From assembly GCA_026003335.1 (NCBI GenBank), contig BPHB01000002.1, positions 310,001 to 374,000 on the forward strand: 64,000 nt of DNA, given 5' to 3'. Source of the DNA: Chitinophagales bacterium. GTDB lineage: Bacteria; Bacteroidota; Bacteroidia; Chitinophagales; CAIOSU01. This document shows positions 1-64,000 of the stretch, piece by piece. The notes below the pieces were generated by a model, which saw only the letters and a program-made list of their open reading frames with translations, was not told where the DNA came from and ran no database searches. The position numbers were made by a program, and so were the translations under genes. Within the stretch, counting starts at the first letter, position 1. The number at the start of each line of letters is the position of its first letter.

Positions 1-218
1 TGGTAAGTCAGATTCAGAAGCGCGGACGTGAATATGAAGAAAATCTGAGGCTGGATTATCTGCGTAGACTCAATGAATATTATGATGAATGGGCCAGCAA
101 ATACCGGGAGGGCAGGCTGCTGGTGATTGATGTGGACCACTGCAATTTTGCCGAAGATAAAAGCCACCTTGGAGAGGTAATCAATAAGGTACAGGCAGAG
201 CTATACGGTCTCTTTTAA
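1..218 (+). CDS. Deoxynucleoside kinase, C-terminal part (cut by window start)
   Basis: Only the last 71 codons are present, reading from base 3 to the TAA at 216-218. The residues (QIQKRGREYEEN, then YLRRLNEYYDEW, then LLVIDVDHCNF) match the C-terminal helices and final strand of the deoxyadenosine/deoxyguanosine/thymidine kinase-like family, which phosphorylates deoxynucleosides for nucleotide salvage in the cytoplasm. The P-loop and substrate-binding part lie outside the window, so substrate cannot be judged. The 211 nt between this stop and the next start hold no gene I can support. Confidence 0.82.
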   Translation, partial: VSQIQKRGREYEENLRLDYLRRLNEYYDEWASKYREGRLLVIDVDHCNFAEDKSHLGEVINKVQAELYGLF

Positions 219-429
219 TCTTCGGTTTCCCGCGCAGATTATCTGCCCCTCATCTTTCCGGTTTCGGACGTGCGGCTGACAACCCCGGGCATTCAACCTC
301 GTTCACATTGCAGCCTTCTGTCTGAAATCACTTAGCAGAGCACTTTCCGACTACCGCAGCAACCTTTTCTGCGCATTTCCGTATCAGGAATTGATAACAC
401 CTTCAACTCTTAACCAAAAATCAAAGGTG

Positions 430-3400
430 ATGCATTTCAGAAAAAGGACCACGGCAGCTATACTGGCTGTTCTCCTTGTGTTTGCCTGGCAGCACGCCTT
501 CTCACAGGTTACCGCAAATTTTACCATGTCAAAAACCTCCGGGTGCAGTCCGCTGATTGTGCAGTTTACGGATGCCTCTACGGGCCCAGTTACATCCTGG
601 CAATGGAGCTTTGGTAATGGAAACGTTTCCAATCAGAAAAACCCGGGCGCCATTTATATCAATCCGGGCACGTATTGCGTACGACTCATCGTATCTGACG
701 GAGTCATCTCCGATACCATGATCAGTTCTCCCTGCATCACCGTCTTCCAAGAACCAGATCCCCGCATTGCCGCAGACGTCAGAGCAGGCTGTGCTCCTTT
801 GACGGTCAGCTTTACCGATAGCAGCATTGCAGGATCAGCTCCCATAACTACCTGGATATGGGACTTTGGCGATGGTACCACATCTACCAATCAAAATCCC
901 GTGCATACTTATGTAAATGCGGGAGATTACCATATTTCTCTCACTCTGATTGATGCAAACGGGTGTCAGAAAAACCGCACGTTTACCAATTTCATAACAG
1001 CCAGCCAGGTGCCTCTGGTAAACTTCGGCTCTGACAAAAACGCCTCCTGTGTTCCTCCTCTTACGGTAAACTTTGCTGACAGCACTCAGCCATCTTCCGG
1101 CATGCAATACTTTTGGGATTTCGGAGATGGCAATACTTCCACTGATCAAAACCCCGTGCACACTTACACAACTCTGGGAAATTTTACTGTAAAACTGCGT
1201 GTGGAAAGCGCTTCCGGATGTGCCGATTCCCTCTCCCGATTCAATTTTATAGCCATTGAAGATCTGGTAGCTACATTTACTGCCGACAAAGTGGAGGCTT
1301 GCGCAGGTGAAACCATTCATTTTTCTGACCTCTCCTCTTCCAATCCCAATACATGGGCATGGGATTTTGGAGATGGCAATACAGCTGCCGTAAAAAACCC
1401 GACTCATACCTTTGCCTCACCGGGCGTCTATACAGTTAGTCTTATAGCCGCCAATTCGGGGGCGTGCCGTGATACGCTCGTGTTAAATGATTACATCACT
1501 GTGAGCAGTTCTCCGATAGCGGATTTCTCGGCAGATGCCACGCAATCCTGCGCTGCCCCATTTACAGTGCAGTTTTCCGACCTTTCATCTAATGCCGTAT
1601 CATGGTTATGGGATTTCGGGGATGGCAATACCTCCACCGATCAGAATCCTTCGCATACATATACCTACATTGATACTTTTACTGTTACGTTAACAGTGAT
1701 GAATGCAGACAGCTGCTATCATACCCGAATCATATCTGACTACATTAAAATTTCTCCACCCAAAGTGCAGTTTGATGCAGACCACCGTTTTGGCTGCGCA
1801 CCCCGGGAAGTAGAATTTGCTGACTCCAGCATTTCATCTGACCCGATCGTCAGCTGGCTTTGGGATTTCGGAGATGGCAATACCTCCACCGATCAGAACC
1901 CGGTACACACGTACACAAACCGAGGCTCTTATCATGTATCGTTGACCATTGTAAATGCTTCCGGCTGCATGGCGACACTGGTTGATTCCTACTTTGTAGG
2001 CGTAGGATTAAAACCCACTATAGATTTCATTGCTGACCCCCTGGTGACCTGCCTGTTTCAACCGGTAACCTTTATCAACAACACCGTAAACTCCACTTCG
2101 TGGCATTGGGATTTCGGTGACGGAGGCACATCTGACGAATTTGAGCCCACACACACATACTCTGACACCGGTCATTTTACGATTACCTTAATTGCGCGGG
2201 ATAACGGCTGTCCCGACACGCTGGAAAAAGTAGATTATGTGTACATCTCTCCCCCTGATGCTGCCTTTAGCATTGAGTATAACTGCGATAATCCCTATGA
2301 AGTATCCTTTATTGACGCTTCCCTTGGACCCGATACATGGCACTGGGATTTTGGAGACGGCACTACCTCTACAGTACCCAGCCCCACCCATGTGTACAGC
2401 AGCCGAGGTTCATATACCGTTACCCTGACGGTGACCAACCTGTCCACCGGCTGTACGGATGTGGAAACGCAAACCGTTCACGTAACCCAACCTGCTGCCG
2501 CATTTATTGGGGCCCCGACATTCGGCTGTCGCCCGCTCACGGTCAATCTCACCGATGGATCCATAGATGCCACAGCCTGGCAGTGGCAAGCCGGTGACAT
2601 GACTTCCTTTTCTCAACACCCCTCTTTTACCTTTGTTGATCCGGGCACTTATGACGTTTCCCTCATCATCACAGACATACATGGCTGTATGGACACCATA
2701 ATAAAAACAAACTACATAACCGCAACCGGTCCGATAGCCGCCTTTGGCTCAAACCCGCTCACCGGCTGCGCTCCGCTGGATGTACATTTTACTGACTCCT
2801 CTCAGGCCTCTCTTTCACCTATTACTTCCTGGAACTGGGATTTTGGAGATGGGACCACCTCCGCAGATCAACATCCGGTGCATACATACGCAAGCGCAGG
2901 TTACTTCACCGTAACTCTTACGATAACCGATGCGGACGGCTGCCAGCATGCGATGACTAAATCCAATTACATCAAACCCACATTTCCCCATCCTGATTTC
3001 AGCGCAGACACATTGTCCTGTACATCGCGTAGTGTTCAGTTCGTGAATATGTCTGTAGGCGAAGGCATGAGCTTTCTGTGGGATTTTGGCGACAACAACA
3101 TATCCACGGCCACCAATCCCGTTCATACTTATACACAGGAAGGTATCTATACCGTTTCCTTAACTGTTACGGACGTAAACGGATGCGATTCCACTTATAC
3201 TATACCCGACTACGTACGTGTAGCTGACCCGGTGGCACATTTCGGAGCCGATAGCACCTTTGCCCCCTGTCCTCCCCTACTGGTTTATTTCAATGACAGC
3301 TCCACAGCGGATGTGCAGGCATGGCAGTGGTTTTTCGGTGATGGCTCTTCCAGTTCTCTGCAACAACCATCACATGTGTATTCTGCTCCGGGAGTATATG

Positions 3401-6141
3401 ATGTAACACTCATCGTAACCTCCTATCTGGGATGCAAAGACACCCTGTTCAGGGATGATTATGTACGGGTACTTGGCCCAACGGGCACTTTTACCTTTAC
3501 TCCCGGCAGCGGATGCTTAAATCAGCAGATTGATTTCAGCGCAACAACACAAAACACAGCCGCCCGTACCTGGGACTTTGGCGATGGTACCCTAGAAAAC
3601 GGGAATGACTCTACCAGCCATTCTTACACTGCACAGGGTATTTATCATCCGGTGCTCATTCTGGATGATGGAGTAGGTTGCGTTTTTGCGGTTCCCTCTC
3701 CGGATTCCATTGTCATAGGAGACATCACGGCTTATTTTGAAGCCGGTGAAGTCAAACCCTGCCCCTATGAAACCGTTCAGTTTACGGACCTCAGTGTTTC
3801 ATTTCCCGGTATCGTAAGCTGGCAATGGGATTTTGGAGATGGGCATACATCCACATTGCAACACCCCACCCATAGCTATGATACTGCCGGATACTTTGAC
3901 GTAATGCTGATAGTGAGCAATGGTATCTGCCAGGATACAATCATCCGGGAGGATTACATTTATGTAACTCCATTTCCCAAGGCTGACTTTGTCCTGTCGG
4001 CCGATTCAGGCTGTATCGGCACACAAATCAGTTTTCAGGACAATTCCACCTATGATAGTCTGATTGTCTCATGGGATTGGGATTTTAATGATGGAATGTA
4101 TGACTCGGTACAGCACCCAACTCATATTTACAATCTGCCGGGATTATACCAAGTACAACTCATTGTTACCTCTGCTACCGGCTGTAAGGACACAACCAGC
4201 AAATATGCTACCATCTATCCGCTGCCTGTGGCTTTTGCCGGACCTGATACAGCCGTTTGCCGGGGAACACCGCTGTTGCTGAGCGGCAGTGGCGGCATCA
4301 GTTATCAATGGTCTCCCGTCTCCGGTCTGGATAATCCGAATATCGCTACCCCAACGGCTACCCCTTCGGATACAACAGAATATATTCTCACGGTAACTGA
4401 CCTGCACGGCTGCCAAAGTCAGGATACCGTAGTGATAAATATACTGGAGGTTCCAGTGGCCGATGCAAGAGAAAATGCGGCTATTTGCATAGGCAATACG
4501 GTGGAAATACAGGCTAGCGGGGGAACAAGCTATCTGTGGACTCCTTCTGCATCACTGAATTGCAGCACCTGTACCACAGTGATTGCCTCCCCGGATACTA
4601 CAACTACCTATGTAGTGAGAGTGGGCAACGACTTTTCATGTTATGATTATGATACGGTAACGGTTACCGTTAATCCCCGGCCAGCAGGCATCATCACCCC
4701 GGATACGGAAATATGTGTCGGAGAAAGCATTACCCTGGAATCTCAGGATGGAGTGCAGCATTTCTGGAGTGCTGATTCCAGCCTTAGCTGCATCCACTGC
4801 CCAAATCCTGTAGCCACTCCTGCTGCTACCACCATGTACACCCTGTTGCTGTATAATCAATACAATTGCGACACGTATGATTCCGTGAAAATAACTGTTC
4901 GCCCGTTGCCGGACATTGTGATACAAGCAGAAAATATCTGCCAGGGCGACACCACCCGGTTGATAGCCAGCGGAGGGTTTATTTACAATTGGAGTCCTGC
5001 TACAGGTTTAAGCTGCAGCGGTTGTCCGAATCCGCTTGCCTATCCGGACTCCTCTACTACCTATCAGCTTCAGGTAATCAATGAGTTCCAGTGTGTAAAC
5101 TATGATTCGGTTACCATTCATGTATTTCCACTTCCGGCAGTAAAAACATCCGAAGATTTGGTTATTTGCAAAGGGGAAGAAGTAAAGCTCACCACCGAAT
5201 ATGTAAACACAACGGGCGTAATGTGGACACCCTATAACGGCATGAAAGACTCGCTGCAGTGGAATCCTATTGCCCGACCTGATGCCACCACTACTTACGT
5301 GGTAACGGCATATAACGAAGCCGGCTGTGCTGACAGAGATACAGTCACCATTACTGTTATCCAGAAAGTAGAGGCCAGTGCGGGCAACGATATTACAATC
5401 TGCTATGGTCAAACAGCACAACTGCAGGGTGAGATTTACCAGCACGGCAGCATGGATGTCAATGTGATTTGGTATCCGGTAAATTATCTGAACAACAGCA
5501 CTATCTTAAACCCTGTAACAACCACTACCCAAACCATGACCTATACCATGGTAGCCTTCAGCGGATTTTGTGAACCTGACACCAATACGGTAACTGTGAC
5601 GGTCAACCCTCAGCCGGTGATTGAACTGGGTAGCAATCGTGAAGTGCTCTCACAAACCGAAATAACTCTACAACCGGAGGAGGCCAGCAACAACATTGTG
5701 GAATATTCCTGGACTACCACCGGCATGAATCTTTCCTGCTCTGACTGTGAAAGTCCTTCCTTTATCGTCAATGCAGACAATAAACTGGTAGTTACTGTGA
5801 CAGACGAAAACGGATGTACGAACAAAGATTCTATCCAAGTGCGGGTAAAAGGCCTGTGTGCGGACAACATTTTTGTACCAAAGGCCTTTACTCCCAACAA
5901 TGATGAGCGAAACGACAAGCTATTTATCCGTGGCGGGCAATATATTGCTGAACTGCAGTATTTCCGGATTTTTGATCGCTGGGGTAATCAGGTGTTTGAA
6001 ACGCAGGATATCCGGGAAGGCTGGAACGGCATGTACAATGGTAAAAAGATGAATCCGGCTGTGTTCGTCTATGCCATCAAAGGAGTCTGCACAAACGGTG
6101 AGTCTTTATTCAAAAAAGGAAATGTAACCCTATTGAGGTAA
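430..6141 (+). CDS. Giant secreted PKD-repeat protein with T9SS type B (CHU_C) sorting domain
   Basis: About 1900 residues. I place the start at 430 (MHFRKRTTAAIL) because it begins a clean signal peptide ending FSQ; an upstream in-frame ATG at 391 would bury it. The body is about 15 PKD-like modules with the WDFGDG...NPxHTY signature (a few degenerate, for example WQWQAGD and WDWDFND), then about seven Ig-like repeats of about 75 residues with paired cysteines and a Y/W-x-W-x-P pattern. The last about 90 residues (FVPKAFTPNNDERND ... FDRWGNQVFE ... GWNG ... FVYAIKG) are the gliding-motility-associated type B sorting domain. The protein should cross the outer membrane through the type IX system and act at the cell surface, probably in adhesion. 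No enzymatic domain is visible. A strong hairpin terminator follows. Confidence 0.95.
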   Translation: MHFRKRTTAAILAVLLVFAWQHAFSQVTANFTMSKTSGCSPLIVQFTDASTGPVTSWQWSFGNGNVSNQKNPGAIYINPGTYCVRLIVSDGVISDTMISSPCITVFQEPDPRIAADVRAGCAPLTVSFTDSSIAGSAPITTWIWDFGDGTTSTNQNPVHTYVNAGDYHISLTLIDANGCQKNRTFTNFITASQVPLVNFGSDKNASCVPPLTVNFADSTQPSSGMQYFWDFGDGNTSTDQNPVHTYTTLGNFTVKLRVESASGCADSLSRFNFIAIEDLVATFTADKVEACAGETIHFSDLSSSNPNTWAWDFGDGNTAAVKNPTHTFASPGVYTVSLIAANSGACRDTLVLNDYITVSSSPIADFSADATQSCAAPFTVQFSDLSSNAVSWLWDFGDGNTSTDQNPSHTYTYIDTFTVTLTVMNADSCYHTRIISDYIKISPPKVQFDADHRFGCAPREVEFADSSISSDPIVSWLWDFGDGNTSTDQNPVHTYTNRGSYHVSLTIVNASGCMATLVDSYFVGVGLKPTIDFIADPLVTCLFQPVTFINNTVNSTSWHWDFGDGGTSDEFEPTHTYSDTGHFTITLIARDNGCPDTLEKVDYVYISPPDAAFSIEYNCDNPYEVSFIDASLGPDTWHWDFGDGTTSTVPSPTHVYSSRGSYTVTLTVTNLSTGCTDVETQTVHVTQPAAAFIGAPTFGCRPLTVNLTDGSIDATAWQWQAGDMTSFSQHPSFTFVDPGTYDVSLIITDIHGCMDTIIKTNYITATGPIAAFGSNPLTGCAPLDVHFTDSSQASLSPITSWNWDFGDGTTSADQHPVHTYASAGYFTVTLTITDADGCQHAMTKSNYIKPTFPHPDFSADTLSCTSRSVQFVNMSVGEGMSFLWDFGDNNISTATNPVHTYTQEGIYTVSLTVTDVNGCDSTYTIPDYVRVADPVAHFGADSTFAPCPPLLVYFNDSSTADVQAWQWFFGDGSSSSLQQPSHVYSAPGVYDVTLIVTSYLGCKDTLFRDDYVRVLGPTGTFTFTPGSGCLNQQIDFSATTQNTAARTWDFGDGTLENGNDSTSHSYTAQGIYHPVLILDDGVGCVFAVPSPDSIVIGDITAYFEAGEVKPCPYETVQFTDLSVSFPGIVSWQWDFGDGHTSTLQHPTHSYDTAGYFDVMLIVSNGICQDTIIREDYIYVTPFPKADFVLSADSGCIGTQISFQDNSTYDSLIVSWDWDFNDGMYDSVQHPTHIYNLPGLYQVQLIVTSATGCKDTTSKYATIYPLPVAFAGPDTAVCRGTPLLLSGSGGISYQWSPVSGLDNPNIATPTATPSDTTEYILTVTDLHGCQSQDTVVINILEVPVADARENAAICIGNTVEIQASGGTSYLWTPSASLNCSTCTTVIASPDTTTTYVVRVGNDFSCYDYDTVTVTVNPRPAGIITPDTEICVGESITLESQDGVQHFWSADSSLSCIHCPNPVATPAATTMYTLLLYNQYNCDTYDSVKITVRPLPDIVIQAENICQGDTTRLIASGGFIYNWSPATGLSCSGCPNPLAYPDSSTTYQLQVINEFQCVNYDSVTIHVFPLPAVKTSEDLVICKGEEVKLTTEYVNTTGVMWTPYNGMKDSLQWNPIARPDATTTYVVTAYNEAGCADRDTVTITVIQKVEASAGNDITICYGQTAQLQGEIYQHGSMDVNVIWYPVNYLNNSTILNPVTTTTQTMTYTMVAFSGFCEPDTNTVTVTVNPQPVIELGSNREVLSQTEITLQPEEASNNIVEYSWTTTGMNLSCSDCESPSFIVNADNKLVVTVTDENGCTNKDSIQVRVKGLCADNIFVPKAFTPNNDERNDKLFIRGGQYIAELQYFRIFDRWGNQVFETQDIREGWNGMYNGKKMNPAVFVYAIKGVCTNGESLFKKGNVTLLR
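1621..1898 (+). repeat. Near-identical direct repeats coding PKD cores
   Basis: A 26-nt stretch encoding DGNTSTDQN occurs without mismatch at 1621-1646 and 1873-1898, and a close copy lies near 1129-1155. Neighbouring PKD modules are otherwise well diverged at the DNA level, so these copies look like recent internal duplication or gene conversion within the large PKD gene. Confidence 0.7.
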
Positions 6142-6198
6142 AAAAACCGCATATGCGTTAAGGCTATTCAAGTCGCTGTTTGGTTTTTTGGTTGAGAG

Positions 6199-6237
6199 CA
6201 GAATACCCGCTGGACGGATTATCCAGCGGGTATTCTG
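6199..6237. terminator. Bidirectional hairpin terminator
   Basis: A perfect 16-bp inverted repeat (arms 6199-6214 and 6222-6237, 7-nt loop) is followed by TTT on the + strand. It lies between the convergent PKD gene and membrane pyrophosphatase gene and can stop transcription from both sides. Confidence 0.85.
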
Positions 6238-6270
6238 TTTATAAATATAAATGAGGAGAAAATAATCTGA

Positions 6271-8472
6271 TTAAATGAGAGTGGCAATAACCAGGGCAAC
6301 TACAGACATTAGCTTCAGCAGAATGTTCAGCGAAGGACCGGAGGTATCTTTAAAAGGATCTCCCACGGTATCGCCTACTACTGCAGCCTTATGGGGTTCA
6401 GACCCTTTGTAGTAGGTTTTCCCTTCAATCTCCACACCTTCTTCAAACATTTTTTTGGCATTATCCCACGCTCCACCGGCATTAGACTGAAAAATAGCCA
6501 TCAGCACTCCGGACACAGTTACCCCGGCCAGCAGGCCTCCCAGCATTTCGGGACCTGCGGTGCTGCCAAAGAGCTTGGGGCCAAAGCCTACCGCTACCGG
6601 CACAGCCACAGCCAGTAAGCCAGGTACGATCATCTCGCGGATAGCTGCCGTTGTAGATATCTCTACACAGCGGCCATATTCTGCTTTTCCGTCTGCAGCT
6701 TCAAAAATAGCCTTATCCTGTGCACTCCATGCCTCAAAATCTTTTCCCTCATTTTTCTTCATGACCTCCAGTGCAGCCTTCAGCGCAGGAATTGTGGTAA
6801 ACTGCCTGCGTACTTCCTGAATCATGGACATGGCAGCGCGCCCCACGGCCTGCATGGCAAGAGCAGAAAACAGGAAAGGCAGCATAGCTCCTATAAAGAG
6901 ACCAGCCATGACATGCGCCTGCGATATGTCAATGCTTTTGATATGCGCTGCCGTCATGTAGGCGCCAAAGAGGGCCAGCGCGGTAAGGGCAGCTGAGCCA
7001 ATGGCAAATCCTTTTCCGATAGCTGCGGTGGTGTTACCGACAGCATCCAGCTTGTCGGTGCGCTTTCGTACTTCCTTAGGCAGCTCAGACATTTCTGCTA
7101 TTCCTCCGGCATTATCTGAAATCGGGCCATAGGCGTCTACCGCAAGCTGAATACCTGTATTGGATAGCATTCCCACAGCTGCAATAGCGATTCCATACAA
7201 ATGGCCGAAGTGAAAGGCGCCTATGATGGCTATAGCAATAATCAGGATAGGGAGCGCTGTGGAAATCATGCCCACACTGATACCGGCAATAATGTTGGTG
7301 GCCGTTCCGGTAAGGGATTGTCTTACGATAGACAAAACCGGGCGCGTGCCTGTTCCGGTGAAGTATTCGGTAATCATGCCGATGAGCAGGCCTGCTACCA
7401 GTCCGAACAGTGTGGCAAAGAAAATACCGTTGGATGTGAGAGTTGTTTCTTTATTACCGAATAGGGTATCTATGTAGGTCCATTGTTCGGGGAGCATCCA
7501 CTTGATGATAAAATAGGAAAGAATCACCATCACGATGGAAGAGCCGAATTCACCGGTATTTAAAGCTTTCTGAGGGCTTCCTCCTTCTTTCACCTTTACG
7601 AAAAAGGTACCGGCAATGGAAGTAATAATACCTACCCCGGCAAGCACCAGGGGCAACAGCACAGCTCCAAGGCCGTTGAAATATTCGGAATATTCCGGTA
7701 AGGAGACAAAGACGGCACCCAGCACCATGGTGCCAATGATGGAGCCCACGTAAGACTCAAAGAGGTCGGCTCCCATGCCAGCAACATCGCCAACATTGTC
7801 ACCCACATTGTCGGCAATGGTTGCCGGATTTAACGGATGATCTTCAGGGATGCCCGCTTCCACTTTTCCCACAAGGTCAGCACCTACGTCAGCGGCTTTG
7901 GTATAAATGCCTCCTCCTACCCTGGCAAAGAGCGCAATAGAAGAGGCTCCAAAGGAAAATCCTGTAATTACGGTAATTACTCTTTCAATTTCCCATGCAA
8001 GAAACTGAGAGTACACCAGAAACAAGGCACCCAGGCCAAGTACACCCAGGCCCACCACCCCTAAACCCATCACTGACCCTCCCGCAAAAGCAATTTCCAG
8101 AGCCGGACCCAAGCCCGTGCGGGCGGCATTTGTGGTGCGCACATTGGCTTTGGTAGCTACCCGCATACCGATAAAGCCGGCAAGGGCTGAACATAAAGCG
8201 CCTAATATAAAGGAAACAGCTATAAGAGGCGAAGACCCTTTCTGGGTGCCGCTCAGGCCAAGCAATATTGCCACACAGACAACAAATATGGCCAGAATGC
8301 GATATTCTGCCCGCAAAAAAGCCATAGCTCCTTCGGCAATGTGGCCTGCAATTTTTTTCATCTTTTCCGTTCCGGCATCCTGCCTGGCTACCCAGGCTGA
8401 CTTCCAGAAGGTATAGATAAGCCCCATAACACCCAGAAGGGGAATAAGAAATACGATAGTATTTGCATCCAT
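6271..8472 (-). CDS. hppA: Membrane-bound ion-translocating pyrophosphatase
   Basis: 733 residues, full length for the family, with about 16 hydrophobic segments. It hydrolyses cytoplasmic pyrophosphate and pumps H+ and/or Na+ across the inner membrane. The hallmark loops are present: [20 protein letters not shown], then [26 protein letters not shown], and near the C-terminus [14 protein letters not shown]. In the loop [10 protein letters not shown] the position that is lysine in K+-independent enzymes is alanine, which by family knowledge indicates the K+-dependent subfamily; I cannot tell Na+ from H+ specificity. The ATG start at 8472 gives a normal N-terminus. Confidence 0.97.
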
Positions 8473-8511
8473 ACAGGCGATTATTTAGGTTGAAAGATTA
8501 AAATCAGCGGG

Positions 8512-8519
8512 CAAAAATA
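8512..8519 (-). promoter_or_regulatory. -7 box upstream of hppA
   Basis: Reading on the minus strand, TATTTTTG matches the Bacteroidota -7 consensus TAnnTTTG and sits 40 nt before the hppA start. I see no good TTG partner at the expected distance, so it is a candidate only. Confidence 0.4.
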
Positions 8520-8578
8520 GAATAAGAAATGGCTTTATCCTAAAAAATCTGTCCGCGAATCCTGAAAACCACAAGTGC

Positions 8579-11341
8579 TCATTCCTGCACCTGCTGTGGA
8601 CTAGCTGAACGGTGGGTTACCAGCTCGTTAATAGCGTGTGTACAATCCCGGGCTACAAGCTCCAGAAGAGAAGGAACCTGGTCCAAATGTACTTCCTGAC
8701 CAGCGTAGTCTTCAATTTTTTTAATAGCCTCAAAGGCATCGGTGAGACCAAGATAGGTAATGCTGGATTTCATTTTGTGTGCTACTGCCCTGACCCGCTT
8801 CCAGTTTTTTTCTTTCACGTGTTGCTGAAGGGTGAACAGTTCATCGGGGGTTTCGTCTATAAGCATCTGGATGATTTTTTCTTTTAGTGCTGCATTGTGG
8901 TTGGTCACAACATCCAGATAGCTCAGGTCAGGTTTGCCACGGTCTTTTGCTGGCGGCCGGGTTCCGGATTCGGCAGGTCGCTTTTCATTGACCGGGTGCG
9001 TGTGCAATAAAGCCATGACCTTCTCATAAAGCTGATCAGGCTCAAAGGGCTTGGATACAAAGTCATTCATTCCATACTCCTGGCATTTCTGTATTTCCAC
9101 TTCTGTGTTGTAGGCAGTAATAGCCAGTATGGGTAATTCCGAGCTGCTTTTTTTAAAGTGTTCACGAATGATTTTGGTTGCCTCGTAGCCATCCATTACC
9201 GGCATCTGGACATCCATCAGCACGAGGTCAAATTTTTTGTTTTTGATTTTTTCTATTGCCTCCTTACCATCGTTAGCCATATCCAGTTCAATATTGGGCC
9301 ATTTACTTTTGAGCATTTCGCTGATGACCAGCTGATTCAGTTTTTTATCTTCCACTATAAGTATCTTTTTAAATCCGATATCTGCATCCAGCAGCAGGGG
9401 TTTATCGGTTTCTTTTTCTTTCTTTTCATCAGGTGACTTTTCTTTCTGCTTTTTAAACATCATGATTACTTCAAAGGCTGATCCCCTGCCGGGCTGACTT
9501 TTAACAGATATGCTTCCTCCCTGTAATTCCACGAGCTGTTTGGTAATGGCCAATCCCAGCCCGGTGCCTTCGGCTGTTTTGGTGATGTCTTTGCCCAGCT
9601 GAGTGAAACTCCTGAAGATAGTATTGATCTTACTGGACGGTATTCCTACACCGGTATCTTTAACAATAATGGAAATCACGGCCGCATTTCTGGCATCTTC
9701 CACAAGACTTACCGTGACATTTACAAAGCCTTTCTCGGTGAATTTAATGGCATTGCTGAGCAGATTATAGACAATCTGATTTAGTCTGATGGGATCCCCG
9801 ACCAGCTTATCGGGAATGGCCGGATCAAACTGGTAGCGAAGGTCTATCCCTTTGGCGCTGGCTGAAAACTCCATGGTTTTAATGAGCTGCACCAGATGTT
9901 CTCTCAGATTAAATTCAATGGAGTGGAAGGTGATTTTTCCTTCTTCAATTTTTGAGAAGTCCAGAATGTCATTCACCAGGGCGAGCAGATGCTCCGAAGA
10001 AGTGAGAATACCCTCCACATATTCGCGCTGTTTATCGGTCAGGTCGGTTTTTGAAATCAGGTGAGCCAGACCGGCAATTGCCGTAATGGGCGTGCGTATC
10101 TCATGGCTCATATTGGCAAGAAAGCGTTGTTTAAGACGGGCCGACCGCTCGGCAATTTCTTTGTTCCGGATTAGCTCCTGGGTACGCTTGATTTCGGTGA
10201 TATCCCGGATGATGCCCTGATAGCCTCTTTGCTTACCATCCAAAGAGACCCAGGGAGCTGAAGTGAGCATGCAATCAATTTTCTTCCCGTCTTTTCGCTT
10301 AAGGGTTACTTCATAATCCCGGATAAGTCCACGCTGCGCAATCAGTTTTTTCACTTTCTCGCGGTCATAAGGGTTAAAGTAAAGTTTATTTACCCTGATG
10401 TTTGCCAGTTCATTGGCTGAGTAGCCAAAAAGCTCAACCATGGCCGGGTTAAAATCCACAAAGGAGCCCTCTTCAGTAGTAATAAATATGGCGTCTGTAG
10501 ATTCTTCAAAGAGGCGGTGATAGCGTTCTTCAGAGGCAACAAGGGCTGCTTCCATTTCCTTACGGGCTGTAATATCCTGAATGGTGCCCCGAACACCTTT
10601 CTCGCGCTCATCTTGCACTCCGGTGGAGCGGATACGCAGGTTAAGGTATTTTATTTTACCTGTAGGCAGATTGACTTTCAGGTCAATATTAAAATCGGTG
10701 TTTTCAAGTACTGCCTGTCTGAAGATATTCCACACCGAGGGTTGCTGCCCGGGGTCCAATAATTCAATAAACCAGGAAAGAGAAGTATAGCTTCGGGAGT
10801 CCTCCAGTTCAAGGATAGTGCGTGCCTGCGGAGACCATTCAATGGTGTCATTATCCAGCAATAGGTCCCAGTTGCCTATCTGGGCTATAGCCTGAGCCTC
10901 CATGAGGCGTAGTTCTTTTTCCTTTGTTTCACGAGCATATGCATGCAGCTGTTTATGCAGGCGGTGCCGTTCTAGGGAATACTTGATTACACGGGCAAGC
11001 AGGGGGGCATCATATTCATTTTTGACAAAATAATCCTGTGCCCCTTTTTGAATGGCGGATATGCGCAGGGCCTTGTCATCCAGCGTGGATAGGATAATGA
11101 TGGGATAATTTTCTTCATATTGTTCTACAAAGAGTAGGGTCTGTTCTACATTGCTGTCGGGCAGGTGCAGGTCCAGAATGATAATATCTACCAGTGATGC
11201 CTCCAGCAGATTTTTGGCTTCTTTCAGTGTACGGGTAATGACCAGATGATAGGGCTCATCATAGCTTTCCAGCAGCTTGCTGACCACCTTATGGTCAATC
11301 TCATTATCATCAATAAGAAGGATGTTTACTCTCTGATTCAT
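8579..11341 (-). CDS. Hybrid sensor histidine kinase: REC-PAS-PAS-HisKA-HATPase-REC-Hpt
   Basis: 920 residues, no transmembrane segment or signal peptide, so a cytoplasmic sensor. Order seen: receiver domain (about 6-125, phospho-acceptor D57 in ILDLHLP), two PAS/PAC units (about 150-265 and 270-390, each ending GxxxDIT), dimerisation/phospho-acceptor domain with H413 in FLANMSHEIRTPI, ATPase domain with N box and GxGLGLA, a second receiver with D710 in LMDVQMPVMDGYEA, and a C-terminal Hpt domain with H855 in AHKMKSS. All phosphorelay residues are intact. The N-terminal receiver suggests it is itself the target of another kinase. No output regulator is adjacent, so the pathway is unknown. Confidence 0.95.
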   Translation of the reverse strand: MNQRVNILLIDDNEIDHKVVSKLLESYDEPYHLVITRTLKEAKNLLEASLVDIIILDLHLPDSNVEQTLLFVEQYEENYPIIILSTLDDKALRISAIQKGAQDYFVKNEYDAPLLARVIKYSLERHRLHKQLHAYARETKEKELRLMEAQAIAQIGNWDLLLDNDTIEWSPQARTILELEDSRSYTSLSWFIELLDPGQQPSVWNIFRQAVLENTDFNIDLKVNLPTGKIKYLNLRIRSTGVQDEREKGVRGTIQDITARKEMEAALVASEERYHRLFEESTDAIFITTEEGSFVDFNPAMVELFGYSANELANIRVNKLYFNPYDREKVKKLIAQRGLIRDYEVTLKRKDGKKIDCMLTSAPWVSLDGKQRGYQGIIRDITEIKRTQELIRNKEIAERSARLKQRFLANMSHEIRTPITAIAGLAHLISKTDLTDKQREYVEGILTSSEHLLALVNDILDFSKIEEGKITFHSIEFNLREHLVQLIKTMEFSASAKGIDLRYQFDPAIPDKLVGDPIRLNQIVYNLLSNAIKFTEKGFVNVTVSLVEDARNAAVISIIVKDTGVGIPSSKINTIFRSFTQLGKDITKTAEGTGLGLAITKQLVELQGGSISVKSQPGRGSAFEVIMMFKKQKEKSPDEKKEKETDKPLLLDADIGFKKILIVEDKKLNQLVISEMLKSKWPNIELDMANDGKEAIEKIKNKKFDLVLMDVQMPVMDGYEATKIIREHFKKSSSELPILAITAYNTEVEIQKCQEYGMNDFVSKPFEPDQLYEKVMALLHTHPVNEKRPAESGTRPPAKDRGKPDLSYLDVVTNHNAALKEKIIQMLIDETPDELFTLQQHVKEKNWKRVRAVAHKMKSSITYLGLTDAFEAIKKIEDYAGQEVHLDQVPSLLELVARDCTHAINELVTHRSASPQQVQE

Positions 11342-11484
11342 ACAGTATGTAAAAATTATGTCTTTTTGCTGAAAAACATAAGGAGGAGCTGATATGCATA
11401 AGCCGCAGGGTCAGGCAATACGCCAGGGGTATGGAAATGAAACTATTTGGATATTTTAACGTTAGTAGGTGATAGATTAAATTT

Positions 11485-11492
11485 TATATTTG
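11485..11492 (+). promoter_or_regulatory. -7 box upstream of the DUF2795 gene
   Basis: TATATTTG is a perfect match to TAnnTTTG, 27 nt before the start codon. The -33 TTG is not clear. Confidence 0.5.
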
Positions 11493-11519
11493 CAACCGTT
11501 TAAAAAAGGAGAGTACCAA

Positions 11520-11741
11520 ATGTACTGGACACTTGAACTGGCATCTTACCTTGAAGATGCTCCGTGGCCAGCCACGAAGGATGAACTGATTGACTACTGC
11601 ATACGTTCGGGTGCACCTATTGAAGTGATAGAAAATCTTCAGGAACTGGAAGATGAAGGGGAGATCTATGAAGGGATTGAAGATATCTGGTCGGATTATC
11701 CTACAACGGAAGACTTCTTTTTCAACGAAGACGAACACTAA
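11520..11741 (+). CDS. DUF2795 family small acidic protein
   Basis: 73 residues from the ATG at 11520, preceded by AAGGAGA with good spacing; an upstream in-frame alternative start at 11490 lies inside the leader and is rejected. The protein (MYWTLELASYLEDAPWPATKDELIDY... then QELEDEGEIYEGIEDIW) matches the DUF2795 family that is very conserved in Bacteroidota. It is rich in Asp/Glu and likely cytoplasmic; its function is unknown. It stands alone between oppositely oriented genes. Confidence 0.88.
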   Translation: MYWTLELASYLEDAPWPATKDELIDYCIRSGAPIEVIENLQELEDEGEIYEGIEDIWSDYPTTEDFFFNEDEH

Positions 11742-11771
11742 GTATTCCCTTCCCGCTAATACGGGGCATTT

Positions 11772-12821
11772 TCAAAGTATTAACATCGCATCACCGTAGG
11801 TAAAAAACTTGTACTTGTTTTTTACGGCAATCTTGTAGGCCTCCATGGTGAGGTCGTAACCCATGAAAGCTGCAACCATAATCAGCAGGCTGGATTTGGG
11901 AAGGTGGAAATTGGTAATGAGCGCATTGGGAATAGCAAACTCATAGGGGGGATGAATAAAAAGATTGGTCCATCCTTCCATGGGTTTGAGTTGCTTTTCA
12001 GCTGAAACGGCCGTTTCCACCGCTCTGACGACCGTAGTGCCAATGGCACAGACTTTTTTCTTTTTCTGCTTGGCTTCGTTGACAATTTTGACGGCATCCT
12101 GATCTACCCGGAAATATTCTGCATCCATTTTATGCTTAGAGAGGTCTTCCACATCTATTGTGCGAAAGGTGCCCAGGCCGATGTGCAGGGTAATCTCAGC
12201 AAACTGTACCCCTTTGACCTGCAACCGCTTGATGAGTTCCTTGCTGAAGTGCAAACCTGCTGTAGGAGCAGCCACAGCCCCTTCTTCCTTGGCAAAAACC
12301 GTCTGGTAGCGCTCCCGGTCCAATGGTTCAGGTTTGCGCTTTAAGTATTTGGGCAGAGGGGTTTCTCCCATTTCGTATAAGAACTGCTTGAACTCATCCG
12401 GATTGCCCTCATGCAAAAACCGAATTGTTCTTCCGCGTGAAGTGGTATTATCCACCACTTCAGCAATCAAAGAATCATCCGGGCCGAAATAGAGTTTGTT
12501 TCCCACGCGGATTTTACGGGCCGGATCAACCAACACATCCCACAGCTTCATTTCATGATTGAGCTCCCGCAGCAGAAATACCTCAATTTTGGCACCGGTT
12601 TTTTCTTTTTTCCCGTAAAGACGGGCGGGAAAAACCTTAGTGTTGTTGGCAATCATTACATCCCCTTCGTCAAAATAATCCAGTATGTTTTTGAAGACCT
12701 TGTGCTCTATTTTTCCGGTCTTTCGGTGTACGACCATCAGCTTGCACTCTTCCCTCGTTTTTGAGGGGTACTGGGCAATTAATTCCTGAGGTAGGGTATA
12801 ATTGAACTGTGAAAGTTTCAT
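11772..12821 (-). CDS. queA: S-adenosylmethionine:tRNA ribosyltransferase-isomerase
   Basis: 349 residues, full length. QueA transfers and isomerises the ribosyl moiety of SAM to preQ1 at tRNA position 34, making epoxyqueuosine. Family signatures visible: the N-terminal [14 protein letters not shown], the [14 protein letters not shown] motif in the middle, [10 protein letters not shown], and the C-terminal [21 protein letters not shown]. The ATG at 12821 gives the usual N-terminus. Other queuosine genes are not in the window. Confidence 0.97.
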
Positions 12822-12857
12822 AGGCTATTCAAGGGCGTGATTTCAAAAACAGAGCTG

Positions 12858-12865
12858 CAAAAATA
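12858..12865 (-). promoter_or_regulatory. -7 box upstream of queA
   Basis: TATTTTTG on the minus strand, 37 nt ahead of the queA ATG, fits TAnnTTTG. No clear TTG partner. Confidence 0.4.
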
Positions 12866-13007
12866 AGTCATTTCCCTTCTTTTTGTACAGATGGCCTTCC
12901 TGAGTCCGGAATCCAGCGGTCAGGATTGTTGCGTTCAGTATGAATAAACAAGGCGGAACTTTTGCCGTGCACCTTTCCTGATGATTCTTGTAATTTCGTC
13001 ATTCTCC

Positions 13008-14276
13008 ATGCGTATAGTTTTCCGTTTACTGAGAGAAAGCCTGATTAGCTCGATACAGGAATTCGGAGGCAACAAGTTGCGCTCATTCCTTTCGGTGCTG
13101 GGTATCACCATCGGCATTTTCTGCATCATCTCGGTGTATTCAGCAATTGATTCACTGGAAAAGAATGTAAGAACCAGCTTTCAGAAACTGGGAGAAAATG
13201 TAATATACATTCAAAAGTTTCCCTGGAATGAAGACCCGCGTGAAAACTGGTTTAAATACCTGAGGCGTCCATCGGCCAGCTATAAGGAGTACAAGGCACT
13301 GCAGGAACGATTGACCCTTGCTGAGGCAGTGGTCATTATGCTGTTCCTCAAAGGAAAAACCCTCACACACGGCTCCAACATTGTGGAAGACGCTGATTTG
13401 CTCGCCATTACTCAGGAGTATAATGCCATTAAAGATATGGAGTTTACCCAAGGACGATATTTGTCCGCTTCAGAATTTTTCAGCGGAGCCAACAAAGCTG
13501 TCATTGGCTATAACATTGCCGAGCAGTTGTTCCCGGGTCAAAAGGAGGTGATCGGCAAAGAGTTCACCCTGATGAAGCGTAAAGTAACCGTGGTAGGTGT
13601 GCTAAAAAAAGAGGGAGATGACATTATCGGGATGAACTACGACAATAACGTTCTTATCCCATATAACTTCACAAAGACCTTCATAGATGTAGATGGCATT
13701 CGGGTAGAGCCTTTTATCGGGATAAAAGCCCGGGAGGGTGTCAGTTCCGAGCAGTTGATGGATGAGATACGGGGAATCATGCGGGCCGTAAGAAAGTTAA
13801 AGCCTTCTCAGCCGGACAACTTCGCAATGAATCAGGTAAGCATTATTTCGGCAGCATTAACGGCAGTTTTCGGAGTTATCAGCCTGGCAGGAGGTGCTAT
13901 CGGAATGTTTTCCATCCTTGTGGGTGGTTTCGGAATAGCCAATATCATGTTTGTATCAGTTAAAGAGCGCACACCGATTATCGGTATCAAGAAGGCGCTG
14001 GGAGCACGAAGGGTGTTCATTTTGCTTGAATTTTTGACGGAGGCCGTGCTGTTGTGTCTTGCAGGTGGCCTTATCGGTCTGGCTCTGGTTTTTGTGGAAT
14101 CTTATGTGCTGGAGTGGCTCATCAGAAAAGTTGCTGACATTACATTTATTTTTGAATTATCAGCCGAAAACATTTTTAAGGGAATTTGGCTATCCGTAGG
14201 CATTGGGTTAGTGGCGGGTTTTTTACCGGCTCTGGTCGCATCCAGAATGAATCCGGTAGAAGCCATACGATCTTAA
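13008..14276 (+). CDS. MacB/FtsX-type ABC transporter permease
   Basis: About 422 residues from the ATG at 13008 (MRIVFRLLRESL), the start typical of the family; an in-frame ATG at 12981 is possible but adds a non-conserved stretch. One N-terminal transmembrane helix (LRSFLSVLGITIGIFCIISV), a large periplasmic MacB_PCD domain (about 60-280), then three C-terminal helices with the FtsX motif VKERTPIIGIKKALGARR. Such permeases drive export or extraction of lipoproteins, peptides or drugs with a separate ATPase, which is not encoded next to it. The last 4 nt overlap the convergent heptose kinase gene. Confidence 0.92.
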   Translation: MRIVFRLLRESLISSIQEFGGNKLRSFLSVLGITIGIFCIISVYSAIDSLEKNVRTSFQKLGENVIYIQKFPWNEDPRENWFKYLRRPSASYKEYKALQERLTLAEAVVIMLFLKGKTLTHGSNIVEDADLLAITQEYNAIKDMEFTQGRYLSASEFFSGANKAVIGYNIAEQLFPGQKEVIGKEFTLMKRKVTVVGVLKKEGDDIIGMNYDNNVLIPYNFTKTFIDVDGIRVEPFIGIKAREGVSSEQLMDEIRGIMRAVRKLKPSQPDNFAMNQVSIISAALTAVFGVISLAGGAIGMFSILVGGFGIANIMFVSVKERTPIIGIKKALGARRVFILLEFLTEAVLLCLAGGLIGLALVFVESYVLEWLIRKVADITFIFELSAENIFKGIWLSVGIGLVAGFLPALVASRMNPVEAIRS

Positions 14277-15268
14277 ACCAGCTTTACCCGGCTGGCTTCG
14301 CTAAAGAAAGTGCTCTTATCCAAAGGCGATACCCCTACCTGTTCACAGGCAAGCCCCCCTGCTATGTTGGATAAGACGCCTATTGTTCTTATATCAAAAC
14401 CGGCTGCCAGAGCAAGGGCTGCTACCCCTAACACCGTATCACCGGCTCCGGACACATCAGCTACCTGGCGAAGAGTAGGTGGTAGGGTAAAATCCTTTTC
14501 ATGGTCTGTAATAAAAAGCCCTTCCTCTGACAGGGTTATCAGAGTTATTGCATTTTGCAAGCGCTTGTGGATAGCACGTGCCGCTTGTCTGAGTCCGGAT
14601 ATGTCATGCTTGTCTATAGAGGTTGCCAACGCTTCGGCTACTTCTTTCAGGTTGGGCTTAAAAAGCGTTACATGCCGGTAGCAGAAAAAACGCTTGTTTT
14701 TGGGATCTACGGCTACAGGTATATTTTTTCTTTTGCAGGTTTGTATTATCTGCCGAATAACCTTATCAGTAAGAACTCCCTTGTTGTAGTCCTGCAAAAT
14801 CACCACACTGATGCGGCTGCTCTCAATGGCAGAGAGCGCTTGTGTCAGCAGTTCTTCTTCTTCAGCCTGGCTGAGGTCTGAATCTGTTTCTTCATCATAG
14901 CGCAAAAGCTGATGCCCCCGGCTGAATATGCGGGTCTTGACGGTTGTAATCCGCTTTGCCGAACGGATGATGCCATCAACCGGCAATCCCTGCCTGTGTA
15001 TCAGATCTATGAGAATATTTCCCCAATGATCATTCCCTGTTACAGAGCATATCCTTACTTCTGCACCCAGACTGCTGATATTCATTGCTACATTGGCCGC
15101 ACCCCCGGGACGGCTGTCGCGCTTCTCCACATTGACGATGGGAACGGGCGCCTCAGGTGAAATACGGCTTGCCAGTCCAAAGATGTAATGATCTACCATA
15201 ACATCGCCTACAACTAGGGCGCTTTGCCTGGCAAATTTTTTTTCCAGAAAATCAGATGAAATCAGCAA
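14273..15268 (-). CDS. hldA: D-glycero-beta-D-manno-heptose-7-phosphate kinase (PfkB family)
   Basis: 331 residues, the kinase half of HldE as a stand-alone protein. It phosphorylates heptose-7-phosphate at C1 in the ADP-heptose route to lipopolysaccharide core. Visible motifs: GDVMVDHYIFG, SPEAPVPIV, PGGAANVAMN and the anion-hole/catalytic DVSGAGDTV near residue 270. The start is a TTG at 15268: the reading frame upstream reaches the aspartate aminotransferase stop with no ATG or GTG. That stop is 18 nt away, so both genes should form one operon. The cytidylyl/adenylyltransferase partner is not in the window; a GT9 heptosyltransferase-like gene lies at 44757. Confidence 0.9.
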   Translation of the reverse strand: MLISSDFLEKKFARQSALVVGDVMVDHYIFGLASRISPEAPVPIVNVEKRDSRPGGAANVAMNISSLGAEVRICSVTGNDHWGNILIDLIHRQGLPVDGIIRSAKRITTVKTRIFSRGHQLLRYDEETDSDLSQAEEEELLTQALSAIESSRISVVILQDYNKGVLTDKVIRQIIQTCKRKNIPVAVDPKNKRFFCYRHVTLFKPNLKEVAEALATSIDKHDISGLRQAARAIHKRLQNAITLITLSEEGLFITDHEKDFTLPPTLRQVADVSGAGDTVLGVAALALAAGFDIRTIGVLSNIAGGLACEQVGVSPLDKSTFFSEASRVKLV

Positions 15269-15286
15269 TGCGTTTGCATTTATTTC

Positions 15287-16480
15287 TTAACCAAGCAAAG
15301 CTGTTGCCCGCTGAATGCGTTCCACAGCCCTTTTGATATCATTTTCAGAGCAGGCATATGACAAGCGGATGCAATGATCATCACCGAACGATTTACCTCC
15401 CACTGTGGATACATGGGCTTCTTTCAGGAGAAACATGGCAAAGTCATCTGAGTCTTTGATAAGATCTCCGTCATAGGTTTTACCGAAAAAATAACTCACA
15501 TCGGGGAAAACATAAAAGGCACCCTCCGGCTGGTTTACCTTGAAACCCTTTACTTCTCTCAAAAGCTGAAGAATAAGGTCGCGTCTTTTGTGAAAAATAT
15601 CTCTCATCCTGAAGGTGGGCGCCAAATCACTGGATATGGCAGCTTCAGCAGCTTTTTGGGCAATGGAGCATGTGCCCGAAGTAAACTGTCCCTGAATTTT
15701 ATCACAGGCTTTGGCTATCCATTTTGGCGCAGCTATGTATCCCACACGCCAGCCGGTCATGGCAAAACCTTTTGAGAAACCATTCACTACCACCACTCTG
15801 TCGCGTATACTGTCAAAGCTGGCTATGCTTTCATGTCTGCCGGTATAATGGATGTATTCGTAAATCTCATCCGAAACAATGTACACCTGTGGATGCTTTT
15901 CCAGCACCCGAACGTATCTCTCCAGATCTTCGCGGGAGAATACCGAACCGGTCGGATTGCAGGGAGAGCTGTATAAAAGCAAGCGCGTTCTGGGAGTGAT
16001 GGCCTGTTCCAGCTGCTCGGCTGTAAATTTAAATTGGGTATCAATGGAAGTCGGTATATTGACCATACGGGCTTCTGCCAGTTGCACCATGGCTGCATAG
16101 CTTACCCAATAGGGCGCAGGAACTATCACCTCATCCCCGGGATTCACCAATGAAAGCACTACATTCATCAGAGACTGTTTGGCACCGGTTGAAACCACAA
16201 TCTGGTCGGGAGTGTACTCCAGTTCGTTGTCGCGTTTGAGTTTGGCACAGATAGCTTTTCTCAGCTCAGGGTATCCGGCTACCGGAGTGTAATGGGTGTA
16301 TCCTTCATGAATAGCCCGTACTGCAGCTTCTTTGATGTGGGCAGGTGTATCAAAATCGGGTTCACCTAAACTGAGATTGATTATGTCGGCTCCCTGTTCC
16401 TTCAACTCTCTTCCCAGCTGAGCCATACGGATGGTGGCTGATTCGCTAAGCCGGTTAATTCGTTCTGACAGAATCTCCAT
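15287..16480 (-). CDS. Class I pyridoxal-phosphate aminotransferase (aspartate aminotransferase type)
   Basis: 397 residues from the ATG at 16480 (MEILSERINRLSESATIRM), the canonical start; the frame stays open to 16669 but that extension is not family-like and would overlap the divergent peptidase gene. It should transfer amino groups between aspartate or similar amino acids and 2-oxoglutarate. Landmarks: NLSLGEPDFDTP, STGAKQSL, SSPCNPTG, SDEIYEYIHY, the PLP lysine in VNGFSKGFAMTGWRVGY, and a C-terminal arginine in CIRLSYACS. It precedes the heptose kinase gene by 18 nt. Confidence 0.93.
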   Translation of the reverse strand: MEILSERINRLSESATIRMAQLGRELKEQGADIINLSLGEPDFDTPAHIKEAAVRAIHEGYTHYTPVAGYPELRKAICAKLKRDNELEYTPDQIVVSTGAKQSLMNVVLSLVNPGDEVIVPAPYWVSYAAMVQLAEARMVNIPTSIDTQFKFTAEQLEQAITPRTRLLLYSSPCNPTGSVFSREDLERYVRVLEKHPQVYIVSDEIYEYIHYTGRHESIASFDSIRDRVVVVNGFSKGFAMTGWRVGYIAAPKWIAKACDKIQGQFTSGTCSIAQKAAEAAISSDLAPTFRMRDIFHKRRDLILQLLREVKGFKVNQPEGAFYVFPDVSYFFGKTYDGDLIKDSDDFAMFLLKEAHVSTVGGKSFGDDHCIRLSYACSENDIKRAVERIQRATALLG

Positions 16481-16552
16481 TGAAAATTTTAATTTGCGCC
16501 CGAAGTTAATAAATGTTTCACCCTCATCGCATGAATCTTTTGGATGTGTGCG

Positions 16553-16567
16553 TTTACGCAACGTAAA
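16553..16567. promoter_or_regulatory. Inverted repeat in divergent promoter region
   Basis: TTTACG-CAA-CGTAAA, 6-bp arms with a 3-nt spacer, lies between the divergent starts at 16480 and 16591. It is a candidate operator; no regulator can be named. Confidence 0.35.
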
Positions 16568-16590
16568 GGCACGTTTATGCTCTGTTTCGC

Positions 16591-17835
16591 ATGCATTTTG
16601 GAAAAATAGTGGTCTATCTGCTCGTCTTTCCTGCAATCCTTTTTGCTTTTCTTTCGCGTTGCAATACACCTACCAGTCCGGAAATGCAGATGCCGGCTCC
16701 CGGAAACCAGGATGCCCAACTTCAGGAAGCTCCTGGAAAATTTTTATATGGCATTGAAGTATCGGAACTTAAACTATCAAAAGGCAAGGTTCGCAAAGGT
16801 CAGTTTTTTGCTGACCTGCTTGGAGCTTACGATATGGACCAGCGCTATCTCACTGCTCTTGCCCTTCGCTATAAAAATGTATTTGATGTCAGGAGCTTAA
16901 AAGCCGGACGTCCTTATGTAGTGCTGAAAAACAGCCATGAAAAGCCGGTGTATTTTATTTACGAAATAAACATCACCGATTATGTAGTATTTGACTTTGT
17001 TCGTGATACGGTATTCATGGGTTACAAAAAGGTGGAATTAAAAAGAAAAACAGCATCTGGAGCAATCACCTCTTCGCTTTATGAAACTTTTTATGAGAAA
17101 GGACTCCACCCCGAACTGGGATTAAAGCTTGCTGACATCTTTGCCTGGGTTATTGATTTTTACCGATTGCAAAAGGGAGACCAGTTTAAGGTGGTGTATC
17201 TTGAACGATATGTGGAGGGGAGTCCGGCCGGCATTGAAAAAATTCTTGCCGCACGCTTTATACATGCAGGCAATCCGTTTTATGCATATTATTTTCAGCC
17301 GGATACAACACAGCCGGGCGATTATTTTGACGAAAAGGCAAACAGCCTGCGTAAAGCATTCCTGAAAGCTCCCCTTAAGTTTGGACGCATTTCATCACGC
17401 TATTCGCAAAGCCGGTTGCATCCGGTTTTAAATAAAAGGAAACCACACCTGGGAACCGACTATGCGGCTCCCCAGGGCACTCCCATCCTTGCGGTAGGTG
17501 ATGGCATGGTGATAGAAGCCAGCTATACCAAAAACAACGGCAACTATGTAAAAATCCGCCATAACAGCACGTATTCCACCCAATATCTGCACATGTCCAA
17601 GTTTGCAAAAGGTATTCGTCCGGGGGCTAAAGTTTCACAAGGTCAGGTTATCGGATATGTAGGTAGCACAGGACTGGCCACGGGACCGCATGTTTGCTTC
17701 CGCTTCTGGAAAAACGGGCAACAAGTAGATCACCTGAGAATTCATTTTCCTCCCTCCAAGCCTGTTGATAAAAAGTATATTGAACACTATCATGCAGTAG
17801 CCCAATCTCTCAGGAAAGAACTGGACAGCTTCTGA
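16591..17835 (+). CDS. M23-family metallopeptidase with SLT/OapA-like N-terminal region
   Basis: 414 residues. An N-terminal hydrophobic segment ends FLSRC, a poor lipobox, so membrane-anchored or periplasmic. Residues about 60-270 form the substrate-occluding region common in Bacteroidota M23 proteins, and about 275-385 the peptidase domain. Zinc ligands H286 and D290 (HLGTD) are present, and QYLHMSK holds the usual LHM motif. The final HxH is H367-V-C369: the second histidine, normally the third zinc ligand, is cysteine. Expected role is cleavage of peptidoglycan cross-links; the substitution makes activity uncertain unless cysteine binds zinc. Confidence 0.9.
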   Translation: MHFGKIVVYLLVFPAILFAFLSRCNTPTSPEMQMPAPGNQDAQLQEAPGKFLYGIEVSELKLSKGKVRKGQFFADLLGAYDMDQRYLTALALRYKNVFDVRSLKAGRPYVVLKNSHEKPVYFIYEINITDYVVFDFVRDTVFMGYKKVELKRKTASGAITSSLYETFYEKGLHPELGLKLADIFAWVIDFYRLQKGDQFKVVYLERYVEGSPAGIEKILAARFIHAGNPFYAYYFQPDTTQPGDYFDEKANSLRKAFLKAPLKFGRISSRYSQSRLHPVLNKRKPHLGTDYAAPQGTPILAVGDGMVIEASYTKNNGNYVKIRHNSTYSTQYLHMSKFAKGIRPGAKVSQGQVIGYVGSTGLATGPHVCFRFWKNGQQVDHLRIHFPPSKPVDKKYIEHYHAVAQSLRKELDSF

Positions 17836-17905
17836 TATTTCCCGGAACACTTCTCTTCTTTCCGATAGCGCATGCTATTCTTTTCTGCCGTGAAAGCCCC
17901 AAATA

Positions 17906-17939
17906 AAAAGAGCCCCCTCCTTCCGGAGACAGCTCTTTT
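17906..17939. terminator. Bidirectional hairpin terminator
   Basis: AAAAGAGC at 17906-17913 pairs with GCTCTTTT at 17932-17939, with an inner CTCC/GGAG stem, between convergent genes ending at 17835 and 17965. Confidence 0.7.
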
Positions 17940-17964
17940 ATTGGTTAATCAGACTATCGGAAAC

Positions 17965-19620
17965 TTAACGGGCAATAGTGAGCTTTTGGGTGACAATGTT
18001 GTCATCCACGGTGGCTCTCAGGAAATAAATCCCCTCGCTCAAATGGTTTAGGCCTATAACCTTTTGCTCTCCCTGCATGCCGGTAAGGGTTTCCTGTATC
18101 AGGCGTGCCCCACGTATGTCAAATATCTCCACAGTGCCTTTATTGCTGGTCACCTCTCTGAATATAAGCGTCAAGGCATCAGAAGCCGGGTTGGGATATA
18201 GCAGGATACGGTCTTTCAGCGCAACATCCTCTACCCCGCTGCAGATTTGAATCGTCAGATTCCTTGATTTAGGTGTGGCCTGGCAACCTGCGCTGTCGGC
18301 TCTTAACACAACAGTGTAGGAACCTATAGCTGTATAGGTGTGAGTGGGATCTTGTGCAAAGCCGGTTTGCCCGTCACCGAAATCCCACTCCCAGTTCCAT
18401 GCAGAAGAAAGGCTTGAAGAGGTGTTGGTAAATGAAACCGGACTGTTCACACAACCGATATTGTTTATTACATTGATAGCGAAATCTAATGTCTGGTTAA
18501 CTCCTGCTGTAGTTACTACCACACAATCGTTGGCCGAACAGCCGAAGTTATTCGTGACTGTGACACAATAAGTGCCCGGATTGAAAATTCCATTGAAAGC
18601 CTGACTTGAGGGCCCGTTATTATCCCATTGGATGGTGGTACCCGGTCCCGTAGTGCCGCTAACGGTAGCAAAGAGATTTACTGTATCACCACAGGCAACC
18701 TGTCTGTCGGGACCAGCATCGACATTAACCGCTCTTACATTAACTGTAACTGTGTTGGAGTTTATAGTTTGGTTGCTATCCAGATCCGTTACACTTACCG
18801 AATATGTGATATTACCGCTTGCCCCTGCCGGTATAGTAGCGGTAGTGGAAGGATTAAACTGATTGTTCACCCCCGGACCTGACCAGGAGATGGAAATATT
18901 CTCCGTGCAGGAGTAAATACTTGCAAACAAGCTGATGGTTTGTCCCGGACAAGCATTTGTTACGCTGGCTGATGCTGAGGCGGAGAAGGTTTTTTCCACT
19001 ACCGGCAGAATTACCACATCGGCATCAAAGGCTGAACCGGAGAAAGTCCAAACATCATAAAGATGCAGCCAGCCATTGAAACCGCCTGAAACTATTCTGC
19101 CGAAAGCCCTTCCCTCCCCGAGGCCGTCACCCTGAGCAGTGGCTACAATTCCAATGGTATCATCTAAGCCTGGCCCACCAACCTGCACGGTTATGGCAAA
19201 ACGACCGTTCACATTCACACAGGGATTAAAAGGCACGAATACCATATCCTGGGCAGTACCGGTAGACGTGTCCATATCCACCGTGGATATTTTTGTAACG
19301 GCAAGAGGCGCTCCGGTAGGCAGGCTATCGGTGGCGCTGGTGTTATACACACTTACATTAAAGGAATCTGGCGTACCGACCACCTGAGCTGCACCGAACC
19401 AGATAAGCACACCACATACTTTTCCCTGACCGAAATCAAAATTGCTGCCGATTTCCCGCGTGATGCTGTTGGTGCCGCATACGAAACCGCCTTGTCCACT
19501 GATTCCGTAAATATTAAATGCTGTAGCCCTGTCGAAATATTGCCACAATGTATCTACACATTGCGCATTAGCGAACTGGCTGGCTACCAAAAACACAATC
19601 AGATGAGTGAGTTTCTTCAT
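17965..19620 (-). CDS. Secreted protein with Ig-like and PKD modules and T9SS type A sorting domain
   Basis: 551 residues. Signal peptide MKKLTHLIVFLVASQFANA. Residues about 20-210 form a domain I do not recognise beyond its jelly-roll-like, Gly/Asp-rich character; then two Ig-like repeats (CPGQTISLFAS... and VDAGPDRQVACGDTVNLFAT...), one PKD module (WEWDFGDGQTGFAQDPTHTY) and a C-terminal Por sorting domain (LLYPNPASDALTLIF ... GIYFLRATVDDNIVTQKLTIAR). It should be exported by the type IX system and attached to or released from the cell surface. No catalytic motif seen. Confidence 0.92.
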   Translation of the reverse strand: MKKLTHLIVFLVASQFANAQCVDTLWQYFDRATAFNIYGISGQGGFVCGTNSITREIGSNFDFGQGKVCGVLIWFGAAQVVGTPDSFNVSVYNTSATDSLPTGAPLAVTKISTVDMDTSTGTAQDMVFVPFNPCVNVNGRFAITVQVGGPGLDDTIGIVATAQGDGLGEGRAFGRIVSGGFNGWLHLYDVWTFSGSAFDADVVILPVVEKTFSASASASVTNACPGQTISLFASIYSCTENISISWSGPGVNNQFNPSTTATIPAGASGNITYSVSVTDLDSNQTINSNTVTVNVRAVNVDAGPDRQVACGDTVNLFATVSGTTGPGTTIQWDNNGPSSQAFNGIFNPGTYCVTVTNNFGCSANDCVVVTTAGVNQTLDFAINVINNIGCVNSPVSFTNTSSSLSSAWNWEWDFGDGQTGFAQDPTHTYTAIGSYTVVLRADSAGCQATPKSRNLTIQICSGVEDVALKDRILLYPNPASDALTLIFREVTSNKGTVEIFDIRGARLIQETLTGMQGEQKVIGLNHLSEGIYFLRATVDDNIVTQKLTIAR

Positions 19621-19780
19621 GACCGATATGATTTGATGGTTCTTTGAATTTTAAAATAAAACGAGGCGTAAAAATACAATTTTAAGGATTTATTCCAAAT
19701 TCCTTGAGGACGTTGTCAAGTAATTTTTTTGTAAGAATGCTTGCATATTTATTCTTGTATTCTTGTTGAGAGACAAAACA

Positions 19781-19818
19781 AAAAAGGGAGCAAAGCTTAC
19801 TGCATTTGCTCCCTTTTT
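19781..19818 (-). terminator. Hairpin terminator of the Kazal/PKD gene
   Basis: A perfect 14-bp stem (19781-19794 with 19805-19818, 10-nt loop) with A/T-rich flanks lies just beyond the stop at 19846 on the minus strand. Confidence 0.82.
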
Positions 19819-19845
19819 GCCTGCCCTGTTTTTTACTTACAGTTT

Positions 19846-22800
19846 TTATCTGGCAATCACCAGCTTCTGCACCTCACTGAACCCTTTTTCGGTTTTTACC
19901 GCCACCTGATATATGCCGTTGGCGAGGTCTGCAATCCGGAGTTGGAGGCTGATAGGGGCGCCAAAAGTCTCAGCTTTTGTCTCTAGAACCATACGCCCGC
20001 TGAGGTCATACACCATAATTTGTATTTGTTGTTCGTTAACCCCCGGAATTATCAGCAGGTTGACCACATCCTGGGCTGGGTTAGGATGTAAGCTGAAGGT
20101 AAGAGGCTTGTATTCCTCAGCAAACCACTCTTGGTTACTTTCAGATTCTTTGAAGACCGCATTACCTGCACCTGCGGCCAAAGGCGTTTGCGGACAGGGA
20201 TTGTTAGACAATATCGTCACATCATAGTCCTCCGTTTCACCTATACTATAGGTACCGCAGGCATCCGTAAACTGGTCGCTTATCTGTACCCGCAAACGGA
20301 TGCAACCGCCACAGGCATAGGCAGGAACAGTAAATACAGCAAATGGTGCAAGCGTGCCAAAGCCCTGCCATGCCAGTTCACCGGGATCATCAAAATCCTG
20401 ATCATTATTCCAGTCAGCCCACAGCCTCCAGTGTGCCTGGAAGGCAGCTATGGTAGTAGCCCCTTCTACGCGCATGATATAGGTTTTTCCAGCTTGCAGC
20501 TTTCTGGAGCATAAGCTATGGTAAGCATATCCGCCATCATCACCCGACTGGGTGCTACCTACCCTCTTTATCCAGGCAAGCCCGGTATCCTGTCCGGATG
20601 ACGGGCAATAGCCACTATGGCAGGCTCCCTGTGTAAAGGTGGTGATGCCATGCCAATGCTGAGCCACACACGCATTCGGATAGGTATTCCCGTCACAACC
20701 GCAAACCGGTTGATAGACCATGGGGCAGGGAGTGCTGTCAATCAGTATAGGTTCCACGCAACCGGTAACATAAATGGAGTCGCAATGCACATCATAGCAA
20801 GATCCATTATTGCTGGAAATAGTCAGACACACTTTGTACCACCCGCTTACGGCATACAGATGAGCCGGATTGGGAAGAGTAGAAGTGGTACCGTCTCCGA
20901 AATCCCACAACAAACGATTGTAATTACCGGTTGAATGATTGAAGAAATACACTTCATTGGTAACGGAAGGATAAGCCACCGTGAAGGCTGCCTGACAGGT
21001 ATTGTTGCACGGTCCGGGCGTCCAGTTGGTTACCCCGTGCTTGTTGCGGGCTACGCATGCATTCCGGTATGTAACCCCGTCACATCCACATACAGGTTTA
21101 TAAACAATCGGACAGGGAACCATTGGTTTGATCAGAGACGGATTGATACACGGATTTCCCGTGATGACAATGGTATCACAGAAGGTGTCCTGACACCAGT
21201 TCACGGAAGTATTACTCAAAACACTTTTAATTGTCAGGCATACCTTGTAGGTACCCGGATGGCTGTAGAAATGCACCGGATTTTTCTGATTGGAGAAAGT
21301 ACCATCGCCAAAATCCCAGCGATATTGCAGCAAATGACCGCTTGATTGGTTGGTAAATGCCACTGTTCCGGTGTTCGTATATGTATATGTAAAGTGGGCA
21401 TCACAGGGCTGCGCGTTCTGACAGGGGCCCTGACGCCAGCTGGTAATGCCATGTCTATACCTGGCTATACAGGCGTTGGCATAGGTAACACTGTCACATC
21501 CGCATACCGGCTGGTACACCTGAGGGCATACTATTGTTGAATCAATCAGTGATGGATCCTTGCATCCGGTGGCAAACTGAATAGTATCGCAGAAAGTATC
21601 TGTAAACACCGGTCCCATAGGTGTGGTCTTACAGGTAATGGTCAGGCAAACCACATAGGTGCCGTTATGGGCATAGTTGTGTGCGGGATTTTGTTGGGAG
21701 GAAGTGGTTCCGTCACCAAAATCCCAGTGCCAGCTTAAAATGTTTCCGCCAGACAAGTCAGTGAAGAAAATAGTCGGAGGCAGAATACCGTAGTGCCACG
21801 TGAAATTGGCCTTGCATTGTCCTCCGTTGCACGGTCCGGGGGTCCAGCGTGTCACACCATGTTTCTGCGCCTCACAGGAGTTGGCGTAAGTAACTCCATC
21901 GCATCCGCAAACAGGGCTATAGAGCGTAATACATACCTGATTTGGATCAATCAACATAGAATCAATGCAGGGAGAAGGATGCCCTACCGCTACCGAATCG
22001 CAATAGGTATCGGTGCAGATGGTCCCGTTGGAGAGGGGCACGCTGATGGTAAGACATACATAATAAACACCCGGAGCATTGTAGGTATGTAGCGGATTCG
22101 GGTCGGTAGAAGAGCTTCCGTCACCAAAATCCCAGCGAGATACCATGTTAGGAGATACATTTGGAGAAGACGTGTTATTAAACTGCACGGTTAAAGGAGT
22201 GGAAGCCGAGCCACTTTGTGTTGTGAACGATGCCTGGCAGGTAGTGCCTCCTACTACTTCGCAGGCCGATGCTGAGCACCCCTGTGCATCCGTGACCGTC
22301 ACACAATAAGTGCCCGGCTGAAGATTACAAAGAATAGGGCCTGTTGCACCGGTATTCCACAAATACGTGTAAGGAGAAGACCCGCCTGAGGCGGCTGCCA
22401 TCAGGCTTGGCAATGGTCCCATACAGGGACCCGGACCAATTGTCACCGTGACATTACATCCTGGGCCTGGGCAAGGACCGGGGGTCCATTGTGTGACACC
22501 CGCACATTGTGCTTCACAGGAGTTTCCATAAGTAACCCCATTACACCCGCACACGGGAGCATAAATCAACGGGCATATACAGTTAGGATTAATCTGAGTA
22601 GGGTCAATACACGGATGCAGATTGTTGCCCACTCTAACGGAGTCGCAGAAACGGTCTCCGCAGATTATACCGTTGGGCGTAGTGACGGTGATATCCAGAC
22701 ATACATAGTAAATGCCCGGAGCCGGAAATACATGATATGGATTCTGGTCTGTGGAGGTATGACCATCTCCAAAATCCCAGCGGGAAGCATAGGAAACACT

Positions 22801-23541
22801 GCTGCCGGATGACGAATGATTCGTAAACGAAACTCCATTACCTGAGGAATCCCGGGTGTAAGAGAAAGCCGCCTGACAACCTTGTGAGCAGTAGCCAGGG
22901 GTCCAGGTAGTAACGCCATGATGGTATTTGGCCACACAATCATTAGGGTAGATTAACCGGTTGCAACCACATACCGGATCATAAACCGTGGGACACGGAC
23001 GATTATCTATCAGGGTAGGATCAACGCAAGGAGGATTGGCATGTATGACGATGGTCTTGCATATAGAATCTGTACACAGCACCCCAGTAGCAGGGTTGGT
23101 TGAAACAACCAGACACACCGTGTAGGTGCCGGCAGCCTGATAGGTATGGGAAGGACTCCAGGCGGCAGAAGAAGTGCCGTCTCCGAAGCTCCAGGAAGCG
23201 GAAAGATAGGTATTATTCCCACCGGTGGAAGCATTGTTAAACTGTACCGACATTCCGTTGATGACATAATTAAAATCTACCTGACAGCCTGAGGATACCG
23301 TGCAGGGGCCGTGAGTATAGCTTGTCACCCCCCCATGATTGACTGCCTCGCAGGCATTGCCATAAGTAACCCCGTTGCACCCGCATACCGGATCATAAAT
23401 CTGCGGGCACATGATGTTCTGATTGATTAGCGCAGGGTCCACACAGGGCTGTCCCTGTGCAGCCGGGCTGATTGCCATAATACAGAGTACAAGGCTGATG
23501 AATAATAGCAGGCTTGCGTTGATTGTGCTTTTCATGGCCAT
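19846..23541 (-). CDS. Secreted protein alternating seven Kazal-like and six PKD modules, with GEVED and T9SS type A domains
   Basis: About 1231 residues from the ATG at 23541 (MAMKSTIN; a second ATG at 23535 is equally possible), giving a signal peptide ending AAQG. Seven Cys-rich modules of about 45 residues read C-P-x-x-Y-x-PVCGC-(D/N)-GVTY-x-N-x-C ... HG(V/I)T-x-W-x-x-G-x-C, the Kazal/follistatin-like pattern. Six PKD modules (WDFGDG) separate them, with one SprB-like repeat (about YTYLWNTGATGP) after the third. Then a GEVED domain (WADWNNDQDFDDPGEL) and a Por sorting domain ending KLVIAR. By family knowledge Kazal modules inhibit serine proteases; whether these do is inference. A hairpin terminator follows. 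Confidence 0.93.
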   Translation of the reverse strand: MAMKSTINASLLLFISLVLCIMAISPAAQGQPCVDPALINQNIMCPQIYDPVCGCNGVTYGNACEAVNHGGVTSYTHGPCTVSSGCQVDFNYVINGMSVQFNNASTGGNNTYLSASWSFGDGTSSAAWSPSHTYQAAGTYTVCLVVSTNPATGVLCTDSICKTIVIHANPPCVDPTLIDNRPCPTVYDPVCGCNRLIYPNDCVAKYHHGVTTWTPGYCSQGCQAAFSYTRDSSGNGVSFTNHSSSGSSVSYASRWDFGDGHTSTDQNPYHVFPAPGIYYVCLDITVTTPNGIICGDRFCDSVRVGNNLHPCIDPTQINPNCICPLIYAPVCGCNGVTYGNSCEAQCAGVTQWTPGPCPGPGCNVTVTIGPGPCMGPLPSLMAAASGGSSPYTYLWNTGATGPILCNLQPGTYCVTVTDAQGCSASACEVVGGTTCQASFTTQSGSASTPLTVQFNNTSSPNVSPNMVSRWDFGDGSSSTDPNPLHTYNAPGVYYVCLTISVPLSNGTICTDTYCDSVAVGHPSPCIDSMLIDPNQVCITLYSPVCGCDGVTYANSCEAQKHGVTRWTPGPCNGGQCKANFTWHYGILPPTIFFTDLSGGNILSWHWDFGDGTTSSQQNPAHNYAHNGTYVVCLTITCKTTPMGPVFTDTFCDTIQFATGCKDPSLIDSTIVCPQVYQPVCGCDSVTYANACIARYRHGITSWRQGPCQNAQPCDAHFTYTYTNTGTVAFTNQSSGHLLQYRWDFGDGTFSNQKNPVHFYSHPGTYKVCLTIKSVLSNTSVNWCQDTFCDTIVITGNPCINPSLIKPMVPCPIVYKPVCGCDGVTYRNACVARNKHGVTNWTPGPCNNTCQAAFTVAYPSVTNEVYFFNHSTGNYNRLLWDFGDGTTSTLPNPAHLYAVSGWYKVCLTISSNNGSCYDVHCDSIYVTGCVEPILIDSTPCPMVYQPVCGCDGNTYPNACVAQHWHGITTFTQGACHSGYCPSSGQDTGLAWIKRVGSTQSGDDGGYAYHSLCSRKLQAGKTYIMRVEGATTIAAFQAHWRLWADWNNDQDFDDPGELAWQGFGTLAPFAVFTVPAYACGGCIRLRVQISDQFTDACGTYSIGETEDYDVTILSNNPCPQTPLAAGAGNAVFKESESNQEWFAEEYKPLTFSLHPNPAQDVVNLLIIPGVNEQQIQIMVYDLSGRMVLETKAETFGAPISLQLRIADLANGIYQVAVKTEKGFSEVQKLVIAR

Positions 23542-23762
23542 TGGGTTTTGGGTTTGTTTTGATAGCCGAAAATTACTCCTCTGGTACAGGGCAGGCAAAG
23601 ACAAAAATTAAACTTTTCCAAAAAAATTATTCGCTTGCAGAAGGGATATCCCCTGGCCTTATTCGGGCATAACCTTCATAAATAATTGAAAATCAGAACT
23701 ACTTTGTTTTCCGGGTGACTAACACTTATGGCGCTGTTCCGTGTATTCACTGAATTCCCGGA

Positions 23763-24161
23763 TTATTTCTTCAGCAAGTCCCGGATCTCGCTTAGTAGTT
23801 TTACTTCGGCTGAAGGTTCAGGAGGCGCTGCGGGTTTGGCTTCTTCTTTTTTCTTCAGGGAATTTATAGCCTTAATAACAAGGAAAATAGCAAAGGCGAT
23901 AATGATAAAATCAAAAACCGTTTGGATAAACATCCCGTAATTCAGTGTAACAGCCGGCACATCTCCCACAGCCTCTTTGAGAACAATTTTGAGATCTTTA
24001 AAATCCATTCCGCCAACCAACAGGCCAAGAGGCGGCATGATTAAATCACTTACCGCAGAGGAAACAATTTTTCCAAATGCACCTCCGATGATTATGCCTA
24101 CGGCCATGTCCACTACATTGCCGCGCATGGCAAATTCCTTAAATTCTTTAATTATACCCAT
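23763..24161 (-). CDS. mscL: Large-conductance mechanosensitive channel
   Basis: 132 residues, normal length. MscL opens under membrane tension to release solutes on osmotic downshock. The N-terminal [34 protein letters not shown] includes the pore helix; the second helix is about 75-100 and a charged C-terminal helix ends the protein ([12 protein letters not shown]). ATG at 24161 follows the family. Confidence 0.97.
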
Positions 24162-24251
24162 AATAATTATTTTGGTTATTCAACAGGGTGATGAATCTAA
24201 AGGTATAAAAAATTTTGGGCTTCCTTTGTTTTGTTTATCCGTTTTTGGGGT

Positions 24252-25889
24252 ATGCTGAAAAAATTGCTAAAACACGTTCTGCTTTGTCCGAGAGTCTCTT
24301 TGTCGGTTATCACTGTAGCCCTCTATCTGCCTGCGCTATTTTTCGGCTATACCGAATTGGATGATTCCATTTTCATAAGGGAATTTGCATCTTTTAATGC
24401 CCGTCTCTCTAATGTGGTTACGGCTTTCCAGCGAGGATTATTTCATGCCACAGACGATATCTATTACCGCCCCTTGTTTTCCGTTTCCATTATATTGAAT
24501 TATCAGCTCAGCGGTACATCCATAACCGGTTATCGGATAGTCAACATCCTGCTACATCTGGCATGTGTACTGATGGTTTATTGCCTGCTTAAGGAGCTAC
24601 ACCTGAAACCTTCAACAGCCTTCCTGCTGGCTATGCTGTTTGCCATTCATCCGGTACTAGTACAGGCGGTCGTCTGGATTCCCGGACGTAATGATTCGCT
24701 TCTTGCATTTTTCATCTATCCGTTTTTTATCACCGCTATCCGATATATAAATGCCGGAAAAATGCAGTGGTTGATCCTGCATACGCTGAGTTTGGCAGCT
24801 GCTCTTTTTACTAAGGAAACAGCAGTATTTGCCCCTCCGGCAGCCATGCTCATCCTGCTTTATTATTTGAAAAAAAAACCAACCGAAAAAAGCATGCTTC
24901 TCCTATATGCCACATGGAGCATAGCAGCACTTGTTTATCTGATGGTGCGCATGCAGGCCTCTCTGAACAGCAAACCTCTGCTGGCTTCTGATCTTTTCTT
25001 CAGCATGCTGCAACGACTGCCCGTGCTCCTGCACTACATCGGGAAGGTTATTCTTCCGTTTAATCTGAGTGTTTTCCCCATGCAGAAAGATACCTCCTCC
25101 TGGTATGGTATAGCGGCTATGGTACTTCTTATGGCCGGTATCCGATTTGCGGTAACGAAAGACTTCAGAGCGATCGTTACAGGTGCCGTTTTTTTTCTTT
25201 TGTTTCTGATACCGGTATTGGCAGTTCCTCCTTCTTTAAACGATCAGATCTTTGAGCACAGACTGTATATACCCTTGTTTGGCATGCTCCTTATTTTTTC
25301 GCAAACGATTTTGTTTCAGAACCGTCTACAAGATGCCAAGCAGGCAATGCTGTTGCTGCCGCTAATTGTGCTGCTGATAACGCTCAACCTGTTGCACCAG
25401 CAAAAATTTAAATCACCCCTTGCTTTCTGGACCGCAGCTGTAGCGTCATCTCCGTCTTCGGCATACGCCCGCATGATGTTGGGTATGCGCATGGATAAAA
25501 TCAACAAGGCACAGGCTGATTCGCTGATTATGCTATCCTATCAACAGGACTCCACTGCAAAATATATCAACTACTACATGGGAAAGGTACGTGAACCCTA
25601 TTCCAGAGAGGAGGCTGAAAAACACTACCTCCGTGAAACGGAAATCAGCGGTTATGTTGAAGCCTATTTTGAACTGGCCAGAATGGCATTTGAAAAAAAC
25701 GACCTGCCAGCTGCTGCTGCCTATCTTGAGAAATATATTGCAAAAGCCCCTCAGGATGAAGCCGCACACCGCAACCTGCTGTTGCTTTACCTGGACACGG
25801 GGCAGCCGGAGAAGGCACGTCTACAGATGCAAAAGATGCAGAAGCTGGGCATACGTGTTCCTCCCGAAATCACAGAGCGACTCCGCTAA
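24252..25889 (+). CDS. Polytopic GT-C-like membrane protein with C-terminal TPR repeats
   Basis: 545 residues from the ATG at 24252; an upstream TTG is in frame but less likely. About 11-12 transmembrane helices fill residues 10-400, and the first luminal/periplasmic loop carries an acidic pair (YTELDDSIF), as in GT-C glycosyltransferases of the TMTC/DUF1736 kind. Residues about 440-545 are TPR-like helical repeats. It probably transfers a sugar from a lipid carrier to protein or glycan outside the inner membrane; the substrate is unknown. Its stop is 1 nt from the convergent barrel gene. Confidence 0.8.
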   Translation: MLKKLLKHVLLCPRVSLSVITVALYLPALFFGYTELDDSIFIREFASFNARLSNVVTAFQRGLFHATDDIYYRPLFSVSIILNYQLSGTSITGYRIVNILLHLACVLMVYCLLKELHLKPSTAFLLAMLFAIHPVLVQAVVWIPGRNDSLLAFFIYPFFITAIRYINAGKMQWLILHTLSLAAALFTKETAVFAPPAAMLILLYYLKKKPTEKSMLLLYATWSIAALVYLMVRMQASLNSKPLLASDLFFSMLQRLPVLLHYIGKVILPFNLSVFPMQKDTSSWYGIAAMVLLMAGIRFAVTKDFRAIVTGAVFFLLFLIPVLAVPPSLNDQIFEHRLYIPLFGMLLIFSQTILFQNRLQDAKQAMLLLPLIVLLITLNLLHQQKFKSPLAFWTAAVASSPSSAYARMMLGMRMDKINKAQADSLIMLSYQQDSTAKYINYYMGKVREPYSREEAEKHYLRETEISGYVEAYFELARMAFEKNDLPAAAAYLEKYIAKAPQDEAAHRNLLLLYLDTGQPEKARLQMQKMQKLGIRVPPEITERLR

Positions 25890-25890
25890 A

Positions 25891-27003
25891 CTAAAAGGCT
25901 TCTCCAAGCTGAAGATAAAAACCCCGTGAACCATCCAGGGTAAAAGCCACGTCAAAGCGCAGGTTAATACGTTCAGCGGCATCCAGAGTGAAGCGTAAGC
26001 CCGCTCCCATGGCATATTTTATCCGATTCAGCGCAAAATCATGAAACGTGTTGGCCACATCACCGGCACCAATGAAGGCTACACCCATAAAACGCCAGTA
26101 CACAGGAAACCTCCATTCCACCTGGGTGGCAATCAGATGGCGGTCGCGGTAGCGGCCTGCGTAATAACCACGCATGGTTTCCACCCCGCCCAGCAGTGAC
26201 ATCATTTTAAAAGGTGGATTACCAAGATGAAAGCTGCATAGGGCTTGCACGGCTATCACATGACTGCGAAAAGGATTAAAGTAGCCTCGTGCGTCCACTT
26301 TAAAGTTGGTAAAGGCATAATCACTCCCCAGCCAACGGGGATAAAAATGGTTGGAAAAAGTTAAATACCACCCCCGAAATGGAAACATGCTATTATCCCG
26401 CGAATCATAGAAAGCCGCAATGCCTGCCCCGGAAGCCACATAACCCCGGCTACCGCGAATGATGCCTTGCGCAAGGCTACCCGTTGAATCATAGGTGAAG
26501 TCAAAAGCATACTCCAGCCGGTACTGCATGCCGAGGTGAAGATGCTTCACTATCTCGCGAGTGACTCTGGTTTTAAATAAAATATATTGGGCTGTGAATT
26601 CTTCCCTTTGACTGCTGGTAGTGGTGTTACCGATTCCATAAAAAGCCTCCGGAAACTTCTGATACAGAAACGCCCCTGGTATGCGCCAGGCATTATTCCG
26701 AAAGTTAAACTCCCAGTTGGGGTTGACGATGATCTGTTTTCTCAACGTGTAAAGAAACGTAGCTCCCGCGGCTGATAAGCTGCTGCTATCGCCCGCAAAA
26801 CGATACAGATACTGCAGAGAAAAGCCAAATCCAGCACTGGTTTCAGGGCTATAAACAATAAGCGGAATAGGTACAACCAGCCCGTTTTTCGTTTTCAGTT
26901 TTTTAAAAAAATTTCTGCTTTGAGAGAAACATTCATGAGGTGTCTGAAGCATAAGCGCCAGCACGAGCAACTTCAGCCCTATGGTTTTATTTAAAGAATT
27001 CAA
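25891..27003 (-). CDS. BamA/TamA-type outer-membrane beta-barrel protein (surface antigen D15 domain)
   Basis: About 370 residues. The frame is open up to 27066 but has no ATG before the middle of the signal peptide; a TTG at 27003 gives M-NSLNKTIGLKLLVLALMLQ...FSQ, a good signal peptide, so I use it, with the TTG at 27066 as alternative. The rest is alternating beta-strands ending in a phenylalanine (QLGEAF), with strand motifs GGVETMRGYYAGRYRDRHL and FPFRGWYL typical of Omp85 barrels; no POTRA domains, so it resembles the short barrel-only members. Function unknown. Confidence 0.83.
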   Translation of the reverse strand: MNSLNKTIGLKLLVLALMLQTPHECFSQSRNFFKKLKTKNGLVVPIPLIVYSPETSAGFGFSLQYLYRFAGDSSSLSAAGATFLYTLRKQIIVNPNWEFNFRNNAWRIPGAFLYQKFPEAFYGIGNTTTSSQREEFTAQYILFKTRVTREIVKHLHLGMQYRLEYAFDFTYDSTGSLAQGIIRGSRGYVASGAGIAAFYDSRDNSMFPFRGWYLTFSNHFYPRWLGSDYAFTNFKVDARGYFNPFRSHVIAVQALCSFHLGNPPFKMMSLLGGVETMRGYYAGRYRDRHLIATQVEWRFPVYWRFMGVAFIGAGDVANTFHDFALNRIKYAMGAGLRFTLDAAERINLRFDVAFTLDGSRGFYLQLGEAF

Positions 27004-27135
27004 AACCGGTGTGAATGTTTTCGCAAAGAACGCAAAGTTTACGGGCCAGAGCCCGGAAAAAAACAATATCGTTACAGTGAATTTTAAAAATTCGGAGTTC
27101 CTTTTTCCCGGTTTGAGTTAGATTTACCATGCCCT

Positions 27136-27885
27136 ATGAAAACCATTTCTTTTGCTCTGATTTTTATTCTTTGTCTTCAAGGTGTCAAAAGCCAGAACCT
27201 TTCCGCAACAGACATTATAAAAAAAGCGGATGCCCGCATGCGCGGCAACTCCAGCATAGCTGAACTGAAAATGACCATTGTGCGACCTGCCTGGCAGCGC
27301 GAGCTGGAAATGAAATCCTGGACAAAGGGAGACGACCTTGCCCTCATCCTCATTACGGCTCCGGCACGCGACAAGGGGGTGGCCTACCTGAAGCGCGACA
27401 AAGAACTATGGAACTGGCAGCCCTCCATTGACCGCGTAATAAAACTGCCTCCATCCATGATGCTGCAATCGTGGATGGGCTCTGACTTCACCAATGATGA
27501 TCTTGTGAAAGAATCCTCCGCAGTACATGACTATTTTCATGCATTGGGAAAAGACACCGTTATATCCGGCTACGCCTGTTATGCGGTTGTTCTTACCCCG
27601 AAACCGGAGGCTGCCGTAGTATGGGGAAAAATTCATACATGGATAACAAAGGATGATTTTATCCAGATCAGATCCGAGTTCTATGACGAAGATGGCTTTC
27701 TGATTAACACCATGGTGGCCTCTGAGATTAAAAACATGGATGGACGCATGCTCCCCTCACACCTGGAAATGATCCCCTCTGACAAGGAGGGGCACAAAAC
27801 CATGCTGGACTACCGTGCATTGAAATTTGATGTGGAGCTGAGTGATGATTTTTTTACCATTCAGAACATGAAAAGGTTAAAATGA
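27136..27885 (+). CDS. Outer-membrane lipoprotein-sorting protein (LolA-like fold)
   Basis: 249 residues with a signal peptide ending VKSQ. The sequence ADARMRGNSSIAELKMTIVRPAW ... YLKRDKELWNWQPSIDRVIKLPPSMMLQSWMGSDFTNDDLV matches the periplasmic 'outer membrane lipoprotein-sorting protein' family related to LolA/LolB. It is first of a four-gene set with two permeases and an ATPase (gaps 49, -4 and 30 nt), so it probably acts as the periplasmic carrier or sensor of that transporter. It has no lipobox cysteine. Confidence 0.88.
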   Translation: MKTISFALIFILCLQGVKSQNLSATDIIKKADARMRGNSSIAELKMTIVRPAWQRELEMKSWTKGDDLALILITAPARDKGVAYLKRDKELWNWQPSIDRVIKLPPSMMLQSWMGSDFTNDDLVKESSAVHDYFHALGKDTVISGYACYAVVLTPKPEAAVVWGKIHTWITKDDFIQIRSEFYDEDGFLINTMVASEIKNMDGRMLPSHLEMIPSDKEGHKTMLDYRALKFDVELSDDFFTIQNMKRLK

Positions 27886-27934
27886 TTGGAGTATTTCTTT
27901 TCTTAACCTGCAAGAGCCTATCTCTATTGGATTC

Positions 27935-29149
27935 ATGTATGCCCTGTTAGCCTGGAGAAACCTCTGGCGCAATAAGCGCAGAACAGCCATCACCCTTGCG
28001 GCAATAGTTTTTGCGGTGTTGTTTGCCACAGTAATGCGGTCTATGCAACTGGGCTCGTATGACAATATGATTGACAATACCGTACGCTATTACACCGGTT
28101 TTGCTCAGATCCATAAAAAAGGCTACTGGAACGAACAATCGCTGGAAAACAGCATGGTGATAGACTCGGCTTTAATCAGACAAGCGCTGCAAAGTTCGTC
28201 CGTTTCTGACCTCATTCCCCGTCTGGAGTCTTTTGCCCTCGCCTCAAATGGCATGCGCACCATGGGTATTATGGTTACCGGCATTGAGCCTGAAAAAGAA
28301 AGGCTCCTCACCCATCTGGATACAAAGATTATTCAAGGCCAGTATCTTGACTCTACGGACCGCACCATACTTCTGACAGAAAAACTTGCTGAATATCTGC
28401 AGGCAGGTATCGGAGATACCGTGATACTGATTGGCGCTGGCTACCGAGGCGCCAATGCAGCCGGCAAATACGCTGTAAAGGGCATTGTATCTTTCAATAA
28501 TCCTGAACTGAATAAGCGTTCGGCATTTCTCACCCGTAAGGAAGCCAGTCTATTGTATGATGTCGGGGAAAGGATTACCACCCTTGTAGTGGTTACCGAG
28601 CCAGAACTGCTTGCGGAAGCCATCAGGCACCTCAAGCAAGTCTTTCCAGAAGACAGCTATGAACTCATGCAATGGCAGGAAATGCTGCCGGAACTGGTGC
28701 AGGCTATTGAAGTAGATAATATCGGAGGCATCATCATTTTGTTTATCCTGTATACTGTCATCGGTTTTGGTATTTTCGGCACAATAGTGATGATGACTGC
28801 CGAGCGTCAGCATGAGTTCGGAGTGTTGATAGCCCTTGGCATGAAGCGTAGAAGACTCCTCGCTCTTATCGGTCTTGAAAATATTTTTCTGGTGACCACC
28901 GGTGTCCTGGGCGGAATGGTCCTGAGCCTGCCGTTAGTCACATATTTTCATTTTAATCCTATCCCTTTATCTGATGAGTTAAAGCTGGTGTCTGAATCGT
29001 ATGGTATAGAAGCAATCATTCCGTTTGCCTTAGATAGCGAGATTTTTTTGTATCAGGCAGCCGCTGTGCTCGTTATCAGTTCTTTTGCCATGATTTACCC
29101 TCTCGGTAAAATTCTGACTCTTAACCCTGGAGAAGCAATGCGCGCATGA
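27935..29149 (+). CDS. ABC transporter permease, LolC/LolE-FtsX type
   Basis: 404 residues. N-terminal LAWRNLWRNKRRTAITLAAIVFAVLFATV is the first helix; a periplasmic domain follows to about residue 255, then three C-terminal helices with the FtsX coupling motif ERQHEFGVLIALGMKRRRLLALIGLE. With the next permease and the ATPase it should form a Lol-like complex that extracts lipoproteins or another amphiphile from the inner membrane. Its stop overlaps the next ATG by 4 nt. Confidence 0.92.
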   Translation: MYALLAWRNLWRNKRRTAITLAAIVFAVLFATVMRSMQLGSYDNMIDNTVRYYTGFAQIHKKGYWNEQSLENSMVIDSALIRQALQSSSVSDLIPRLESFALASNGMRTMGIMVTGIEPEKERLLTHLDTKIIQGQYLDSTDRTILLTEKLAEYLQAGIGDTVILIGAGYRGANAAGKYAVKGIVSFNNPELNKRSAFLTRKEASLLYDVGERITTLVVVTEPELLAEAIRHLKQVFPEDSYELMQWQEMLPELVQAIEVDNIGGIIILFILYTVIGFGIFGTIVMMTAERQHEFGVLIALGMKRRRLLALIGLENIFLVTTGVLGGMVLSLPLVTYFHFNPIPLSDELKLVSESYGIEAIIPFALDSEIFLYQAAAVLVISSFAMIYPLGKILTLNPGEAMRA

Positions 29150-30381
29150 AAGTAAAATATCTCAGTATTCTGGTGAAAATTGCCTGGCGCAACATCTGGA
29201 GGAGCCGCTTGCGCAGCGGAGCCGTTGTTACAGCAGTGGCACTGGGGCTATGGGCCGGAATATTTGTCTCTGCTTTCATGTATGGCATCTCTCATCAACG
29301 GCTGAACACCATTCTGCGCACGCAGCTTTCACATATCCAGTTGCACTGGCCTGGGTTCGCTGACAACATGGAGCCCGATCTGCTCATCCATGACCCGGAT
29401 AGTATTATAGCTTTTATTTCCCAGAAACCAGCCGTCAGCGGTGTATCGGGCCGTCTGATAACCACCGGCATGGTTACCTCCCCTACCACCGGCACAGGAG
29501 TGGTAATAAAAGGTGTCGTTCCTGAACATGAAAGCCAGGTTACCGATATACATGAGAAAATTATACAAGGAACCTTTCTGGGTGCATCCAGAAAGAATCA
29601 AATCGTCATTGGCGAAAGACTTGCTGAAAAATTACACATAAAGCTGCATGCCAAAATTGTCATCAGCATGCAGGACGTACACGGAAATATTGTTTCCGGA
29701 GCCTTTCGGGTAGAAGGCATCTATAAAACCAATTCGTCCAAATATGACGAAGCCAATGTATTTATCCTGTTTAATGACATGGCAATGCTCATGGGAACGG
29801 GCGGCAGCCTACATGAAATAGCGATTCTGCTGCATGACGAGGCTCAGCTGGAGCCGCTCAGTAAACAACTGGCTGCCGTCTTACCTGACCTGCAGGTGGA
29901 TACATGGAAAACGCTCGCACCGGAACTGAACTTTATCAATCAAATCATGGACGAATACCTGCAAATATTTATGACCATTATCCTGCTGGCTATGGCCTTC
30001 GGCATTATCAACACTATGCTGATGGCCGTGCTGGAACGAGTGCGCGAAATAGGTATGCTCATGGCAATCGGGATGAACCGGATTAAAATATTTCTCATGA
30101 TCATGCTGGAAACCATTTTGCTTACATTTACCGGTGTTCCCTTCGGATTGATTATGAGTTTACTTACTATTCACATCCTGAACAAAACCGGAGTGGATTT
30201 GTCGCTTTTTGCCCGGGGACTTGCCAGTTTTGATATTGACACTATTATTTATCCATCTCTGGACACCGGTTTTTACCCCGCGCTCATAGGCATGGTAGCG
30301 CTGACGGCTGTGCTTTCTTCCGTTTATCCTGCACTGAAAGCCCTGCAGCTAAAACCAGCTACGGCAATCAGAACAATTTAA
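29146..30381 (+). CDS. ABC transporter permease, LolC/LolE-FtsX type (second subunit)
   Basis: 411 residues, starting within the stop of the preceding permease (ATGA overlap), hence translationally coupled. Same architecture: AWRNIWRSRLRSGAVVTAVALGLWAGIF helix, periplasmic domain, and C-terminal helices with LERVREIGMLMAIGMNRIKIFLMIMLE. A heterodimer with the 27935 gene product is likely, as for LolC and LolE. Confidence 0.92.
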   Translation: MKVKYLSILVKIAWRNIWRSRLRSGAVVTAVALGLWAGIFVSAFMYGISHQRLNTILRTQLSHIQLHWPGFADNMEPDLLIHDPDSIIAFISQKPAVSGVSGRLITTGMVTSPTTGTGVVIKGVVPEHESQVTDIHEKIIQGTFLGASRKNQIVIGERLAEKLHIKLHAKIVISMQDVHGNIVSGAFRVEGIYKTNSSKYDEANVFILFNDMAMLMGTGGSLHEIAILLHDEAQLEPLSKQLAAVLPDLQVDTWKTLAPELNFINQIMDEYLQIFMTIILLAMAFGIINTMLMAVLERVREIGMLMAIGMNRIKIFLMIMLETILLTFTGVPFGLIMSLLTIHILNKTGVDLSLFARGLASFDIDTIIYPSLDTGFYPALIGMVALTAVLSSVYPALKALQLKPATAIRTI

Positions 30382-30411
30382 ATATGCAATTCTCAAACAA
30401 CTGCATGCACC

Positions 30412-31098
30412 ATGGAAGTCATCAGAACAAACGGTCTGACTAAAGTATACAACAGTACCCACGTACCTGTACACGCACTCAATGGCGTTGACCTGACTAT
30501 TCAGTCCGGAGAGTTTACGGCCATTGTGGGCCCGTCCGGATCGGGAAAAACCACACTGCTGAATATCATCGGAGGACTGGATAATCCTACAAGTGGCACG
30601 GTCATCATCAACGGCACCGACATATCCGGCCTAAGAGAGAGCCATCTGATTGATTTTCGTCTGCACCACATCGGGTTCGTCTTTCAGTCTTTTAATCTTA
30701 TTCCTGTACTTACTGCCGAAGAGAACATAGAATTTATCATGTTGCTGCAAGGAAAAAACAAAGCCCAGCGAAAAAAAAGGACCCGGGAACTTCTGCAGGC
30801 CATCGGATTGGCTGACAAGGCGGACAAACGTCCCGGTGAACTTTCAGGAGGTCAACAGCAGCGCGTGGCGGTAGCCCGTGCTCTGGCATCCAAGCCCAAA
30901 TTCGTTCTGGCTGACGAGCCCACCGCCAACCTGGATTCTAAATCAGCTGAAAATCTGCTGGACATAATGGCACGCCTCAACTCTGAAGAAGGCATTACTT
31001 TTATATTCTCTACCCACGACCTTAAGGTAATCAACCGGGCAAGGCGTATCATCACCCTGGAAGATGGAAAAATAGTGAGCGACCGACTACAGCGATAA
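30412..31098 (+). CDS. ABC transporter ATP-binding protein, LolD/MacB type
   Basis: 228 residues. Walker A GPSGSGKTTLL, Q-loop VFQSFNLIPVLTAEEN, signature LSGGQQQRVAVARAL, Walker B VLADEPTANLD and H-loop STHD are all intact. It should power the two upstream permeases. It is the last gene of the set; the next gene is convergent. Confidence 0.95.
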   Translation: MEVIRTNGLTKVYNSTHVPVHALNGVDLTIQSGEFTAIVGPSGSGKTTLLNIIGGLDNPTSGTVIINGTDISGLRESHLIDFRLHHIGFVFQSFNLIPVLTAEENIEFIMLLQGKNKAQRKKRTRELLQAIGLADKADKRPGELSGGQQQRVAVARALASKPKFVLADEPTANLDSKSAENLLDIMARLNSEEGITFIFSTHDLKVINRARRIITLEDGKIVSDRLQR

Positions 31099-31128
31099 GC
31101 CGCTGCACAGAGCAGTTGTATATGAAAT

Positions 31129-32439
31129 TTAAATATCTCTGGACAGGTCAAACTTTTCCAGATAATCGGCAACCCGTCTGAGGAATGAGCCTCCCAGATA
31201 ACCGTCTATGACGCGATGGTCATAAGACAGCGACAGGAACATCATATGCCGGATAGCAATAGCATCTCCGGAAGGGGTTTCTATCACTACCGGTTTCTTT
31301 TTGATAGCACCGGTCGCCAGAACAGCCAGTTGCGGCTGATTAATAATGGGTGTGCCCATCAGGTTGCCAAAGGTGCCTACATTGCTCAAGGTGAACGTAC
31401 CTCCCTCAATGTCTGCAGGGCTAAGCTTATTGGCCCTTGCATTGGCTGTGAGCAGGTTTACCTGTTTTGCCAGTCCGGCAAGATTGAGCTGATCCGCATT
31501 TTTGATAACAGGCACTATCAGATTGCCATTAGGCAAAGCGGTAGCCATGCCTATGTGTATATAGCGCTTAATGATAATCTTATCTCCCTCTACGGAGGCA
31601 TTAATCATGGGGAAGTCTTTCAATGCCCGCACAATTGCTTCAATGAACAGGGGTGTATAGGTGATTTTTTCTTTTTCCCGTTGGAAAAACTTGTCCTTTA
31701 TTTTTTCCCGCCAGAGTACAAGATTGGTTACATCCGCTTCCACAAATGACGTTACATGGGGGCTGGTTTGTTTGGAACGCACCATATGCTCAGCAATGAG
31801 CTTGCGCATGCGATCCATTTCCACAATTTCCACATTTCCTTCAGTGGAAGGCTGTATGACCGGTTGCTGTGATTGCTGACGCAGAACCGTTGGAGGTTCG
31901 GCTACAGGTTGACGAGTTGCAGTTGCCACTTCAATGGTATCTGCCTTTGGCTTTGCGGAAGCCCGTTTTTCCAGATAATTCAATATATCTGACTTTGTTA
32001 CACGATTGCCTTTCCCCGTACCCGGAATGGTTTCCAATTCACTCATGGAAATACCCTCTTTGCTGGCAATGTTTAATACCAGCGGAGAATAAAACCTCCC
32101 TTCGCCATTATCCGTTTTAAGGGTATGCTGAGCCACCTGAGCAGTGGGCATTTCGGCAGCACCGGCATGAACGGGCTCCGGTGCCGCAACGTCTTCCCCG
32201 GCAGTTTCAATAATCATAAAAGGTTTTCCGATCTGCACCACATCGCCTTCTTTATAGAGCAACTTTACTACTACCCCTGCCTCAGTGGAAGGCACTTCCG
32301 AATCCACCTTATCGGTAGCTATTTCCACTACAGGCTCATCCACGGCTACCTTGTCGCCTTCCTTTTTTAACCATTTAAGAATGGTTGCTTCGGTGATGCT
32401 TTCGCCCATTTTGGGCATTATCAGTTCCACCTGTGCCAT
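31129..32439 (-). CDS. 2-oxoacid dehydrogenase E2 (dihydrolipoyllysine acyltransferase)
   Basis: 436 residues from the ATG at 32439; a TTG three codons upstream is in frame but not needed. Lipoyl domain 2-78 with the lipoylated K44 in EIATDKVDSE, an Ala/Pro/Glu linker, a peripheral-subunit-binding domain (SPLVLNIASKEGISMSELETI), and the catalytic core with SYDHRVIDG near the C-terminus. It carries acyl groups between E1 and E3 in a pyruvate, 2-oxoglutarate or branched-chain complex; the sequence alone does not tell me which. E1 and E3 are not adjacent. Confidence 0.93.
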   Translation of the reverse strand: MAQVELIMPKMGESITEATILKWLKKEGDKVAVDEPVVEIATDKVDSEVPSTEAGVVVKLLYKEGDVVQIGKPFMIIETAGEDVAAPEPVHAGAAEMPTAQVAQHTLKTDNGEGRFYSPLVLNIASKEGISMSELETIPGTGKGNRVTKSDILNYLEKRASAKPKADTIEVATATRQPVAEPPTVLRQQSQQPVIQPSTEGNVEIVEMDRMRKLIAEHMVRSKQTSPHVTSFVEADVTNLVLWREKIKDKFFQREKEKITYTPLFIEAIVRALKDFPMINASVEGDKIIIKRYIHIGMATALPNGNLIVPVIKNADQLNLAGLAKQVNLLTANARANKLSPADIEGGTFTLSNVGTFGNLMGTPIINQPQLAVLATGAIKKKPVVIETPSGDAIAIRHMMFLSLSYDHRVIDGYLGGSFLRRVADYLEKFDLSRDI

Positions 32440-32518
32440 TACTGACAATTTACGTTTGCTGATTCAGGCCGAAAAGTTACGAATTAATATGCTGAATCCC
32501 GTTTTGCGGCAGGCAGCT

Positions 32519-32526
32519 TAACTTTG
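32519..32526 (+). promoter_or_regulatory. -7 box directly before the 32533 gene
   Basis: TAACTTTG, a perfect TAnnTTTG, ends 6 nt before the ATG at 32533, predicting a nearly leaderless mRNA if it is used. Confidence 0.4.
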
Positions 32527-32532
32527 GAGGTT

Positions 32533-33042
32533 ATGGAAAACCTGACAATGATCTCCGCCCTTGCCCGGATGCCCGGCTCATCACGGGTGTGGGTATACCA
32601 AAGCAATAGGTTACTGCTTGATGCCGAAGTGCGCACCCTCACCGAAAAGCTCCACTTTTTCGTCAATCAATGGACTTCTCACTCCCGACAGGTGAGAGCT
32701 GCAGGAGATGTTCTGCATAACCTGTTTATCGTGCTGGCAGCAGACGAGTCTGCTTTCCCGGTGAGTGGTTGTGCGATAGATACATCTGTTGCATTTATGC
32801 GTCAACTGGAACAGGAGTATAATATCCGTTTGTTTGACCGGCATACAGTTGCTTACCGAGACCAGGACACAATCAAACTAGCGCCCCCCGATGCATTTCA
32901 GCAACTGATTGATCAGGGGAAAGTGCATGCAGATACCCCTGTATTCAACAACCTTGTATCCACTCTCCAAGAATTGAGAAATAGTTGGGAGGTGCCCCTG
33001 TCCTCCAGCTGGCATAAAAAACTCTTCTCCCTTCCGGCCTGA
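32533..33042 (+). CDS. Bacteroidota-conserved cytoplasmic protein (often mislabelled 'ABC transporter ATPase')
   Basis: 169 residues from the ATG at 32533, which follows GGAGG closely. The pattern SSRVWVYQSNR ... FFVNQWTSH ... FIVLAADES ... GCAIDTSVAFMRQLEQEYNI(R)LFDR is characteristic of a family widespread in Bacteroidota. Databases often call it an ABC transporter ATPase, but there is no Walker A, signature or Walker B motif here. Cytoplasmic; function unknown. It is divergent from the E2 gene. Confidence 0.82.
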   Translation: MENLTMISALARMPGSSRVWVYQSNRLLLDAEVRTLTEKLHFFVNQWTSHSRQVRAAGDVLHNLFIVLAADESAFPVSGCAIDTSVAFMRQLEQEYNIRLFDRHTVAYRDQDTIKLAPPDAFQQLIDQGKVHADTPVFNNLVSTLQELRNSWEVPLSSSWHKKLFSLPA

Positions 33043-33162
33043 AAATTTTCAGAAGCCCGGCACTTAGGATGAAGAATTCCTTTTCGCTGCGGGGCAACAT
33101 TTGGCTGAGTTATCCGTATCAGTCACTGGTAAGAACAGGATTATTTGTAAAACAGGATTACT

Positions 33163-33330
33163 ATGCAGATTAAACTATCCACACTGAAAAGAACCACCCG
33201 ATTTCTTGGATTGATTCTGATTGTTCAGATGTTTTTCAGCGGACGGCCGTCTGCACACAAGGATATAGAACACAAAACTGTATCTGAGGCTAATAAGGTA
33301 GTTTCGGCACTTGCTGAGACTAAAAATTAA
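33163..33330 (+). CDS. Possible small secreted or membrane peptide, 55 aa
   Basis: ATG at 33163 opens 55 codons to TAA: a basic N-terminus (KLSTLKRTTR), a hydrophobic stretch (FLGLILIVQMFF) and a short polar tail. This is signal-peptide-like. The 3' end overlaps the convergent DASS transporter gene by 11 nt. I recognise no family; it could be chance. Confidence 0.3.
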   Translation: MQIKLSTLKRTTRFLGLILIVQMFFSGRPSAHKDIEHKTVSEANKVVSALAETKN

Positions 33331-34795
33331 ATATCCACTTCCCGAAAAAATACATAGAGGCAGTAAGCCAGCACACGCCTATTATATCCAGCCAGAAGCC
33401 GGCCTTCACCATGTCTTTGGCTTGTAATTTATTTCCGGTAAACACAATAGTGTTCGGTGCAGTAGCTACCGGCAGCATGAATCCCATGGATGCTGCCAGT
33501 GTAGCCGGTATCATCAATAACAATGGCGGAATACCTGTAGCAGCGGAAACAGATATTAACACCGGTAACATCAGTTGTGTTATGGCAACGTTGCTAGCTA
33601 CCTCACTGAGATAAGTCATGAAAAAACAAACCATAAGAATGATAAGCCAGTGCGGCATACGGCCAATGCCGGCCATCTGTTGGCCTAACCATTCTGCCAG
33701 GCCCGAAACAGAAAAGCCGTGAGCTAAAGCAAAGCCACCGCCAAATAACAGAATAATGCCAAAGGGCAGATGTTTGGCGGTTTCCCAGTTCAGCAGCATT
33801 TCCCCTTTCCGGCTTTTTGAAGGTATAATAAAAAGCAGGCAAGCAACGAAGATGGCTACCGTACCATCCTGAAACAGATCTTTTCCGGGAGCAAGAAGGC
33901 TGTTCCATCCGCTTATGCTGATTGCACCCAGCTGCAGGTCAGCCCGTGTAAACCACAGAACAGACATAGCGACAAACAGTAGGGCTATTGTTTTTTCTTC
34001 AAATGTCATGCTGCCCAGTTTTTCGTATTCGGTCTGAAAAACAGTTTTCAAGACCGTATCCGGAAGTTTAAATCGCCTCAGATAGAATGTAACCAGCAAG
34101 AAATAGCAACACAGAAGAAAACCTGCCGACATGGGTAAGGCAAACAAGGACCATTGCAGAAAGCTCACCGCTGGCAGGTCCGGAAATGCTGTGGCATACT
34201 GGCTGAGAAAAATCATATTGGGCGGTGTGCCTACAAGAGTTGCCATGCCACCTATGGAAGCCGCATAAGCTATGCCCAGCATCGTGGCCACGCCAAACGG
34301 ATTATCTCTTAAACCGGTTATTTCTTCCATCCGGTAAATGACTGCCAGGGCCGTAGGTAGCATCATCAATGTTGTGGCGGTATTGGAAACCCACATGGAC
34401 AAAACATAAGTTGCCAGCATAAGCCCCAACAATATCTTCTGAGGTTCGTTGCCTATAAAATAAATGATGCCGAGAGCTACTCTGCGATGCAAGCCCCAGC
34501 GCTCCATGGCAAAAGCTACCAGAAAGCCGCCTATGAACAGCATTAAAACTTCATTCATATAATGTGGCGCCACTTCCCTGGTGCTCATAATTCCGGTGAA
34601 GGGATAGAGAAACACCGGAAGCAAAGAGGTTACAGCTATCGGCACTGATTCAAAAATCCACCACACAGCCATCCAGGCCGCTATGCCTCCCATGCGGGCA
34701 ACGCTCTCCACTGGCTGCACGCGGCTAAGCATTACATAAGCTGTTCCGGCCATTAAAGGACCGGCAATAATCTTTAACCACCTGTTTGTGGTCAT
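33320..34795 (-). CDS. DASS (SLC13) family Na+/dicarboxylate or sulfate symporter
   Basis: 491 residues, about 11-12 transmembrane helices. The two SNT-type substrate/Na+ motifs are present: MWVSNTATTLMMLP (about residue 135) and VASNVAITQLMLPVL (about 410), and the C-terminal FMLPVATAPNTIVF is typical. It should import C4-dicarboxylates, citrate or sulfate with Na+ through the inner membrane; the substrate cannot be told from sequence alone. Confidence 0.93.
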   Translation of the reverse strand: MTTNRWLKIIAGPLMAGTAYVMLSRVQPVESVARMGGIAAWMAVWWIFESVPIAVTSLLPVFLYPFTGIMSTREVAPHYMNEVLMLFIGGFLVAFAMERWGLHRRVALGIIYFIGNEPQKILLGLMLATYVLSMWVSNTATTLMMLPTALAVIYRMEEITGLRDNPFGVATMLGIAYAASIGGMATLVGTPPNMIFLSQYATAFPDLPAVSFLQWSLFALPMSAGFLLCCYFLLVTFYLRRFKLPDTVLKTVFQTEYEKLGSMTFEEKTIALLFVAMSVLWFTRADLQLGAISISGWNSLLAPGKDLFQDGTVAIFVACLLFIIPSKSRKGEMLLNWETAKHLPFGIILLFGGGFALAHGFSVSGLAEWLGQQMAGIGRMPHWLIILMVCFFMTYLSEVASNVAITQLMLPVLISVSAATGIPPLLLMIPATLAASMGFMLPVATAPNTIVFTGNKLQAKDMVKAGFWLDIIGVCWLTASMYFFGKWIFNF

Positions 34796-34831
34796 CTCAA
34801 TAAGTTATGCAAGGCCGAAAATGCAACTTTT

Positions 34832-35281
34832 TTATTCAGCAGGAGTTTGCAAACGGATAGATGCGGAGTTAATGCAGTAACGCAAGCCGGTGGGAGGAGG
34901 ACCGTCTGGAAATACATGTCCCAGATGGGCATCGCAGACATTACACATCACCTCCACACGGGTCATGCCATAACTGGTGTCTTTCTGGTACTTAATCACA
35001 TTATCCTTTACCGGCTCTGTAAAACTGGGCCATCCCGAACCGGAATCAAATTTCAGACGCGAATCAAATAAAATGGTGCCACAGCAGCGGCATGCGTAAA
35101 GCCCAGGCTCGTGCGCTTCACAATATTCCCCGCTGAAAGCCCGCTCAGTGCCCTTTTGCCGGGTGATGCGATATTCTTCCGGAGATAACATTTTTTTCCA
35201 TTCCTCATCGGACTTCTCCACCCTGCGCTCAGCAGAAGGACTACCATGGGTAACATAATGGATGACATCGTTCCAGTTCAT
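34832..35281 (-). CDS. msrB: Peptide-methionine (R)-S-oxide reductase
   Basis: 149 residues from the ATG at 35281 ([10 protein letters not shown]); a TTG eight codons upstream is in frame but lies inside the preceding gene. MsrB reduces methionine-R-sulfoxide in proteins. The four zinc cysteines are CRCC(GT) and [12 protein letters not shown], and the catalytic cysteine is in RYCINSASI. It starts 4 nt after the cinA stop, so both are probably co-transcribed. Confidence 0.96.
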
Positions 35282-35285
35282 GATT

Positions 35286-36536
35286 TTACTTTTTGTCTTT
35301 TTCAATAAGATATCTTCGCATCATTTCCATTGCAACCACTGCTGCCCAGCGGATATTCAGTGCCCTGTCACCGGCAAAGTGCATCAATTTGGTTTTTATA
35401 TCATCGGGAGAACCCACAGCTATCCATACTGTACCTACCGGTTTATCAGGGGTGGCCCCTCCGGGTCCGGCAATGCCGGAAACAGCAATACCGTAATCAG
35501 CCTGCAGTTTTGCCGTGACCCCGAGGAGCATTTCTTTCACCGTCTGCTCGCTGACAGCTCCGTGTTCTTCCAGGGTACTTTGCTTTACCTGCAACACTTC
35601 CTGCTTTGCTTGGTTGGCGTAGGCAACTACAGCTCCTTTAAAATAGCTGGAACTTCCGGCCACTGAAGTAATCAGATGTGCAATGTATCCTCCGGTACAG
35701 CTCTCAGCAGTGGCAACGGTTTTCTGCCGTTTTAAAAGCTCCTTGCCCAGCGCACCTTCAAAAAGTTCATCATCATATCCATAGATATACTTACCGACAA
35801 CAGCCTGTATCTTTTCAATCTGCCTGTTCAGCTTTTCTTCCAGTTCTTTGCGATTATTTCCTGTAGCCGTGAGCCGGAGTTTGACCAAGCCATTTCCCGG
35901 CAGGTAAGCTAACTTAATATCAGGCGGTAGCTCAGCTTCAAAAGCCTCCAGCCGAGAGGCAAGAAAAGACTCCGGAATAGCTGCCGTCAATATGTGGCGA
36001 TGTATAATTACAGGGAGCTGAAAAGTTTGTTTTATCCGGGGAATTACCTCATCGGTCATAATTTGCTCCATTTCATAGGGTACTCCCGGCATGGAGACAT
36101 ACACTTTTCCTTTTTCCTGAAACCACATGCCCCAGGCTGTTCCTTTGGTGTTTCGCAGGGCGATACAGTTTTCCGGCAGATGAGCCTGCATACGGTTATT
36201 TTCCAGCATCGGTAATCCGCGCCTGGTAAAAAAGGCTTCCAGGGCTTCCAGGATAACAGGATTTGGCTTAAGCTCTACACCAAAAAATTTGCATAACGCA
36301 GTTTTGGTGACATCATCTTTTGTGGGCCCCAGCCCTCCGGTAATCAGTATCAAATCAGCCGCATCACTTAGCAGAGAAAGACCTTTCAGGATGTGTTGTT
36401 CTTCATCGGATACAGTGAGCACTTCATATACCCGGATGCCTAGGAGAGCCATCTGGTTGCCCAACCATGCGGCATTGGTATTGATGGTTTTGCCGTAGAG
36501 CAACTCATCACCAATAGTGAGAATGGCGGCCTTCAC
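35286..36536 (-). CDS. cinA: CinA-family competence/NMN deamidase-type protein
   Basis: 416 residues. N-terminal molybdopterin-binding-like domain ([13 protein letters not shown] ... [16 protein letters not shown]) and C-terminal NMN amidohydrolase domain ([29 protein letters not shown] ... [21 protein letters not shown]). It converts nicotinamide mononucleotide to nicotinic acid mononucleotide in NAD recycling and may have pyrophosphatase activity. The start is a GTG at 36536; no ATG fits. Followed by msrB. Confidence 0.95.
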
Positions 36537-36613
36537 AAGGGAGCAAAGCTAAGCATTAGGATTTATCGTTAAACCTGTTACCCGGTAAACAACTAACTTC
36601 GGAACTGTCATAC

Positions 36614-37468
36614 ATGAACTGGATTGACCGAAATGAATATCCCTTTACGTCTCATTATTTTGATAGTGGCAGGGGAAGAATACATTATGTAGATGAAGGC
36701 AGCGGCCCTGTCGTATTGATGGTGCATGGTACTCCTGAATGGTCGTTTGCTTACCGGCATCTGATTAAAGGCCTGAGAGGTAGCTTTCGCTGTATTGCTC
36801 CTGATTTATTGGGTTTTGGTCTTTCCGACAAGCCTGCTGATGCTGACTATTCCTGCGCAGCCCATGCTGACCGGCTCTGTCGCTTTATAGACTATCTCGG
36901 GCTGAAAGATATACGGCTTATTGCAAATGATTTCGGAGGCTCTCTGGCTATGAGTTATGCCATAAATCACCCCGACAATGTGAGCCGTATCTGTCTTTTC
37001 AATACATGGATGTGGTCATTGGCTGCAGACAAGCATTACAGTCGTCCGGCCCGTTTTTTCGCCAGCCTGCCGGGCAGGTGGCTTTACCTGTATATGGGGT
37101 GGTCGGTAAATGTTTTGATGCCCCTGGCCTACGGAAATAAATCCAGGCTTACCTCACACATTCACCGGCATTATAAAAAGCCTCTTCATTCTCCGGTTAC
37201 TCGTCTTGCCGCACATGCCTTTGTGCGGGAACTCCTTCATGCCGGCCCCTGGTGGGATCAGCTATTCGCCCGGATAGATGCTGTTAAAACCAAACCTTTT
37301 TTAATCTTTTGGGGAATGCAGGATCCGTTAATCAAACCTTCCGAACTGGCACGATGGCAAAATGCCCTTCCCAGCACCACCGTGATAAAGTATGATAGCG
37401 CAGGTCATTTCGTACAGGAAGAAGAGCCTGAAAAAATGATCATTGCACTGCGAAAATTTCTACCCTGA
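36614..37468 (+). CDS. Alpha/beta hydrolase, haloalkane-dehalogenase-like
   Basis: 284 residues, cytoplasmic. HGTPEWSFAYRHL supplies the oxyanion region, ANDFGGSLAM places an aspartate nucleophile, and GHFVQEE the catalytic histidine; this Asp-nucleophile arrangement is that of haloalkane dehalogenases and some epoxide hydrolases. In dehalogenases the residue after the nucleophile is the halide-binding tryptophan (DWGG); here it is phenylalanine, so dehalogenase activity is doubtful. A TAACTTCG -7-like box lies 12 nt before the ATG. Confidence 0.85.
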   Translation: MNWIDRNEYPFTSHYFDSGRGRIHYVDEGSGPVVLMVHGTPEWSFAYRHLIKGLRGSFRCIAPDLLGFGLSDKPADADYSCAAHADRLCRFIDYLGLKDIRLIANDFGGSLAMSYAINHPDNVSRICLFNTWMWSLAADKHYSRPARFFASLPGRWLYLYMGWSVNVLMPLAYGNKSRLTSHIHRHYKKPLHSPVTRLAAHAFVRELLHAGPWWDQLFARIDAVKTKPFLIFWGMQDPLIKPSELARWQNALPSTTVIKYDSAGHFVQEEEPEKMIIALRKFLP

Positions 37469-37514
37469 AAACGATCGTGCCCCAAAACAGGGCAATGCGA
37501 TTGTAAAGGAAGCG

Positions 37515-37545
37515 TTTGTACAGAACCGGTTTACCGGTATTTTTA
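37515..37545 (+). promoter_or_regulatory. Promoter of the DUF4197 gene
   Basis: TTTG at 37515-37518, 19 nt spacing, TATTTTTA at 37538-37545: a good fit to TTTG-N19-TAnnTTTG with one mismatch, placing the start of transcription about 13 nt before the ATG at 37564. Confidence 0.6.
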
Positions 37546-37563
37546 TATTCAAAACCTTAAGTC

Positions 37564-38301
37564 ATGAATGTAAGATTATTTTTTATGGCAGCGATGCAGT
37601 TGTTTTTGTTTTCCTCCTGCAGCTCCCAAATCAACCTGCAGAAAACTATGGACAATGCAGTGAAAGTCATTACGGGTAGCTCATCCGGCAAACCTACCGA
37701 TACAGAAGTGTCTGGTGCCCTGAAGGAAGCCCTTTCGCTTGGGGCACGACATGCAGCCACTGTTGCATCCCAAATAGATGGTTTTTATAAAAATCCGGCC
37801 ATTTTTATCCCGTTCCCTCCCGAAGCCAAAGAAGTGGAAAACACTGTCAGGACCATGGGCATGAACAAACAGGTAGATGATTTTATACGCACCCTGAACC
37901 GCGCTGCCGAAGAAGCTGCCAAAGAAGCAGCACCTATCTTTCTGGATGCCGTCAAACAAATGACCATACAGGATGCGTGGAGTATTCTCAGGGGAGATGA
38001 ATATGCTGCAACCAATTATCTGAAAAAGCACACCTCCGATGCGCTGTATGTAAAATTCAAGCCCATAGTCAATAAGGCTATTGACAAAGTACAGCTTACA
38101 CGGGCATGGGAACCCATTATTAAAACTTACAATAAAGTGCCTTTTGTAAAGAAAATGAACCCTGACCTGAAAGATTACACCACCCGCAAAGCCATTGACG
38201 GGCTGTTTTATCTTATCGGCAAGGAAGAAGAGAAAATCAGAAAAGACCCCGCAGCCCGTGTCAGTGATTTGCTGAGAAAGGTGTTTGGGTATGAAGGGTA
38301 A
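37564..38301 (+). CDS. DUF4197 lipoprotein
   Basis: 245 residues. Lipoprotein signal MNVRLFFMAAMQLFLFSSC with C19 as the lipid-bearing residue. The body (VSGALKEALSLGARHAATVASQIDGFYKNPAIFIPFPPEA ... TIQDAWSILRGDEYAATNYLKKHT ... TRKAIDGLFYLIGKEEEKIRKDP) matches the DUF4197 family found in Gram-negative bacteria. All-helical, periplasmic; function unknown. Confidence 0.9.
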   Translation: MNVRLFFMAAMQLFLFSSCSSQINLQKTMDNAVKVITGSSSGKPTDTEVSGALKEALSLGARHAATVASQIDGFYKNPAIFIPFPPEAKEVENTVRTMGMNKQVDDFIRTLNRAAEEAAKEAAPIFLDAVKQMTIQDAWSILRGDEYAATNYLKKHTSDALYVKFKPIVNKAIDKVQLTRAWEPIIKTYNKVPFVKKMNPDLKDYTTRKAIDGLFYLIGKEEEKIRKDPAARVSDLLRKVFGYEG

Positions 38302-38689
38302 GGCGGAGAATGTATGCCGTCATTAGGCACTGGATACTTCCCTTCAAAAACTGTATGATGTGTCCATCACCAGGCATATGCGGCTGGCAATCTTCTATCC
38401 GGCCTGTTTCTGTTTTTTTTAAAAAGCAATGATTGGGTCCGCTTTCTGGTTACCACCCTTGTTTCCATATTAGCTGGCTGATAGGATTGACAGGGTCCAA
38501 AACTGATGCATCGCAGCCTTTCTGAATGTGGGGATGTGTATAGTGAAAGAGTCTTCAGTGCACTGTGCTGCCTACAGATAATCTTCTCAATATTTACTTT
38601 GACATCATCATAGGCTTTTCTGCCTCTTTACACACTTTCCTTCACCTTATACTGGCAATAAAATCCATCTTTGCAGCAAAACGCAACCC
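38302..38689 (+). other. 388-bp intergenic region without a recognisable gene
   Basis: No open frame longer than about 20 codons with a plausible start, no hairpin terminator, no tRNA-like fold. A run of T then A (about 38411-38425) is the only low-complexity feature. It may be a decayed gene or simply spacer. Confidence 0.4.
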
Positions 38690-39637
38690 ATGAAAACAGT
38701 CTTTCGCCTGCTCCTTTTAATTATCCTCGTTTTAGCCCTTGTAGCCGGCTTTATTTTTCTCCGGCCTAGCACGATTCTTTCTCGCCAGGAAGTCAAAGCA
38801 AAGTACACCTTGCCTGCCTCGCACTTTCTCACCTGGCGCGGGGGTGATGTACATTACGTTGATGAAGGACAGGGGTTTCCTATTCTGATGATTCACGGAC
38901 TGGCCGGCTCTCACAGAAATTTTGGGAAGATTGCAGCTATGCTTCAGGATAGCTTTCGTTGCATTCGCGTGGATCTTCCTGGCTTTGGCCTGTCTGATAT
39001 GCCACAAGTAGCAGACGGCAACTACAGACAATTGTATTTTGATTTTTTAAATTTTTTTCTTGACACCCTGAATCTGGATTCTTTTTACCTGATGGGCAAT
39101 TCCATGGGCGGGTGGATCGCCTGGGAGCTTGCAGTTGAAAAGCCGCAACAGGTCAAAAAGCTCGTTTTGCTCTGCAGTGCAGGATATGATATGGAAAAGA
39201 TTGCCGAAAGGCTGGGGGCACGCATGACTTCCAGCTCGTGGCTTACTGAAATCGTTGCAGCCCGGGGAGTGCCTCTTTTTATTACCAGAGCCAATGTTGT
39301 GAGATGTTTTGCCGACCCCACCCGTATTGATGCACAAGAAGTGATAATTGCTAATGACTTTGCCAATAGGGAGAATAATTTCCGCACCATCCTGGAATTG
39401 CTCAGGCACCGTCAAAATGCGGATACTTCTTTGATTAAAAATATCCGGTGCCCCACGCTCATTGTATGGGGAAAACAGGACCGCATCATTCCTGTGGATC
39501 ATGCCTATCGCTTTCAACGAGACATTCCCCGAAACAAACTGATTATTTACGATGACTGCGGTCATATCCCCATGCTGGAAAAAACCGAGCAGTTTTATCA
39601 GGACTTCCTGGCTTTTGCCGCTGACACTTCTCTCTAA
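38690..39637 (+). CDS. Membrane-anchored alpha/beta hydrolase
   Basis: 315 residues. An N-terminal hydrophobic helix (about 4-24, LLLLIILVLALVAGFIFL) without cleavage site anchors it, with the hydrolase domain outside. Serine nucleophile in GNSMGGW, aspartate in GKQDRIIP and histidine in DCGHIPMLE form the catalytic triad; oxyanion HGLAGSH. Probably an esterase or lipase; substrate unknown. It precedes the PI-PLC gene by 92 nt. Confidence 0.9.
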   Translation: MKTVFRLLLLIILVLALVAGFIFLRPSTILSRQEVKAKYTLPASHFLTWRGGDVHYVDEGQGFPILMIHGLAGSHRNFGKIAAMLQDSFRCIRVDLPGFGLSDMPQVADGNYRQLYFDFLNFFLDTLNLDSFYLMGNSMGGWIAWELAVEKPQQVKKLVLLCSAGYDMEKIAERLGARMTSSSWLTEIVAARGVPLFITRANVVRCFADPTRIDAQEVIIANDFANRENNFRTILELLRHRQNADTSLIKNIRCPTLIVWGKQDRIIPVDHAYRFQRDIPRNKLIIYDDCGHIPMLEKTEQFYQDFLAFAADTSL

Positions 39638-39729
39638 ATCTTTCTGCCGGTTTTTTCTGCCGGTTTGTTTACAATTTTTTAACATTGCTGTACGCCTGCC
39701 AAGATGCTTTAACCTCTTATCGTTTTTTC

Positions 39730-40941
39730 ATGAAAAAATGGAATGTTCTTCTACTGGTTCTTCTGAGCATTGCCCTTCATTCCTGCACAGAAAAAGATGA
39801 CGTAAATCCGCTAAATAGTGGCAATAACCCTCCTCCTACGGATACCACCCGACCTATACCTGCCGATTCCCTGCGCCTGAATCAAATTCAGGTAATAGGT
39901 AGTCACAACAGCTACAGAATAAGAACCACCGATGCAATTTTTAATTTTCTTCAAAGCGTCAAACCCCTGCTGACCGCCTCGGGACTGAATCCTGACGAGC
40001 TGGACTATACCCATCTGCCCCTTCCCGAGCAGTTCAGCGATTACGGAATCCGCCAGATTGAACTGGATATTTTTTATGACCCCGATGGGGGGCGCTTTTA
40101 CAACAGGGGTGGTAATCAGCTGGTGCAATTACCTGTAGAATCCGGCATTCCGGAACTCAATGAGCCCGGTTTTAAAGTACTTCATATTCCGGATGTGGAT
40201 TATGAAACACATTATTTTACCTTCAAACAAGCCCTTCAGGCTGTGAAAGACTGGTCTGAAACACATCCACGGCACATACCTATTTTTATTTTAATTGAAA
40301 CCAAAGAAACCGGACTACCGGTGAGTATTCCTTTTTTAAATGTTGCTGAAGTGCTCCCCTTTGATGTAAATGCCATGAATGCCATTGATGAAGAAATAAG
40401 GGAAGTATTTGGTGCCGAACTGGAAAAGGTTATTACTCCGGATGATGTAAGAGACACTTTCCCCACCCTCAGAGACGCAATCACCAAACGTGGCTGGCCT
40501 ACCCTTGCAGAATCACGTGGTAAAGTCATTTTTCTGCTAAACAATGGAGGCACAGTTAAAGACAATTATCTACAGGGACATCCGGGTCTGCAGGGGCGTA
40601 TCTTGTTTGTAAATTCCGGTACAGACCAACCGGAGTCAGCCTTTATCATGCAAAATAATCCCCATGACACCCGCATTGAGCTATGGGTAACACAAGGATT
40701 TATCGTACGTACACGGGCTGATGACGGCACGTATGAAGCACGCACCGGTGATACCTCCAAGCGCGACCGCGCCCTGGCCAGCGGAGCCCAACTGATTTCT
40801 ACTGACTATTACCGGCCTGACCCGCGTTATCTCACCGACACTGCATGGACTGACTACCAGGTCAGCTTTGCAGGGTATGCTCCGGCACGATTGAATCCCG
40901 TATCGGGCCCGAAAAATTTTGACGGTGGTCCTTTGGAATAA
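39730..40941 (+). CDS. Lipoprotein, Ca2+-dependent phosphatidylinositol phospholipase C-like
   Basis: 403 residues from the ATG at 39730 (MKKWNVLLLVLLSIALHSC), a lipoprotein signal with C19; an upstream in-frame start at 39685 is rejected. QVIGSHNSYR carries the first catalytic histidine, IRQIELDIFYDP an acidic metal/active-site region, and HIPIFILIETKE the next conserved strand, as in the PI-PLC-C1 (phosphoinositide phospholipase C, Ca2+-dependent) family. It would cleave phosphodiester head groups at the cell envelope; substrate in this host is unknown. Confidence 0.88.
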   Translation: MKKWNVLLLVLLSIALHSCTEKDDVNPLNSGNNPPPTDTTRPIPADSLRLNQIQVIGSHNSYRIRTTDAIFNFLQSVKPLLTASGLNPDELDYTHLPLPEQFSDYGIRQIELDIFYDPDGGRFYNRGGNQLVQLPVESGIPELNEPGFKVLHIPDVDYETHYFTFKQALQAVKDWSETHPRHIPIFILIETKETGLPVSIPFLNVAEVLPFDVNAMNAIDEEIREVFGAELEKVITPDDVRDTFPTLRDAITKRGWPTLAESRGKVIFLLNNGGTVKDNYLQGHPGLQGRILFVNSGTDQPESAFIMQNNPHDTRIELWVTQGFIVRTRADDGTYEARTGDTSKRDRALASGAQLISTDYYRPDPRYLTDTAWTDYQVSFAGYAPARLNPVSGPKNFDGGPLE

Positions 40942-41051
40942 AACCCCGCCTGTGAGCTGCCTATATGATGGCACTATATTTGCCCGCCTTATTGCAAGTG
41001 CTGTCTTAACCATTTTTAACAGACCTAAACCCTTAGCTTTGATTAGTTTGC

Positions 41052-41059
41052 TAACTTTG
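41052..41059 (+). promoter_or_regulatory. -7 box of the DUF1573 gene
   Basis: TAACTTTG, perfect TAnnTTTG, 20 nt before the ATG at 41080. Confidence 0.5.
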
Positions 41060-41079
41060 TAATACCAAAAGCAGAAGTT

Positions 41080-41541
41080 ATGAAAAGATTTTATGTACTT
41101 CCCCTTATGATGGTCATAGGCATTTGCGGCCTCTTTGCCCAGGACAATCCCAATGCGCCTGTAATGACATTTGAATTTGAAACCTATGATTTTGGTGAAA
41201 TCAAAGAGGGTGATGAGGCTACAGTGGATTTTGTTTTCACCAATACCGGAATGGAGAAACTGATCATCACGGATGTAAGAGCCTCCTGCGGTTGCACCAC
41301 CCCTTATTGGTCTAAAGAACCCGTATTGCCGGGTGAAAAAGGGAAAATCACAGCCAGTTACAACACCAATGGTCGCCCCGGGCCTTTTAACAAGGCTATC
41401 ACGATCAACAGCAATGCAAAGGAAGAGTCCAAGAGAATTTTTATTAAAGGCACCGTTATAGGCAAAAACCAGCAGGAGATTTCCAAAAGCGGGGCTCCTG
41501 AGCGCACTCCCTCTATCGTGAATGATCTGAGCGATAACTAA
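41080..41541 (+). CDS. DUF1573 family periplasmic protein
   Basis: 153 residues with a signal peptide ending LFAQ. The single domain (FEFETYDFGEIKEGDEATVDFVFTNTG ... VRASCGCTTPYW ... LPGEKGKITASYNTNGRPGPFNKAITINSNA) is the DUF1573 Ig-like fold with its conserved CGC motif, very common in Bacteroidota envelopes. Function unknown. It ends in a strong terminator. Confidence 0.92.
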   Translation: MKRFYVLPLMMVIGICGLFAQDNPNAPVMTFEFETYDFGEIKEGDEATVDFVFTNTGMEKLIITDVRASCGCTTPYWSKEPVLPGEKGKITASYNTNGRPGPFNKAITINSNAKEESKRIFIKGTVIGKNQQEISKSGAPERTPSIVNDLSDN

Positions 41542-41568
41542 GGGCATCATTAGTTTACACCTCATAGT

Positions 41569-41604
41569 AAAAAACTCTGTGGTATCTTAGCCACAGAGTT
41601 TTTT
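41569..41604 (+). terminator. Hairpin terminator abutting the next start codon
   Basis: A perfect 14-bp stem (41569-41582 with 41591-41604, 8-nt loop) ending in a T run. It stops the DUF1573 transcript, yet its last base is one nucleotide before the ATG (41606) of the next gene. Confidence 0.85.
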
Positions 41605-41605
41605 T

Positions 41606-42853
41606 ATGCCTGCAATTTCAAAAAAGGGCCGGAGCATGCCGGCCTCTCCGATACGAAAGCTGGTGCCTTATGCAGAAAAAGCAAAAGCAGCCGGCAGGAA
41701 AATATATCATCTTAATATAGGCCAGCCCGACCTGGAAACCCCTCACCTGATGATAGAGGCTATTAAAAATATAGATCTTAAAGTGCTGGCATATTCCCAC
41801 TCTGCCGGTATGGAATCATACCGGAAAAAACTTGCTTCGTACTACCAACGCAACGGTATAGCAGTCACTCATGAACATTTACTGATTACTACGGGCGGCT
41901 CGGAAGCCATCCTTTTCGGTTTGTTTTCTTGTCTGGATAACGGAGATGAAATTATTATCCCGGAGCCGCTGTATGCCAACTATAATGGCTTTGCCACAGC
42001 GGGCGGCATTAAAATAAAACCGGTCACTGCAAGGATTGAAGATCATTTTGCGTTGCCTCCGGTAGGAGAATTTGAAAAACTTATCACACCGAAAACCAAA
42101 GCCATCCTCATATGCAACCCGAATAATCCAACCGGGTACCTTTACAGAAAAGAAGAACTGGAAGAACTAAGCCGGTTGGTGCGCACCCACGACCTGTTTT
42201 TGTTTGCCGATGAGGTGTATCGCGAGTATTGTTATGACGGAAGAAAGCATTACTCCATTCTAAACCTGGAAGGGCTCGAAGAACATGCCATTGTTGTAGA
42301 TTCTATTTCCAAGCGGTACAGTGCCTGTGGGGCACGCATTGGCGCACTGGTAACGCGCAACCGCCAGGTGCTGGATACAGCGCTCAAGTTTGCTCAGGCG
42401 CGTCTCAGCCCCCCTACCATTGAGCAAATTGCGGCTGAGGCAGCAGTAGATGTAGATGATGCCTATTTTAGAGCCACTATCAAGGAATATACGGCTCGCC
42501 GGAACCTTGTCGTGGCGCGCCTGAACAAAATGGAAGATGTGCTCTGCCCTAATCCGGGGGGAGCTTTTTACGTCCAGGCGCGTCTTCCGGTGGACGACTG
42601 CGACCGATTCTGCCAATGGCTGCTTGAATCGTTTGAACTAAACAACCAAACAGTGATGCTCGCCCCCGGCACAGGATTTTATGCCACCCCCGACAGGGGT
42701 AAACAGGAGGTGCGTATAGCCTATGTACTGAATACGGCTGATCTGGATAAAGCCATGGACTGCCTGGATACAGCACTGAAAGTATATCCCGGCAGAGTGG
42801 CTCCTGATACAGCCATACAGGCTTCCCGGGCAGGTCAAGCTCCACGCAGATAG
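41606..42853 (+). CDS. Class I PLP-dependent aminotransferase
   Basis: 415 residues. The N-terminus ISKKGRSMPASPIRKLVPYAEKAK is conserved in the family, which supports the start at 41606 rather than the second ATG at 41636. Landmarks: HLNIGQPDLETP, TTGGSEAI, CNPNNPTGY, FADEVYREY, PLP lysine in VDSISKRYSACGARIGAL, and C-terminal EVRIAYVL. Substrate not determinable. The 3' end overlaps the convergent dehydrogenase gene by 19 nt, and the start abuts a terminator hairpin. Confidence 0.93.
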   Translation: MPAISKKGRSMPASPIRKLVPYAEKAKAAGRKIYHLNIGQPDLETPHLMIEAIKNIDLKVLAYSHSAGMESYRKKLASYYQRNGIAVTHEHLLITTGGSEAILFGLFSCLDNGDEIIIPEPLYANYNGFATAGGIKIKPVTARIEDHFALPPVGEFEKLITPKTKAILICNPNNPTGYLYRKEELEELSRLVRTHDLFLFADEVYREYCYDGRKHYSILNLEGLEEHAIVVDSISKRYSACGARIGALVTRNRQVLDTALKFAQARLSPPTIEQIAAEAAVDVDDAYFRATIKEYTARRNLVVARLNKMEDVLCPNPGGAFYVQARLPVDDCDRFCQWLLESFELNNQTVMLAPGTGFYATPDRGKQEVRIAYVLNTADLDKAMDCLDTALKVYPGRVAPDTAIQASRAGQAPRR

Positions 42854-44037
42854 TCTTCCAGATACGCATAACGCGGAGTAAGGTGCCCGTCTTTGGTGAG
42901 TGTAGCGCGCTCTATTATCTTGCTTTCCGGTCGGAGGAGTTCTGGTATTACTATGCCCGCCATCTGCTCCCCGAAGCTCTCAGAGGCATCCCGGGGAAGT
43001 TCATTGGGGAGATTATCTACAGCAATAATATCTATACATCCGGGTTTGAAAGGTTCTGTTTCCTGCCGCCTTTGCGGATCATAGCCCCTTACCGGTTGAT
43101 CAATGGTAGTAACCCGGGTAGTAGCCGGTACAGAGCCCCCGATATCACAGGATATATCCGCAATAGTCCGGATTTTAAAATCAGGTGAACTCATTTCCTC
43201 TAGAGAAAACAAACGGGGCGCCCGGGGGTCCCAATATAGGGCGTTTATCAGTAAATCCGTACAGCGGTAATACCGGCTGAAGTCACAGATGAAATGCTGG
43301 GGCTCGCTGAAAAACTCCTGCAGATTGAAGGTTTTGCCGCTGCGGTGTGTGTAAAGGTCTTTGGGACTCAATAGAGTATAAACGGCCTGTTGGCTTTCAT
43401 TCTCCGCCAGGTAATCTTCCGCAGATAATTTTTTAATCCCAAGCAGCTGCATGATTTCGGCTGCCCCACCGGCCACTCGTCCGTCTCCGGTAATGGCGAT
43501 CCGCATAGCCGGCACATCCTTATTTTTTAGGTCTTGCTGCAGAGAGGCAAAGTCACTGTATTCCACGGCTCTTTTTATTTGAAGATTTCCGGTTCTGCGC
43601 CCCCAGGCATAAAGCCCCTCCAAAGCACCTGCGATGCCTGCCCAACGTCCAAATGCAATGAGCCGCTTACCTTGTTCATCTGTCAGGCATTCATAATCAA
43701 TGAGCCGGATGTTTCTTTTCACCACTTCCTGCAGGAGTTTGCGGTTATGCGGTTGTTTTTTGATGGTATGTGAAAAAAAAAGGTATGTTTTGTCAGGGAT
43801 GAGCTGATCGGGCGGCACCTCCTTTACACCCAAAAGGATGTCGCAGTCGGTGATCTGTTCTTCCACCGTTATTCCCTCGCTGCGATACTCCTGATCCGAA
43901 AAACACCTGTGTGGAGATGCCTGCACCTTTATTTCCAAACCCGAAAATGTGGCCATCACCAACCGGCACTGCCCGGGAGTAAGGGGGGTGCGCTTATCAG
44001 GCGGATTTTTGCCCTCTCTGATAATAGCTATCTTCAT
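42835..44037 (-). CDS. Alanine dehydrogenase/saccharopine dehydrogenase-like (AlaDH/PNT family) protein
   Basis: About 400 residues from the ATG at 44037 (MKIAIIREGKNPPDKRTPLTP); an ATG at 44046 is an alternative. REGKNPPDKRTPLTPGQC is the family N-terminal motif, LIDYECLTDEQGKRLIAFGRWAGIAGALEGLYAWG and AITGDGRVAGGAAEIMQLLGIKK (dinucleotide-binding glycine-rich loop) follow, and the C-terminal DIGGSVPATTRVTTIDQPV is as in lysine-forming saccharopine dehydrogenases of Bacteroidota. Likely an NAD(P)-linked amino-acid dehydrogenase; exact substrate uncertain. Confidence 0.87.
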   Translation of the reverse strand: MKIAIIREGKNPPDKRTPLTPGQCRLVMATFSGLEIKVQASPHRCFSDQEYRSEGITVEEQITDCDILLGVKEVPPDQLIPDKTYLFFSHTIKKQPHNRKLLQEVVKRNIRLIDYECLTDEQGKRLIAFGRWAGIAGALEGLYAWGRRTGNLQIKRAVEYSDFASLQQDLKNKDVPAMRIAITGDGRVAGGAAEIMQLLGIKKLSAEDYLAENESQQAVYTLLSPKDLYTHRSGKTFNLQEFFSEPQHFICDFSRYYRCTDLLINALYWDPRAPRLFSLEEMSSPDFKIRTIADISCDIGGSVPATTRVTTIDQPVRGYDPQRRQETEPFKPGCIDIIAVDNLPNELPRDASESFGEQMAGIVIPELLRPESKIIERATLTKDGHLTPRYAYLEDYLRGA

Positions 44038-44171
44038 CCTTTGCATACTCCGAAATTCAGCATTCCGGCTCAATTTCGGTGAATAAAAACTCAGGTAAGT
44101 AGAGACCATTTCTTTTTATTTGGAACTTTTAGCTTTGCATACGTATTAAGCTAGTGGGTTCATTGAAATAA

Positions 44172-44538
44172 GGGCCTGACCGGTATTGACAGCAGGGAAG
44201 ATGGTTTACCGGCATGCCGAGCATTGTTTGTTGGCTCGTAAATCTCAACAACACAGCTTTACTTTAAATGGCGAAGTCAATTACGCCATGGCTGCTTAAT
44301 ACAAGGTATTAAGCGCCTTTGCTCTCCATGGGTTTAACCCGATGAGCCCGCGGAAGAGCATCGTTTTTATCGGGTCGTGCGGCACGTATGCTCCGATGTG
44401 TCGTGACGTATTCAGGAGCCCGGGAGATGGTCAGGTGTGCTGCCTCAGCTTCCATCTCCTTCAATAAACAGGCAGCTAAGCATGTAGTCGGTAAATGGTC
44501 ACCTTGTCTGGACGTGGGTTCGATTCCCACCAGGTCCA
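44172..44538 (+). ncRNA. ssrA: Transfer-messenger RNA (tmRNA)
   Basis: The 5' end GGGCCTG (44172-44178) pairs with CAGGTCC (44531-44537), one G-U, to form the acceptor stem, with A44538 as discriminator and CCA not encoded. The T arm is GTGGG-TTCGATT-CCCAC. The tag reading frame at 44270-44299 is GGC GAA GTC AAT TAC GCC ATG GCT GCT TAA, giving GEVNYAMAA, the Bacteroidota GExNYA(L/M)AA type. tmRNA rescues stalled ribosomes with SmpB, encoded at 62339. The antisense frame over its 3' half is a known artefact. Confidence 0.96.
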
Positions 44539-44756
44539 CTTATTCTTTTACAATTTAGACGATTCCGCTTTCTTTCCCTTTCAGTTGAAAAGGCTTGCTT
44601 CATAAGTCATTCTGTATCGTTTCTTTCTTTATCAGCAGCAACAAATACTGTATCCGAATTACTTTGTACTGCACCCGAAACACGTTATTCCGCTGGTTAT
44701 ATGCATTTCCTCTGTAAGAGGGGTTATATCCTATCTGTTTAACTTTACTCCAGGCC

Positions 44757-45767
44757 ATGCGCATATTGATTATTCAAACGGCTTTTGCAGGTGATGTGAT
44801 ACTTGCCACCGTGCTGATTGAAAAGCTGTATGCGGCCTATCCTCAGGCAGAAATTGATTTTTTGCTGAGAAAAGGCAATGAAAATCTGCTTGAGAACAAT
44901 CCTAAAGTTAGCCATGTACTTATCTGGAATAAGCAATCTGGCAAATACCGAAACCTGCTCGCCCTGATTCCAAAGATCAGGCGCAGGGAATACGATCTGG
45001 TAGTGAATGTACAGCGATTTTTCTCCACGGGTTTGCTGACGGTTTTATCCGCAGCAAAGGAAACAACAGGATTCGCAAAAAATCCCTTATCCCTGCTTTT
45101 CAGCAGAAGAGTACCTCACACCATTATTCCGGAGAAACGCATACATGAAACAGAGAGAAATCTATCCCTCATTAGTCATCTTACAGACATTGGGCCTGTA
45201 AAACCTGTTCTCTACCCTGCCGAGAAAGACTTCCAGCGTGTAAAACCAAAGAGCAAATATATCTGCATTGCCCCTGCTTCCATCTGGTTCACGAAGCAAT
45301 GGCCTGCACATAAATGGATTGAGCTAATTCAACGGCTTGACCCCTCCTACAGCATTTATCTGCTAGGCGGCAAGGATGACTTTCACACCTGCCGGATGAT
45401 ACAGGAAAAGTCCGGAAGGCATAATGTGATTAACCTTGCTGGAGCATTAACATTTCTGGAATCGGCAGCCCTCATGAAAAATGCGGAGATGAACTACGTC
45501 CATGACTCCGCCCCGATGCACCTGGCGTCAGCCGTCAATGCTCCCGTTACGGTTATCTACTGCTCCACTATTCCGGGTTTCGGATTTACTCCTCTTTCAG
45601 ATTTTTCGGTGATCATTGAGTATCCCAATAAACTGGACTGCCGGCCATGCGGATTACATGGTTTAAAGGCTTGTCCACGAGGCCATTTTCAATGCTCGCA
45701 CATTGAGGTTTCCCAGGTGATTGCCCTGAGCCTTAAGAGGAAACAGCCGATGCAGCAGGTTCCCTGA
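44757..45767 (+). CDS. Glycosyltransferase family 9 (heptosyltransferase-like)
   Basis: 336 residues. MRILIIQTAFAGDVILATVLIEKL is the GT9 N-terminal phosphate-binding loop, IAPASIWFTKQWPAHKWIELI and YVHDSAPMHLASAVNAPVTVIYCST are the conserved C-terminal nucleotide-sugar-binding segments. By family it adds heptose or another sugar to lipopolysaccharide core on the inner face of the membrane. A TAACTTTA -7-like box ends 9 nt before the ATG. Confidence 0.93.
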   Translation: MRILIIQTAFAGDVILATVLIEKLYAAYPQAEIDFLLRKGNENLLENNPKVSHVLIWNKQSGKYRNLLALIPKIRRREYDLVVNVQRFFSTGLLTVLSAAKETTGFAKNPLSLLFSRRVPHTIIPEKRIHETERNLSLISHLTDIGPVKPVLYPAEKDFQRVKPKSKYICIAPASIWFTKQWPAHKWIELIQRLDPSYSIYLLGGKDDFHTCRMIQEKSGRHNVINLAGALTFLESAALMKNAEMNYVHDSAPMHLASAVNAPVTVIYCSTIPGFGFTPLSDFSVIIEYPNKLDCRPCGLHGLKACPRGHFQCSHIEVSQVIALSLKRKQPMQQVP

Positions 45768-46005
45768 TAAGGCTACCCTATTGAATATCCGGGCTGATTA
45801 TTATTTCATCCCTAAGATTAGCCTGCATTACATAAACCATCCCATCAGCACAGTAACCTGAATTTTCATTTAACCTCTGCACTGCGCCTTCAGTCTTCCG
45901 TATGATCTGGTTGATATCGTTTCAGTCCTTCCCTTTCTCCTAAAGTGCTGAAAAGACGTGGCCTCCTGAGTTCCGCAGCCTGGCGTTTACGGCCATTCAG
46001 ACCAA
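45768..46005 (-). other. Intergenic region with a short open fragment
   Basis: On the minus strand, 45778-45918 reads about 46 open codons (…LNENSGYCADGMVYVMQANLRDE…) bounded by stops, without a good start. It may be debris of a gene; no family recognised. Confidence 0.25.
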
Positions 46006-46368
46006 TTACTTCAATGCATATTTGGGCTGATACAGTTGCACCCAGAAATTGCCCGGCACTTTAAAGTACGTCACCAGCCCGTATCCGTGATCTTCCGGTT
46101 CCCCTTTGAATTCCACCCCTTTTTCCTTCAACTCCTTCATCGTGGTGACGATGTCATCGCAGTAAAATGAAATCTCATGTGTTCCGGAAGGAGAGCCGTG
46201 TTGTCCGCTTTCATCAGCCGGATGACAACCCATGTTAGCCTCAGGAAGCCTGAAAATGAGTCATCCTTCGCCCACATCGGTTGCCGGAAAGCCGAGCTTG
46301 TCTTTGAGAAAACTGCGAAGCGCTGCCGCATCGCTGGTATAAAACATGGTATGCACGCCTTTGATCAT
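46006..46368 (-). pseudogene. VOC/glyoxalase-family protein broken by one in-frame TGA
   Basis: Reading from the ATG at 46368 (MIKGVHTMFYTSDAAALRSFLKDKLGFP) the frame stops at a TGA (46263-46261) and continues in the same frame to the TAA at 46006. The join reads DVGEG-stop-LIFRLPEANMGCHPAD, where homologues have Trp (EGW). One G-to-A change turns TGG into TGA. The rest, through ISFYCDDIVTTMKELKEKGVEFKG to GNFWVQLYQPKY, is a complete vicinal-oxygen-chelate domain of about 120 residues. The metal-binding residues outside the stop look normal, so inactivation would be recent, or this is a sequence error. Confidence 0.85.
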
Positions 46369-46423
46369 GATATGACAGTTTTAAGAATGAAACAATTTTT
46401 TATAGCCCAACATCGCCCGCGAC

Positions 46424-49400
46424 TTAATCAGAAGTAAATCTAAGAATTCTCTTCACCCTTCTGCAATCCCCCTTTTGCACTTCAAGAAAGTATATTCCAC
46501 GGGGCATGTTCTTTAAATTCAATGTTTCGCTGGTGTTTCGCATGGTGTGCTGGAGCCAGAGCTTCCCTGCGACATCAAACAGCCGTACCTGCGATGCGTT
46601 GATTCCCTGCAAGCTGATGCGCACCTCATCGGCAACGGGATTGGGAGCAACGGAAAGCCCCAGGTCGCAATCAACTCCCACAATGGTGATACTGGTTTCC
46701 CTGGTCACTGAGGCGTGCATTCCGTTTGTATGCCACACCTTTGCCTGCAGATGAAATACCCCTGTGGTATTGAATGTGTAAGAAATCGGTTCTTCCACGT
46801 TGCTTGCCGAAGCCACTTCTACGCCATTCACGTAATAGCGTACTTCAGTGATATCCTGAAGATTGGTTTTCACCTTCAGCGGTACGCTTTTATTTACGTA
46901 GATCAGGGCATGGTTTTGCGGCTCGGCAAGCATCAGTTGCATGAAAGGCGCGGTGCCGTTTTCCTGATCATCCAGTTGGAGGAGATATGCAATAAGGTCA
47001 GATGCTTCCTGCCCGGTAAGATTAGATAAATCACTATGGCGAAGGGTATTGTCACGGGCATTCAGCGCTTCCCACAGCGTCAGCTTTGAACCGTCATGCA
47101 GATAGGGAGCGCCCAGCCATAAGCCTTTCAGTGTGGGCACATCCAGTCCCAAAAGCGGGCGGCCCAGGCGCGTGCCACTGGTAGGTTTGATGGTTCCCAC
47201 ATCGTGCAGCAGTCCCGTTTCGCTGTCGGTAAAATCCCTGCCTCCATGACAAAGGCCGCATTGCAGCCTGGCAAACACCTGCTTACCACGCTTTCCTTCT
47301 TCAGTCAGGCTGCCGTCAGCGTTGCGATAGGGGCTGATGCCGAAGTTGTCCAGTGAGGCAATGTAGGCAGCCAGGGCATCCAGATCGTCAGAAAACCCTG
47401 CCTTTGTATCGCCCATGGGCTGGCTGCGCGAGCCAACATGAAAATCCACATCACGCATGAATCCTCTTCCACCGGCAAGGTCGCGTATCTGCCCTTCAAA
47501 ATCCTGTATCTCGTCAAAATTTCCCGTCCAGTGTACCGGTCCATGCTTCATGCCTGCGCGCCCGTTGAGCGGAATGGTGTTGCGCAATCCCTCCCCGAGC
47601 TGCGTGAGGTCCCACACTCTGCCGTCATGATCTCCATCCAGATGGCACGTGGCACAGCTCAGGTATTTATCCTTGTTCATGCGGTTGTCATTGGCATTGT
47701 AAAAAATCTTTTTTCCTTTCAGTACTATGGGGTCCATGGTTTCATTCTTCACGGTCACCACGTCACCGATTTTGGTGATCTCGGCCGACACCTGGTTTAC
47801 GATCCTGGAGATATCGTAAGCGCTTATCGTCCGTGAAAGGAAGCCATGCACAAACAAGGTGTCGCCTGTTGGGCTCAGGACCAGCCCCTGTGGTGCAGCG
47901 CCAACTCCTTCAACCGAGGTTATCAGAGCGCTGGTGTAAGCATCAAACACATCCACACGGTCATTGCCTTGCATGGAAACGAAGATGAGGTTGGCAAATC
48001 GGGAGAAAGCCGCAAATGACGGAAGGTCGCCATTGTTGATGTCAATGCGGGCATTGTAATCTTCTTCGCGTGACTGAAGGTTGATGAGCGCTACCATCGG
48101 GCGTACGGTGTTTTCAAAATTCAGCGGCTCACCGTCACGCAGCAACCCGCGGAAGGTGTTGTCTTTCTTGGCAGGAACAAGCGCCAGCCGGCCATCGGGA
48201 GAAAGCGTCACTGAATTCAGGTAGTTGACCACTCCCTTGCCGCTGATCTCTGAGTCCACGCTTTGATCGGGAGCCAGCTTTACGGTTTTCAGCGGAGTGA
48301 GCGTCTCGGCATCCAACAATGCAACTTCTCCGCTATCGCGGAAATTGGTGATAAACTTTGTAACAAACAGAAGCTGATTATCTCTTGAAACGGCAAGCCC
48401 CTTCGGGAAAGAGCCGATGGCTATTTCATCTTCCACAGTGCGGGAAGACACGTCTATTTTAGCCAGCTTGCCGGTGGCATACAGGCTCACATAGGCTTTT
48501 TGCTTGTCGGGCCGGATAACCAACGCCACAGGCATAGAACCATGGGGCAACGCAATGGTTTCCATGTTGCCTGTGTTATCATCATAGATCTGAATGGTGG
48601 CGTCATCGCGATTCAGAATCCAAATTTTTCCATCGCCATCCTGTGCAAGTGATGCCGGATGTTTTCCTGTAGAAACTTCCTTCAAATAAGAAAGCGATTG
48701 GATATTGGTCTTGGTCACTGTATTGTTATCCGGATTCACATTCCATACATGGTGGCCGTCTTTATCCAGCAATATTGTTGTTGCTTGTGCGGGCAGGGCG
48801 GAATCAATCCGTTCGTGTACGGTGTGGCGGATGTTGCAGGTGCTTTGTGAAACGCCATCGTTGATTACCACCAGCACGGTGTAGGTGCCTATATTCTGGT
48901 AGATGTGATTGGCAAAGGTGTCGCTGGTAGGTCCATAGGAAGTTCCGTCTCCGAAATTCCAAAGGAAAGTTGGAGTGCCCAGCGTGTTATAGGCACGGAC
49001 TTCAAATCTGGAGTTAAAGCCTAATTCAACGAAAGACTCTCCTTTGAGTCCGCAACCCAGGAGGTGTAATGAGCTTCCGGTAGAAAATTTGCTGAGGAAG
49101 TCGGATGCCAGCGGATTGCCCGCATAATCCCGCAGTCCCCCAGCCGGCAGAAAAATTTCATACACTTTATCAGGATCCAAAGGAAATCGTGGGGTAAAAT
49201 TCACAATGCCGAACTGGTAGCTGTAGGTTCCTTCCAGGGGTTGACCTCCTAAAGGACGTACGATAAAAGTTTGCTCGTTGATGGATGCATACTCAATGCC
49301 ATCGCTGAAAGTGATTCCAATCCTGGCGGTCAATGCTTGATTGAGGGCATTATCAGCAGGCATTACCCGCGTAACCACCGGTGGAGTTCGGTCAGGATCC

Positions 49401-50503
49401 GTTTGATGTACAATAAGGCCGCTGCCCGTGCCATGGTCATTTCCCACCAGCACAAGATTGCCCAATGCACTGGCAAAATCATGATCGCTGTCGGGTATAT
49501 TGGCATTACCGTTCCCTAAAGGTATGATATTAGCCGGGTCTGTAATGTCCAGTTTATGATAGTCTTCTGACATACCAGCGTGCACAAAATGATCCTGTAC
49601 ATTGAGATAACCGCCAATACCACTCAGGGTCGGTGAGCTTCCCAGTTTCTTAATATCACCGGGGTTTGATATGTCCCAGATGTGTACTTTCTGGTCAACG
49701 GCAACAGAAATAAAATAATTGCCATTCACCATGCCGCTGTACATGATTGTGCCTACATCTGTATCCAGCAGCACAGGGGTGGTGGGATCGCTGATATCAA
49801 GGGTTGCCAGACCAAGGGCGTCCATAGAACTCACTACCAGCAGATTGCCTACAGCGAAAATCGGCCCTATACGAAATCCTCCAGTTTGCGTGATCGGTAC
49901 CTGCCTGATCAAAACAGGCGCGGAAGGAACGGAAGCATCCACTATGTAAAAACCATTGCTGGATCCAGCAACATAGAGATACGGGGCCTGCACGGCAACC
50001 CACCATGCTCCGGTGGTGTAGTCACTTTCCTGTACACCCGGAAGCACCAGATTAGCCGCTAATGTAGGAGACTGCACGTCTGTCCAGTCCCAAATCTGAA
50101 TGCCTTCAATGGTTTGTAACGCCACGTAGTCGCGTTCACCTATTCTGAAAAATCCATAGCCGTGCCCTTCGCGTATCTTTTCGGTTTCGGCATCCACTTT
50201 TGTGAGCACGGCCTGGGGATTGCGCGGGTCGGAAACATCCATGAAAGCGAAGCCGCCCCCCCGTTCACCGGAGTCATGTGCCAGGATCAGAGCGAGATAC
50301 CCTTTAAACATCATGGCATGGCCGTGACCCAGCGGGGCGCCATTTTGCGCGCTGAGAACGGCAATGGGTTTAAAAAGCTCACTGGCAGAGTAGGTGAGGT
50401 TGCCTAATCCAGGGCCATTCTGCATGGATCTTTTCTTGGGGATAAAGGCAGGGCCTGAAAGCAATACCGGGATTAAAAAAAGCAAAAGGATTATTCTCTT
50501 CAT
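46424..50503 (-). CDS. T9SS-targeted fusion: LVIVD repeats, Big_5, PKD, beta-propeller and di-haem cytochrome
   Basis: 1359 residues with a signal peptide ending SGPA. Order: LVIVD-type repeats (about 45-370, for example FYIVDASVPSAPVLI, LATLDISDPTTPVLL), a bacterial Ig-like Big_5 domain (about 375-475), one PKD module (about 500-575, FLWNFGDGT), a YVTN-type seven-bladed propeller (about 580-920), then a di-haem cytochrome-peroxidase/MauG-like region with haem motifs CATCH (950-954) and CGLCH (1082-1086), an Ig-like stretch and a Por sorting domain ending RFTSD. It should be a surface or released c-type cytochrome; electron donor and substrate unknown. Downstream VOC pseudogene is probably a separate unit. 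Confidence 0.93.
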   Translation of the reverse strand: MKRIILLLFLIPVLLSGPAFIPKKRSMQNGPGLGNLTYSASELFKPIAVLSAQNGAPLGHGHAMMFKGYLALILAHDSGERGGGFAFMDVSDPRNPQAVLTKVDAETEKIREGHGYGFFRIGERDYVALQTIEGIQIWDWTDVQSPTLAANLVLPGVQESDYTTGAWWVAVQAPYLYVAGSSNGFYIVDASVPSAPVLIRQVPITQTGGFRIGPIFAVGNLLVVSSMDALGLATLDISDPTTPVLLDTDVGTIMYSGMVNGNYFISVAVDQKVHIWDISNPGDIKKLGSSPTLSGIGGYLNVQDHFVHAGMSEDYHKLDITDPANIIPLGNGNANIPDSDHDFASALGNLVLVGNDHGTGSGLIVHQTDPDRTPPVVTRVMPADNALNQALTARIGITFSDGIEYASINEQTFIVRPLGGQPLEGTYSYQFGIVNFTPRFPLDPDKVYEIFLPAGGLRDYAGNPLASDFLSKFSTGSSLHLLGCGLKGESFVELGFNSRFEVRAYNTLGTPTFLWNFGDGTSYGPTSDTFANHIYQNIGTYTVLVVINDGVSQSTCNIRHTVHERIDSALPAQATTILLDKDGHHVWNVNPDNNTVTKTNIQSLSYLKEVSTGKHPASLAQDGDGKIWILNRDDATIQIYDDNTGNMETIALPHGSMPVALVIRPDKQKAYVSLYATGKLAKIDVSSRTVEDEIAIGSFPKGLAVSRDNQLLFVTKFITNFRDSGEVALLDAETLTPLKTVKLAPDQSVDSEISGKGVVNYLNSVTLSPDGRLALVPAKKDNTFRGLLRDGEPLNFENTVRPMVALINLQSREEDYNARIDINNGDLPSFAAFSRFANLIFVSMQGNDRVDVFDAYTSALITSVEGVGAAPQGLVLSPTGDTLFVHGFLSRTISAYDISRIVNQVSAEITKIGDVVTVKNETMDPIVLKGKKIFYNANDNRMNKDKYLSCATCHLDGDHDGRVWDLTQLGEGLRNTIPLNGRAGMKHGPVHWTGNFDEIQDFEGQIRDLAGGRGFMRDVDFHVGSRSQPMGDTKAGFSDDLDALAAYIASLDNFGISPYRNADGSLTEEGKRGKQVFARLQCGLCHGGRDFTDSETGLLHDVGTIKPTSGTRLGRPLLGLDVPTLKGLWLGAPYLHDGSKLTLWEALNARDNTLRHSDLSNLTGQEASDLIAYLLQLDDQENGTAPFMQLMLAEPQNHALIYVNKSVPLKVKTNLQDITEVRYYVNGVEVASASNVEEPISYTFNTTGVFHLQAKVWHTNGMHASVTRETSITIVGVDCDLGLSVAPNPVADEVRISLQGINASQVRLFDVAGKLWLQHTMRNTSETLNLKNMPRGIYFLEVQKGDCRRVKRILRFTSD

Positions 50504-50574
50504 GACAAAAGAATAGGTTGGAATAAAGATAAGTTTTTGAATGGAACCTCTTTAGTACACATTGATAAGCACCA

Positions 50575-51276
50575 TCATTTGAAAATGAACACAGAATCCC
50601 ACGAGTGATGATATTGATCGCCCCAAAATGAGGCCGTTAGAAAAATCGCATTTTCCGATCTATCATACCTGCACAGCAAATCGCTGTACCTTCCGTAAAG
50701 GAGAGAGCCCGAATCCGCTATCAATGGAAAAATATCATCAGCAAGAGGATAAGGTGTGTTCAGGCAACCGCAATCAATGATCAGACCATGGGAAAGAGGA
50801 TCTTTTGAGATAGACACCGGAACCGAATTCGTATCATAGCTGCCCGAATGCGGCACGCCCCAATCGTCCCACCACTTCCATTCTCCTTTGCACCTGGCGG
50901 AATAATTGCCAATAATTGAATCGCGTGTGTCAATCAGGAAAAACGAAAAAACGTCAGAAAAGGAAGTTCCCTCTCCGCACACCGAAGCGATTTTCCAGTA
51001 ATATGTTGTATTCCACGCATAGCGATTAAAATCGGTGGCCGCGCAGCTGTTGCCGGAGCAAATGATGGTGTCATGAATATGGATAAAGCTGATGTCGCTG
51101 GAAACATAAATCGCATGCTGGCAATTTGTTTCGGAAGAACTCCACCCAAACAACAAATCTTCAAACAGCACTTTTGCTCCATCCGGAGGGCTCAGCAAAG
51201 CTACCTCCGCCATTTCCGTATCCTTACACGATGGCGCCAGACAAATGAGAAGCACCCAAGCTGAAAGTTTAGCCAT
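50575..51276 (-). CDS. Hypothetical lipoprotein with N-terminal FN3-like segment
   Basis: 233 residues. Lipoprotein signal MAKLSAWVLLICLAPSC with C17. Residues 25-115 (LLSPPDGAKVLFEDLLFGWSSSE ... YAWNTTYYWKIASVCGEGTSFSDVFSF) look like an FN3/Ig module; the C-terminal part, rich in Trp, Tyr and Asp with several cysteines, is not recognised. Lies 71 nt upstream of the cytochrome fusion on the same strand and could be co-transcribed with it. Confidence 0.75.
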   Translation of the reverse strand: MAKLSAWVLLICLAPSCKDTEMAEVALLSPPDGAKVLFEDLLFGWSSSETNCQHAIYVSSDISFIHIHDTIICSGNSCAATDFNRYAWNTTYYWKIASVCGEGTSFSDVFSFFLIDTRDSIIGNYSARCKGEWKWWDDWGVPHSGSYDTNSVPVSISKDPLSHGLIIDCGCLNTPYPLADDIFPLIADSGSLLYGRYSDLLCRYDRSENAIFLTASFWGDQYHHSWDSVFIFK

Positions 51277-51366
51277 ACGGACAAACTACCAATTTACAAT
51301 TTTTAAAACGGTTATCCTTGCGCTTTGATCATTTGCTTTTAGCTTTATCGGCTCAGGCGCACCGTG

Positions 51367-51380
51367 GTGACCTCCATCAT
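51367..51380 (+). promoter_or_regulatory. Crp/Fnr-like box 1, upstream of ppsA
   Basis: GTGAC-CTCC-ATCAT fits RTGAY-N4-ATCAT. The right half runs into the -33 TTG (51380-51382), and the -7-like TAAGCTTTG (51403-51411) follows 20 nt later. The box centre is 29.5 nt before the -7 element. Confidence 0.55.
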
Positions 51381-51416
51381 TGCCTGATTCGTTTTTCTGT
51401 CATAAGCTTTGCAACC

Positions 51417-51542
51417 ATGGAAGAACTACATTAAATTTTTCGAGTCCGTAATAGGAATTAGGCGATGTCCCTGCTGGTGGGAGGAAAAAACGCTTCCCTT
51501 GGGGAGATGTATCCGGCACCTGGTCGTGCAGGGGCATTCTAA
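51417..51542 (+). pseudogene. 5' end of ppsA scrambled by about six +1 slips
   Basis: From the ATG at 51417 the expected PEP-synthase N-terminus can be read only by changing frame repeatedly: MEE / YIKFFESVIGIR / DVP / LVGGKNASLGEMY / RHLVVQ / GI, then VPDGFATTADAYW. The path is frame 0,1,2,0,1,2,0, each step one extra base, near 51426, 51463, 51473, 51513, 51532 and 51542. Every block is recognisably PEP synthase. The promoter and box just upstream look intact. Confidence 0.8.
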
Positions 51543-51602
51543 GTCCCTGATGGTTTTGCTACCACTGCCGATGCCTACTGGGATTTTCTGGATACTAACA
51601 AT

Positions 51603-53843
51603 TTGCGCTCCCAACTTGCTGACGAACTATCAAAACTTGACACCCGCTCGTTTTCTAACCTGGGCGAAGTGGGCAAGCGTTGCCGTGCGTTAATTCTCGG
51701 TGCAGAACTTCACCATGAACTGCAGAAATCCATTCTTGAAGGCTACAGGAGTCTGCAGGAGAAATATGGTCCGGAGCTCTCCGTTGCAGTACGAAGCAGC
51801 GCCACCGCGGAAGACCTCCCCACAGCCAGCTTCGCTGGGCAGCAGGAAAGTTTTTTAAATGTAAAGGGCAGAGAGAATCTCATCGGGGCGTGTCATCGCT
51901 GCTATGCGTCTTTGTTTACCGACCGGGCAATAAAATACCGTGTGGACAAAGGTTTTGACCACATGAAAGTCGCCTTATCGGTTGGTGTGCAGCTGATGGT
52001 GCGCTCCGACAAAGCCTGCTCCGGAGTGATGTTCACACTTGACCCGGATTCGGGATTTGAAAAAGTCGTACTCATTTCCGGAGCCTGGGGGCTGGGCGAA
52101 AATGTGGTGCAGGGCACCGTGAACACCGATGAATTTCTGGTTTACAAGCCCTTTGTTGACCAGGTTTCCAATCCAATCATTTCACATCGCCTTGGCAGCA
52201 AAGAGTGGATGATGGTATTAGATGAAACAGCCGACTTTATCACATCCGGCAAGGCAGTGGTCAATAGGGAAACGCCTCCGGAAAAAAGAAGCCAGTTTAT
52301 TCTCCGGGACGAAGAAATTATCCAGCTGGCCCGATGGGCAGCGTATATTGAAAAGCATTACGGGCGTCCCATGGATATTGAATGGGCCAAAGACGGCATC
52401 ACACATCAGCTGTTTATTGTACAGGCACGCCCTGAAACAGTGCATAGCCAAAAAACGCATCAACCTGCTTTTTTTACCGAATATAGGCTGATAAAAAGGG
52501 GAAATCTCCTGTGCCGCGGCATCGGTCTGGGCAATCGGATTGTTTCCGGGAAAGCAAAGATTTTATCCGAGCCTTCTCAGATTGACCAGCTTCGGGAGGG
52601 AGAAATACTGGTCACCGGCCGCACTGACCCTGATTGGGATCCGGTGCTGAAGAAAGCCAGTGCTATTGTTACCGATCAAGGTGGCCGCACCTCACATGCC
52701 GCCATTGTTGCCCGCGAGATGGGCGCTATTGCAGTAGTCGGCACCGGTGACGCCACCCGAAAAATTCAAAATGGTCAGCTCATAACCGTATCCACCGCGG
52801 AGGGGGACACCGGTTATGTGTATGAAGGAGAGGCTCAATGGGAAGAAAAAGTCATTGAACTCAGTAACATCAAGATGCCTGAAACGAAAGTAATGTTTAT
52901 CCTTGGCCATCCGGACAAAGCGTTTAAATATGCCGCTCTTCCGAATAATGGCGTGGGCCTTATGCGCATGGAATTCATCATCAATAATTCCATAGGCGTC
53001 CACCCTATGGCGTTGCATGCTTTTGATGCCGTGCAGGACAAAGCCCTGCGGCAAATCATTGAAGACAAATGCCGGGGGTATCCGAACAAAGAAGATTATT
53101 TTATCACCAGACTGGCAGAAGCCATAGCACGCATTGCAGCGGCATTTTATCCGAAAGACGTGATTGTGAGAATGAGTGATTTTAAATCCAATGAATACGC
53201 CAACCTGATCGGAGGGAACCTGTTTGAGCCGGCAGAAGAAAACCCGATGATTGGTTTTCGGGGTGCATCCCGTTATTATCACCCGCTATATCGTGACGCT
53301 TTCAAAATGGAATGCAGCGCAATGAAAAAAGCCCGCGAAGACATGGGCTTCACCAATGTAAAACTGATGATTCCCTTTTGTCGCACGGTGCAGGAGGCCA
53401 TAAAGGTTATTCAACTGATGGAAGAAATGGGAATGAAACGCGGAGATAAAGGACTTGAAATATACATGATGGCGGAAATTCCCAGCAATGCCATACTTGC
53501 CGAGGATTTCGCGCCCTATTTTGACGGCTTTTCCATCGGCTCCAATGATCTGACGCAGCTTGTCCTTGGTGCTGATCGCGATTCGGAATTGCTCAGTGAA
53601 ATTTTCAGCCCGTTTGACCCGGCTGTGATGCAACTTATTGCCATGATCATCCGGAAGGCGAAAAAAGCCGGCATAAAAACAGGTCTTTGCGGACAGGCCC
53701 CCAGTGATTATCCTGAGTATGCAGCCTTCCTGGTTGAATGCGGCATTGACAGCATTTCATTCAATGCAGACGCCTTGCTCCGGGGCATTGAAAACATTCT
53801 CAAAGCTGAAGAAAAAATAAAAAAGGTTTCGCATTCGGCTTAA
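51603..53843 (+). CDS. ppsA: Phosphoenolpyruvate synthase, intact main part
   Basis: The frame is open from 51543; 51603 (TTG) is the first start-like codon, giving 746 residues against about 790-800 for the full enzyme. It converts pyruvate, ATP and water to PEP, AMP and phosphate for gluconeogenesis. Seen in order: the ATP-grasp PPDK_N domain (VAVRSSATAEDLPTASFAGQQESFLN), the phosphohistidine domain (TDQGGRTSHAAIVAREMG) and the PEP-binding TIM barrel with the catalytic cysteine in GLCGQAPSDYPE. All catalytic elements remain; the missing first about 45 residues carry the conserved LVGGKNASLGEM loop, so the truncated product is probably inactive unless the slips are sequence errors. Confidence 0.9.
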   Translation: MRSQLADELSKLDTRSFSNLGEVGKRCRALILGAELHHELQKSILEGYRSLQEKYGPELSVAVRSSATAEDLPTASFAGQQESFLNVKGRENLIGACHRCYASLFTDRAIKYRVDKGFDHMKVALSVGVQLMVRSDKACSGVMFTLDPDSGFEKVVLISGAWGLGENVVQGTVNTDEFLVYKPFVDQVSNPIISHRLGSKEWMMVLDETADFITSGKAVVNRETPPEKRSQFILRDEEIIQLARWAAYIEKHYGRPMDIEWAKDGITHQLFIVQARPETVHSQKTHQPAFFTEYRLIKRGNLLCRGIGLGNRIVSGKAKILSEPSQIDQLREGEILVTGRTDPDWDPVLKKASAIVTDQGGRTSHAAIVAREMGAIAVVGTGDATRKIQNGQLITVSTAEGDTGYVYEGEAQWEEKVIELSNIKMPETKVMFILGHPDKAFKYAALPNNGVGLMRMEFIINNSIGVHPMALHAFDAVQDKALRQIIEDKCRGYPNKEDYFITRLAEAIARIAAAFYPKDVIVRMSDFKSNEYANLIGGNLFEPAEENPMIGFRGASRYYHPLYRDAFKMECSAMKKAREDMGFTNVKLMIPFCRTVQEAIKVIQLMEEMGMKRGDKGLEIYMMAEIPSNAILAEDFAPYFDGFSIGSNDLTQLVLGADRDSELLSEIFSPFDPAVMQLIAMIIRKAKKAGIKTGLCGQAPSDYPEYAAFLVECGIDSISFNADALLRGIENILKAEEKIKKVSHSA

Positions 53844-53861
53844 ACCATTCCTGCTCGCGGT

Positions 53862-54614
53862 TTACTTTTGGCCACTACCAGACTGCAGGAGTTGTTGTAC
53901 TTCCGTCAGCACACGGGAGATGGTTAAGGGACTCCACCCGAGGGTTTCAAGCAACGTACGTTTGCCCGGAATATCGCCAGCAAGCACTATCCCTCTGTCT
54001 AGAAGTTGTTGCTTTTCGCGTTTATTCAGCACAGTCAAACAGGTAATCGGGTAGAGACCTGTCACATCAATCCATTTTTTGAGACTATCCTCAGCCGGAT
54101 AATCCCAGCTCAGCAAATACAATCCTGCACACTGCGCATACTTTAAGCCCTCTTCGGAGAAACGTGTGTTGGTGACAATCCAGCACTGATGAAAAGTGGG
54201 TATTTCGTCAGGATGCTTCTGCGACTTTCTCAAAATATCGCGGTAGCGGGCATCAATATACAGGGTTACTTTCACGTCTGAGTAATATCCCTGATGATTG
54301 TGAAACTTGCATTCCACCATGATCCGCTTCCCTTCTTTCTGAGCCACCACATCAATTTCGTGGCTGACACAATATCCTTCTACCCATACACCGGTGGTTA
54401 CTTCATAGCCCCTGGATTTCAACAGCTCAGAAAAGTAGTGCTCAAATGGAAAGCCTGAAGGCCCCAGCTCCATGATAGCGCGTTTCAGCTTATAGCGGGC
54501 TGCCGAGGAGCGCGAAAATCTTCTGAGCAATCGGTAGGCTTCACGGTAAATCTTTTTTGTGGGCATGCCCTCATAGAGGTATTTTTTTATTTCGGAAGTA
54601 ATAGCTTCGGCCAT
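53862..54614 (-). CDS. ATP-cone plus Mrr-like restriction-endonuclease-fold protein
   Basis: 250 residues from the ATG at 54614. In the same frame the sequence continues upstream to 54716 as VNITKASGQIAPFEEAKLIRSLRNSGAT, the typical first half of an ATP-cone, but with no ATG, GTG or TTG; an ATT at 54716 is the only start-like codon. So either initiation is at a rare ATT or the ATP-cone is truncated. The middle (HYFSELLKSRGYEVTTGVWVEG ... EIDVVAQKEGKRIMVECKFHN) is a PD-(D/E)XK nuclease core with D, E and K in place. Role unknown; probably nucleotide-gated nuclease-like. Confidence 0.82.
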   Translation of the reverse strand: MAEAITSEIKKYLYEGMPTKKIYREAYRLLRRFSRSSAARYKLKRAIMELGPSGFPFEHYFSELLKSRGYEVTTGVWVEGYCVSHEIDVVAQKEGKRIMVECKFHNHQGYYSDVKVTLYIDARYRDILRKSQKHPDEIPTFHQCWIVTNTRFSEEGLKYAQCAGLYLLSWDYPAEDSLKKWIDVTGLYPITCLTVLNKREKQQLLDRGIVLAGDIPGKRTLLETLGWSPLTISRVLTEVQQLLQSGSGQK

Positions 54615-54730
54615 TTGGAGAGTGGCTCCGGAATTGCGCAGAGAGCGGATCAGCTTCGCCTCTTCAAAAGGCGCTATCTGACCACTTGCCTTAGTTATGT
54701 TTACCCGCTTTGAAATGGTAAAATCTTTTG

Positions 54731-55171
54731 TTAATGCTCTTTGACCGAACGGGCATTCAGAAAATCGCGTGCAAAGGCAAGAATCTGATTGTCCGTTAAT
54801 GTACCCACGCTTTCTATCAGCAGAGATTTTTGCGCAAAGGATTTGTTTTCAGCCAGCCTGTTCTTCAGTTGTTCTTTTGCATTGGTCGGCCCGAACAATA
54901 AAATATCCGTATACTGCATCAGACGATATTCCAATTCGCGATAATATCTGTCCAGTTCATTTTGCAGGCGGTTATGTTTACGGTCTTCGTTGTTGGATAC
55001 AACGTTTTTCCCGAAACGGGTAACATCACTGCCCTCTCCCTCAATTCTGGGTTTTCGTTCATAGGCTGATTCCACGGTTTCCAGAATGCGGGGATGCCCA
55101 TCCTGCAATCCGATAAAATGTGCTTTGGAGTGATCCAGCCATACAGCAATGGGTTTAACAGCTTGTTTCAT
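54731..55171 (-). CDS. Small eRF1/host-attachment-like protein
   Basis: 146 residues from the ATG at 55171 (MKQAVKPIAVWLDHSKAHFIGL); the open frame extends further but this Met starts the conserved part. VWLDHSKAHFIGLQDG and YTDILLFGPTNAKEQLKNRLAEN resemble the eRF1-domain-2-like 'host attachment/translational machinery' proteins found in stress loci. Function unknown. It lies directly upstream of the ATP-cone gene, so the two probably form one leftward unit. Its -7 box TATTTTTG (55193-55186) is 51.5 nt from the centre of box 2. Confidence 0.78.
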   Translation of the reverse strand: MKQAVKPIAVWLDHSKAHFIGLQDGHPRILETVESAYERKPRIEGEGSDVTRFGKNVVSNNEDRKHNRLQNELDRYYRELEYRLMQYTDILLFGPTNAKEQLKNRLAENKSFAQKSLLIESVGTLTDNQILAFARDFLNARSVKEH

Positions 55172-55185
55172 AAGTTTTCTTTTTT

Positions 55186-55193
55186 CAAAAATA
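55186..55193 (-). promoter_or_regulatory. -7 box of the leftward 55171 unit
   Basis: TATTTTTG on the minus strand, with CTG 19 nt upstream in place of TTG; 14 nt ahead of the ATG at 55171. Confidence 0.5.
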
Positions 55194-55237
55194 TTCAAAC
55201 CAAAATTTTTTACAGAAACCCGCCTTCGCATTCAGAG

Positions 55238-55251
55238 ATGATAATTATCAT
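55238..55251. promoter_or_regulatory. Crp/Fnr-like box 2, divergent region
   Basis: ATGATAATTATCAT is a perfect 14-nt palindrome, RTGAY-N4-ATCAT. Rightwards its last T is the first T of a -33 TTG (55251-55253), 21 nt before TAACTTAC (55275-55282); centre to -7 is 30.5 nt. Leftwards it is 51.5 nt from the -7 box of the 55171 gene. One site could serve both promoters. Confidence 0.65.
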
Positions 55252-55282
55252 TGGAAACCTCTTGCCTATCAGACTAACTTAC
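55251..55282 (+). promoter_or_regulatory. Promoter of the 55300 gene
   Basis: TTG at 55251-55253, 21 nt spacing, TAACTTAC at 55275-55282 (two mismatches to TAnnTTTG), leader about 12 nt. Confidence 0.45.
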
Positions 55283-55299
55283 CGTTAAAAACTACAATT

Positions 55300-55704
55300 A
55301 TGGAAACCCTGAGTAGTCCTAAAAACGAATACCTTCTTGAAGCAAGTATAGATGTATTGCATTATGAAAGCAAAGAATGGCTCAGCGAGCTGGCTTACAT
55401 CAAAGACGAGCTGACTTTTTTTATGGATTTGCTGAAATCAAAAAGTTTCAAACTACGTAAGGAACAACAGCGACAACATATCCTGGAGAATATGGATAAG
55501 CTTGCCCAATCCATTACCGTTGAGCTGGAAAACGAAATACGAAGTCACGAAAAACAACTTGCTGAAATGCTTTCCAACCATGACGGAAGCGATGCTGATT
55601 TCAGAAATAAACACCGCCAGCTCAAAGCTAAAGTAGAGCGGCTGATAAATGACATACGCACATTAAAGATGCTTGTTTTTGACCTGGCAGAACACGGCAG
55701 CTGA
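55300..55704 (+). CDS. Hypothetical coiled-coil protein
   Basis: 134 residues, cytoplasmic, highly charged and helical, with heptad-like leucines through most of its length (ELAYIKDELTFFMDLLKSKSF ... LENEIRSHEKQLAEML ... LKAKVERLINDIRTLKMLVFDL). No family recognised. It is a single-gene unit to the right of the shared palindrome, in the stress-type locus, which suggests but does not prove a stress role. Confidence 0.75.
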   Translation: METLSSPKNEYLLEASIDVLHYESKEWLSELAYIKDELTFFMDLLKSKSFKLRKEQQRQHILENMDKLAQSITVELENEIRSHEKQLAEMLSNHDGSDADFRNKHRQLKAKVERLINDIRTLKMLVFDLAEHGS

Positions 55705-55840
55705 AAGATGTTCCGGTAAAAAAGCACTTTCGGGTAACAGGATTAAGAACCACAGTCATGTTGTATCAGCTTTCTATCAGCGAAGGATAAAGAAAAGATT
55801 ATTACTTCTGCTTTCGTAAGCATGCTTTTTATGAAAGTCA

Positions 55841-55854
55841 GTGATTAAAATCAT
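55841..55854 (+). promoter_or_regulatory. Crp/Fnr-like box 3, upstream of the phosphoribosyltransferase gene
   Basis: GTGAT-TAAA-ATCAT fits RTGAY-N4-ATCAT. The promoter is separate here (TTTG 55877-55880, 18 nt, TAATTTTC 55899-55906), and the centre is 51.5 nt before the -7 box, two helical turns further than in boxes 1, 2 and 4. Confidence 0.55.
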
Positions 55855-55876
55855 TCCTGAGGCTGACATTTGGCCG

Positions 55877-55906
55877 TTTGGCAAAGGAGAATAACATATA
55901 ATTTTC
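55877..55906 (+). promoter_or_regulatory. Promoter of the phosphoribosyltransferase gene
   Basis: TTTG, 18 nt, TAATTTTC, ending 4 nt before the ATG at 55911; implies a leaderless or nearly leaderless mRNA. Confidence 0.45.
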
Positions 55907-55910
55907 GCAC

Positions 55911-56621
55911 ATGGTATTTAAAGATCGCACACATGCCGGTAAGCTTCTTGCGGAAGCCCTGAAGAATTATAAAAACAATGAAAATGCGGTGGTTTTAGGA
56001 ATACCGCGTGGAGGTGTAGTTATTGGTTATGAATTAGCCCGCTATCTGAATCTGCCACTTGAGATTGAACTGGTAAAAAAAATTGAGCATCCCTTATCAC
56101 CGGAACTAGCCATCGGAGCCGTCAGCCTGAAAGGCCGTATTGTGGGAACGGACTATGCCGGCCCCATGAAAAAATATATTGAAGAACAAACGCAGAGCAT
56201 AAGGGAAATGCTTGCCGCACGCTATAAAATGTTCAAACGTAAACCTTTGAACTGGCAGGGCAAAACCGTAATCATTACAGATGATGGAATAGCCACCGGA
56301 AGCACAATGATTGCATTGATACAACTCATCAAGCAAGACGAACCACAGAAAATTATTGTTGCCGTGCCGGTAGCGCCCAAGCGCGGTGTGAAGGCAATAC
56401 AAGCATACGCTGATGAGGTGATTTGCCTGATGACTCCGGATGATTTTTATGCCATCAGTGAGTTCTATGAAAGCTTTTCCCAGGTTAGCGATGAGGAGGT
56501 GATTCAACTGCTTCGTAAAGCAGAACAAAACTTTCGGATACAAAAAGGCATACAGAGGGAAAAAGAGGATGTGGAAAAGTATCATCCAAAGAATAAAGAT
56601 TTTTTAACCTCAGAGCATTAA
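55911..56621 (+). CDS. Phosphoribosyltransferase-domain protein of the stress/dormancy type
   Basis: 236 residues. FKDRTHAGKLLAEAL and VVLGIPRGGVVIGYELA are the N-terminal PRT-fold motifs, and VIITDDGIATGSTMIAL is the PRPP-binding loop with the paired acidic residues. The subfamily is the one found beside universal stress proteins and PEP synthase in hypoxia or dormancy gene clusters; its substrate is not known to me. A charged C-terminal tail follows the domain. The next small gene begins 39 nt later. Confidence 0.88.
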   Translation: MVFKDRTHAGKLLAEALKNYKNNENAVVLGIPRGGVVIGYELARYLNLPLEIELVKKIEHPLSPELAIGAVSLKGRIVGTDYAGPMKKYIEEQTQSIREMLAARYKMFKRKPLNWQGKTVIITDDGIATGSTMIALIQLIKQDEPQKIIVAVPVAPKRGVKAIQAYADEVICLMTPDDFYAISEFYESFSQVSDEEVIQLLRKAEQNFRIQKGIQREKEDVEKYHPKNKDFLTSEH

Positions 56622-56660
56622 CTTTCTGTATAGTATTGTTGACCACAAGACTAAAAAAGC

Positions 56661-56891
56661 ATGACTGACACCCCGGTTTCACGCATAACGGATTACATCC
56701 GCAATTATCTGCCGGGCAGTGTAATTATCAACTGCAAAAAAATCAAGGACGCTGCAGCAGGTATTTGCTACCAGGCTGACGTGGTCCGTAATGACATTTA
56801 TCATCATTTGAAATTTACCCTCAACGGTGAGTTTATCAGCGAAGTTATTGAGCCGCAATTTACCGACGGCTACCATGAACATTACTTCTGA
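56661..56891 (+). CDS. Hypothetical small protein
   Basis: 76 residues (MTDTPVSRITDYIRNYLPGSVIINCKKIKDAAAG ... HHLKFTLNGEFISEVIEPQFTDGYHEHYF). A compact alpha/beta PepSY-like pattern is possible, but I do not recognise a family. Same strand and close to the phosphoribosyltransferase gene, probably one operon. Confidence 0.65.
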   Translation: MTDTPVSRITDYIRNYLPGSVIINCKKIKDAAAGICYQADVVRNDIYHHLKFTLNGEFISEVIEPQFTDGYHEHYF

Positions 56892-56931
56892 GCATCCTGC
56901 TTAACTCCTTATTCCCCCTGCTTTTTATTGA

Positions 56932-56945
56932 ATGACAACAATCAT
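56932..56945 (+). promoter_or_regulatory. Crp/Fnr-like box 4, upstream of the SDR gene
   Basis: ATGAC-AACA-ATCAT fits RTGAY-N4-ATCAT. Its last T begins the -33 TTG (56945-56947), 20 nt before TAACCTTG (56968-56975). Centre to -7 is 29.5 nt. Confidence 0.6.
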
Positions 56946-56975
56946 TGTCACGGATAAGGCAATGCTCTAACCTTG
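56945..56975 (+). promoter_or_regulatory. Promoter of the SDR-to-ATPase unit
   Basis: TTG, 20 nt, TAACCTTG (one mismatch to TAnnTTTG), 17 nt before the ATG at 56993. Confidence 0.55.
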
Positions 56976-56992
56976 CAGAAAACGACCGCAAA

Positions 56993-57748
56993 ATGGAAAA
57001 AATATTTAAAGACAAAGTGGCTTTTATCACGGGTGGCAGTTTTGGCATCGGAAGAGCCACAGCTGCTGCCTTTGCTGCACGTGGCGCTCATGTAGCCATA
57101 GTGGACTGGATAGAAGATCAGGAAACTGCTGAACGGGTGCGCAAAGCCGGCAGTAAAGCGCTGTTTATAAAATGTGACGTTTCTCAGAATGAAGAAGTGC
57201 AAAAAGCCGTAGAAACCACTGTATCAGAGTTGGGCGGTTTGGATTTCGCCTTTAATAATGCCGGTGTAGAGGGCATTATGGCCCCCACTCCTGAATGCAC
57301 AGAGGAAAACTGGGATAAAACACTTGGCATTAATCTTAAAGGCATCTGGCTGTGCATGAAATATCAAATACCGCACATGCTGAAAAAGGGCAAAGGAGCC
57401 ATTGTAAACTGTGCCTCTGTTGCCGGACTGATAGGGTTTCCCGGGTTACCGGCTTATGTGGCTTCCAAACACGGCATTATCGGGCTAACCAAAACCGCAG
57501 CTCTGGAATGCGCTAAAAAAGGTGTACGCATAAATGCCGTATGCCCGGGAGTTATCAAAACACCTATGATTGACCGCGTTACCGGTAGGAAAAAAGAAGT
57601 AGAAAAGGCCTATGAAAATATGGAGCCAATAGGCCGCATGGGAAAGCCCGATGAAGTGGCTGAAGCTGTAGTATGGTTGTGCTCTGATGCAGCCTCCTTT
57701 GTCACCGGTGCTGCTATCCCCGTGGATGGCGGATGGATTGCTCAATAA
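56993..57748 (+). CDS. SDR-family NAD(P)-dependent oxidoreductase
   Basis: 251 residues from the ATG at 56993; an upstream in-frame start at 56945 lies inside the promoter and is rejected. Classical short-chain dehydrogenase: cofactor loop TGGSFGIGRATA, NNAGVEG, catalytic serine region VNCASVAGLIG, YVASKHG (catalytic Tyr and Lys), and the C-terminal SFVTGAAIPVDGGW. Resembles glucose/sugar or alcohol dehydrogenases; substrate unknown. First gene of a probable operon with the TerB-like, antiporter and ATPase genes (gaps 50, 13 and 3 nt). Confidence 0.93.
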   Translation: MEKIFKDKVAFITGGSFGIGRATAAAFAARGAHVAIVDWIEDQETAERVRKAGSKALFIKCDVSQNEEVQKAVETTVSELGGLDFAFNNAGVEGIMAPTPECTEENWDKTLGINLKGIWLCMKYQIPHMLKKGKGAIVNCASVAGLIGFPGLPAYVASKHGIIGLTKTAALECAKKGVRINAVCPGVIKTPMIDRVTGRKKEVEKAYENMEPIGRMGKPDEVAEAVVWLCSDAASFVTGAAIPVDGGWIAQ

Positions 57749-57798
57749 CCGTTGCGCCCAACAGTATTTAATCAACCGGAAAACTTAAATTAACAGAC

Positions 57799-58197
57799 AT
57801 GCAAATGCACCTTCCGCAACTACTTTATGAGCGCCTGGGCAATCTATTTTATGCTATTGCCGCTGCTGACAGAGGCGTGAGGCAGAAAGAAGAGACGAGG
57901 CTGCTGGAAAAAATACAATCTATCTGGGCACCAGCAGAGTCCTCTTCAGATGCCTTCGGAACTGATCTTGCTCATTATATTTTTATCTCTTTTGATTTTT
58001 TGCATGCCCAACAGGCCGATCCCGAAACTGCATTTCGCCAATTTGAAGATTTTTACCGCACCCATGCATCTGCTTTCTCCCCTCAGGTGAAAAAAAATAT
58101 CCTGCGCACGGCTGAAGCCATTGCCGAAGCCTTTTCCGGAATCAATAAATGCGAGAGGGCATATCTTTCCCGCCTTGAAAAGTTATTGAATCAATAA
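57799..58197 (+). CDS. TerB-like helical protein
   Basis: 132 residues, all helical. LYERLGNLFYAIAAADRGVRQKEETRLLEKI and the C-terminal ILRTAEAIAEAFSGINKCERAYLSRLEKLL fit the TerB (tellurite-resistance) fold seen in many stress proteins, where acidic/charged helices may bind metal. The match is at pattern level only. Lies between the SDR and antiporter genes. Confidence 0.65.
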   Translation: MQMHLPQLLYERLGNLFYAIAAADRGVRQKEETRLLEKIQSIWAPAESSSDAFGTDLAHYIFISFDFLHAQQADPETAFRQFEDFYRTHASAFSPQVKKNILRTAEAIAEAFSGINKCERAYLSRLEKLLNQ

Positions 58198-58210
58198 TTG
58201 CACGTGCCGC

Positions 58211-58972
58211 ATGGTATTTATCGGATTTCTGGTATGCACCATTGTGATTTTTTTTCACGGCAAACGCCTTTCTTTCTATGGCGACCTGATTGCTGCTTTG
58301 ACAGGCCTCTCACGCGGGTGGATAGGATTGGTCCTCATGGCCAGCGTGACGTCCCTTCCTGAACTGTTTGCAGGAGTGAGTGCAGCCGGTATCGTGGAGT
58401 CACCCGATCTGGCAGTAGGTGATGTGGTGGGAAGCTGTGCCTTCAACATGGCTATCCTTTCTCTGCTTGATTGGGCAAGCCCTCATCCCCTGTCTCAGCG
58501 CATTTCTCCCTCAAACATCCTTTCCGGAACCCTTGGCATCATCTTGTTTTCCCTTGTTGGACTGGGCCTGTTTCTTCCAAATGATATTATAGTGATCGGC
58601 TGGGTAGGAAGCCTGAGTATTGCTTTCATCTTCATTTATCTGATTTCTATGCATTTGCTGTATCAATACACTAAAAAAAATGGCGCCTCCGCGCACTCCG
58701 AGCCTGAGCCCGAGTGCTCCAACCGGATACACCTTAAAAAAAGTAATCAGTCTGTATATACTCCATGCCCTGATGGTCATTTTAGCTGCCATATTTCTTC
58801 CATTCTTTGCCGAAGGAGTTGCCGCAAGGTTAAACTTAAGCCAGTCATTCGTAGGCACTCTGTTCCTTGCTGGCTCTACATCGTTACCGGAAGTGGCCGT
58901 ATCGTTGAGTGCCGTGCGTCTGGGCTCAGTAGATCTGGCTGTAGGAAACCTTTTCGGCAGCAATCTTTTTAA
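58211..58972 (+). CDS. Na+/Ca2+ exchanger-like antiporter, N-terminal half (frame shifted after 58680)
   Basis: Residues 1-156 are real: about five transmembrane helices and the alpha-1 repeat GLVLMASVTSLPELFAGVSA ... GDVVGSCAFNMAIL of the CaCA cation/Ca2+ antiporter family. After the A8 tract at 58673-58680 this frame leaves the family and runs on as low-hydrophobic sequence to 58972, while the next half of the protein continues in the +1 frame. CaCA proteins of this type exchange Ca2+ for Na+ or H+ across the inner membrane. Confidence 0.82.
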   Translation: MVFIGFLVCTIVIFFHGKRLSFYGDLIAALTGLSRGWIGLVLMASVTSLPELFAGVSAAGIVESPDLAVGDVVGSCAFNMAILSLLDWASPHPLSQRISPSNILSGTLGIILFSLVGLGLFLPNDIIVIGWVGSLSIAFIFIYLISMHLLYQYTKKNGASAHSEPEPECSNRIHLKKSNQSVYTPCPDGHFSCHISSILCRRSCRKVKLKPVIRRHSVPCWLYIVTGSGRIVECRASGLSRSGCRKPFRQQSF

Positions 58973-59207
58973 CATTCTGATTCTTGCAATAGATGATCTG
59001 GTTTATACCCGCGGCAATCTGCTGAAAGATGCCTCTGAGAACAATATCATTTCCGTTTTCTCCATCATTATCATGACCGCTGTGGCCATCAGCGGCATTC
59101 TGTTCAAACCACAGAAAAAGTCATTGCTTTTAACCTGGGATACGCTGCTGATTCTTGTTATTTACACAGCAAATGTCATACTGCTTTATTACATCAATCA
59201 CACGTAA
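58680..59207 (+). CDS. Na+/Ca2+ exchanger-like antiporter, C-terminal half
   Basis: 175 residues. After a Pro/Ser-rich linker, TLKKVISLYILHALMVILAAIFLPFFAEGVA opens the second set of helices and the alpha-2 repeat GTLFLAGSTSLPEVAVSLSA ... AVGNLFGSNLFNIL is intact. Together with the upstream half it makes about 333 residues, normal for the family. The ATG at 58680 uses the last A of the A8 tract, so this half could be translated separately, reached by a slip at the tract, or the break may be a one-base error. The P-type ATPase gene starts 3 nt after the stop. Confidence 0.82.
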   Translation: MAPPRTPSLSPSAPTGYTLKKVISLYILHALMVILAAIFLPFFAEGVAARLNLSQSFVGTLFLAGSTSLPEVAVSLSAVRLGSVDLAVGNLFGSNLFNILILAIDDLVYTRGNLLKDASENNIISVFSIIIMTAVAISGILFKPQKKSLLLTWDTLLILVIYTANVILLYYINHT

Positions 59208-59210
59208 TAG

Positions 59211-61802
59211 ATGAACAGAGATCCTCACCAGTCATTGAAACCCTGGCACGTTCTGAATGTGGAGGAAGTATTAAACGTACTCCGCTCTTCCTCTGATGGT
59301 CTTTCGGATGAAGAAGCCGCTAAAAGGTTAAACACACACGGTCCAAACAAGCTCAATGAAAAGCAAGGCAAAGCATGGTGGCAGATTTTATTTCAGCAGT
59401 TCAGCGACTTTCTCATTCTTATTCTGCTGGCTGCAGCTTTGATTTCCGGAATCATTGGAGACCTGACTGACGCTATAGTCATCATGGTTATTGTCGTGCT
59501 CAATGCACTTATCGGTTTTATTCAGGAATTCCGGGCTGAAAGGGCGCTGGCTGCCCTGAAGAAACTCGCTGCTCCCGCTGCTCTTGTGAAGCGGAACGGA
59601 AAGCTTATGCAAATAGCAACGGCTGACCTGGTTCCCGGTGACTGGGTGGTAATAGAAGCCGGAGATATAGTGCCCGCTGATGTGCGTTTGACAGAGGTGA
59701 CCTCTCTGCGAATTGAAGAAGCCTCTTTGACCGGAGAATCCTACCCGTCAGAAAAAACAACCGACTCTATCGCGGATGAGGAGATTCCGCCAGGCGACCG
59801 CTCCAACATGGCATTTAAAGGAACTATGGTTACCTATGGCCGGGGAGCTGGCGTGGTGGTAGCCACGGGCATGCAAACCGAAATGGGTAAAATAGCAACC
59901 CTACTTCAGGAAGAAGAAAGCACAACGCCCCTGCAAAAACGGCTGACGGATTTCGGGAAGAAACTGTCTTTGGTCATTCTTCTCATTTGTGTTATCATTT
60001 ATATAGCGGGTCTGCTTCAGGGCGAAAACCCTCTGATTATGCTGCTGGTGGCTATTTCCGTTGCCGTAGCTGCTATTCCTGAATCGTTGCCGGCTGTAAT
60101 AACCATTGCCCTTACCTTGGGAGCCAGGCGCCTGGTAAAGCAACAATGCCTCATCAGAAGGCTCCCTGCCGTTGAAACGCTGGGCTCGGTAACCTACATC
60201 TGCTCGGATAAAACCGGCACGCTCACTCAAAACAAAATGCAGGTCGTGGAAATTACTGCGCCTTTGAAAAGCCCCCTGCCTGGCGAAGACGCCCTGTCGG
60301 TTTTACTGCGTTGCATGATTCTGAACAACAATGCCTCCGCACAGGTAAACAACAAATGGCTGGGTGATCCAACCGAAATAGCGCTAATGGAATATGCCAC
60401 TTCTAACATGCACACCAAACCACAGGATGTTGCAGCAGCCTTTCCAAGAATAGCTGAATTGCCCTTTGACTCAGAACGTAAGTGCATGACCACGATACAT
60501 GCCTTTAAAGGAGCATATCTGATTATTACCAAAGGAGCTGCCGAGCCGCTAGCCGAGAAAATTGCGGATGTTGCCGCTGTTGTACAACTACAGCATGAGG
60601 CCGAACAATTATCTTCCAAAGGCATGAGGGTATTAGCCTACGGATGTAAAGTATTAAGCTCCCTCCCGAAGCAAGTACAGCCGGAAACAATAGAAAACAA
60701 CCTGCATTATTGTGGCCTTGCCGCAATGATTGACCCCCCTCGGGAAGAAGTTAAAGATGCCATACGGGAGTGCAAAAATGCCGGTATTCAGCCGGTGATG
60801 ATTACCGGGGACCATCCTCTTACAGCGGCCGCCATCGCCCGAGAAATTGGTATACTGGAAAAAGATCATCAGGTGTTAACCGGTCGCGAGTTGTCGGCCA
60901 TGCCGGAAGATACATTTGAGGCACGCGTGGAGCAGATTCGTGTGTATGCGCGTGTTTCGCCTGAACAAAAATTAACCATCGTCAAAGCCCTGCAACACAA
61001 AAGGCACTTCGTTGCCATGACCGGTGATGGAGTGAACGATGCTCCTGCCCTGAAAAAAGCCAATATCGGCATCGCCATGGGCATCACCGGCACACAGGTC
61101 AGCAAGGAAGCAGCTGACCTCATTCTGCTGGACGACAATTTTGCTACCATTGTAAGAGCTGTGCGTGAGGGAAGGAGAATCTTTGACAACATCCGCAAAT
61201 TCATTAAATACACCATGACTTCCAATGCGGGTGAAATATGGACTATCTTCCTGGCTCCTCTAGTCGGTTTACCTATACCCTTATTACCCATTCATATCCT
61301 ATGGATCAATCTGGTTACCGATGGCCTACCCGGTCTTGCCCTGGCCTATGAGCCTGCGGAGAAGAATGTCATGAAGCGCTCTCCACGTCCTCCGGATGAA
61401 AGCATATTCGCCCGCGGCCTGGGCTGGCATATCCTGTGGGTAGGTTTACTCATGGGAGCCGTATGCCTGGGTGTCCAGGCATGGGCTTATCATAACAATA
61501 ATGCGGCCACACAAACCATGGTATTTACCGTGTTATGTCTCAGCCAAATGGGGCACGCTTTTGCTGTACGCAGTGAATACAGGATGCTCTATCGGCAGGG
61601 TGTTTTTTCCAACCTGCACCTCGTCTCTGCTGTAGGCCTCACCTTTCTGCTTCAATTAGGCATCATTTATCTGCCCTTGGCCAACAAAGTGTTTAAAACA
61701 CAGCCCCTCTCCCTCCATGAGCTATTTATTTGCCTGGTAGCATCTGCTATCGTGTTTCATGCCGTGGAGTTTGAAAAATGGATAAAAAAACCGAATGCTT
61801 GA
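59211..61802 (+). CDS. Calcium-type (P2) cation-transporting P-type ATPase
   Basis: 863 residues, full length. N-terminal cation ATPase domain ([28 protein letters not shown]), helices 1-2, actuator motif EEASLTGES, the ion-binding PESLP of helix 4, phosphorylated D333 in [13 protein letters not shown], nucleotide-binding GDPTE and KGAAE, hinge [22 protein letters not shown], and six C-terminal helices. The overall pattern is SERCA/PMCA-like, with PESLP rather than the usual PEGLP. It probably exports Ca2+ (or Mn2+/Mg2+), a sensible partner for the antiporter just upstream. Last gene of the unit. Confidence 0.94.
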
Positions 61803-61933
61803 TACATCCCCTGATAGTAGATAAATCTACCCTCTCAAACGGCTGGATATTCTGAAATCCTAGACTTCCGAAACCGTACTTCTTAATATTTTGCAGCCAA
61901 TCACAAGCACCTATGGGATGCCTTCTGAATCGT

Positions 61934-61941
61934 TATTTTTG
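61934..61941 (+). promoter_or_regulatory. -7 box before the thioesterase gene
   Basis: TATTTTTG, perfect TAnnTTTG, 6 nt ahead of the ATG at 61948. If used, upstream start codons are excluded from the mRNA. Confidence 0.4.
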
Positions 61942-61947
61942 TTGGCT

Positions 61948-62346
61948 ATGCTTAATCCTTTTCTGCCGGGTGATAAAAAAGTGTATTGCAGAACAGTTAC
62001 CGAAAGCGATATAGCCGCTTTTGAATCGGGCACGGTGCACAGGGTCTATTCTACTTTCGCACTTGCCCGCGATGCAGAATGGGCGTGCCGGCTTTTTGTG
62101 CTGGAAATGAAGGAAACCGATGAAGAAGGTATTGGCACATTCGTCAGTGTTGAACACCTTGCTCCCGCACTGATAGGTGAAACCGTAGAGTTTGAAGCCA
62201 TCCTGGAGTCGGTTCGCGGCAATGAAGTTATCTGCACCTACACAGCCCGTACCCGGGATAAACTCATTGCGCGGGGCCGGCAAATACAGAAAGTATTAAA
62301 AAAGGAAAAGCTTCAGCGCCTCCTTGAAAAAGGCACCCATGAGTAA
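61948..62346 (+). CDS. Hotdog-fold thioesterase (fluoroacetyl-CoA thioesterase-like)
   Basis: 132 residues from the ATG at 61948 ([21 protein letters not shown]); ATG 61918 and TTG 61891 are in frame, but the -7 box at 61934 and the family N-terminus favour 61948. [22 protein letters not shown], then [23 protein letters not shown] and [18 protein letters not shown] match the FlK-like thioesterase family common in Bacteroidota. It would hydrolyse an acyl-CoA; the substrate is unknown. Its 3' end overlaps smpB by 8 nt. Confidence 0.82.
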
Positions 62347-62791
62347 CCCGGTTGTCATAAAAAACAGAAGAGCCTCCTTTGACTACCACCTGCTGGAAAA
62401 ATACGTAGCAGGGATGCAGCTTACCGGCAGTGAAATCAAATCCATACGCAAGGGCAAAGCCTCCCTGAATGATGCATACTGCATTTTCCGAAAAGGTGAG
62501 CTTTGGGTAAAAAACATGCATATCGCTGAATATGAACAAGGCGCCTATGCCAACCATGAACCCCTTCGCCTGCGCAAACTGCTCCTGAAAAAAAGTGAAT
62601 TGCGAAAGCTGGAAAAAAAAGTAAAAGAAAAAGGCATCACTATCATTCCCGTTTCCGTGTTTATTTCTGAACGCGGTTTTGCAAAAATGGAAATAGCCCT
62701 GGCAAAAGGGAAAAAGACCTACGATAAACGTGAAAGTATTAAAGAAAAAGAATCCAAACGTGCACTGAACCGACTCCTGAAACGCCACTAA
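62339..62791 (+). CDS. smpB: SsrA-binding protein
   Basis: 150 residues from the ATG at 62339; a TTG at 62324 is in frame but not needed. SmpB binds tmRNA and places it in the stalled ribosome. [43 protein letters not shown], then [34 protein letters not shown] and the basic C-terminal tail with [17 protein letters not shown] are all diagnostic. Overlaps the thioesterase stop, so translationally coupled. Its RNA partner is encoded at 44172. Confidence 0.97.
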
Positions 62792-62894
62792 GCTCCGAGA
62801 CTTTATCGTAAGATTTTCCAGAAAAGAGCACTCCCCCTGCTGACAGCGAAGGTTGGCGCCTTTGGCCGTCTTCTGCAATACGCTGCCAGTTTAT

Positions 62895-62902
62895 TATTTT
62901 TG
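62895..62902 (+). promoter_or_regulatory. -7 box of the aconitase gene
   Basis: TATTTTTG, perfect TAnnTTTG, 32 nt before the ATG at 62935. Confidence 0.45.
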
Positions 62903-62934
62903 TAACTGATTGCTAATTGAAAAAAACTATTGTT

Positions 62935-64000
62935 ATGGCTTTTGATTTTGATATGATTAAAGCGGTGTACGAACGCTTTCCCCACCGGATTGAGAAAGCA
63001 AGAAAAGTACTGAACCGTCCCCTCACGCTGACCGAAAAAATCCTTTATGCTCACCTGTACAACCCGGATGAAATTCAGGACTTCACCCGAGGCAAAGCTT
63101 ACGTAGATTTTGCTCCCGACAGAGTAGCCATGCAGGATGCTACTGCTCAGATGGCTTTGCTTCAGTTTATGCAGGCTGGCAAAAACAAAACCGCAGTACC
63201 CACCACTGTGCACTGTGACCACCTCATTCAGGCCGAAGCAGGGGCAGATCCGGACCTTAAAAAAGCCCTCAATGAAAACAAAGAAGTGTATGACTTTCTG
63301 GCCTCTGTTTCCAACAAATACGGCATAGGTTTCTGGAAACCCGGTGCCGGCATCATTCATCAGGTAGTATTGGAACAATATGCTTTTCCGGGAGGAATGA
63401 TGATAGGCACCGACTCCCACACCGTGAATGCCGGTGGTCTTGGGATGATTGCCATTGGCGTGGGTGGAGCTGATGCCGTAGATGTTATGGCCGGCATGCC
63501 GTGGGAGCTTAAGATGCCAAAACTCATCGGGGTAAAACTTACCGGCAAACTCAGTGGCTGGACCTCCGCAAAAGACGTCATCCTTAAGGTGGCCGGCATA
63601 CTAACCGTAAAAGGCGGCACCGGATACATCCTGGAATATTTTGGGGAAGGTGCATATAAAATCAGCTGCACCGGCAAAGGCACCATTTGCAACATGGGAG
63701 CCGAAATAGGCGCCACCACCTCCACCTTTGGATATGATGAATCCATGAAACGCTATCTGGAAGCTACCGGAAGACAAGAAGTGGCAGCAGAAGCCGAAAA
63801 AATAAAAGAGCACCTCACTGCCGACCCCGAAGTGTATGCCCATCCTGAAAAATACTTTGATCAGGTTATTGAAATTGACCTCTCCAAACTGGAGCCCCAT
63901 ATCAACGGACCTTACACACCCGATCGGGCTTGGCCTCTATCAGAATTTGCTAAAGCCGTAAAAGAAAATGGGTGGCCGGCCAAACTGGAAGTGGGACTTA
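62935..64000 (+). CDS. Aconitate hydratase, N-terminal part (cut by window end)
   Basis: 355 codons from the ATG at 62935, open to the end of the window. Aconitase isomerises citrate to isocitrate in the TCA cycle with a 4Fe-4S cluster. [87 protein letters not shown] and [16 protein letters not shown] are the mitochondrial-type aconitase motifs. The cluster cysteines lie beyond the window. Confidence 0.96.

Follow-up and report, generated by a model that had tools for sequence, protein, structure and literature searches.

To judge from its sequence, the 1359-aa protein encoded on the minus strand at 46424-50503 of the window (the whole stretch of 64,000 nt that was analyzed) is probably a di-haem c-type enzyme, displayed at the surface or secreted, which may carry out peroxidase-type oxidation beside a polymer or a partner enzyme. 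The nearest kin of its di-haem domain is the gamma chain of hydrazine synthase (HZS), by sequence and by predicted fold. The open reading frame was found exactly where the original prediction had placed it, with the following features:

46424..50503, minus strand: whole gene, 1359-aa multidomain protein (ORF and translation; ATG start)
50444..50503, minus strand: hydrophobic leader spanning residues 1-20 and probably a Sec signal peptide (read from the sequence)
49397..50422, minus strand: N-terminal region of LVIVD repeats, residues 28-369, which probably forms a first propeller (Pfam LVIVD at 165-200)
49082..49396, minus strand: Big_5 Ig-like domain, residues 370-474 (Pfam, 1.5e-18)
48824..48982, minus strand: PKD domain, residues 508-560 (Pfam, 1.9e-9)
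47753..48781, minus strand: YVTN-type beta-propeller, residues 575-917, similar both to HZS beta and to 1l0q, a surface-layer propeller (AlphaFold2, VIA, Foldseek)
46964..47743, minus strand: di-haem domain, residues 921-1180, HZS-gamma-like, bCCP/MauG superfamily (phmmer, profile, VIA)
47642..47656, minus strand: haem I site CATCH, residues 950-954, predicted catalytic haem (kept in 70/70)
47528..47533, minus strand: invariant His991-Trp992, located between haem sites I and II (70/70)
47246..47260, minus strand: haem II site CGLCH, residues 1082-1086, predicted low-spin electron relay (70/70)
47096..47098, minus strand: invariant His1136 in a PYLHDG motif (70/70)
47036..47038, minus strand: His1156, expected to ligate haem II on its distal side (loop His in 69/70; profile alignment onto an HZS-gamma His)
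46763..46930, minus strand: Big_7-like Ig domain, residues 1192-1247 (Pfam, 7.9e-4, below cut-off)
46445..46654, minus strand: T9SS type A C-terminal sorting domain, residues 1284-1353 (TIGR04183, 44.2 bits; PF18962, 44.4 bits)

LVIVD repeats, a propeller and a Por sorting domain had been predicted within one protein, and all three were recovered as Pfam matches over cut-off, at residues 165-200 (LVIVD, 6.7e-11), 628-744 (Cytochrom_D1 propeller, 4.9e-6, 25.8 bits against a cut-off of 25.5) and 1286-1352 (Por_Secre_tail, 2.1e-11), respectively. Cytochrom_C at 1070-1176 (1.6e-6) and a short RoxA-like_Cyt-c match at 1122-1149 (1.2e-6) were also over cut-off. The top NCBIfam match of the whole protein was a propeller model, PQQ_ABC_repeats (2.7e-21), and in 27 of 82 sequences, the protein itself counted, the LVIVD region was the phmmer query that matched the N-part better. 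The Big_5, PKD and Big_7 domains had been absent from the original prediction. A PHROGs search gave no match, and an Rfam search gave none except a tmRNA.

As also predicted, two CxxCH sites were present, at residues 950-954 and 1082-1086, and both were kept in 70/70 aligned members, as in a c-type di-haem cytochrome. A chance pair was rejected, as 2000 shuffles of the protein contained a mean of 0.0015 CxxCH sites and none contained two. The residues C950, C953, H954, H991, W992, E998, E1003, C1082, C1085, H1086 and H1136 were found in all 70 members. By visual count, the ligand loop contained His in 69 of the 70 members and Met in one, L092, and the Met-His second haem of the bCCP type was not found by sequence. 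His1156 fell on an HZS-gamma His in the profile alignment. Haem II (His1086 and His1156) therefore looks bis-His, while haem I (His954), with no evident protein sixth ligand, appears to be open and catalytic.

When the di-haem part was compared with known families, the best NCBIfam models were the HZS beta-gamma fusion (4.3e-19) and HZS gamma (1.1e-18), neither of which came near its cut-off. HZS gamma (5c2v_C) was matched at 1.6e-16 by phmmer and ranked first of 31 in a profile search (2.4e-32), and the di-haem model superposed on it with a VIA Z of 18.1 (rmsd 3.0 over 222), compared to 14.0 for the runner-up. Nevertheless, the protein is not a hydrazine synthase, because the curated HZS cut-offs were missed (68.1 bits against 1250, 67.3 against 625 and 36.2 against 560) and the third haem-bound Cys is absent: Cys165 of HZS gamma corresponded to Ala1010 in both alignments, and any Cys within 1000-1020 was present in 1 of 70 members.

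The AlphaFold2 model of the core had a pLDDT of 89.5 and a pTM of 0.92. In this model the propeller resembles HZS beta (5c2v_B; VIA Z 36.1, rmsd 2.0 over 304), almost tied with the surface-layer propeller 1l0q_A (34.3). Foldseek ranked 1l0q_A first and 5c2v_B second, and phmmer likewise favoured 1l0q for the propeller, HZS beta being absent among the matches listed. The propeller and di-haem core is built like the fused HZS beta-gamma part. The same succession of a propeller and a di-haem domain, with a second haem that is probably bis-His, occurs in HZS beta/gamma of anammox bacteria (PDB 5C2V; fused in Ca. Scalindua japonica), to which this protein adds the T9SS tag and the LVIVD, Big_5 and PKD domains. 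Passages of Hagglund et al. 2025 (PMC12758564) describe homologues of the fused HZS beta-gamma, also with a fused propeller and two CxxCH, in non-anammox bacteria, Bacteroidota among other phyla; these passages and sections 7-8 of that paper contain no mention of sorting domains, CBM3, cellulases as neighbours or fusions to copper oxidases.

The MauG/peroxidase-like assignment of the di-haem region held at the superfamily level and gave way to HZS gamma for the nearest kin (phmmer, profile and VIA). MauG, the bacterial cytochrome c peroxidases, BthA and MbnH likewise have the di-haem fold, two CxxCH and a Trp in the first domain, but the members of this group that were listed reached a VIA Z of 11.2-14.0 compared to the 18.1 of HZS gamma. 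The second haem, probably His-His here, is Met-His in bCCP and Tyr-His in MauG (passages of PMC6405878). Identity with the TTQ-forming MauG was rejected, since NCBIfam TTQ_mauG scored 26.2 bits against a cut-off of 443.85. The rubber oxygenase RoxA is a di-haem enzyme that is secreted and acts on a polymer outside the cell, and so a precedent for the secretion of such enzymes (passages of PMC6797691). Its VIA Z was lower (10.2) and its substrate is rubber. RoxA is not known to be a T9SS cargo.

Cytochrome c-type haem is attached in the periplasm, and the original prediction had pointed out that a haem protein would then have to pass the T9SS. This route is plausible from the sequence data because the sorting domain was well matched (TIGR04183, 44.2 bits against a cut-off of 23; PF18962, 44.4 bits against 27), SprA_N was found in the own genome (7.4e-173), at least 150 CTD matches were found among 324 candidates there, and the suggested search for cytochrome c maturation genes recovered assembly genes, CcmF among them. 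Among the C-parts of relatives, 31 of 68 (Por_Secre_tail) or 32 of 68 (second count) had a sorting domain, the protein itself included, and no T9SS CTD match was found in the same-order relatives L110 and L111. A T9SS label on 31/31 Bacteroidota loci came from a model built on the same tails, is circular and was not relied on.

A total of 384 relatives were found, and 80 loci were examined (31 from Bacteroidota and 49 others). The anticipated homologues with the same fusion were among them, the order LVIVD/Big_5, PKD, propeller and di-haem being kept in relatives, by which an assembly chimera was rejected. CBM3 was located inside the protein in 25 of the 31 Bacteroidota loci (CBM_3 in 25 of 68 C-parts), and GH48/GH5 genes adjoined 19 of the 31, all Aquimarina or Tenacibaculum, compared to 0 of the 49 other loci. 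The cellulase and CBM3 queries were taken from L023 (Tenacibaculum-like genome G365), which coincides with L082, so that L082 matches itself. No general gene partner was found, because no neighbour family (blastp, 1e-20) was common to more than 4 loci outside the 17 Aquimarina loci among those listed. A sister architecture was fused to a copper-radical oxidase, whose site was intact in 12 of 14. In a quick tree, the 1359-aa protein was placed next to L090 and to the copper-oxidase clade, with an unstarred SH-aLRT of 92. The cellulose-linked relatives, mostly of one genus, were in a different part of the tree, and the relatives with cellulose-degrading gene neighbours were marine bacteria.

In sum, the signal peptide would take the protein across the inner membrane, two haems would be attached covalently in the periplasm, and the C-terminal sorting domain would direct the protein to export by the T9SS. 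Haem I (His954) would be the reactive site and haem II a bis-His relay. The likeliest chemistry would be oxidation of a partner or polymer outside the cell, driven by peroxide (or dependent on O2 or NO); peroxidase activity is an assumption based on the superfamily, and CCP_MauG itself was below cut-off (0.025, 15.6 bits against 25.6). In the relatives, the partner would probably be cellulose, cellulose-degrading enzymes or the fused copper-radical oxidase. Several observations speak against this reading: the 1359-aa protein has no CBM match and lies among unrelated genes, CBM_3 and LPMO_10 were unmatched in the own genome, the link to cellulose is borrowed from relatives placed elsewhere in the tree, L110 and L111 gave no CTD match, and phmmer and Foldseek put 1l0q ahead of HZS beta for the propeller.

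The original prediction had offered an extracellular redox enzyme or an electron carrier. The enzyme is consistent with the cellulose and copper-oxidase links of the relatives, and a long-range carrier seems less likely because there are only two haems. A pure carrier at the surface, delivering electrons to minerals, partners or an oxidase without catalysis of its own, is in our view unlikely. The apparent bis-His haem II would suit it, and c-type cytochrome domains of CBM-bearing Cellvibrio and Teredinibacter proteins are proposed to feed LPMOs (passages of PMC8981238, PMC10916295 and PMC12542752); however, the invariant His-Trp pair and the two Glu by haem I suit an active site, LPMO_10, like CBM_3, had no match in the own genome (each was matched in 1 of 14 control genomes), and under the conditions of one Teredinibacter X183 study, LPMOs were reported to receive no electrons (passages of PMC10916295). 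The redox proteins Cbp2D/Cbp2E of Cellvibrio and TERTU_2913/TERTU_3803 of Teredinibacter are comparable as multidomain c-type cytochromes that are exported and linked to the breakdown of polysaccharides, but have X183 and X132 cytochrome domains, a CBM2 in Cbp2D, and belong to another phylum. The 1359-aa protein had no CBM match (Pfam), and thus no CBM within the same protein as in Cbp2D. The words propeller, diheme and peroxidase are absent from the main text of PMC10916295.

Rather improbable is a surface scavenger of hydrogen peroxide that guards the cell with no action on polymer, a role to which the bCCP/MauG superfamily fold and the copper-radical oxidase fusions of relatives would lend themselves but which leaves unexplained why Bacteroidota relatives recurrently have a cellulose-binding module and cellulase genes nearby. 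We consider an NO-reducing or HZS-like enzyme very improbable, in which haem I would turn NO into hydroxylamine in the manner proposed for haem gamma-I of HZS. HZS gamma is the closest solved relative of the di-haem part, and its His144 lay on the invariant His991 in one of two alignments (on Val990 in the other and on Pro989 in the phmmer alignment), but Cys165 is replaced, HZS_alpha (PF18582) had no match in the own genome or in any control genome, and non-anammox homologues are reported to be without key residues (passages of PMC12758564). Retention in the periplasm, where haem attachment happens, is highly unlikely: the sorting domain scores far above its cut-offs, SprA and numerous CTD matches are present in the genome, and sorting domains recur among the relatives.

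Beyond the proposed secreted di-haem enzyme itself, a broader and doubtful proposal, taken jointly, is that Bacteroidota have an oxidative polymer attack of their own, in which a T9SS-displayed, HZS-beta-gamma-like di-haem enzyme would act with GH48/GH5 cellulases on crystalline cellulose, replacing or joining LPMOs, would take peroxide in sister lineages from a copper-radical oxidase in the same chain, and would be aimed at another substrate in the version represented by the 1359-aa protein. Copper-radical oxidases produce peroxide; such a source was not seen in the own genome or in G365, because GO-like_E_set was unmatched in both (0 of 14 control genomes were matched, and genome G236 was). 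If true, the proposal would place relatives of an anammox enzyme outside ordinary bacteria, delivered by the T9SS, would bear on the ancestry of hydrazine synthase and would supply a specific candidate for an oxidative attack on cellulose by Bacteroidota, where the efficient cellulose use of Cytophaga and Sporocytophaga without recognised cellobiohydrolases or LPMOs is termed enigmatic (passages of PMC6247017). Among the literature matches listed, titles and abstract openings named no T9SS-exported di-haem protein, and the word cytochrome does not occur in the main text of a 2023 T9SS-effector review or of a 2026 paper on Aquimarina-type cellulose/alginate enzymes.

The core was matched at 1e-25 in 0 of 6 other genomes of the host's family, and 5 of the 6 had matches of 1e-11 to 1e-13 confined to the di-haem part. 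Horizontal gain was considered from this absence and the tree position but is not claimed. The GC of the gene was barely raised (0.509 compared to 0.473 for the 64,000-nt stretch, slightly above its neighbours). The adjacent 233-aa ORF had no Pfam match, and the neighbour genes, unrelated in function, included one glycosyltransferase 9 and one PEP-utilising enzyme.

The di-haem protein lies in the window as follows:

46424-50503, minus strand: gene of the window protein, one uninterrupted frame of 1359 aa

The coordinates and features of the original prediction were found to be correct for the frame, the domain matches and the CxxCH pair. The order is a putative hydrophobic leader (read by eye), an LVIVD region, Big_5, PKD, a YVTN propeller, a domain carrying CATCH (haem I, 950-954) and CGLCH (haem II, 1082-1086), a domain weakly resembling Big_7 and, last, a type A sorting domain of the T9SS. 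Both CxxCH sites together were given by 0 of 2000 shuffles of the protein.

The predicted MauG/peroxidase-like character held for the wider superfamily but not for the nearest kin, since the CCP_MauG match (Pfam) was below its cut-off and hydrazine synthase (HZS) models matched. The HZS beta-gamma fusion and HZS gamma models (NCBIfam) gave 4.3e-19 and 1.1e-18, respectively, neither coming anywhere near its own cut-off; the best NCBIfam match, the propeller model PQQ_ABC_repeats (2.7e-21), was below cut-off too. With phmmer against the PDB, the archaeal surface-layer propeller 1l0q was matched at 7.1e-21 and, in the di-haem part, HZS gamma (5c2v_C) at 1.6e-16; a di-haem profile search ranked 5c2v_C first of 31 (2.4e-32). 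The AlphaFold2 models had pLDDT 89.5 and pTM 0.92 for the core (propeller plus di-haem domain), and 81.9 and 0.82 for the di-haem domain by itself. For the propeller, the top VIA-align hit was HZS beta (Z 36.1, rmsd 2.0 over 304), followed by 1l0q (34.3), whereas Foldseek gave the reverse order. For the di-haem domain, HZS gamma was clearly ahead by VIA-align (Z 18.1, rmsd 3.0 over 222; runner-up 14.0).

Scanning 84,980 species genomes with two conserved peptides turned up 384 relatives. The 80 best of these were retrieved for analysis: Bacteroidota (31), Pseudomonadota (22), Verrucomicrobiota (9), Planctomycetota (8), and Chloroflexota, Myxococcota and others. The core is rare, occurring in 4/395 genomes of a phylum sample and 3/396 of an order sample, the window's own genome counted in each. 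Among 68 N-parts (window protein plus 67 of 79 loci, 12 being excluded by a size limit), PKD matched in 67, Big_5 in 46, LVIVD in 24 and the galactose-oxidase Early set domain in 14. Among 68 C-parts of at least 60 aa (window protein plus 67 of 69 loci), Big_7 matched in 37, Por_Secre_tail in 31 and CBM_3 in 25. Four loci (L034, L044, L051, L089) have a short core ORF with mutually related ORFs immediately upstream, as if the core genes were split or frameshifted.

In an alignment of 70 members (window protein plus 69 of the 80 fetched loci; 11 near-copy or partial loci excluded), the four haem cysteines, both CxxCH histidines, His991-Trp992, Glu998, Glu1003 and His1136 were invariant. A loop His at 1156 was present in 69/70 members, with Met in L092, when printed loops were counted by eye; an automatic count over a narrower range gave 55/70, and the column alignment gave His 54, gap 14 and another residue 2. 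HZS gamma-II is reported to be bis-His (PMC12607021). Because the loop His occurs in 69/70 and aligns with a His of HZS gamma, haem II of the window protein is probably bis-His, like gamma-II. The third haem cysteine of HZS was missing: alignments to HZS gamma put Ala1010 of the window protein in its place, and 1/70 members has any Cys in 1000-1020. The position of HZS His144 varied from one alignment to another.

SprA and a CcmF-type assembly were found in the window's genome, together with at least 150 sorting-domain matches over cut-off (150 of 324 candidates scored, all 150 over). Elsewhere in that genome (C1, about 929.7-932.6 kb; L026 4659-7607), an MbnP gene adjoins a CCP_MauG gene (Pfam) and a second di-haem gene detected through its match to the window protein, likely an MbnP/MbnH-type set; by eye, no sorting domain was seen at the end of either of these two di-haem proteins (375 and 339 aa). 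Domains, conservation and the fold kinship of the predicted models are direct observations. In the most likely mode of action, the window protein would be exported and loaded with haem, a presumably open haem I would receive its feed via haem II, and a partner outside the cell would be oxidised. This reading draws its weight from the di-haem domain and from the associations of relatives given below; the substrate in the window's organism is the least secure step.

One association of relatives is with cellulose. In a Tenacibaculum-like genome (G365), the core gene adjoins three genes whose products each bear a sorting domain (GH5, GH5-CBM3 and GH48), and the core protein has its own CBM_3. By phmmer with queries from G365, a CBM3 lies inside the core protein at 25/31 Bacteroidota loci and at 0/49 of the others, and a GH48 or GH5 gene was found within three genes at 19/31 Bacteroidota loci, each Aquimarina or Tenacibaculum, and at 0/49 others; all queries came from a single locus, itself one of the 19, one genus supplies many loci, some flanks are short, and cellulases of other types may escape the queries. 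Flexithrix (L068), for instance, is outside the 19 although a GH5-CBM6 gene lies two genes from its core gene. Flaviramulus L090, the window's tree neighbour, has GH43 and alpha-galactosidase genes in the vicinity. CBM_35 occurs in L110 and L111, two relatives from the same order as the window's organism, and a T9SS sorting-domain match looked for in both was not found; the L110 tail is dockerin-like by eye. No such carbohydrate-binding module matched in the window protein.

A second association is with copper-radical oxidases, which produce peroxide. A galactose/glyoxal-oxidase-like N-part was found on one chain with the propeller-di-haem core in 16 sequences, L025 (6883-14325) and 15 of the 80 loci (e.g. 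L080, L085, L107), some also with PA14. The copper-radical site residues (Cys, Tyr, Tyr-His and His) were complete in 12/14 sequences with a whole oxidase part; in the other two, Ala replaces Cys. A di-haem peroxidase on the same chain could naturally use peroxide made by the oxidase. In the tree, the core of the window protein groups with L090 and a 13-member clade made up wholly of the copper-oxidase type (SH-aLRT 92, not starred); unlike these 13, the window protein and that of L090 have LVIVD N-parts. Such coupling is disfavoured as a general rule because no copper-oxidase domain was found in the window's own genome or in G365.

Genes close to that of the window protein encode a GT9 and a PEP-utilising enzyme; a further nearby ORF, of 233 aa, had no match in Pfam. 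Other features of the window were:

391-6141, plus strand: 1916-aa protein with 15 PKD_4 stretches and a CHU_C type IX secretion signal domain at its end
19846-23604, minus strand: 1252-aa protein bearing a T9SS sorting domain, with matches to Kazal-type protease inhibitors and to GEVED, plus six PKD_4 stretches
44172-44541, plus strand: tmRNA gene
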